Virus record (IMG/VR): IMGVR_UViG_3300037584_002121
Location: 1-29,901 of that record
DNA: 29,901 nucleotides
Reading direction: 5' to 3' (one strand)
From: a virus
The translations under genes were made by a program, and so were the position numbers. The notes beneath the pieces are model-generated. The model did no database searches and was not told the origin of the DNA. It saw only the letters and a program-made list of their open reading frames with translations. Below are positions 1-29,901 of the stretch, piece by piece (within the stretch, counting starts at the first letter, position 1; the number at the start of each line of letters is the position of its first letter).

Positions 1-1
1 G

Positions 2-1777
2 GAGTCAAATAGATTATTCTTTATTTTCTGGGAAGCTTGTAAGGCAGATTCACGATCCTATGGGATGTGTTACCTTAAGAACAGGCGTTCCGGGTTTTCT
101 TTCATGGCCTCAGGAGAGGTGGTTAACCTGGCAACCATATCAAGTGACAGTAGGTATGGTATATTATCCAAGTCCGGTCCTGATGCAAAGAAGATGTTCA
201 CAGATAAGGTGGTACCCATATCAGTTAATTATCCCTTCTTTTTCAAGCCGACCCAGGACGGAATGGACCGTCCAAAGACCGAACTTGCCTACCGTGTCCC
301 CGCCTCCAAATTTACCAGACGCTCCATCACCATTACCACCGATGCCAACGAAACCTTACAACAGGAATTACAGGGACTTGACACCACCATCGATTGGAAG
401 AACACCGGTGATAACTCCTACGATGGGGAGAAACTCAAGCTCCTCGTCCATGATGAATCGGGGAAGTGGGAGAAGCCCAACAACATCCTCAACAACTGGA
501 GGGTTACGAAAACCACATTAAGATTAGGTAGTAGAATTATTGGCAAATGCATGATGGGATCAACATCAAACGCTTTAGATAAAGGTGGTAGAAACTTTAA
601 AAAATTATATGATGAATCAGATGTTACTAAAAGAAACCGCAACGGACAGACTAGTTCGGGATTATATAGTTTGTTCATACCTATGGAATGGAACTACGAA
701 GGATACATTGATTCTTATGGCTTACCTGTCTTCGAAACTCCCGACACAGAAGTACTTGGACCACAAGGCGAGTCTATCGACCTTGGGGTTATTGAATACT
801 GGGAAAATGAAGTCGATGGCTTAAAAGATAATCAAGATGCTTTAAATGAGTTTTATAGACAATTTCCAAGAACTACAAAACACGCATTTAGAGATGAATC
901 TAAATCTTCTTTATTTAATCTAACAAAAATATATCAACAAATAGATTTTAACGAAGATCAAAACAATAAAACATTAGTTACACAGGGTAATTTTATGTGG
1001 GAGAAAGGAATTAAAGACACAAGAGTAGTATTTTTTCCTAGCAATCAAGGTAGATTTTATGTAACTTGGGTTCCTGATAAAAATTTACAAAATAGATACA
1101 TAGAAAGAAATGGTATTAAATACCCTGGTAATGATCATATAGGAGCTTTTGGCTGTGATCCATATGATATATCAGGTACAGTAGATAAACGAGGTTCTAA
1201 TGGAGCATTACACGGACTTACAAAGTTTAGTATGGAAAACGCACCAGCTGATCACTTTTTTTTAGAATACATAGCAAGACCTCAAACTGCTGAAATATTT
1301 TTTGAAGATGTATTAATGGCTTGTGTATTTTACGGTATGCCAATACTTGCAGAAAATAATAAACCAAGACTTTTATATCACTTTAAACGTAGAGGTTATA
1401 GAGGTTTTGCAATGAATAGACCTGATAAACTTAGAAATAAATTATCAGTTACTGAAAGAGAAATAGGTGGTATACCTAATTCTAGTGAAGATATAAAACA
1501 AGCTCATGCTGCTGCTATTGAATCTTATATTGAAACAACCGTAGGATTTAATGGTGATACTTATGGTGACGTTTATTTTCAACGTACACTTGAAGACTGG
1601 GCTGCTTTTGATATAAATAATAGAACAACACATGATGCTTCTATTAGTTCTGGTCTTGCTTTAATGGCGTGTAATAAAAATAGATACGCTCCAGTAAGCA
1701 GAAGAAAGCGAGATCCAATTGATCTTGGAATTAAAAAATATGATAATCGAGGTTCGTTATCAAAAATAATTAAGTAA
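2..1777 (+). CDS. terL: Terminase large subunit (5' partial)
   Basis: This is the ATP-driven packaging motor and headful nuclease. The frame is open through the left edge of the window, so the gene starts upstream. An ATG at position 65 cannot be the true start, because the P-loop-like motif (KNRRSGFSF) follows it within about ten residues. Walker B is a hydrophobic run ending in Asp-Glu at nt 452-457, and a coupling motif (GSTSN) lies near nt 553-567. The RNase H-like nuclease domain follows, with a probable metal-binding Asp in GCDPYD at nt 1151-1168 and a later acidic candidate in LAENNKPR. The P-loop is deviant, with Arg-Arg-Ser-Gly-Phe-Ser instead of GxxGKT; such variation is known among phage TerL proteins. 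The first ~515 nt are far richer in GC and use different synonymous codons from the rest. The gene stops directly against the portal ATG. TerL identity is confident; the symbol follows function. Confidence 0.88.
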   Translation, partial: ESNRLFFIFWEACKADSRSYGMCYLKNRRSGFSFMASGEVVNLATISSDSRYGILSKSGPDAKKMFTDKVVPISVNYPFFFKPTQDGMDRPKTELAYRVPASKFTRRSITITTDANETLQQELQGLDTTIDWKNTGDNSYDGEKLKLLVHDESGKWEKPNNILNNWRVTKTTLRLGSRIIGKCMMGSTSNALDKGGRNFKKLYDESDVTKRNRNGQTSSGLYSLFIPMEWNYEGYIDSYGLPVFETPDTEVLGPQGESIDLGVIEYWENEVDGLKDNQDALNEFYRQFPRTTKHAFRDESKSSLFNLTKIYQQIDFNEDQNNKTLVTQGNFMWEKGIKDTRVVFFPSNQGRFYVTWVPDKNLQNRYIERNGIKYPGNDHIGAFGCDPYDISGTVDKRGSNGALHGLTKFSMENAPADHFFLEYIARPQTAEIFFEDVLMACVFYGMPILAENNKPRLLYHFKRRGYRGFAMNRPDKLRNKLSVTEREIGGIPNSSEDIKQAHAAAIESYIETTVGFNGDTYGDVYFQRTLEDWAAFDINNRTTHDASISSGLALMACNKNRYAPVSRRKRDPIDLGIKKYDNRGSLSKIIK

Positions 1778-4138
1778 ATGAATATATATACAAATGCCTA
1801 TAGCGCTTTTCCTAGCCAAGTTGTGCCGGATGCAGAAAAATCTTCTTTTGAGTATGGAAGACAAGTAGCACAAGCTATTGAAGGCGAGTGGTGGAGACAA
1901 GGTGGTAATGGCACTAGATTTGCTACATCATTTAATAGGTTTCATAGTTTAAGATTATACGCAAGAGGTGAGCAACCAGTTCAAAAATATAAAGATGAAT
2001 TAGCTATCAATGGTGATATGTCTTATTTAAATTTAGACTGGAAACCAGTTCCTGTAATATCTAAATTTGTAGATATAGTGGTAAATGGTTTATCTAATAA
2101 ATCTTTTGAAATAAAAGCATTTGCACAAGATCCAGTATCTTTAAAAAAGCGAACTGATTATGCTAATGCTATTATGCATGACATGTTAGCTCAACCTTAT
2201 TTACAAAACCTAGAATCTAATTTAGGTGTAAATAATTATAAAAGTACAACACCAACAGCTTTACCAGAGAATCAAGAAGAGCTAGATCTTCACATGCAGT
2301 TAAGCTATAAACAATCTATAGAAATAGCTGAAGAAGAAGTTATAGATAATACTCTTGCTAAAAATAGATTTGAAAATATAAAGAAAAGATTTAATTATGA
2401 TTTAGTTACATTAGGTATTGGTGCTGTTAAAACAGACTGGAATTTAGCTAATGGTGTAACAGTTGATTATGTAGACCCAGCAAGATTAATATATTCTTAC
2501 ACAGAAGATCCAAATTTTGAAGATATATATTATGTAGGTGAGGTAAAGCAATTAACTATAGGTGAAATTGCTAAAAAGTTTCCACACCTAACTGATGAGC
2601 AATTAGATAAAATACAAAAAACAAAAGGTATTAGAAACCAATTATATGGTTGGCAGACATACGATGAAAATACTATACAAGTTTTATTTTTTGAATATAA
2701 AACTTATAATACTCAAGTATTTAAAATTAAACAAGGACAAAATGGTTTAGAAAAAGCTATTGAAAAGCCAGATACATTTAATCCTGAACCTAGTGATAAT
2801 TTTGAAAGAGTCGGTAGAAAAATAGAAGTATTATATGAGGGTGTAAAAGTAATAGGTAACAACGAGCTTATTGAGTGGAGGTTGTCTGAAAATATGACTA
2901 GACCTTTTGCTGATACTACAAAAGTAGAAATGAGTTACGCTATATGTGCGCCTCGTATGTATAAAGGTAGGATAGATTCTATAGTAAACAGAATAACTGG
3001 GTTTGCTGATATGATACAGTTAACACATTTAAAACTACAACAAGTCATGTCGCGTATGGTACCAGATGGTGTTTACTTAGATATGGACGGTCTTGCTGAA
3101 GTGGATTTAGGTAATGGTACTAATTATAATCCAGCAGAAGCATTAAACATGTATTTTCAAACTGGTAGTATCGTTGGTAGATCACTAACTCAAGAAGGTG
3201 ATATGAATCCTGGTAAAGTTCCTATTCAAGAATTACAAACATCTAGTGGTCAAGGTAAAATACAAAGTTTAATTAGTACTTATCAATATTATTTACAGTT
3301 AATAAGAGATGTGACCGGGTTAAATGAAGCTAGAGATGGTAGTATGCCAGATAAAGACTCTTTAGTAGGTTTACAAAAAATGGCTGCTAATGCATCCAAT
3401 ACAGCTACAAAACATATATTACAAGCTAGTTTATGGCTTACGCTTAGAACATGTGAAAATATATCTTTAAAAGTAGCTGATTCATTAAGTTATCCTTTAA
3501 CTTTAAATTCTCTTAAAAGTTCTATATCTACTTATAACGTAGGTACTTTACAAGAAATAGGAAACTTAAATTTACATGACTTTGGTTTATACTTACAATT
3601 AGAACCAGAAGAAGAAGAAAAAGCACAGCTTGAACAAAATATTCAAATGGCTCTTCAGCAAGGTGGTATAGATTTAGAAGATGCTATAGACATAAGACAG
3701 ATTCATAATTTAAAACTTGCTAATGATTTATTAAAGCAAAAACGTAAAAAACGTCAAGCTATGGAGCAGCAGCAAGCTCAAATGAATATTCAAGCACAAG
3801 CAGATGCTAATGCACAAACTGCTGAAAGAGCTGCTATGGCTGAAGTACAAAAACAAGAAGCTTTATCTGCTCAAAATTTAAATTACGAAAAAGCTAAAAG
3901 TCAATTCGATATACAACGAATGCAAGTTGCTTCTCAAATTAAACAACAAGAGATGCAAATTCAATTTGATTTTGATAAACAACTAAAAGAAATGGAAGTT
4001 GATCAAATGATACAGCGTGAAAAGTATATTGAAGATCGTAAAGATAATAGAACCAAATTAGAAGGAACTCAACAGAGTAAAATGATAGATCAAAGAAAAT
4101 TTGATTTATTACCTACTAATTTCCAACAAAACCAATAA
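1778..4138 (+). CDS. Portal protein
   Basis: This is the dodecameric head-tail connector through which DNA is packaged and ejected. The 786-residue product begins immediately after the terminase stop and precedes a scaffold-like gene and the major capsid gene, the standard portal position. The N-terminal half contains the mixed core typical of portals (for example DLVTLGIGAVKTDW followed by VDYVDPARLIY near residues 210-240). The central part has a long helical region (ITGFADMIQLTHLKLQQVM). Residues from about 610 to 786 form a Gln/Glu/Lys-rich coiled coil, reminiscent of the C-terminal barrel helix of P22-type portals. Length and layout match portals of crAss-like and marine Bacteroidota podoviruses as I remember them. 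The upstream sequence is AT-rich with no Shine-Dalgarno. Portal identity rests on size, position and remembered family similarity. Confidence 0.85.
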   Translation: MNIYTNAYSAFPSQVVPDAEKSSFEYGRQVAQAIEGEWWRQGGNGTRFATSFNRFHSLRLYARGEQPVQKYKDELAINGDMSYLNLDWKPVPVISKFVDIVVNGLSNKSFEIKAFAQDPVSLKKRTDYANAIMHDMLAQPYLQNLESNLGVNNYKSTTPTALPENQEELDLHMQLSYKQSIEIAEEEVIDNTLAKNRFENIKKRFNYDLVTLGIGAVKTDWNLANGVTVDYVDPARLIYSYTEDPNFEDIYYVGEVKQLTIGEIAKKFPHLTDEQLDKIQKTKGIRNQLYGWQTYDENTIQVLFFEYKTYNTQVFKIKQGQNGLEKAIEKPDTFNPEPSDNFERVGRKIEVLYEGVKVIGNNELIEWRLSENMTRPFADTTKVEMSYAICAPRMYKGRIDSIVNRITGFADMIQLTHLKLQQVMSRMVPDGVYLDMDGLAEVDLGNGTNYNPAEALNMYFQTGSIVGRSLTQEGDMNPGKVPIQELQTSSGQGKIQSLISTYQYYLQLIRDVTGLNEARDGSMPDKDSLVGLQKMAANASNTATKHILQASLWLTLRTCENISLKVADSLSYPLTLNSLKSSISTYNVGTLQEIGNLNLHDFGLYLQLEPEEEEKAQLEQNIQMALQQGGIDLEDAIDIRQIHNLKLANDLLKQKRKKRQAMEQQQAQMNIQAQADANAQTAERAAMAEVQKQEALSAQNLNYEKAKSQFDIQRMQVASQIKQQEMQIQFDFDKQLKEMEVDQMIQREKYIEDRKDNRTKLEGTQQSKMIDQRKFDLLPTNFQQNQ

Positions 4139-4159
4139 CTAATTTTATAATATTTTATT

Positions 4160-5401
4160 ATGTCAGAAAAAGAAACAAAGAAGCCTGAGGTGACTAAAGA
4201 GGTCAAATCAGAAGGTGGAGATATGAAAATTAAATCAAAGCCAAAAGTAAAAAAGTTTAGCGAAAAGAAAAACGAACCTGTAAAGGTAGATCTAAGTAAA
4301 GATCCTAATGTTAAACTTGAAGAAGATATTAAAGTAGATTTAACTAAAAAACAAGAAGACGATGCCATTCAAATCGGAGAAACAAAGGAGGTACCTGTGG
4401 GCAACAAACCCGAAACTGGCAAAAAAGTGGACGAAGAAGTACGGGTCAGCAATACAGATGAAGTACAAAAGCCCAACTCGCCTCTTGTCGAAGTTACCGA
4501 AGAGTCCAAACCAGAAGTAAAAAAACTAGAGCAAGAAGTAAAAGAAGCTAAAAGAGATGAACAAGTATTAGGTAAAAAATTACCTGAAAATGTTGAAAAA
4601 CTAGTTACTTTTATGGAAGAAACTGGTGGTACAGTTGAAGACTATGTAAGATTAAATGCTGATTATTCAAAAGTAAACGATGATGTTTTATTAAAAGAAT
4701 ACTACAAGCAAACAAAACCTCATTTAAATGACGAAGAAGTTTCATTCATTATGGAAGAAAGTTTTAGTTATGACGATGATGTTGATGAACAGCGAGACAT
4801 CAAGAAAAAACAACTCGCTAAAAAAGAGGCTATAGCAGAAGCTAAAGACTTTTTAGAGGAATTGAAAGAACAATACTACGATGAAATTAAACTACGTCCA
4901 GGTATTAATCAAGAACAACAAAAAGCTTTAGATTTTTTTAACCGTTATAGCCAAGAACAAGAAATAGCTACGCAAAGGCATGAAACTTTTGTAAATGATA
5001 CTAAGCAACTATTTACCGATGAATTCAAAGGTTTTGATTTCGAAGTTGGTGAAAAGAAGTTTAGATACGGTATAAAAGATCCTAGCTCAATTGCAGAAAA
5101 TCAATCAAACATTAACAACTTCGTCGAGAGGTTCTTAGACAATGAAGGCAATGTTAAAGATACGAAAGGTTATCACAAAGCTATGTACGCTGCTCAGAAT
5201 ATAGACAAAATAGTAAATCATTTTTACGAGCAAGGCAAAACTGATGGAATTAAAACTGTAATGGATAATTCAAAAAATCCCACAACAGCTACTCGTGAGA
5301 CAGCTGGCGGTGATATTTTTATTGGTGGTCTTAAAGTTAAAGCTATTGACGGAGTAGACAGTTCAAAACTTAGAATAAAACGAAGTAAATTTAACAATTA
5401 A
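4160..5401 (+). CDS. Acidic coiled-coil protein, candidate capsid scaffolding protein
   Basis: The 413-residue product sits between portal and major capsid protein, where scaffolding proteins are encoded. It is highly charged (Lys/Glu/Asp). Residues 1-130 look disordered and contain a near-duplicate (VKVDLSK and IKVDLTK). The middle, residues 150-290, is helical and includes EDYVRLNADYSKVNDDVLL and a long Glu/Lys coiled coil. The C-terminal tail is basic (LRIKRSKFNN), like scaffold tails that bind coat protein. An unusually good Shine-Dalgarno-like AAAGGAGGT lies inside the gene just before an in-frame GTG at codon 80, within a local GC-rich patch (about 4380-4510). I see no protease signature. 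The scaffold role is inferred from position and composition; an internal core protein is the alternative. Confidence 0.65.
   Translation: MSEKETKKPEVTKEVKSEGGDMKIKSKPKVKKFSEKKNEPVKVDLSKDPNVKLEEDIKVDLTKKQEDDAIQIGETKEVPVGNKPETGKKVDEEVRVSNTDEVQKPNSPLVEVTEESKPEVKKLEQEVKEAKRDEQVLGKKLPENVEKLVTFMEETGGTVEDYVRLNADYSKVNDDVLLKEYYKQTKPHLNDEEVSFIMEESFSYDDDVDEQRDIKKKQLAKKEAIAEAKDFLEELKEQYYDEIKLRPGINQEQQKALDFFNRYSQEQEIATQRHETFVNDTKQLFTDEFKGFDFEVGEKKFRYGIKDPSSIAENQSNINNFVERFLDNEGNVKDTKGYHKAMYAAQNIDKIVNHFYEQGKTDGIKTVMDNSKNPTTATRETAGGDIFIGGLKVKAIDGVDSSKLRIKRSKFNN
4384..4399 (+). promoter_or_regulatory. Possible internal ribosome binding site with in-frame GTG
   Basis: AAAGGAGGT at 4384-4392, close to the full anti-Shine-Dalgarno complement, is followed after four bases by GTG at 4397. 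That GTG is in frame with the scaffold candidate (codon 80). It would give a 334-residue shorter product lacking the disordered N-terminus. Gene starts in this window otherwise have AT-rich leaders without a clear Shine-Dalgarno, so the match stands out. It may be chance, because it also encodes Lys-Glu-Val. Confidence 0.3.
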
Positions 5402-5412
5402 AACTATTTAAA

Positions 5413-6891
5413 ATGGGTGTATTAAGTCCTCAGTTCGGGAGTCTTATACCATCGCCTAAAAAACAAACTTTAGTAGACAACTACTTAAATTTTGCTGACG
5501 GTGGAGGTAATGATTTCGCGCAACAATATCTACCTGAAATATATGAAGCCGAGGTAGAACGTTATGGAAACAGAACGATTGGAGGCTTCTTAAGAATGGT
5601 TGGTGCTGAAATGCCAATGATGTCTGACCAAGTTGTATGGTCTGAACAAAACAGATTACATATCTCTTATGATAATGTATCAGTTTCTGGTTCAGGTGCA
5701 AACAACGGTAGTAGATTAACTATCGTAGGTGCAGACAACGCGGTATTTATTAACCAAACAATCGTAATTATGGATCCAAATGATCCTTCATTTACTGTAA
5801 AATGTATCGTTTCTGATTCAGGTGCAAACACTGGTTCAGCATTAGGTGCTTTAGTTATCGACGCTGTTCCTTATACTAGAGCTAAAATTAATGCTAATGT
5901 AGCCGCTGGTATGACTGGATTAAAAATGTTTGTTTATGGTTCTGAATTTGGAAAAGGATCTACATTAGATAACTCTACAGGTCAATCTGTTGAGCCACAA
6001 CTATCTGTATTTAGCAACAAACCAATTATTATTAGAGATAGATACGCGGTATCTGGATCTGATACAGCACAAATCGGCTGGGTTGAAGTAGCTGCTGAAG
6101 ATGGAACTTCTGGATACTTATGGTATCTAAAAGCTGAAGGTGAAACTAGATTAAGATTTGAAGATTATTTAGAAATGGCAATGATCGAAGGTGAATTAGC
6201 TAATGGTGCACAAGCAACCGCTATACGTGGTGTTGCAGCTTTAGGTTTCCCTGGAACTGCTGGTGCTGGACAAATCGGTACTGAAGGTTTATTTGCTGCT
6301 ATCAACAATGGCGGTAATGTACTTTCTGGATTTGCTGGTTCATTACAGGATTTTGATTCTGTATTACAATTACTAGATAGCCAAGGAGCTATTGAAGAGA
6401 ATATGTTATTCTTAGACAGAAAAACTGAGTTATTATTTGATAACATGTTAGCACAACAAAACTCTTACGGAGCTGGTGGTACATCTTATGGTGTATTTGA
6501 AAACTCTGAAGACATGGCGCTTAACTTAGGTTTCTCTGGATTTAGAAGAGGTTCATATGACTTCTACAAGACTTCTTGGAAATACTTAAACGACGCTTCA
6601 TTAAGAGGTGGATCTGCTAACTTTGTTAACGGTGACAATATCGATGGTGTATTAGTACCTGCTGGAACTTCTACAGTATACGATCAATTACTTGGAACAA
6701 ACATTAGAAGACCTTTCTTACATGTAAGATATAGAGCTTCTCAAGCTGATGATAGAAGAATGAAATCTTGGCTAACAGGTTCTGTTGGTGGAGCATTTAG
6801 TTCTACATTAGACGCGATGGAAGTAAACTTCTTATCTGAAAGATGTTTATGTGTTCAAGCTAGAAATAATTTTGTATTATTTACAGCTTAA
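5413..6891 (+). CDS. Major capsid protein
   Basis: This is the HK97-fold coat protein that builds the icosahedral head. The 492-residue product follows the scaffold candidate and is itself followed by a strong hairpin, as is common for this highly expressed gene. The N-terminus carries NYLNFADGGGNDFAQQYLPE and then RTIGGFLRMVGAEMPMMSDQ with VWSEQNRLHI. From memory these resemble the N-terminal arm of crAss-like phage major capsid proteins. Codon use is visibly more selective than in neighbouring genes (AAC, TTC, GGT, GCT, AGA), consistent with high expression. A compact Ala/Gly-rich region follows at about residues 265-320. The start ATG lies 11 nt after the previous stop, in an A-rich leader. 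MCP identity is confident from context; crAss-type affiliation is moderately so. Confidence 0.85.
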   Translation: MGVLSPQFGSLIPSPKKQTLVDNYLNFADGGGNDFAQQYLPEIYEAEVERYGNRTIGGFLRMVGAEMPMMSDQVVWSEQNRLHISYDNVSVSGSGANNGSRLTIVGADNAVFINQTIVIMDPNDPSFTVKCIVSDSGANTGSALGALVIDAVPYTRAKINANVAAGMTGLKMFVYGSEFGKGSTLDNSTGQSVEPQLSVFSNKPIIIRDRYAVSGSDTAQIGWVEVAAEDGTSGYLWYLKAEGETRLRFEDYLEMAMIEGELANGAQATAIRGVAALGFPGTAGAGQIGTEGLFAAINNGGNVLSGFAGSLQDFDSVLQLLDSQGAIEENMLFLDRKTELLFDNMLAQQNSYGAGGTSYGVFENSEDMALNLGFSGFRRGSYDFYKTSWKYLNDASLRGGSANFVNGDNIDGVLVPAGTSTVYDQLLGTNIRRPFLHVRYRASQADDRRMKSWLTGSVGGAFSSTLDAMEVNFLSERCLCVQARNNFVLFTA

Positions 6892-6900
6892 TTTTTATAT

Positions 6901-6930
6901 AGGTAAGGGCGCTTCGGCGCCCAATACCTT
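6901..6930 (+). terminator. GC-rich hairpin after the capsid gene
   Basis: AGGTA and TACCT flank a perfect GGGCGC/GCGCCC stem closed by a TTCG tetraloop, with small unpaired A/AA bulges. It lies in the 63-nt gap after the capsid stop. Such UUCG-capped stems are very stable. The downstream tract (TTTAACTTATTTAATT) is T-rich but not a clean run. It may therefore act as a partial terminator, or as a 3'-end stabiliser that raises capsid mRNA relative to downstream genes. Confidence 0.75.
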
Positions 6931-6954
6931 TAACTTATTTAATTATATTATATC

Positions 6955-7725
6955 ATGACAAAAAAAGTAAAAGTAAACCCAGCTGAAGAAGGTTGGGAAA
7001 TAAAAGATAGAACATATGTTTTAAGAGGTGACAAAAACCCTTTAACATATACAATAAAATCAAGACATACAGAAAAATATCCTCTGTTATATTTTGATAC
7101 AAATAAAAACTCACAAAGAGCATTAAGATACGCTACAAATCAATCTTCTTGTTTTACAGATGAACAAAAAGGTGAAGTAACTTTAAAACATATTATGTTT
7201 ACAGATGGTTCACTAACAGTTCCAAAACAAGAACAATCTTTACAAAAACTGCTTTCATTATATCACCCTGATAGAGACAAAAGATATAGAGAGCTTAAAC
7301 CTTTGCAACAAGCAGAATATGAGGTTGATGAAATAGAATATCAAATTGAAGCATTAAATATAGCTAAAACGCTAGATGTAGATCAAGCAGAAGCAATATT
7401 AAGAACTGAAATTGGTTCTGAGGTAAACCAAATGGCTTCAAAAGAAATAAAAAGAGACTTGTTAAAATTCGCTAGAGATAACTCAAAATTATTTATTGAA
7501 TTAGCTAACGATGAAAATGTACAGTTAAGAAACTTTGGTATCAAAGCTGTAGAACAAGGTTTAATACAATTAGCTAACGATCAAAGAAGTTTTACTATCG
7601 GTAAAAACAAAAGAAAACTATTTAGTGTTCCTTTTGACGAGAACCCATACGCAGCATTAGCAGCTTGGTTTAAGACTGATGAAGGAGTAGAAATTTATAA
7701 GAGCGTAGCTAAAAAGCTTATTTAA
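6955..7725 (+). CDS. Putative virion/head-associated protein, unknown family
   Basis: The 256-residue product starts just after the post-capsid hairpin. The N-terminal ~110 residues look like a small beta-rich domain (NPAEEGWEIKDRTYVLRGDK, then PLTYTIKSRHTEKYPLLYFD). Residues 110-210 are helical and charged, with QIEALNIAKTLDVDQAEAIL. The last third is mixed (PFDENPYAALAAWFKTDEGV). There is no signal peptide, membrane segment or enzyme motif I recognise. Its place between capsid and ring genes suggests a head-decoration, head-completion or assembly role. It could equally be a non-structural late factor. Function is not assigned. Confidence 0.6.
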   Translation: MTKKVKVNPAEEGWEIKDRTYVLRGDKNPLTYTIKSRHTEKYPLLYFDTNKNSQRALRYATNQSSCFTDEQKGEVTLKHIMFTDGSLTVPKQEQSLQKLLSLYHPDRDKRYRELKPLQQAEYEVDEIEYQIEALNIAKTLDVDQAEAILRTEIGSEVNQMASKEIKRDLLKFARDNSKLFIELANDENVQLRNFGIKAVEQGLIQLANDQRSFTIGKNKRKLFSVPFDENPYAALAAWFKTDEGVEIYKSVAKKLI

Positions 7726-7743
7726 CAATAAAAATAGATTATA

Positions 7744-8469
7744 ATGGCAATAAATGTTGATACTGTATACAAAACAGTTTTATTAATACTTAACCAACAA
7801 CAAAGAGGATATATGACACCTGATGAATTCAACAGAGTTGGTACTCAGGTGCAGTTAAATATATTTCAAGGTTATTTTGATGCACTTAATCAACAATATA
7901 GATTGCCTCAAAACGATACTGAATATGCTAACCGTGTTGAAAACATAGAAAAGCAATTACAGTATTTTCAAAGAACTGGAACCGTAGCTTATGTTGCAGG
8001 ACCACCTGCTCATTACACTTTAGCAGCTGACGGTACAGATGTAATATACAGATTAGGCTCTGTTTTTTATAAAGAAGCAGAGCTTACTCAGTATGCTCAA
8101 AGAAACGAAATAACTCAGTTATTATTATCTCCACTAACTCAACCCACAAGTAATTTTCCAATATATTTATATGAGAAAGATAAGATATTTGTATATCCTA
8201 CAACACTTGTAAGCGCTAATGAACGTCCAAATGTAACTATTTCTTATATTGCTAAGCCATTGGATATAGAGTGGAACTATACAATTGGTGGTGTTGGTCA
8301 ATATTTATACAACTCTGTTACATCAGTTGATTTTGATTTAAGTGTATCAGAGCAAACAAATGTTATAATACAAATACTAGCGTACGCAGGAGTAATAATA
8401 AATGATCCTACCATTATACAGGTAGCACAAATGGAACAACAACAAGAACAACAAACGCAAAACTCATAA
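7744..8469 (+). CDS. Neck/ring protein (head-tail connector component)
   Basis: The 241-residue product begins with a helical segment (VDTVYKTVLLILNQQQRGYM) followed by TPDEFNRVGTQVQLNIFQGY. From memory this pattern is typical of ring or connector proteins in crAss-like and marine Bacteroidota phages. A beta-rich central region (residues 95-200) follows. The C-terminus is a Gln-rich tail (MEQQQEQQTQNS). It sits between the capsid region and the gp4-like and muzzle genes, where the rings joining portal to tail are encoded. The leader AATAGATTATAATG is AT-rich. The specific ring number cannot be decided from sequence alone. Confidence 0.65.
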   Translation: MAINVDTVYKTVLLILNQQQRGYMTPDEFNRVGTQVQLNIFQGYFDALNQQYRLPQNDTEYANRVENIEKQLQYFQRTGTVAYVAGPPAHYTLAADGTDVIYRLGSVFYKEAELTQYAQRNEITQLLLSPLTQPTSNFPIYLYEKDKIFVYPTTLVSANERPNVTISYIAKPLDIEWNYTIGGVGQYLYNSVTSVDFDLSVSEQTNVIIQILAYAGVIINDPTIIQVAQMEQQQEQQTQNS

Positions 8470-8472
8470 CAC

Positions 8473-9696
8473 ATGCCTAAACCAGATGGCGGATTAATCC
8501 GTGAAAATAATTTTCAGTATTACGCCGGAGCGCAGATATTATATACATCAGTAGCTGCAACTACTGTATATGATTTTACATTTAACACTAAGTTAGCTTT
8601 AGGTAGCACAACAAGTTACGCAACTACAGATCCTGATTACACACTTAATAACTTCCAAATATATACTAGTCCTAATGGTATAAGTAACTGGACTGAGTAT
8701 ACAACAGCTTATGTAATAACTTATATAGAGCAAGGTTATAGAACAACAAGTAGAGTTACGTTAGGAGCTGGTCAAGGAATAGGTACTTATGTAAAAGTAC
8801 AATTAAAAGAAGGTGCTGTTGAGAATAACTATGGTGGTTATGAATATATAAAATTAAGAGAAATAATAAATAATTTTATAGTTGGATATGTAGGTCAAGA
8901 TAAATTAATACCTAGAGTTAATAGAACAGATGTTATTTTTCATGCTAAAAGAGGTTTACAAGAGTTTAGCTATGACACTTTAAAAAGTATAAAATCTCAA
9001 GAATTAACAATACCAGATAGCCTTTCATTAACAATACCGCAAGATTATGTTAATTATGTTAAATTATCTTGGGTAGATGGTAATGGTGTAAAACACACTA
9101 TATATCCTACACAGTTAACAAGTAGTCCATGGGAATCACCAGTTCAAGCAGCTGATGGTGAAATAGTGCAAGATAATTTTGGAGACAATATTGAAGGTAC
9201 TTCACAGATAAACGAAAAATGGCAGAAATCAAATCCAAGTAATATAACAGGTTTATATCCTAATGATTATACAAATCCAGATTTATTTATGTATGATTGG
9301 TGGGGTGAACCGGGTGGTCCTTTTGCCTGGTATGGTCAAAGATATGGTGGCGATCCAGTAAACATGCAAATGAACGGTTGGTTTAATATTGATTATAAAA
9401 GAGGTACTTTTAATTTTTCAAGTGATTTAAGTCAAAAACTTATTATATTAGAATATATTTCTGATGGACTTGCATACGATTTAGATACTAAAGTTCCTAA
9501 GCTAGCTGAAGAAGCTATGTATCAGCATTTACTATATAGTATAATGTCAACTAGAACAGCTACTGCAGCTATTGCACCACAATATAAAAAACAAAGATAT
9601 GCAGCTTTACGTAATGCTAAAATTAGATTATCTAATATTAAGTTAGATGAAATCGTACAAGTTATGCGTAACAAATCTAAATGGATAAAACATTAA
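8473..9696 (+). CDS. Tail-stabilisation / connector protein (P22 gp4-like position)
   Basis: The 407-residue product starts three bases after the preceding stop. Residues 1-120 are beta-rich and decoration-like (YTSPNGISNWTEYTTAYVIT). From about residue 128 there is a helical connector-like core: LREIINNFIVGYVGQDKLIP, then RVNRTDVIFHAKRGLQEFSY, then beta strands with IPDSLSLTIPQDYVNYVKL. Residues 270-300 are rich in Trp, Tyr, Gly and Pro (DWWGEPGGPFAWYGQRYGG). The C-terminus is helical and basic. I recognise this arrangement from marine crAss-like phage structural proteins annotated as P22 gp4-like or ring proteins. The beta-rich N-terminal domain is extra relative to P22 gp4. Confidence 0.65.
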   Translation: MPKPDGGLIRENNFQYYAGAQILYTSVAATTVYDFTFNTKLALGSTTSYATTDPDYTLNNFQIYTSPNGISNWTEYTTAYVITYIEQGYRTTSRVTLGAGQGIGTYVKVQLKEGAVENNYGGYEYIKLREIINNFIVGYVGQDKLIPRVNRTDVIFHAKRGLQEFSYDTLKSIKSQELTIPDSLSLTIPQDYVNYVKLSWVDGNGVKHTIYPTQLTSSPWESPVQAADGEIVQDNFGDNIEGTSQINEKWQKSNPSNITGLYPNDYTNPDLFMYDWWGEPGGPFAWYGQRYGGDPVNMQMNGWFNIDYKRGTFNFSSDLSQKLIILEYISDGLAYDLDTKVPKLAEEAMYQHLLYSIMSTRTATAAIAPQYKKQRYAALRNAKIRLSNIKLDEIVQVMRNKSKWIKH

Positions 9697-9699
9697 TAC

Positions 9700-12600
9700 A
9701 TGGCACAGATTAAAAATGCTTTTTTAAAAGGCAAAATGAATCAAGACCTTGACTCTCGTATCATACCTAACGGTGAATACAGAGAAGCCATAAACTTACA
9801 AATTAGTAGATCTGAAAGTGATACTGTGGGTGAGTTTGAAAATGTTTTAGGTAATACAGAATTATTTGATACTGGTGGTAGTAAAAAAATAATAGGTTAT
9901 GTTACTAATGAAAGTGAAAATTTAATATATGTTTTTGCTACAGATTATAATAATGCAGCTGGTGTTAGAGCTACTAACAGTGCTAACATGGGGATATATA
10001 GATATGATGTTGATGCTGACAACTTAACCACGTTAGTATCAGGTCATTTTTTAAATTTTAATCAATCATTTCCTATACATGGAGCTAACTTAGTTCAAGA
10101 ATTATTATTTTTTACAGATAATTTAAATCAACCTAGAAAAATAAATGTAAATAAAGCTTACTCTGATAGTAGTCATTATAGTAATGAAGATCAAATATCT
10201 GTAGCTAAATTTTATCCATGGGATAAAATAAAAATATATCAAGAGTTTGCTACTAGAGCTAACGGAGCAGTAAACAATAGTCCAACACTAGTGATAGATG
10301 ATAATACTAGTAACGTTTTACCAGGAGATGTTTTAGTTAATCAAGAAAGAGGAACTACTTTTAATGCTGTTTCAGATATAACAGATTTAATAACAATATT
10401 AGGTATAGTTGATGCAAATACGGTGATATTATCAAAAGCTATAACAGTTAGTAATGGAGAGAAATTAAAATTTATGAGAGTAACAGCTCAAAATAAATCT
10501 AATCCATACCTAGCTAATCACACTACGCCTAGTGTTTTAGCCAACAAAATAGATAACGCTGCTAAAACAATAACATACACACAGTCTCGTAGTGAAGCAA
10601 TACCTAGAGTTGGTGATTCAGTTGTTTGTACTACTGTAGGTCAGGAGACAAAAATACCAGCTGGCACGACAATAGTTGGCGTAGCTGCTAATTATTCTAC
10701 ACTTACTACTTGGGAATATGTTATAACTGTTTCAAAAACAATGACTTTTGCTCAACCTAATACACCAGTGGCTTTACGTATAGGAGACAATCCTTTTTAC
10801 GATGCTAATTGGAAAGGTGATGCAGCTTTACTAGATGACAAGTTTGTAAGATTTAGTTATAGGTATCAATTTGAAGACAATGAATATTCGTTAATGGCTC
10901 CGTTTTCACAACCTATATTTATTCCTAAGCACCACAGTGAATTTGGTGCTGGACCACAAACTGATAATACAAAAGGACCTTTAATAGGTGACATGGATAA
11001 TACTTATAAATCTACTATAATAACTTGGTTTGAAAACAATGTAGATAATATAGCTTTAAAAGTTCCTACTTATTATAGAACACCTGCAGATATACAAACA
11101 GGATTAAAAGTTAAAGCAATAGATGTTTTATATAAAGAATCAGACGCTTTAGCTGTTAAAGTTTTAGATACAATAGAATTAAGTTCTTTACCTCAACAAG
11201 TCGGGTTTCCAAACTTAGTATCTAATGATTTAATTTATGGAGCTAATGTAAGTTGGTATTATTACGAGTATCAATATAAGTCTTCTAAACCATATAAAAC
11301 ATTACCAGAAGGTCAAACAACAAGAGTATATGATAAAGTTCCTATAAAAGCTTTAGGTCAAGAATTAATAAGTAATAGAGTTGTTTATGGAAACTATGTT
11401 GATAAGCATACTGGTCCTGATTCTATAGATTATAGCGTTAGTGTTCAAGAAAAGTCTGCAAAATTTAACAATCTAGTAGAATATCCCTACCACACGTTAA
11501 AACATAATAGAACTTATCAAGTAGGTTTTATATTAGCAGATAAATTTGGTAGACAATCAGATGTAATTTTATCATCTTATGATAATGATCCTACAACAGA
11601 AGGTTCTACTGTTTTTGCTTCTTATAAAACTAGAGCTGAAGCAGCTGCTGGTGGAGCTGAACCTGTGTTTGATTGGATAGGTGATGCTTTAAATATTAGA
11701 TTAAATACTCAAATAGGTGTAATAGCAAATCCACCTTCAGCATCTGGAGAACCTGGAATATATAGCGCAACTAACCCGCTAGGTTGGTATTCATATAAAA
11801 TAGTTGTAAAACAACAAGAGCAAGAATATTACAATGTTTATTTACCTGGTTTTGTATCAGGTGATCCTATAAAAACTGGTAACACAGAATCAGAAAAATA
11901 TTCGTATTCTATATTGTTAAGTGATAATATAAACAAAGTACCTAGAGATTTACAAGAAGTAGGTCCTAATGATACGGATTTTGCTAGTAGTGAAATATTA
12001 ACTATTAGAGTAAATAATCCTAATATAAATAACGCTGCTGGTAGACCAGCTGGTTTTCCACAAACAGAAGATCCTTGGAATAATCAATATTATCCTAACT
12101 TTTTATCACAAGAAGTTTTAGCTATTGGAACGGTTAGAGATTTAGAAGTTGCTGCAATACCTTTTGTAGCGAATGCTCCTCAAGGACCTTATGGTGCTAC
12201 TGGAACTATTGAAGCTCCAGCAGGAACTATAACACCTACGGCTATAGGTTCAATACCATGGGGAGCTTCTCCAGGTATACAACCTTTTTACAACTCTGAT
12301 TTAAACCCATTTGTAATGAAAATTGATACTACTGAAAACGGTAGTACTCCAATAAGCGCTGGAACTACAATACCTGGTCAAGTTGGCGCAGAGTGTTCTT
12401 CTAATATTCCTGGTAGTGGGCAAAAACTAATTACTATGCAACCGTTTTTAAGTGTTGCGGAAACTAAACCTGTTTTTTCTAGACTTGGTTTATTTTATGA
12501 AACAAATCAAGTAGGGTTAATATCTAGACTTAATGAAGTTATAAATGCTCAGTTTGGTGGAGCAGTTACAACAGAGGTTGCTAATTTAGATTTTGGTGAG

Positions 12601-13896
12601 AACTCTGCTCCAAACACACAATTAGGTTCTTGGAACGATGGTACTCAGCAAACAACCGGTACTAATTGGAATTTTGTAGACGGCGCGGGTACTCAAATAA
12701 CTACAGGTACTATTACCGCTAGTATACTACAAGTAGTTGATCAAACTGGTGCAGATAGAACTAATGAAAATTTATTTAGATTAGCTGGTCCAATTGGAGG
12801 TAATAAAGAATTTCAACTATTTACTAATTCTGCAGCTCAAGGTAGCGCAGATAAATATTTTTGGTATAGTACTAATTCAGCAGACCCTGGTAACTCAACA
12901 GATATTTATACATTTACATTTACTGTAGATTATAACGATGGTGCTAGTGATTATAATTCTACCGTGTCAGGTTTAACAGCCACGCTACAAAACTGTGTAC
13001 CAACATTTGGTAACTGTAGTAACCCATCTGCTGGTTCAATAACTACAGGTACTACAACTATAAAAACATTTACAGGTGGAACTAACGGAAGTGTTGATAC
13101 AACGGGTAATCCTGCAAATAATACTAGAGAACTTGTTTATAGTTTAGATCCGTCAAACTCACAAGCTATACAAAATATATTTAGTGTAAGTAGCGCGGGT
13201 GTTATGACTGCTGGTGTAGGACAATTAGTTCAAAACACTACTTATACAGTAGTAACAAGATTAACAGATGTAGCTGGTAATGGTGAGCATTCTACTTGTA
13301 GCATTACTTTTACAGCTGGTACTCAACATGTACCAAGAGCAATATGTAACGGTCAAACAAGTAGTTTCCAAGCTAACTGTTCTGAGTCTATACAATATTT
13401 ATTTTTAACTACTGCAACAAATCCAGTTGGAACAGAAGTTCTTTCTTCATCTATGACACTTACAGGTAACAATACTAGTAGGTTATATGTTGGAAGTGGT
13501 ACAAGAAAAGTTTACAATGTTAGAGGTAATGCTGCTGCAGGTTCAACAACAGGTGCGTTGACACAGGGTGTGATGAGATTAACACCAACACTAACTGTTA
13601 CGTCTGGAACTGGTACAGCTTCAACTTTTTTCAGTATACAATACAGACCAAACCCATCATCATCATGGACTAATGCTACAACTACAGCTGGAGCTACTAT
13701 TCAATATAATAAACAGCTACAAGCTAGCAATGGATTTCCTGGCACGGTTACATACGATGTTAGTGCTGTTGGTGAATATAGAGTATTTAATGATCAAACA
13801 ACAGGTGAACCTTGTACAGGTGGTGCAGCAAACTTTAAAGTTATATTTGGCGATGCTACTTACGGAACAAGCAATTGTAATGCTGGACCATTGTAA
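9700..13896 (+). CDS. Muzzle / tail-hub protein, N-terminal part, with Ig/cadherin-like C-terminal extension
   Basis: The 1398-residue product opens with a start typical of large marine-phage muzzle or P22 gp10-like proteins (IKNAFLKGKMNQDLDSRIIP, then NGEYREAINLQISRSESDTV). A propeller-like beta region follows (residues 1-170, with ENLIYVFATDYN and ELLFFTDNLNQPRKINVNK). Then come large beta domains (to about 900) with RFSYRYQFEDNEYSLMAPFS. At residues 920-940 is KPVFSRLGLFYETNQVGLIS, which in homologs I remember closes the first half of the protein. Residues 945-1398 are low-complexity, Thr/Ser/Gly/Asn-rich Ig- or cadherin-like repeats with paired cysteines. The gene ends in tandem TAA TAA, and the next gene lies in the same frame 30 nt on, carrying what looks like the second half of the protein. 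Confidence 0.75.
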   Translation: MAQIKNAFLKGKMNQDLDSRIIPNGEYREAINLQISRSESDTVGEFENVLGNTELFDTGGSKKIIGYVTNESENLIYVFATDYNNAAGVRATNSANMGIYRYDVDADNLTTLVSGHFLNFNQSFPIHGANLVQELLFFTDNLNQPRKINVNKAYSDSSHYSNEDQISVAKFYPWDKIKIYQEFATRANGAVNNSPTLVIDDNTSNVLPGDVLVNQERGTTFNAVSDITDLITILGIVDANTVILSKAITVSNGEKLKFMRVTAQNKSNPYLANHTTPSVLANKIDNAAKTITYTQSRSEAIPRVGDSVVCTTVGQETKIPAGTTIVGVAANYSTLTTWEYVITVSKTMTFAQPNTPVALRIGDNPFYDANWKGDAALLDDKFVRFSYRYQFEDNEYSLMAPFSQPIFIPKHHSEFGAGPQTDNTKGPLIGDMDNTYKSTIITWFENNVDNIALKVPTYYRTPADIQTGLKVKAIDVLYKESDALAVKVLDTIELSSLPQQVGFPNLVSNDLIYGANVSWYYYEYQYKSSKPYKTLPEGQTTRVYDKVPIKALGQELISNRVVYGNYVDKHTGPDSIDYSVSVQEKSAKFNNLVEYPYHTLKHNRTYQVGFILADKFGRQSDVILSSYDNDPTTEGSTVFASYKTRAEAAAGGAEPVFDWIGDALNIRLNTQIGVIANPPSASGEPGIYSATNPLGWYSYKIVVKQQEQEYYNVYLPGFVSGDPIKTGNTESEKYSYSILLSDNINKVPRDLQEVGPNDTDFASSEILTIRVNNPNINNAAGRPAGFPQTEDPWNNQYYPNFLSQEVLAIGTVRDLEVAAIPFVANAPQGPYGATGTIEAPAGTITPTAIGSIPWGASPGIQPFYNSDLNPFVMKIDTTENGSTPISAGTTIPGQVGAECSSNIPGSGQKLITMQPFLSVAETKPVFSRLGLFYETNQVGLISRLNEVINAQFGGAVTTEVANLDFGENSAPNTQLGSWNDGTQQTTGTNWNFVDGAGTQITTGTITASILQVVDQTGADRTNENLFRLAGPIGGNKEFQLFTNSAAQGSADKYFWYSTNSADPGNSTDIYTFTFTVDYNDGASDYNSTVSGLTATLQNCVPTFGNCSNPSAGSITTGTTTIKTFTGGTNGSVDTTGNPANNTRELVYSLDPSNSQAIQNIFSVSSAGVMTAGVGQLVQNTTYTVVTRLTDVAGNGEHSTCSITFTAGTQHVPRAICNGQTSSFQANCSESIQYLFLTTATNPVGTEVLSSSMTLTGNNTSRLYVGSGTRKVYNVRGNAAAGSTTGALTQGVMRLTPTLTVTSGTGTASTFFSIQYRPNPSSSWTNATTTAGATIQYNKQLQASNGFPGTVTYDVSAVGEYRVFNDQTTGEPCTGGAANFKVIFGDATYGTSNCNAGPL

Positions 13897-13926
13897 TAAT
13901 TAATAAAAACACGTAATACTAATAAT

Positions 13927-15324
13927 ATGCCTGTCACTTTAGAAATATCATATTTTAACTCATTTTATGTGAAGAAGTTGCAAAACTCAGATCCAGGAAG
14001 TGTGATAGTTGCAGTTGGTAATCCAAATACTAATCCACAATGGCCAGGTCCTACAGCAGATCAAGACCAAGACTGGTACATAGAAGAGTCTAGAATTAGA
14101 GGAGGTTATAATAACACTAGTGTAGATTTTGGTGTAAAAGCATATATAGTTGAAGAACAAGATAAACAAACTAGAAGACAAAACTCTTTAATATATTCAG
14201 GTATATTTAATTCTAGAACAGGTATAAACCAAACAAATCAATTTAGTGTTGCAGAAGAAATAACTAGATCTGTAGATCCAGTAGGTGGATCAATACAAAA
14301 GTTGTTTGCTGAAGATACTAATTTAACTATATTTCAAGAACGTAAAGTTAATATAGCATTGATAGATAAAGACGCTGTGTTTACAGCTGAGGGTCAACCA
14401 ATAACCGCAAGTAGTAATTTAGTTATAGGTCAAATTACACCTATACTAGGTAACTGGGGTATTAGTAAAAATCCAGAATCTTTTGCTTATTATGGTTTTG
14501 ATAAATATTTTACAGACAGATCAAGAAACGCTGTATTAAAACTAGCTGGTAATCAAATAGAAGAAATATCTAACACAGGTATGACAGATTTCTTTAGAGA
14601 TCAATTAGCTGCTATAGGTTTATCGGCTACAGGTAAAGCAGTAGGTGGATATGATATTTATAACAATAACTATGTATTATCTTTACATGGTTCAACTTAT
14701 AAGTTTAATGATTCTGATAACTCTGGTTATAAAACATTAGCTTATGATTCTAGAATACAAGGTTGGAATGGTTTTTTTAAATACAAGCCTGATCAAATAT
14801 TTAGTTTACAAGGTCAATATTACACGGCTTTTGGTTCTAAGATATATAAACACTACACTAATACTGATAGAAATAATTTTTACGGAACTAAAGAACCTTC
14901 TCAGATTAAATTTATATTTAACCCTGAGCCACAAACAATGAAAACATTTAAGACCGTTAGCTATGAAGGTAGCAATGGTTGGGAAGCGACTTCTATTATA
15001 TCTGAAAACACAGGCGCAACACCAAGCGGTACTAATCACGCTGACACTGGCGCTCGTATATATAGTTATGACGAAGGTGCTTATGTAGAAAACAATATAC
15101 AATATAGAGCTGGTTTTTATAGAAAACAAAATAATTACCAAGCTTCAATAATAAACAATACTTCAACTCCTATGGCGGGTGAAGTAGTATTTGGTAACTC
15201 AATGACAGGTATAAAAGCTTATTATGCTACTGTTACATTAAGTACTGATGCTACTACAGATAATGGTGGTTTAAAACAATTATTTGCCGTAGGTTCTGAA
15301 TATATAACAACTAATACTCAATAA
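13927..15324 (+). CDS. Muzzle / tail-hub protein, C-terminal part (separate gene)
   Basis: The 465-residue product resembles the second half of the muzzle/gp10-like protein encoded upstream. It carries YIEESRIRGGYNNTSVDFGV near residue 56, then RRQNSLIYSGIFNSRTGINQ, NLTIFQERKVNIALIDKDAV and ISKNPESFAYYGFDKYFTDR. From memory this series of beta-propeller blades normally follows in the same polypeptide. Here it has its own ATG, preceded by an AT-rich 30-nt gap and two consecutive TAA stops. Both genes share a reading frame, so they could have arisen from one gene by a nonsense event, or by insertion of the Ig-like region. The two products probably assemble together at the tail tip. Confidence 0.7.
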   Translation: MPVTLEISYFNSFYVKKLQNSDPGSVIVAVGNPNTNPQWPGPTADQDQDWYIEESRIRGGYNNTSVDFGVKAYIVEEQDKQTRRQNSLIYSGIFNSRTGINQTNQFSVAEEITRSVDPVGGSIQKLFAEDTNLTIFQERKVNIALIDKDAVFTAEGQPITASSNLVIGQITPILGNWGISKNPESFAYYGFDKYFTDRSRNAVLKLAGNQIEEISNTGMTDFFRDQLAAIGLSATGKAVGGYDIYNNNYVLSLHGSTYKFNDSDNSGYKTLAYDSRIQGWNGFFKYKPDQIFSLQGQYYTAFGSKIYKHYTNTDRNNFYGTKEPSQIKFIFNPEPQTMKTFKTVSYEGSNGWEATSIISENTGATPSGTNHADTGARIYSYDEGAYVENNIQYRAGFYRKQNNYQASIINNTSTPMAGEVVFGNSMTGIKAYYATVTLSTDATTDNGGLKQLFAVGSEYITTNTQ

Positions 15325-15325
15325 T

Positions 15326-16039
15326 ATGCCAGGTCCAGCTTTAATATCAGCAGGCGTTAGTATCATTGGAGGGCTAATAGGTGGTGGTGCAGCTAGACGT
15401 AGAGCTAGAGCAGCCGCTAGAAAAGCTAGAGCCCTACAAAGAAAACTAACAGATTTAGAAAACAATAGGCAAGCTATAATAAATCCTTTTGATCAGTCAA
15501 CTAATTTATCTAGTATGGCTCAAGATCTATCTGGACAATTAAGTAATCCTTATGCTAACTTAGGAGTAGCCACACAGGCTGCTGAAATGAAAGCAGAAGA
15601 AGCTGATATATCATTAGCAAATACATTAGACACATTAAGAGCAACAGGTGCGGGCGCTGGTGGTGCAACCGCTTTAGCACAAGCAGCTTTAAAATCTAAA
15701 AAAGAAGTAGCGGCATCTATTGAAACTCAAGAAGCGGATAATGAAAAGTTAAGAGCTCAAGGCGAACAACAATTGCAGCAGGCTAAAATGCAAGAGCAAC
15801 AAAGAGTACAGCAACTTGCTATTAGTGAAACTGGTAGATTTCAAGATAATCAAGCTAGAGGTAAAGAGTTTGCGTTTAACGCTAGAGAGTCTAGAGAACA
15901 AGGTAAAATTAATAGAACAGCTGCTCAACTGCAAAATGCTCAAAATCAAATGGCACAAGCTAAAGCTGATAGATCTAGCGCTCTAACAGGTATGTTTAGT
16001 AGTTTAGCAAATATAGGTATAGCTGAAATAGGTAAATAG
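15326..16039 (+). CDS. Internal virion / DNA-ejection protein (T7 gp14-like character)
   Basis: The 237-residue product starts with a glycine-zipper hydrophobic segment (residues 5-22, ALISAGVSIIGGLIGGGAA), immediately followed by an Arg/Ala helix (RRRARAAARKARALQRK). The rest is a long Ala/Gln/Glu/Lys coiled coil with an ATGAGAGGATALA hinge near residue 110. Small ejected proteins of podoviruses (T7 gp14 type) and cargo proteins of crAss-like phages share this look: a membrane-inserting N-terminus plus helices. It lies between the muzzle and giant-protein genes, as expected for capsid-stored ejection proteins. The assignment rests on composition and context. Confidence 0.6.
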   Translation: MPGPALISAGVSIIGGLIGGGAARRRARAAARKARALQRKLTDLENNRQAIINPFDQSTNLSSMAQDLSGQLSNPYANLGVATQAAEMKAEEADISLANTLDTLRATGAGAGGATALAQAALKSKKEVAASIETQEADNEKLRAQGEQQLQQAKMQEQQRVQQLAISETGRFQDNQARGKEFAFNARESREQGKINRTAAQLQNAQNQMAQAKADRSSALTGMFSSLANIGIAEIGK

Positions 16040-16046
16040 TAATAAT

Positions 16047-17228
16047 ATGAGACTGGATAATAAATACGTAAATAAAACAATAAAAGAATATTCTCAAAGT
16101 GATGCTATTGGTTTTAAAATAGATGCTTTTAAAGAGTCTGTTAATGGTGGTAGTTTACAAGATACTCCCGCTGTTGATGCTATGTATCAAGGTACTAGTC
16201 AAGAGTATGCTGATTTAACACAGGCTTTAAAATCTGGTAAAATATCAGGAGACGAAGGTCAAATAGCTCAAAATAGATTAAGAGCTTTGGATCAAGCACC
16301 TGGTGTTACTAAAAACTTTTTAGAAAATTTATATTCTGTATTTGATGGCACAGAAGAAAAATATTATGATCCTAACAACAACTATGAATGGGCTTTGGTA
16401 AATAAAATATTTAAAGGTGCTCCAGGTTTTGGTGAAAATCAAGGTTATAGTGTTGAAATGAAAATGAAAGAAGATGGATCACAAGATTTAATTGCTTATG
16501 GCAAACCTTTTGATGGTGGTGAGTTTGTAGTTAATAGTGCATCGTTAAATGATATGCTTGAAGCAGGTATAGAACCTGTTTCTGTAACACCGGATATACC
16601 TACAGACATGCAAGCTGTTGCTGCTAGTTCAGGTATATTTGAAGACAGTATGATTGAAGGAGATAAATTAAAACCTAGTGCTTTGTTAGATATAGATACA
16701 TATGCGTTAAGAGGACCAGGAGGTGAATTTGAGTTTGAAGAAGTTCAAATAAATGATAAACAAAAAAGAAAGTTTCATAAATTTGATAAAGATAAAATAC
16801 TACAAAAAGTTGATCCATTTTTAAGAGCTGAAATAGCTGGTATAATGGAAAACGAAAGTAGCGCTGTCGCAGCATGGAATATGTTTATTGGTTCTAAAAT
16901 AACAGGTGAAGAAGATGCTCAAAGAGAAATAGATGCTACAGCAGGTGACAACAGTTGGTCTTACGATATATTACCATTAGACGCTAAACATAAAAGAGAT
17001 TTTTACGAAGGATATAAAGAATATTTCTTTGATAATTATTTAAAAGCATTTACACAAAATATAATACCAGAAGGAGCAGCAGGTGCTATACAGGAAATTA
17101 CAGTGGAAACAACAACAGATCAATTAAAAGATATAGGTTCAAAACTTAATAAAAAGAATCAATTATTTTATGATGAAGTTTTAAACAACATGGCTTCAAA
17201 AAGAGCAGCGGCTAAAACTAATGAATAG
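16047..17228 (+). CDS. Putative internal virion (cargo) protein
   Basis: The 393-residue product is soluble, charged and probably helical. It has no signal peptide or membrane segment and no catalytic motif that I recognise. The beginning (RLDNKYVNKTIKEYSQSDAI) and the DAMYQGTSQEYADLTQALKS segment suggest helical packing. The gene overlaps the start of the 2660-residue gene by 8 nt, so the two are probably translationally coupled and made in related amounts. It lies among ejection/cargo candidates, which suggests storage in the capsid. It could also be a chaperone for the giant protein. Confidence 0.55.
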   Translation: MRLDNKYVNKTIKEYSQSDAIGFKIDAFKESVNGGSLQDTPAVDAMYQGTSQEYADLTQALKSGKISGDEGQIAQNRLRALDQAPGVTKNFLENLYSVFDGTEEKYYDPNNNYEWALVNKIFKGAPGFGENQGYSVEMKMKEDGSQDLIAYGKPFDGGEFVVNSASLNDMLEAGIEPVSVTPDIPTDMQAVAASSGIFEDSMIEGDKLKPSALLDIDTYALRGPGGEFEFEEVQINDKQKRKFHKFDKDKILQKVDPFLRAEIAGIMENESSAVAAWNMFIGSKITGEEDAQREIDATAGDNSWSYDILPLDAKHKRDFYEGYKEYFFDNYLKAFTQNIIPEGAAGAIQEITVETTTDQLKDIGSKLNKKNQLFYDEVLNNMASKRAAAKTNE

Positions 17229-20200
17229 ACAACAAAAACAGCTTTTAAACATATTTATACAGCAAGTAAAAAATGAATATGCTACAAAGCATGAGCAAGA
17301 AAATGCTCAGATACAAGACGGTACGTTATCAGAAGCTGATAGATCTTATCCTACTTCAGCACCTCCTCAAGATTTTCTTCAAGAGCAAATCGCTGTGTTT
17401 AAAACTTCTAAAGAATATTTAGACCTTAGAGATAAAAAAACAGAGATTCAAGTACGTGATGGTGTAGAAACAGTTTTAACTGGTGATAAAGATGAACCTG
17501 CTTTTGTGGATGGTGTGTATACGGTTCAAACAGAACTAGAGCCAGTAGTATTAGGTGATACAAATTTAGAAGAATTTGAAGAAGCAGAACAGCAAGAACT
17601 AATGGATGCGACTGGCGCAAGTGATCCATATTCTCAAACATCATTGCCATCAGATGAAGATACAACTACTAGAGTAGATTATAGTTTTTATCCAACAGAA
17701 GCTGCTCAGAAATTATCAGATGCGGCAAATACTGGAGGTGAAGAATATACTAAAGCTAGAAATGAATACGACGAAGCTATACAAGCTAAAACTGATGAAT
17801 TAACAGGTTTAGCGAAAGCAGTAGGCTTAGATGTTCCTTATAATTTATTTGATATTGTAAGTAAAGCTACGTTTGGTAATAAAACAGCTAATCAAACAAT
17901 TAGAGATTTACTAAAAGATATTAGAGAAAAAAAGCCAGAGCTTATAGACGCTAGCAAGCTTTATACAGAACTAGTAGATATTTCTGATGAAGGATTAGAA
18001 AAAAGCACAGTAAAGTTATTTGATTTAAGCAAAGCTCCTGAAGAAGAAGAAATATTTATTAAAAATAATCCACACTTATTTAATTATTTAAATAACAAAG
18101 AAAATAGTGTTAAAAAATTAAGAGAGCTTATAATAGAAAAAACAGGTATAGACCCTGACAAAGTAAATCTAGACTGGTATGAAAATCCTGAAAATTTATC
18201 AGATGATGAGCTAGAAGAAGTATTAGGAAATAAAAAGTTAAGCGAATATGCTAATATATTAAATTATTATAAGAAATACAAAGATGAATCTGAAAAAGGT
18301 AATTTAAAACCATTTGATGTTCCAGAAAACGCAGAACACGATTTAGCTGAAAAAATATTTGCTTATAGACAAGTTTTAAAAAATCCAAACCTGTCAGAAG
18401 AACAAAGAGAAAAAATATTAAAAAGAGTAAAATCATTATCTGCACTACAAGAAGATTATAGCACTGCAGATCAAGCTATATGGGACGCTAAATATGCTCC
18501 TGGTTTTACCGATGCTAAATACTATGGAGATTTAATAAAGGGATTTACTGGTACTGTTTTAGATATAACAGCTGGTTTAGTTGATACACCTGGATATGTA
18601 AATAAACTTCTTCTACAGACATTTTTTCCAGATGAAGTTCAAGCTATTGAAGATAAGTATGCTGGTGATACTGTAGCTGAAACTAAAGCATTAAACATGC
18701 TAGGAGCTTCTAAATTAAGTTTTGGTACTTCAGTTAATGGTATGATGCTTGCTAGTATTGCCCCTGATATATCTAATGTGATTAGAGAAACTGCAGATAA
18801 TATAACTGAATCTGCATATCAATATAGAGGTGGTATGTTAGATAACATGACTACTGGTGGTTTTAATTTTAATGATGTTGCGGATGTTGGTGCTAGACTT
18901 ACAAATGAAACTATAAAATCATTACCATATATGGTTGTTTCAAGTTTAAATGCCTACGGTGTTCCTGTAGGATTAATAGCTATAGGTACTAGTACAGCTA
19001 CAAATACTGAATACGAAAACAATAATGCAGCTTCAGAAGCTTTTAATCAACTTCAAAAACTAGATCCTCAAGCAGAAAATTATGAGGAACAAGTAAAAGA
19101 GTTGCAAAAAGTAATAGCAGCTGGTGATATAAATGGTCGTAACCTAGCTCATTCTTTAGTGGTTGGTACTGTTAATAGTGTTCTTGAAAGATTTTCTGGT
19201 AAAATAGGTAGAGAATTTTTTGCCGCAGCTAAAGGTCAAGCAAAAGAACAAATTGAAAAAGGTTTAAAATCTTACTTAAATAAAGTTATGTTAGGTGTAG
19301 GTGGTGAAGGAGGTACAGAAGGACTACAATCAACAATTGAAAAATTATCTGAATTTATTGTACAAGGTAAAGAAGTAGAGTTTACAGAGGCATTAAAAGA
19401 AGTTATTGAGTCAACACTTATTGGAGGTACTTCAGGTGGTCTTGTAACCGGTGGTGGTAGTGGTATGAATATAGTTACACAAACCGTAAGAGAAAATGCA
19501 CAAAATAGTATTTTAAAAGAGGTTAATCAAGAAAATTCTTTTGAGCTTTATAAAAATGATCCATTTGATCAAGTAGAAACACAAGCTGATGTTGAAGTTG
19601 AAAATCCTATAAATACTAATATAAACGAAGCTCAAATATTATTTGCTCAAGTACCTGGTTCAGAATACAGATTAGAAGGCGAAGTAAATTCAAAGATTGC
19701 AGCAGGTGATATAACTATGTTAGAGGGTAATAACATTAGACAAAACTTTAGAGATATACAAGGTGCTACAAATCTTTTAAAACCAGCTGGTCTTGAAACA
19801 AATGTTGAAGCAGTTAATTTGATGGTTGAGAAGAAAAAGCTTGAAGAAAGGATAGAAGAGCTAAAAAAAGTTAGTCCTGTAGCAGCTTCCAAATTACAAG
19901 TTAGAGTTGATCAAATAAATAATAGATTAGGTGACTTAACTACCGAAGCAATGTCTGATTCTAAAGGTATAGCAGCTGCAATTATAATTCCAGGTGTTAC
20001 TAAAGTTATGGACTTAGCAGCCAATAATGAAAAGACTAATTTTAAGAAAAGAGAATTAGAACAAGATTCAGGTATAAATGAATTATTGTTAAAAACTATT
20101 AAAGATCCTAATACTAAAAGAGCTGATATTAACCAAGCAACAGATGCGTTAATAGAAAATAATAAAGCTCTATATTATAAAGCTGTAGGGTTTGATCCTC

Positions 20201-23200
20201 AAAGAGGTGATATATCTGGTAAATCTGTTATGGATGCTATACGACCATTATTAGGTCCTATAATTAAAAACTTCGATGCATCAAAAGGCGTTACATGGAG
20301 TACGTATGTAACTAATTCACTTAGTAAAAAGAAGCAACAAATATATAGCGAAGCAGGTATTGGTCAACAAAATATTAGTTTAGATGCTGAAGGTGCTATG
20401 CAGGTAGCTGATACACAAGCTGAACAAGATACACAGCAAGATATACCACAAAGACCTAAAGTATATCCTTCACAACTAGAAGCTGTAGCCAAAGTTCTTA
20501 CGCCTGAGGTAAGAGAAACACAAAACACTAAAGTAAAAGATGAAATAATAAGATCAATTAATGATAAAGGTGTTAGTCCTAAAGTTGTAGCTACAGATCT
20601 TATAAGTAAAACTAGAGAAAAAGAAATTAGAAATGTTATCAAAGGAGCTGTAGGTAGGTTTGGTTCGCCAGAATATAATCAGTTTGTAGATGACGTTGTA
20701 AATCAAGACTTTATAAATTCATTACCAGTATCTACTATTAAGGGTAGATTTGGTAAATTATTTGGTATTGAAGAAATTAGTAGAACACCTACTAAAAATG
20801 TTAGAGAAGGTAAAAAAGATTCTAACTTTAAAAAGCAAGTATTTAGAATACCTAAAACTACGCCTGAAACTATACAAAAAATAAAAGATTATTTTAAAGC
20901 TAATGAAAAAAGATCACAGTCTTTATTTAGCATACTTGCTGAAGGTGCAATAGTAGAAGAAGTACAAACCATGCGAGGTGATACTGAGTTTATGAATAAA
21001 CTAAACGATGTATTAGAATTAAAAGGTTCTGAATTAAATGCTGAACAGTTTATGGATCAGTTACAAAAAGATGCTGATCAAAGAACTAAAGAAGATACTT
21101 CATTAGATGTAGTTGAAGATGTATTAGATAATATGATACAAGGTGTTGATTCATATATAGAAAGTATGAAAGGAACACTTAGTGTTAATCCTATTGTTCC
21201 TGCTGCTAGAGCAATTAAAGCTGGGCTAAAAGTTTTTAAAACTGTTTATCAAAAAACTAAGTCTATAGTTAAAGCTATTAATGCAGCTGCTAATGAAATA
21301 TATAATCGATTAAAAGGTGAAGTTTCTAAAAAAGACATAAAAACTATACTTGAAACAGAGATAACTCAAGAAAATGTAGACAACAATACTGTAGATCTTG
21401 ATTCTCTTATTGATAATTTAGCAGAAAAACTAGGTGTTAACAGAGGTATTGCTTATGAAAACGCTGTTTATGATATTGCTAGAGCTGTTGCTAGAAAAGT
21501 AGGTCCTATATTTAAAGTAACAGGTGAACAAACCGAAAAAGAAGGCGCTGCTGATTTTAATTCTGAAATTGCCGGTAATGATTTTATAGTAGAACTAAAA
21601 TTAGATCCAGCTAAGCTAGGTAGCGTTAAATTTAACATTAATTCTGATGGTAGTATTACGCTTGCTAAAGATAATGTTAAATCAAAAGAAGCTTCAGAAA
21701 TAGCATCAAAGGAAGCAGGTAAAAAGGTAAAGGTTGTAATAGAAAAAGACTACACATTTAAAAAAGATTTGCAAAAAGCTGTTGCTAAAAACAAAAAGAA
21801 TATAAAAAGATTTAGAGACAGAGCTGAACAACTGGGTCAAGATATGAAAGATTTTGACAAAGGAATTATAAATAAAGATGTATATAATCAGTTAAAAAAA
21901 GAAGGTTTATTAAATGATGCTAGAGCAACAATAACCATGCCTGTTGATATGGTTGCAGAAATATATCAAAAGAAAAAACCAAAACCTACTGATTATATAA
22001 ATGTAAAAGGTAAAGGACTTTTTTCTTTTAATAATCGTTTAGGTTTACCAGTTGATCCAGTAACAGGTACTGTAGCAGTTAATGTTGGTTATACAACTTC
22101 AGGTACAATATATAAAAAAGTAGATGGTAAAAAAGTTGACACTGGTAATAGAGATTTTTTCTTTAGAGCAGAACCTTTTAAATTTAATGATTTAGGTAAA
22201 TCTAAACATACTATAGATACAGAAGCTGGTATAAATAAATTATTAAAAACACCTTCGGTAAAAATTTTAGCTGAAGCTCAAAAAGAAAAAGGTAAAATAG
22301 CTAATACAGCACCTGATATAGTTAGTGATAAACAAACAACAGTTGAAGTTAAACAAACATTAGTTAACTCACAAGATGCTAGAAACAAAGCTCAAGAGGT
22401 AAAAAAAGAAACTAAAGGTTTAAGTGCTTTTGACTTTGATGATACACTAGCATTGACAAAAGAAAAAGTAATATATACGCTTGATGGTAAAACAGGTGAA
22501 TTAACCGCAGGTGAATTTGCTGTTCAAGCAGAAGACTTAGCTGCTCAAGGAGCTGAGTTTGATTTTAGTAATTTTGAAAATGTAGATTTATCTACATTAG
22601 AGGGTCCAATGGTAGATGAAGCAAGGAAAAAACAAAAGAAGTTTGGACCAAAAGATATATTTGTTGTAACCGCTAGACCTAACGCGTCTGTAGATGCTAT
22701 ACACACGTTCTTAAAAGGTATTGGTTTAAATATACCTAAATCAAATATTACAGGTTTAGGTAACGGTGAGCCACAAGCCAAAGCTGATTGGTTTTTAAAT
22801 AAAGCAGCTGAAGGTTATAATGATTTTTATTTTTCTGATGACTCATTATTAAATGTTCAACAAGTTAAAAACGTATTAGATCAAATAGATGTTAAATCTG
22901 AAGTACAACAAGCTATTGCTTCTAAAGAACAAACCTTAGATGAACAGTGGAATAAACAAATAGAAGAGGTATACAGTGTAAAAGCAGGTGAAACAGTAAG
23001 TGATGTAAGAGCTAGATTAGAAGGTAAGAAAAAAGACGGCGGTATAGTTAAAAGAATAGGTAAACAATTTACAATTACTGCATCTGCAGCAGACTTTTTA
23101 GGTTTATTATATAGCGTTGCAGGTACAGGTAGGCAAGGTGATAGACATTTAAAATTTATTGATGACCACTTAATTAAACCTTATAACAAAGCTGAGCAAG

Positions 23201-25203
23201 AATTATTATCAGCTAAAGTTACAATAGCTGCAGATTTCGCTGCTCTTAAAGATGCTTTTCCAAACATAAGATCTAGAAAAAATAAACTAGGTATACCAAG
23301 AAATCCATTAACTGATCCAATAGGAGTTGGTCCTTATACTAAGTCTCATGCTGTAAGAGTTTATTTATGGAGTAAACAAGGAACTGAAATACCTGGTATT
23401 GATCAAAAAGATGTAGATGCTTTAGTTGAAGCTGTTGAAAATGATTTAGAATTATTACCTTTCGCAGATAATATTTTATTAATTCAAAAAGGTGATGGTT
23501 ATCCAGCACCAAAAAATTCATATTGGGTAGGTGGAAATATAGCTTCTGATATAATGAATGGTTTAGATACTACGTATAGAGCTGAGTTATTAACAGAGTG
23601 GAAGCAAAATGTAGATATAATATTGTCTGATAAAAACCTAAATAAGTTACAGTCTATTTTAGGTAGCAAATGGGTTGAAGCTATAAAAGATTCTATAAGT
23701 AGACAAACACGTGGTAGTAATAGACCTATATTTGAAGGAAGTGGTTCTCGTCAAGTCAACGATATGCTTGATTGGCTTAACGCTTCTGTAGGTGCTGTGA
23801 TGTTCTTAAACATGCGTTCTGGTTTATTACAATTAATATCTAATGTAAACTTTATAAATTGGGGTGATAATAATATATATAACGCCGCTAAAGCTTTTGC
23901 TAGTAAAGAATACGTGCCTACTGTATTAAAGCTTATGAACTCTGATTATCTTGTAAACAGACGTGATGGTTTAAAGATAAATGTAAATGAAGCTGAATTA
24001 ACAGAAGCTGCTAATAAAGGTGGAATACAAGGTATGATCAGTTACCTACTTGATAAAGGTTTTGTTATAACTAGAATTATGGATAGTTTAGCTATTGCTA
24101 CTGGTGGTGCTACTTTCTTTATTAACAGACAAAAATCTTTATTAAATAGAGTAAATGAAAAGACTGGTGAACTATATACGCCAGCAGAAGCAGAAACTAA
24201 AGCATTTGATGATTTTTATGCAATAGCAGAAGAAACACAACAGTCAAGTAATCCTAGTAAAATATCATCTCAACAAGCTAGTTACGGTGGTCGTTTACTA
24301 TTGTCTTTCCAAAATGTTACTATGCAGTACAATAGAAAGACTAAAAAGTTTATACAAGATCTTTACAACAGACGTAGAAGACCAGGTATGACTCAGCGTG
24401 AAAGTGATTTAAGTAATATATCAGGTGTTATATACTATGTAGGTGTACAGAACTTAATATTCAATGGGTTACAACAAGCTTTATTTGCTACACTATTTGA
24501 TGATGATGATGAATATAAAAAAGAACAAGGCAAAACAGCTAGAATAGCTAACGGCATGTTAGATTCATTGTTAAATGGATTAGGTTTTGGTGGAGCTATT
24601 GTATCTACAGTTAAAAACTTAGGTATGAGATTACTTAGTGAAAGCGAAAAAGAAAGTCCTAAATATATCGATGCTGTAGATACTGTGTTTGATGTATCAC
24701 CTGTTATAGATGCTAAGATTAGAAAACTAAAATCAGCTGCTAAAACTTTTGAATGGAACATGGAAGATATTAAAAAGAGAGGTTGGAACTTAGAAAATCC
24801 AGCTTATCTAGCAGTGTCACAAATAATATCAGCTTTTACAAACGTTCCTGTTGATAGGGTTTTAAGAAAAGGTATGAACATAGCTCAAGCATTTGATGAA
24901 GAAACTAAAGCTTGGCAAACAGTTGCGCTATTAATGGGTTGGTCAGGTTGGAACGTAGGTTTACCATATTGGGGACTGGAAAGTACTATTAAAAGAGAAG
25001 CTGAAGAAAAAGAAAAATTTATGGAAAAATATAAAAATGATGTCCGTAAATTTAAAAGCCAAGGATTTACTAAAAGAATACCTTTTACTGGTGCAAAAGC
25101 TTTACCAAAAGGAGGGAAACCAGAAGGTAAACTTGGTGTTGATTACATAGCCATAGAAAGATATGATGGCAAAATACAGTATTATATAAAACCTAAAAAA
25201 TGA
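17221..25203 (+). CDS. Giant polyvalent internal virion protein with sigma-like, nuclease-like and HAD phosphatase regions
   Basis: The 2660-residue product spans 27% of the window. Residues 1-420 are acidic and helical. Residues 435-600 contain weakly hydrophobic segments (for example LPYMVVSSLNAYGVPVGLIA near 568), and Gly-rich stretches occur near 690 and 735-750. Residues 985-1050 resemble sigma-70 region 2 (FDASKGVTWSTYV at 1018-1030). Residues 1425-1465 hold a PD-(D/E)XK-like pattern (D1445, E1458, K1460). Residues 1735-1880 carry a complete HAD signature: D1738-F-D1740-D-T1742, T1817 in VTARP, K1854, and D1873-D1874. Residues 2181-2420 form a helical, conserved-looking region (DMLDWLNASVGAVMFLNMRS). 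The C-terminus is basic. Position after the ejection-protein genes suggests capsid storage and injection with the DNA. It fits the published 'polyvalent protein' theme in phages. HAD is the surest domain; the other two are weak matches by eye. Confidence 0.75.
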   Translation: MNRQQKQLLNIFIQQVKNEYATKHEQENAQIQDGTLSEADRSYPTSAPPQDFLQEQIAVFKTSKEYLDLRDKKTEIQVRDGVETVLTGDKDEPAFVDGVYTVQTELEPVVLGDTNLEEFEEAEQQELMDATGASDPYSQTSLPSDEDTTTRVDYSFYPTEAAQKLSDAANTGGEEYTKARNEYDEAIQAKTDELTGLAKAVGLDVPYNLFDIVSKATFGNKTANQTIRDLLKDIREKKPELIDASKLYTELVDISDEGLEKSTVKLFDLSKAPEEEEIFIKNNPHLFNYLNNKENSVKKLRELIIEKTGIDPDKVNLDWYENPENLSDDELEEVLGNKKLSEYANILNYYKKYKDESEKGNLKPFDVPENAEHDLAEKIFAYRQVLKNPNLSEEQREKILKRVKSLSALQEDYSTADQAIWDAKYAPGFTDAKYYGDLIKGFTGTVLDITAGLVDTPGYVNKLLLQTFFPDEVQAIEDKYAGDTVAETKALNMLGASKLSFGTSVNGMMLASIAPDISNVIRETADNITESAYQYRGGMLDNMTTGGFNFNDVADVGARLTNETIKSLPYMVVSSLNAYGVPVGLIAIGTSTATNTEYENNNAASEAFNQLQKLDPQAENYEEQVKELQKVIAAGDINGRNLAHSLVVGTVNSVLERFSGKIGREFFAAAKGQAKEQIEKGLKSYLNKVMLGVGGEGGTEGLQSTIEKLSEFIVQGKEVEFTEALKEVIESTLIGGTSGGLVTGGGSGMNIVTQTVRENAQNSILKEVNQENSFELYKNDPFDQVETQADVEVENPINTNINEAQILFAQVPGSEYRLEGEVNSKIAAGDITMLEGNNIRQNFRDIQGATNLLKPAGLETNVEAVNLMVEKKKLEERIEELKKVSPVAASKLQVRVDQINNRLGDLTTEAMSDSKGIAAAIIIPGVTKVMDLAANNEKTNFKKRELEQDSGINELLLKTIKDPNTKRADINQATDALIENNKALYYKAVGFDPQRGDISGKSVMDAIRPLLGPIIKNFDASKGVTWSTYVTNSLSKKKQQIYSEAGIGQQNISLDAEGAMQVADTQAEQDTQQDIPQRPKVYPSQLEAVAKVLTPEVRETQNTKVKDEIIRSINDKGVSPKVVATDLISKTREKEIRNVIKGAVGRFGSPEYNQFVDDVVNQDFINSLPVSTIKGRFGKLFGIEEISRTPTKNVREGKKDSNFKKQVFRIPKTTPETIQKIKDYFKANEKRSQSLFSILAEGAIVEEVQTMRGDTEFMNKLNDVLELKGSELNAEQFMDQLQKDADQRTKEDTSLDVVEDVLDNMIQGVDSYIESMKGTLSVNPIVPAARAIKAGLKVFKTVYQKTKSIVKAINAAANEIYNRLKGEVSKKDIKTILETEITQENVDNNTVDLDSLIDNLAEKLGVNRGIAYENAVYDIARAVARKVGPIFKVTGEQTEKEGAADFNSEIAGNDFIVELKLDPAKLGSVKFNINSDGSITLAKDNVKSKEASEIASKEAGKKVKVVIEKDYTFKKDLQKAVAKNKKNIKRFRDRAEQLGQDMKDFDKGIINKDVYNQLKKEGLLNDARATITMPVDMVAEIYQKKKPKPTDYINVKGKGLFSFNNRLGLPVDPVTGTVAVNVGYTTSGTIYKKVDGKKVDTGNRDFFFRAEPFKFNDLGKSKHTIDTEAGINKLLKTPSVKILAEAQKEKGKIANTAPDIVSDKQTTVEVKQTLVNSQDARNKAQEVKKETKGLSAFDFDDTLALTKEKVIYTLDGKTGELTAGEFAVQAEDLAAQGAEFDFSNFENVDLSTLEGPMVDEARKKQKKFGPKDIFVVTARPNASVDAIHTFLKGIGLNIPKSNITGLGNGEPQAKADWFLNKAAEGYNDFYFSDDSLLNVQQVKNVLDQIDVKSEVQQAIASKEQTLDEQWNKQIEEVYSVKAGETVSDVRARLEGKKKDGGIVKRIGKQFTITASAADFLGLLYSVAGTGRQGDRHLKFIDDHLIKPYNKAEQELLSAKVTIAADFAALKDAFPNIRSRKNKLGIPRNPLTDPIGVGPYTKSHAVRVYLWSKQGTEIPGIDQKDVDALVEAVENDLELLPFADNILLIQKGDGYPAPKNSYWVGGNIASDIMNGLDTTYRAELLTEWKQNVDIILSDKNLNKLQSILGSKWVEAIKDSISRQTRGSNRPIFEGSGSRQVNDMLDWLNASVGAVMFLNMRSGLLQLISNVNFINWGDNNIYNAAKAFASKEYVPTVLKLMNSDYLVNRRDGLKINVNEAELTEAANKGGIQGMISYLLDKGFVITRIMDSLAIATGGATFFINRQKSLLNRVNEKTGELYTPAEAETKAFDDFYAIAEETQQSSNPSKISSQQASYGGRLLLSFQNVTMQYNRKTKKFIQDLYNRRRRPGMTQRESDLSNISGVIYYVGVQNLIFNGLQQALFATLFDDDDEYKKEQGKTARIANGMLDSLLNGLGFGGAIVSTVKNLGMRLLSESEKESPKYIDAVDTVFDVSPVIDAKIRKLKSAAKTFEWNMEDIKKRGWNLENPAYLAVSQIISAFTNVPVDRVLRKGMNIAQAFDEETKAWQTVALLMGWSGWNVGLPYWGLESTIKREAEEKEKFMEKYKNDVRKFKSQGFTKRIPFTGAKALPKGGKPEGKLGVDYIAIERYDGKIQYYIKPKK

Positions 25204-25289
25204 AAGAAAAATTTAAAAAATTCGTAGATAAACTACAGAAAGCTTGGAACGGGCTATTATATAAATTAATGTTTAAAAAATATAAATAA
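25200..25289 (+). CDS. 29-residue cationic amphipathic peptide
   Basis: This small frame starts in an ATGA overlap with the stop of the giant gene and ends at TAA, just before the outer-membrane protein gene. The product begins MKEKFKKFVDKLQKAWNGLL and ends LMFKKYK. It is Lys-rich, with Phe, Val, Leu, Trp and Met recurring every three to four residues, so it would form an amphipathic helix. The stop-start overlap, absence of a better gene in this 92-nt gap, and a clean stop support it. It might bind membranes (lysis helper) or be an accessory to the upstream protein. Peptides this short can arise by chance. Confidence 0.5.
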   Translation: MKEKFKKFVDKLQKAWNGLLYKLMFKKYK

Positions 25290-25295
25290 TGAAAA

Positions 25296-26474
25296 ATGAA
25301 AAAAATATTATTTGTCCTCTTTGCGGCGGCGTTTGCGGTATCTGTTAATGCTCAAGATAAAAAGAAATTATTTAAAGACTTTTTAAAGTATAGCACGGTG
25401 TATATTTCTGGAGATATTCAAAACTCTAAAGAAAACGCACCAAGTTATTTTGTTAGAACAAATCCTAATGGTAGTTTATACGATGTACCTGTTGTAGTCG
25501 ACGGTACTGACTATTATGATTATGATTATCGCTATGGTTTTGGTATTCGTAAGATTGCTAGATTTGATTATGAAATAAAAGGTAAGCAATACTACGATGG
25601 CACTGAATCTAACGTGTCTATGACAGCACCTAACTCAGCTATAAAAGGTTTTGAATATGTATTTCATACGGAAAAAGAAAGATCCAGAGATGATGTTTTT
25701 AAAAATCATAGATATTTCTTAAAACATAGTGGTAAATACCATATTGCAAAAATAGAAAGTAGAAAACAAGGTAAAATTAATTTTGATTATAAGTCAGCTG
25801 AAATTAGAGCTAAGCTACCTATTGGTAAGAAATTTTCGTTAAGTGCAGGCGCCATTTATAGAACTCATGAGCGTCCTTATGGTTATAATCCAGTAGAAAT
25901 ATGGCTGAATGAAACTAATGAGGACGGTTTTGCAGTAAATCCTTGGTACACACTTGGTTTTTATTACGGTTATGATGATATATACTACACATATGAAGAT
26001 GATTATTCAGGTGAAACAGTATCTGATTGGTACTGGATTAATGAAGAAGGTCAAACCGTAGCTTATACAGATTTACAATTTAGGCAAACAGTGTTCACTG
26101 ATCTTATGAATCGTTATAATGAAGAGGTGTGGGAAGAAATTGACGCGTTTGGTGTTATATCACCAATCGTCGGTTTTGACTATTACCATTATAAAAATAA
26201 CTTTTGGCTTCATGCTTACGGGTCTTATTTACTACCGTTTCATAACTATGTAAAAGGTGATGAAGCTTTTAGTTATCACAATAGAAACAACTGGGGTCTC
26301 GGTGGATTACGTGAAGATGCAGAAAAAGAACAGTGGGAAGATTATCAAACCGGTGTACAGTTTGGATGGAAACTTAGCAAAAGCATAGGATTATTTGTTG
26401 AAGGCGAATATACTAAGTTTTGGGATAGTAAGATATATAATAGTTCAGTAGGATTAAATATAACATTAAAATAA
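25296..26474 (+). CDS. Secreted outer-membrane beta-barrel-like protein
   Basis: The 392-residue product has a textbook Sec signal peptide: MKK, a hydrophobic core, and cleavage after VNA before Gln-20, the form typical of Bacteroidota. The mature part is rich in Tyr, Asp, Trp and Gly with alternating beta-strand patterns (VYISGDIQ, FSLSAGAIYRTHE, WYTLGFYYGYDDIYYTYEDD, FWLHAYGSYLLP). It ends in an amphipathic last strand (VGLNITLK), as in outer-membrane barrels. It probably inserts in the host outer membrane late in infection, or is exposed in the periplasm. Roles could include blocking superinfection, weakening the envelope, or changing surface receptors; none is shown. It heads a run of three envelope-targeted genes. 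No family name is recognised. Confidence 0.65.
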   Translation: MKKILFVLFAAAFAVSVNAQDKKKLFKDFLKYSTVYISGDIQNSKENAPSYFVRTNPNGSLYDVPVVVDGTDYYDYDYRYGFGIRKIARFDYEIKGKQYYDGTESNVSMTAPNSAIKGFEYVFHTEKERSRDDVFKNHRYFLKHSGKYHIAKIESRKQGKINFDYKSAEIRAKLPIGKKFSLSAGAIYRTHERPYGYNPVEIWLNETNEDGFAVNPWYTLGFYYGYDDIYYTYEDDYSGETVSDWYWINEEGQTVAYTDLQFRQTVFTDLMNRYNEEVWEEIDAFGVISPIVGFDYYHYKNNFWLHAYGSYLLPFHNYVKGDEAFSYHNRNNWGLGGLREDAEKEQWEDYQTGVQFGWKLSKSIGLFVEGEYTKFWDSKIYNSSVGLNITLK

Positions 26475-26475
26475 A

Positions 26476-26760
26476 ATGGCAAAAAAAATAGGCGAAGAAA
26501 CTCAAGTAACACTTGATCTTAAAACTATAGGCATGATAGTAGGTTTTGTAATTATGTTAGCAGGTATGTGGTTTACATTGCAAGCAGATATAGCTCAAGC
26601 TAAAGAATTACCTGAACCAGTTATTGATAGAATAGAATATGATTTAAAAGATGAGTTAATTCGTCAAACAATCATGGATACTCAAGAAGATGTTGAAGCT
26701 ATGCGAGATCAACTAGATAAGATTGACGAAAGATTATATGAAATACAAAAACAAAGATAA
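26476..26760 (+). CDS. Single-TM coiled-coil protein, holin or inner-membrane spanin candidate
   Basis: The 94-residue product has a short charged N-terminus and one transmembrane helix at about residues 18-36 (IGMIVGFVIMLAGMWFTLQ). A long charged coiled coil follows (DLKDELIRQTIMDTQEDVEA, then MRDQLDKIDERLYEIQKQ). This N-in, coiled-coil-out plan fits inner-membrane spanins and some small holins. From memory, similar small proteins occur near lysis genes in uncultured marine phages. It begins one base after the previous stop and its own TAA overlaps the next ATG (TAATG), implying coupled translation. Whether it forms holes or bridges the periplasm cannot be told from sequence. Confidence 0.55.
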   Translation: MAKKIGEETQVTLDLKTIGMIVGFVIMLAGMWFTLQADIAQAKELPEPVIDRIEYDLKDELIRQTIMDTQEDVEAMRDQLDKIDERLYEIQKQR

Positions 26761-27170
26761 TGAAATATATATTTTTATTTTTAATACCGTTTGTATCATT
26801 TAGTCAACAAGATGTTCCTGAAGAATATTGGATAACAGATGGTGATTTTGAAAACGTTATTAATACTAATGAGGCTTTTGGTGATGATGAAACAAAACCT
26901 GTAATAGTAGAGTTTTGGGCTAAATTTAATGAAGCAAATTGTTTTGCTGACTGGGATAAATTAGAAAATGTAATTTATTATAGAGCTGATATAGCTAAAA
27001 ACCCTGAAGCAAAAAAGAAATACAGAGTAAGAATGGCACCAACATTAATTATTTTTAAAGATGGTGTTAAAGAAATAGTTTTTAAAGCAGGTTTAGATCT
27101 TGTGTTACCTGCAAAATTAGAAGAAATACAAGAAGCAATAAACGAAGTTAATAAAGCTTCACAATTTTAA
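26760..27170 (+). CDS. Secreted thioredoxin-fold protein lacking the CxxC motif
   Basis: The 136-residue product has a signal peptide (MKYIFLFLIPFVSFS before Gln-Gln) and then a thioredoxin-like domain. The hydrophobic strand and motif KPVIVEFWAKF at residues 47-56 match the strand before the active site. Beyond it are ADIAKNPEAKKKYRVRMAPT and LIIFKDG, with P94 in the cis-Pro position (MAPT). Where WCGPC is expected the sequence reads KFNEANC, leaving a single cysteine (C61), so dithiol oxidoreductase activity is unlikely. It may act in the periplasm as a binding or chaperone-like protein, or as a single-cysteine reagent. It is translationally coupled to the TM coiled-coil gene. Confidence 0.65.
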   Translation: MKYIFLFLIPFVSFSQQDVPEEYWITDGDFENVINTNEAFGDDETKPVIVEFWAKFNEANCFADWDKLENVIYYRADIAKNPEAKKKYRVRMAPTLIIFKDGVKEIVFKAGLDLVLPAKLEEIQEAINEVNKASQF

Positions 27171-27173
27171 ATT

Positions 27174-27638
27174 ATGAGTAATAATTATAAAAAAGAAATA
27201 AAAAAAGTTTTCAAGCTAGATAGCGCGAAGAACATAGCTGGTAAATTATTAAATGGCCAAGGTGACCCGAATATGGTAGGTGGAACCATAGGTGGTTTAG
27301 ATTTATTAGGTGGTGGTGCTGTAAAAGGTTTTGTAAAAGGAGCAAAAGGTTTTATTGGCAAAGCAAGACAGTTTTTAGGTAAAAAACCTCCTAAGAAAGG
27401 ATTTTTTAAACCAATGCATAGAGATGGTAAAGTATATAATACACAATCTATTAACGATGCTTTTTCGCAAAGATTTGGTAAACCGCAAAACGTGGTTAAA
27501 AAAGCAACTGAAGGGAAAGGTGAATTAGCTGCTTTAAAAAAAGCTAAAAACATGGCAAGTAAAGCTGGACCAAAAAATTCAGTAAAAAGTTTATCAAAAT
27601 CATCAACTAGACGAACAAACTTTAATAGTGGTCGATGA
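27174..27638 (+). CDS. Basic Gly/Lys-rich small protein
   Basis: The 154-residue product is strongly basic, with Lys spread throughout and a KSLSKSSTRR tail. A Gly-rich, mildly hydrophobic stretch (residues 36-70, MVGGTIGGLDLLGGGAVKGF then VKGAKGFIGKARQFLG) could form an amphipathic membrane-associating helix. No signal peptide or catalytic motif is visible. Its stop overlaps the start of the next small gene (ATGA). It lies inside the lysis-type cassette. It could be a membrane-active factor, a nucleic-acid-binding virion protein, or a minor structural component. No family is recognised. Confidence 0.5.
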   Translation: MSNNYKKEIKKVFKLDSAKNIAGKLLNGQGDPNMVGGTIGGLDLLGGGAVKGFVKGAKGFIGKARQFLGKKPPKKGFFKPMHRDGKVYNTQSINDAFSQRFGKPQNVVKKATEGKGELAALKKAKNMASKAGPKNSVKSLSKSSTRRTNFNSGR

Positions 27639-27784
27639 AAAAAAGAAAACTAAATAGTACTAATCCTAAATACTACCCTACCCCGGATCAAGAAGTAGTA
27701 AATGAACGTAGAGAGTTAATTGCTAGTATTCCTAAAGGTAGAAAACGTAACGTAAATGTTTACGCGGTATTTGAAATAGATTAA
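27635..27784 (+). CDS. 49-residue small protein
   Basis: An open frame begins at an ATG overlapping the previous stop (ATGA) and ends with TAA one base before the M15 peptidase ATG, filling the 147-nt gap exactly. The product starts MKKRKLNSTNPKYYPTPDQE, continues VVNERRELIASIPKGRKRNV and ends NVYAVFEID. It looks like a small soluble domain (one helix, one or two strands). Exact packing between neighbours and ordinary codon use make it credible. Function is unknown. Confidence 0.6.
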   Translation: MKKRKLNSTNPKYYPTPDQEVVNERRELIASIPKGRKRNVNVYAVFEID

Positions 27785-27785
27785 T

Positions 27786-28250
27786 ATGGAAAATATAAGT
27801 AAAAATATAACTTATGCTGAAGCTATACATTCAAATACAGCTAAGCGTAAAGGTATAGATAATACACCTAACCCTACTCAATTAGAAAATATGAAAGTTA
27901 CTGCTGAAAAAGTTTTTGAGCCATTACGTGCTTGGGTTGGTGGACCTATAAAAGTAAACTCATTTTTTAGATCACCAGAACTTAATACAGCAATAGGTGG
28001 AGTTGCTTCTAGTCAACATTGTAAAGGACAAGCAATTGATATTGATGATGTTTATGGTAGAAAATCTAATGCTGAGATGTTTACTTATATAAGAGAAATT
28101 CTTGATTTTGATCAAGTAATATGGGAGTTTGGTACAGATATGAATCCTAACTGGATACATGTATCATACGTTTCAAAAGAAGAAAATAGAAATCGTTGCT
28201 TAAAAGCTTATAAAGACGATAGAGGAAAAACTAAATATAAAATAATTTAA
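27786..28250 (+). CDS. M15-family zinc peptidase, endolysin candidate
   Basis: The 154-residue product matches the peptidase M15 (D-Ala-D-Ala carboxypeptidase/endopeptidase) fold. It has IKVNSFFRSPELNTAIGG at about residues 55-72, then the SxHxxGxAxD zinc motif (H78, D85, within SSQHCKGQAIDID). E114 (VIWEFG) is a likely catalytic acid, and the third ligand H125 is in WIHVSY. All key residues are present and the length fits a single-domain enzyme. It would cleave peptide stems of peptidoglycan. No signal peptide is present, so release to the periplasm would need a holin, and a one-TM candidate lies about 1 kb upstream. A virion-bound wall-degrading role is the alternative. Confidence 0.85.
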   Translation: MENISKNITYAEAIHSNTAKRKGIDNTPNPTQLENMKVTAEKVFEPLRAWVGGPIKVNSFFRSPELNTAIGGVASSQHCKGQAIDIDDVYGRKSNAEMFTYIREILDFDQVIWEFGTDMNPNWIHVSYVSKEENRNRCLKAYKDDRGKTKYKII

Positions 28251-28251
28251 A

Positions 28252-28860
28252 ATGCCAAACAAAACAACAAAAGATAGTTTAGGTCGTGACGCAGCTTGGG
28301 CTAAATGGGAAAAAGGTTATATGGATAGAACCCATAAAATGAAAGGTACTAAATTTGAAAAACCTATTACTCCTGAAGAAAATAGAAGAGAAATGGAAAT
28401 GGAAAGAGGTGAGTTCATGTATGATAAAGCTAAAGGTCAAATAAGACTAAGAAAAACTGATGATGCTGAAAGACCTTTAGAAATGAGATCACCATTAGAT
28501 CATAAACCATTTACTGGTAGAGCTCATATACATAATAAAAATAGCGTATCATATGAGGGTGATAATACTTTTGAAAAAAACAAAAAAGCTGGTGGAAAAG
28601 TTGTACCAGCTGGAAAAGCCTATAAAAGCAGAGATGAATATATGAAGGATTCAACTAGAAACGAACCTCATAAAGCTGAAAAGAAATCACCATTACAAAT
28701 GGTTGGTGTACAAAGCCCGTTAAATAAAATTAGTGGTCCTTGCAAAACTGCGGCTAAAAAGAAATTTAAAGTATGGCCAAGTGCATATGCTTCTGGTTGG
28801 GGCGTAAGATGTACTAAAGCCGGTGGGCCAAGTAAATACGGAGGCGGTAGTAAAAAATAA
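28252..28860 (+). CDS. Protein with C-terminal WPSAYAS motif (DUF5872-like)
   Basis: The 202-residue product has a highly charged, probably disordered N-terminal ~140 residues with Lys/Glu-rich segments and short SPL tripeptides (MRSPLDHK, KKSPLQMV, VQSPLNKI). A compact C-terminal segment, residues 160-202, holds KKKFKVWPSAYASGWGVRCT and then KAGGPSKYGGGSKK. From memory, the K-V-W/Y-PSAYAS pattern marks a small uncharacterised domain (DUF5872-type) found in phage and giant-virus proteins. Two cysteines (in GPCKT and RCTKA) frame it. There is no signal peptide. It lies between the M15 peptidase and a PAP2 phosphatase. The domain label is moderately sure; the function is unknown. Confidence 0.6.
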   Translation: MPNKTTKDSLGRDAAWAKWEKGYMDRTHKMKGTKFEKPITPEENRREMEMERGEFMYDKAKGQIRLRKTDDAERPLEMRSPLDHKPFTGRAHIHNKNSVSYEGDNTFEKNKKAGGKVVPAGKAYKSRDEYMKDSTRNEPHKAEKKSPLQMVGVQSPLNKISGPCKTAAKKKFKVWPSAYASGWGVRCTKAGGPSKYGGGSKK

Positions 28861-28861
28861 A

Positions 28862-29419
28862 ATGAATTTATTTAATAACTTCGATATACAGACGTTTAAA
28901 AATAAAAAACCTCCTGCAGATAATTCTATGTCTACATTTAAAGAGATAAATGAAATAAATAAAATGCCTGTAAATGAAAAGTTTGTAAGATACAATGATG
29001 ATCAGGAAAAAGTATTTAAAGATTTATTTAAAAAGAATAATTTAAAATTTCCTAATCAATTATTTAAACAATTAACTAACGATAGTCACCCTGTTATTAA
29101 GAAATTAAAAAATTATCATAATAGGACTAGACCAAATGGTTTAGCTAGTGGTTTTGGTTTAAACGTAGAAGTAGTTAATATGGATACAGCTAAAACTAAA
29201 TCATATCCATCAGGTCACTCAGCACAATCTAGACTATTTGCTAAAGTATTTAGCGATATATATCCTAAATATAAACAACAATTTATGAAAGCCGCAGATG
29301 ATATTTCAAAAAGTAGATTAATAGGTAGAGTACATTACCCTTCTGATTCACAAAACGGTGTAGAATTAGGTGATGCGCTTTATCAACACTATAAAAATCA
29401 AAACAATGAGAGTATTTAA
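28862..29419 (+). CDS. Soluble PAP2-superfamily phosphatase
   Basis: The 185-residue product carries all three signature motifs of type-2 phosphatidic acid phosphatases and vanadium haloperoxidases. These are K83-x6-R90-P91 (KNYHNRTRP), PSGH at 116-119 with the catalytic H119, and S151-R152-x5-H158-x3-D162 (SRLIGRVHYPSD). No transmembrane helices or signal peptide are seen, so it is like soluble class A acid phosphatases rather than membrane lipid phosphatases. The substrate could be a lipid phosphate, a nucleotide or another phosphomonoester. I chose the ATG at 28862, one base after the previous stop, over an upstream in-frame ATG at 28823 that would overlap the previous gene by 38 nt. Confidence 0.85.
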   Translation: MNLFNNFDIQTFKNKKPPADNSMSTFKEINEINKMPVNEKFVRYNDDQEKVFKDLFKKNNLKFPNQLFKQLTNDSHPVIKKLKNYHNRTRPNGLASGFGLNVEVVNMDTAKTKSYPSGHSAQSRLFAKVFSDIYPKYKQQFMKAADDISKSRLIGRVHYPSDSQNGVELGDALYQHYKNQNNESI

Positions 29420-29901
29420 CACACCATTTAATTCACCTTTAAATAATAATGGTGATCCTAAAACAGAAACTAGAACCCGAACAGAATTAAGTAGCCGAGG
29501 TGTTAGAGATGTTTATCGTGGTGGAGGAGGTAAACCATTTGATTGTGCTACAAATAAAAACGCGGCACAAATAGTACAAAAAGCGTTTGACAACATGAAT
29601 AAAAATTTTTCTAAAGGTGCTGTTTACAAGAATCCAAATCTAAAGTGGCAAGAAGTAATGAGGCAAGATGGAGCTAAAGCTTCAGATTATAGAAGAGGTA
29701 TAACAAAAAACTATCAGTTATCAGGTTTAGTACAACAAGATGGTTGGACAGATGAAAAATACAGAAAATCAACCGATATTAATATTACAAGATTTCAAAG
29801 AGCGATGAAGTTTGGAAACCCTTGTAAAGCATACGAATTTTATAAAAAGATAAAAACAGGTTTAAAGAGAGGTAGACCAGAGGATTATTATTACTCTAAA
29901 A
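29406..29901 (+). CDS. Unknown protein (3' partial, runs off window)
   Basis: An open frame starts at ATG 29406, overlapping the end of the PAP2 gene by 14 nt, and is uninterrupted to the window edge (about 165 residues). The product begins MRVFNTPFNSPLNNNGDPKT, again with an SPL tripeptide. It continues with a Gly-rich turn (VYRGGGGKPFDCATNKNAAQ) and a charged helical body ending KIKTGLKRGRPEDYYYSK. No signal peptide, TM segment or recognised motif is present. Its codon use matches its neighbours. The C-terminus lies outside the window. Confidence 0.65.
   Translation, partial: MRVFNTPFNSPLNNNGDPKTETRTRTELSSRGVRDVYRGGGGKPFDCATNKNAAQIVQKAFDNMNKNFSKGAVYKNPNLKWQEVMRQDGAKASDYRRGITKNYQLSGLVQQDGWTDEKYRKSTDINITRFQRAMKFGNPCKAYEFYKKIKTGLKRGRPEDYYYSK

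Follow-up and report, generated by a model that had tools for sequence, protein, structure and literature searches.

What does a phage gain from three adjacent genes whose products appear to be addressed to the outer membrane, the inner membrane and the periplasm of its host? The question is raised by a 29.9-kb virus record, hereafter the window, which was analyzed over its whole length and represents about half of its phage genome. A terminase gene lies at the left end (phrog_6681, E 1e-132). The virion genes are followed by a gene for a 2660-aa protein (17221-25203, plus strand), then by the three genes of interest, which we call OMP, TMC and TRX, and finally by a peptidase M15 endolysin gene (27786-28250, plus strand; phrog_894 E 7e-29, PF08291 E 3e-17). 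The endolysin gene, which the first-pass annotation had missed, sits 0.6 kb downstream of the trio. That annotation had suggested that the trio is either a lysis apparatus other than Rz/Rz1 or a device for superinfection exclusion or envelope remodeling. We argue below for a role in lysis and propose, more tentatively, that the trio acts in the manner of a spanin.

Three envelope-directed proteins and their surroundings

The ORF check recovered the three adjacent reading frames with the signal peptides and the transmembrane (TM) helix first attributed to them, and likewise their tight packing: OMP and TMC are separated by a single nucleotide, TMC and TRX overlap by one (TAATG), and the gene after TRX begins at 27174. 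Homologues of the three occur in over 100 viral contigs, and their median dN/dS values are low (NG86; 0.105 for OMP, 0.095 for TMC and 0.136 for TRX), which identifies them as genuine genes rather than chance ORFs.

OMP (25296-26474, plus strand) encodes 392 aa, with a Sec signal peptide at about residues 1-19. An AlphaFold2 model made from an alignment of 70 relatives (mean pLDDT 78) contains 12 long strands. Foldseek's own TM-scores for this model were low, only a DALI-like realignment of its matches being informative; the top PDB matches so realigned are outer-membrane barrels exclusively, with CymA giving the best alignment (Z 12.3, rmsd 4.7, 199 residues aligned). The outer-membrane barrel proposed at first reading is thus upheld. 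With medium confidence, we take OMP to be a closed outer-membrane beta barrel exported by its signal peptide; the model supports the barrel class well, whereas neither structure comparison settles the barrel family. Long loops are predicted at 43-76, 192-284 and 313-348, and the predicted extracellular loops are moderately conserved. Cysteine is missing from 129 of 148 OMP proteins. A serine-dependent lipase of the OmpLA or PagL kind is not supported, no serine being invariant among 70 OMPs.

TMC (26476-26760, plus strand; 94 aa) has one N-terminal TM helix at about residues 17-36 and a conserved helical or coiled-coil C-terminal domain of 59 residues, as the description of a TM coiled coil had implied. 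The mean frequency of the majority residue is 0.84 in the C-terminal domain versus 0.67 in the TM segment; since the soluble part is the better conserved, an anchor fits better than a pore. None of 139 TMC proteins contains cysteine. The orientation is uncertain because the charge bias flanking the helix is weak. The best profile match is to PHROG_1009 (E 4e-5), a functionally unannotated family, and the same search gave no significant match to holin families (phrog_20, E 0.28). TMC was rejected as the sole holin in loci L058, L063 and L288, each of which carries another.

A TMC paralogue with the motif KWPRGEMGALPDDAKQDL (phrog_20984) was noticed in L067 (7188-7487), L326 (4001-4300), L337 and L368 (3827-4249). 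It sometimes adjoins TMC, and it also occurs in trio-free lysis cassettes with a holin and an amidase or M15 enzyme. In the trio-free cassette of L326 it lies between amidase and holin genes, and in the cultured Pelagibacter phage HTVC027P it is found near an M15 gene; these positions support the view that members of the TMC superfamily act in lysis. Weak relatives of the paralogue are present in the Pelagibacter phages HTVC027P, HTVC121P and HTVC041P.

TRX (26760-27170, plus strand; 136 aa) carries a Sec signal peptide at about residues 1-15. The secreted thioredoxin fold announced for it is confirmed by Pfam (PF00085, E 1e-6, better than the curated cut-off) and by a model (pLDDT 84) that matches Deinococcus radiodurans Trx2 with Z 14.4 (rmsd 1.9, 101 residues aligned). 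The cis-proline region, RMAPT, and a KAGLDL motif are conserved. What had gone unnoticed is the loss of the CxxC motif, absent from all 67 aligned members; this excludes dithiol chemistry, and a redox role was therefore rejected. The mature part contains exactly one cysteine in 132 of 144 distinct proteins, rarely none or two, and the mutually exclusive positions of this lone residue are, for the most part, 61 (88 proteins, including that of the window), 81 (30) and 116 (13). On a tree, the position shifted only about twice within the main group, and the most distant members lack the cysteine. This pattern suggests, and does not prove, that selection keeps one free thiol in TRX.

Several other features of the window deserve mention. 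Directly upstream of OMP, a 29-codon ORF (25200-25289, plus strand) encodes a cationic (+8) amphipathic peptide, MKEKFKKFVDKLQKAWNGLLYKLMFKKYK. Near-identical copies occur in 16 other loci and the peptide is conserved in at least 17 loci overall; as its mean dN (0.09) is far below its mean dS (1.1), the ORF is probably a real microprotein gene. The peptide may be membrane-active, in the fashion of a disruptin, and is a possible extra member of the cassette. Inspection by eye picked out a HAD-like stretch (FDFDDTLA ... VVTARPN ... FSDDS) in the 2660-aa protein, which is probably a large component of the virion. Downstream of the endolysin, a small gene overlapping its neighbors (28823-29419, plus strand) encodes a PAP2-family phosphatase domain (Pfam E 6e-8).

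The window's terminase is related to those of Elemovirus (46% identity) and Cellulophaga phages, and is 66% identical to that of the metagenomic phage MW202828. These relationships, together with the style of the signal peptides, point to marine phages most likely infecting Bacteroidota. A scan of contigs from metagenome-assembled genomes (MAGs) returned nine, in MAGs labeled Woesearchaeota, Alphaproteobacteria, Maricaulis and Bacteroidetes; since the longer of these contigs carry phage genes beside the trio, the labels do not settle the host. Four loci (L163, L164, L168 and L171) belong to the Woesearchaeota MAG RS366 and one (L167) to a Maricaulis MAG; phage contigs in MAGs with archaeal or alphaproteobacterial labels are probably binning errors. 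In 50,697 phage records, tblastn detected no significant relative of OMP (queries from the window and the divergent L170) or of TMC (queries from the window and L063). The matches of TRX in cultured phages were thioredoxins only and covered under 60% of the protein, and the compared stretches of MW202828 and Elemovirus, which by terminase are the nearest annotated phages, contain no match to the trio.

An obligate trio in the company of lysis genes

Whether the three genes co-occur elsewhere was the check proposed with the first-pass annotation. Loci were collected from IMG/VR by searches anchored separately on OMP, TRX and TMC, and each locus was examined with the profiles of the whole trio. 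A search keeps the closest 80 matches, so that distant loci are under-represented. Among the matches listed, and where the flanks were long enough, the whole trio was present in 100 of 100 distinct loci anchored on TMC, in 154 of 154 anchored on OMP and in 146 of 146 anchored on TRX (the latter two sets not deduplicated); with three separate anchors, none of these matches revealed one of the genes occurring independently. In 97 of the 100 loci TMC overlaps TRX or is no more than 15 nt away from it. Two gene orders exist, OMP-TMC-TRX as in the window and TMC-TRX-OMP in divergent phages; the latter characterizes the most distant loci found (L170, L282-L287, L063, L167 and L288), which also hold the whole set even though the OMP of L170 is only 34% identical to that of the window. 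The contigs concerned reach 181 kb and include, besides phages of the window's kind, large phages in which ribonucleotide reductase genes lie close by. Pairwise distances correlate better within the trio (r 0.60-0.67) than between the trio and the neighboring M15 gene (r 0.40-0.47), indicating that the set stays together even when the neighbor is exchanged. OMP, TMC and TRX thus form an obligate three-gene unit.

The company that this unit keeps was counted in the 95 loci where TMC is flanked on each side by 3.5 kb or more. An endolysin gene lies within 4.5 kb in 86 of them: 73 encode M15 enzymes, seven a protein with a peptidoglycan-binding domain (phrog_2649 and similar), five the phrog_3000/33083 type and one an amidase_2. 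Five of the nine remaining loci carry, in the same arrangement, a small phrog_1501 protein and TM proteins. As a control over entire contigs, 26 large records (over 60 kb) were examined; 15 have an M15_3 gene, and each of these 15 has one at a distance of 0.6-2.2 kb from TMC. In a 65-kb genome, a position chosen at random would fall so close in far fewer than one case in ten. As the large records share ancestry, more weight falls on the finding that endolysins of four unrelated kinds lie beside the trio in different genome settings. Two large phages are exceptions, their only matching lysin being 41-72 kb away. No holin was recognized in the window; separate holins accompany the trio in L058 (phrog_3427, E 1.5e-16), L288 and L063. 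The last of these is instructive: a holin (phrog_3427, E 4e-21) and an amidase endolysin (E 4e-52) adjoin the trio, and the neighboring genes include no lipoprotein. With holin and endolysin accounted for, the outer-membrane step is what is left for the trio.

An obligate unit recurring in lysis cassettes with four unrelated endolysins favors a function in lysis, and we consider such a function likely. The lysis apparatus distinct from Rz/Rz1 envisaged at first is thus supported in part, by its genetic company and its lipoprotein-free composition; its mechanism is at the stage of a proposal.

A candidate bridge between the membranes, and its competitors

The module that we envision serves host lysis in a spanin-like way, with disruption of the outer membrane as the last step, and we hold this reading with a confidence a little short of even. 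We infer the contacts among the three proteins, the orientation of TMC, the dimerization of TRX and the membrane-disrupting act as follows. TMC would be anchored in the inner membrane, its helical domain projecting into the periplasm, and OMP would lie in the outer membrane, where a barrel would serve as anchor in place of a lipoprotein. TRX would be a redox-inactive periplasmic adapter joining the two, perhaps as a dimer disulfide-linked through its lone cysteine. Once the endolysin has removed the peptidoglycan, the assembly could bridge the membranes and break or fuse the outer one as spanins do. The compartments and folds assumed here are those predicted by the models. Weighing against a spanin-like action are the shortness of the putative periplasmic part of TMC (59 aa), the two large phages with a distant lysin, and the cysteine of TRX, which moved only about twice and which the most distant members lack.

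The same position in lysis cassettes would suit a relay that times lysis in the manner of T4 T and RI. In it TMC, with its single TM helix and a periplasmic domain, would act as a holin or regulate one, TRX would be a secreted periplasmic antiholin or sensor, and OMP would be a surface reporter of, for example, superinfection. The topologies of TMC and TRX match this scheme; RI has a cleavable signal peptide and, as an antiholin of the periplasm, binds the holin T (PMC8385771). However, TMC resembles no holin family significantly, its conservation lies outside the TM segment, and separate holins accompany the trio in L058, L063 and L288, all of which makes the relay unlikely. We think it somewhat less probable still that OMP, late in infection, hides surface receptors or takes their place, while TRX and TMC help with its assembly or anchoring. 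Long, moderately conserved loops on a phage-made barrel would be explained, and lysis has no strict need of a surface protein; yet the trio keeps company with endolysin genes, not with early ones, and an obligate inner-membrane coiled coil with a thioredoxin partner would have no explanation. Nor is much to be expected from the notion that OMP and the other two genes encode a virion component or a host-metabolism set, such as an uptake porin, brought near endolysin genes by chance. The OMP fold does resemble passive channels such as CymA and OmpG, and the trio comes after the virion genes in the window; but Sec signals are unusual in virion parts and the linkage to unrelated endolysins recurs across different genome settings, so that this explanation is very improbable.

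A more conventional scheme would leave the outer-membrane step to an ordinary spanin, formed by TMC or its paralogue as i-spanin and a lipoprotein encoded nearby or elsewhere, OMP and TRX merely assisting or regulating. A lipoprotein is indeed present in the cassette of 38 of the 95 loci, which means that the trio need not replace a spanin. One Pro/Asn-rich lipoprotein family accounts for 22 cassettes (for example L098, 4003-4437; L247, at G030 25863; L337, 3494-3829), its gene sometimes lying between OMP and TMC, and L337 combines it with the TMC paralogue, a holin and an M15 enzyme. The composition of this family is reminiscent of o-spanins, and no relative was found in cultured phages. Among nine relatives of 62-71 kb, most have a Pro/Asn-rich or YfiM-like lipoprotein in the trio cassette, and the half of the genome outside the window might encode one. 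On the other side, 57 of the 95 loci have no lipoprotein ORF within 3.5 kb, and the window has no lipobox ORF of at least 40 aa on either strand. None was found in the 69-kb relative G024, nor a genuine-looking one in G025. The lipoprotein is optional, whereas OMP and TRX are not, and we judge the conventional scheme rather improbable.

If the spanin-like reading is correct, a thioredoxin fold has been reused as a non-redox part. The trio may well be an as yet undescribed means of rupturing the outer envelope of the host when infection ends, and it offers a concrete, widely conserved candidate for outer-membrane opening in phages of a major marine bacterial group, while giving context to hundreds of unannotated phage genes.

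Relation to known lysis systems

About 13% of the phage genomes in a 2018 survey had no recognizable spanin, and how the outer membrane is opened there was left open; Kongari et al. explicitly kept the possibility of an outer-membrane protein acting as o-spanin (PMC6139136). In the open-licence literature we found no paper on a spanin-like set of phage barrel and thioredoxin-fold protein in Bacteroidetes. With T4 T and RI the trio shares a single-TM membrane protein with a putative periplasmic domain and a secreted periplasmic partner; it differs in its outer-membrane barrel, for which T4 has no counterpart, and in the separate holins of some cassettes, and no sequence relation was found. TRX has the fold and cis-proline region of thioredoxins (PF00085), but is secreted, lacks CxxC and, having at most one useful cysteine, is incapable of dithiol chemistry.

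The hallmark of spanins is a lipoprotein, which either acts alone and carries a TM segment itself or has a partner in the inner membrane (PMC6139136, PMC12596118). Unimolecular spanins such as T1 gp11 are the sole type reported in Bacteroidetes phages (PMC12596118), so that the trio shares with them the host group and the expected outer-membrane role; unlike these single lipoproteins with a C-terminal TM helix, it comprises three proteins without a lipidation signal. No protein of the unimolecular kind, with lipobox and C-terminal TM helix, is encoded in the window, and short candidates appear in few relatives only (L052, L058, L197 and L209). The parallels with the two-component spanins, exemplified by lambda Rz/Rz1, are more numerous. 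They include a predicted inner-membrane protein with an N-terminal TM helix and a helical, putatively periplasmic domain (TMC, its orientation being weakly indicated), partner genes that abut or overlap, a place beside the endolysin and a lone cysteine in one subunit, Rz1 there and TRX here. Rz1 dimerizes via its single cysteine, and spanin function needs either the Rz1 dimer or the Rz Cys152 disulfide (PMC5295617); by analogy, a disulfide-linked TRX dimer would perhaps be the counterpart of the Rz1 dimer. Lacking a lipoprotein, the set is unlike Rz/Rz1 in composition: its outer-membrane member is a predicted barrel, a thioredoxin-fold protein is an obligatory third partner, and no sequence relation was found. 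By composition the trio belongs to neither spanin class; its parts and its place, with the M15 gene nearby in the window, an endolysin close by in 86 of 95 loci and a holin in some, fit a spanin-like worker encoded, as spanins are, with holin and endolysin. It is tempting to speculate, doubtful as the step is, that several unrelated groups of marine Bacteroidota phages share a spanin of a third class: a bridge of three parts, free of lipoprotein, with a barrel as anchor and a redox-dead thioredoxin as adapter.
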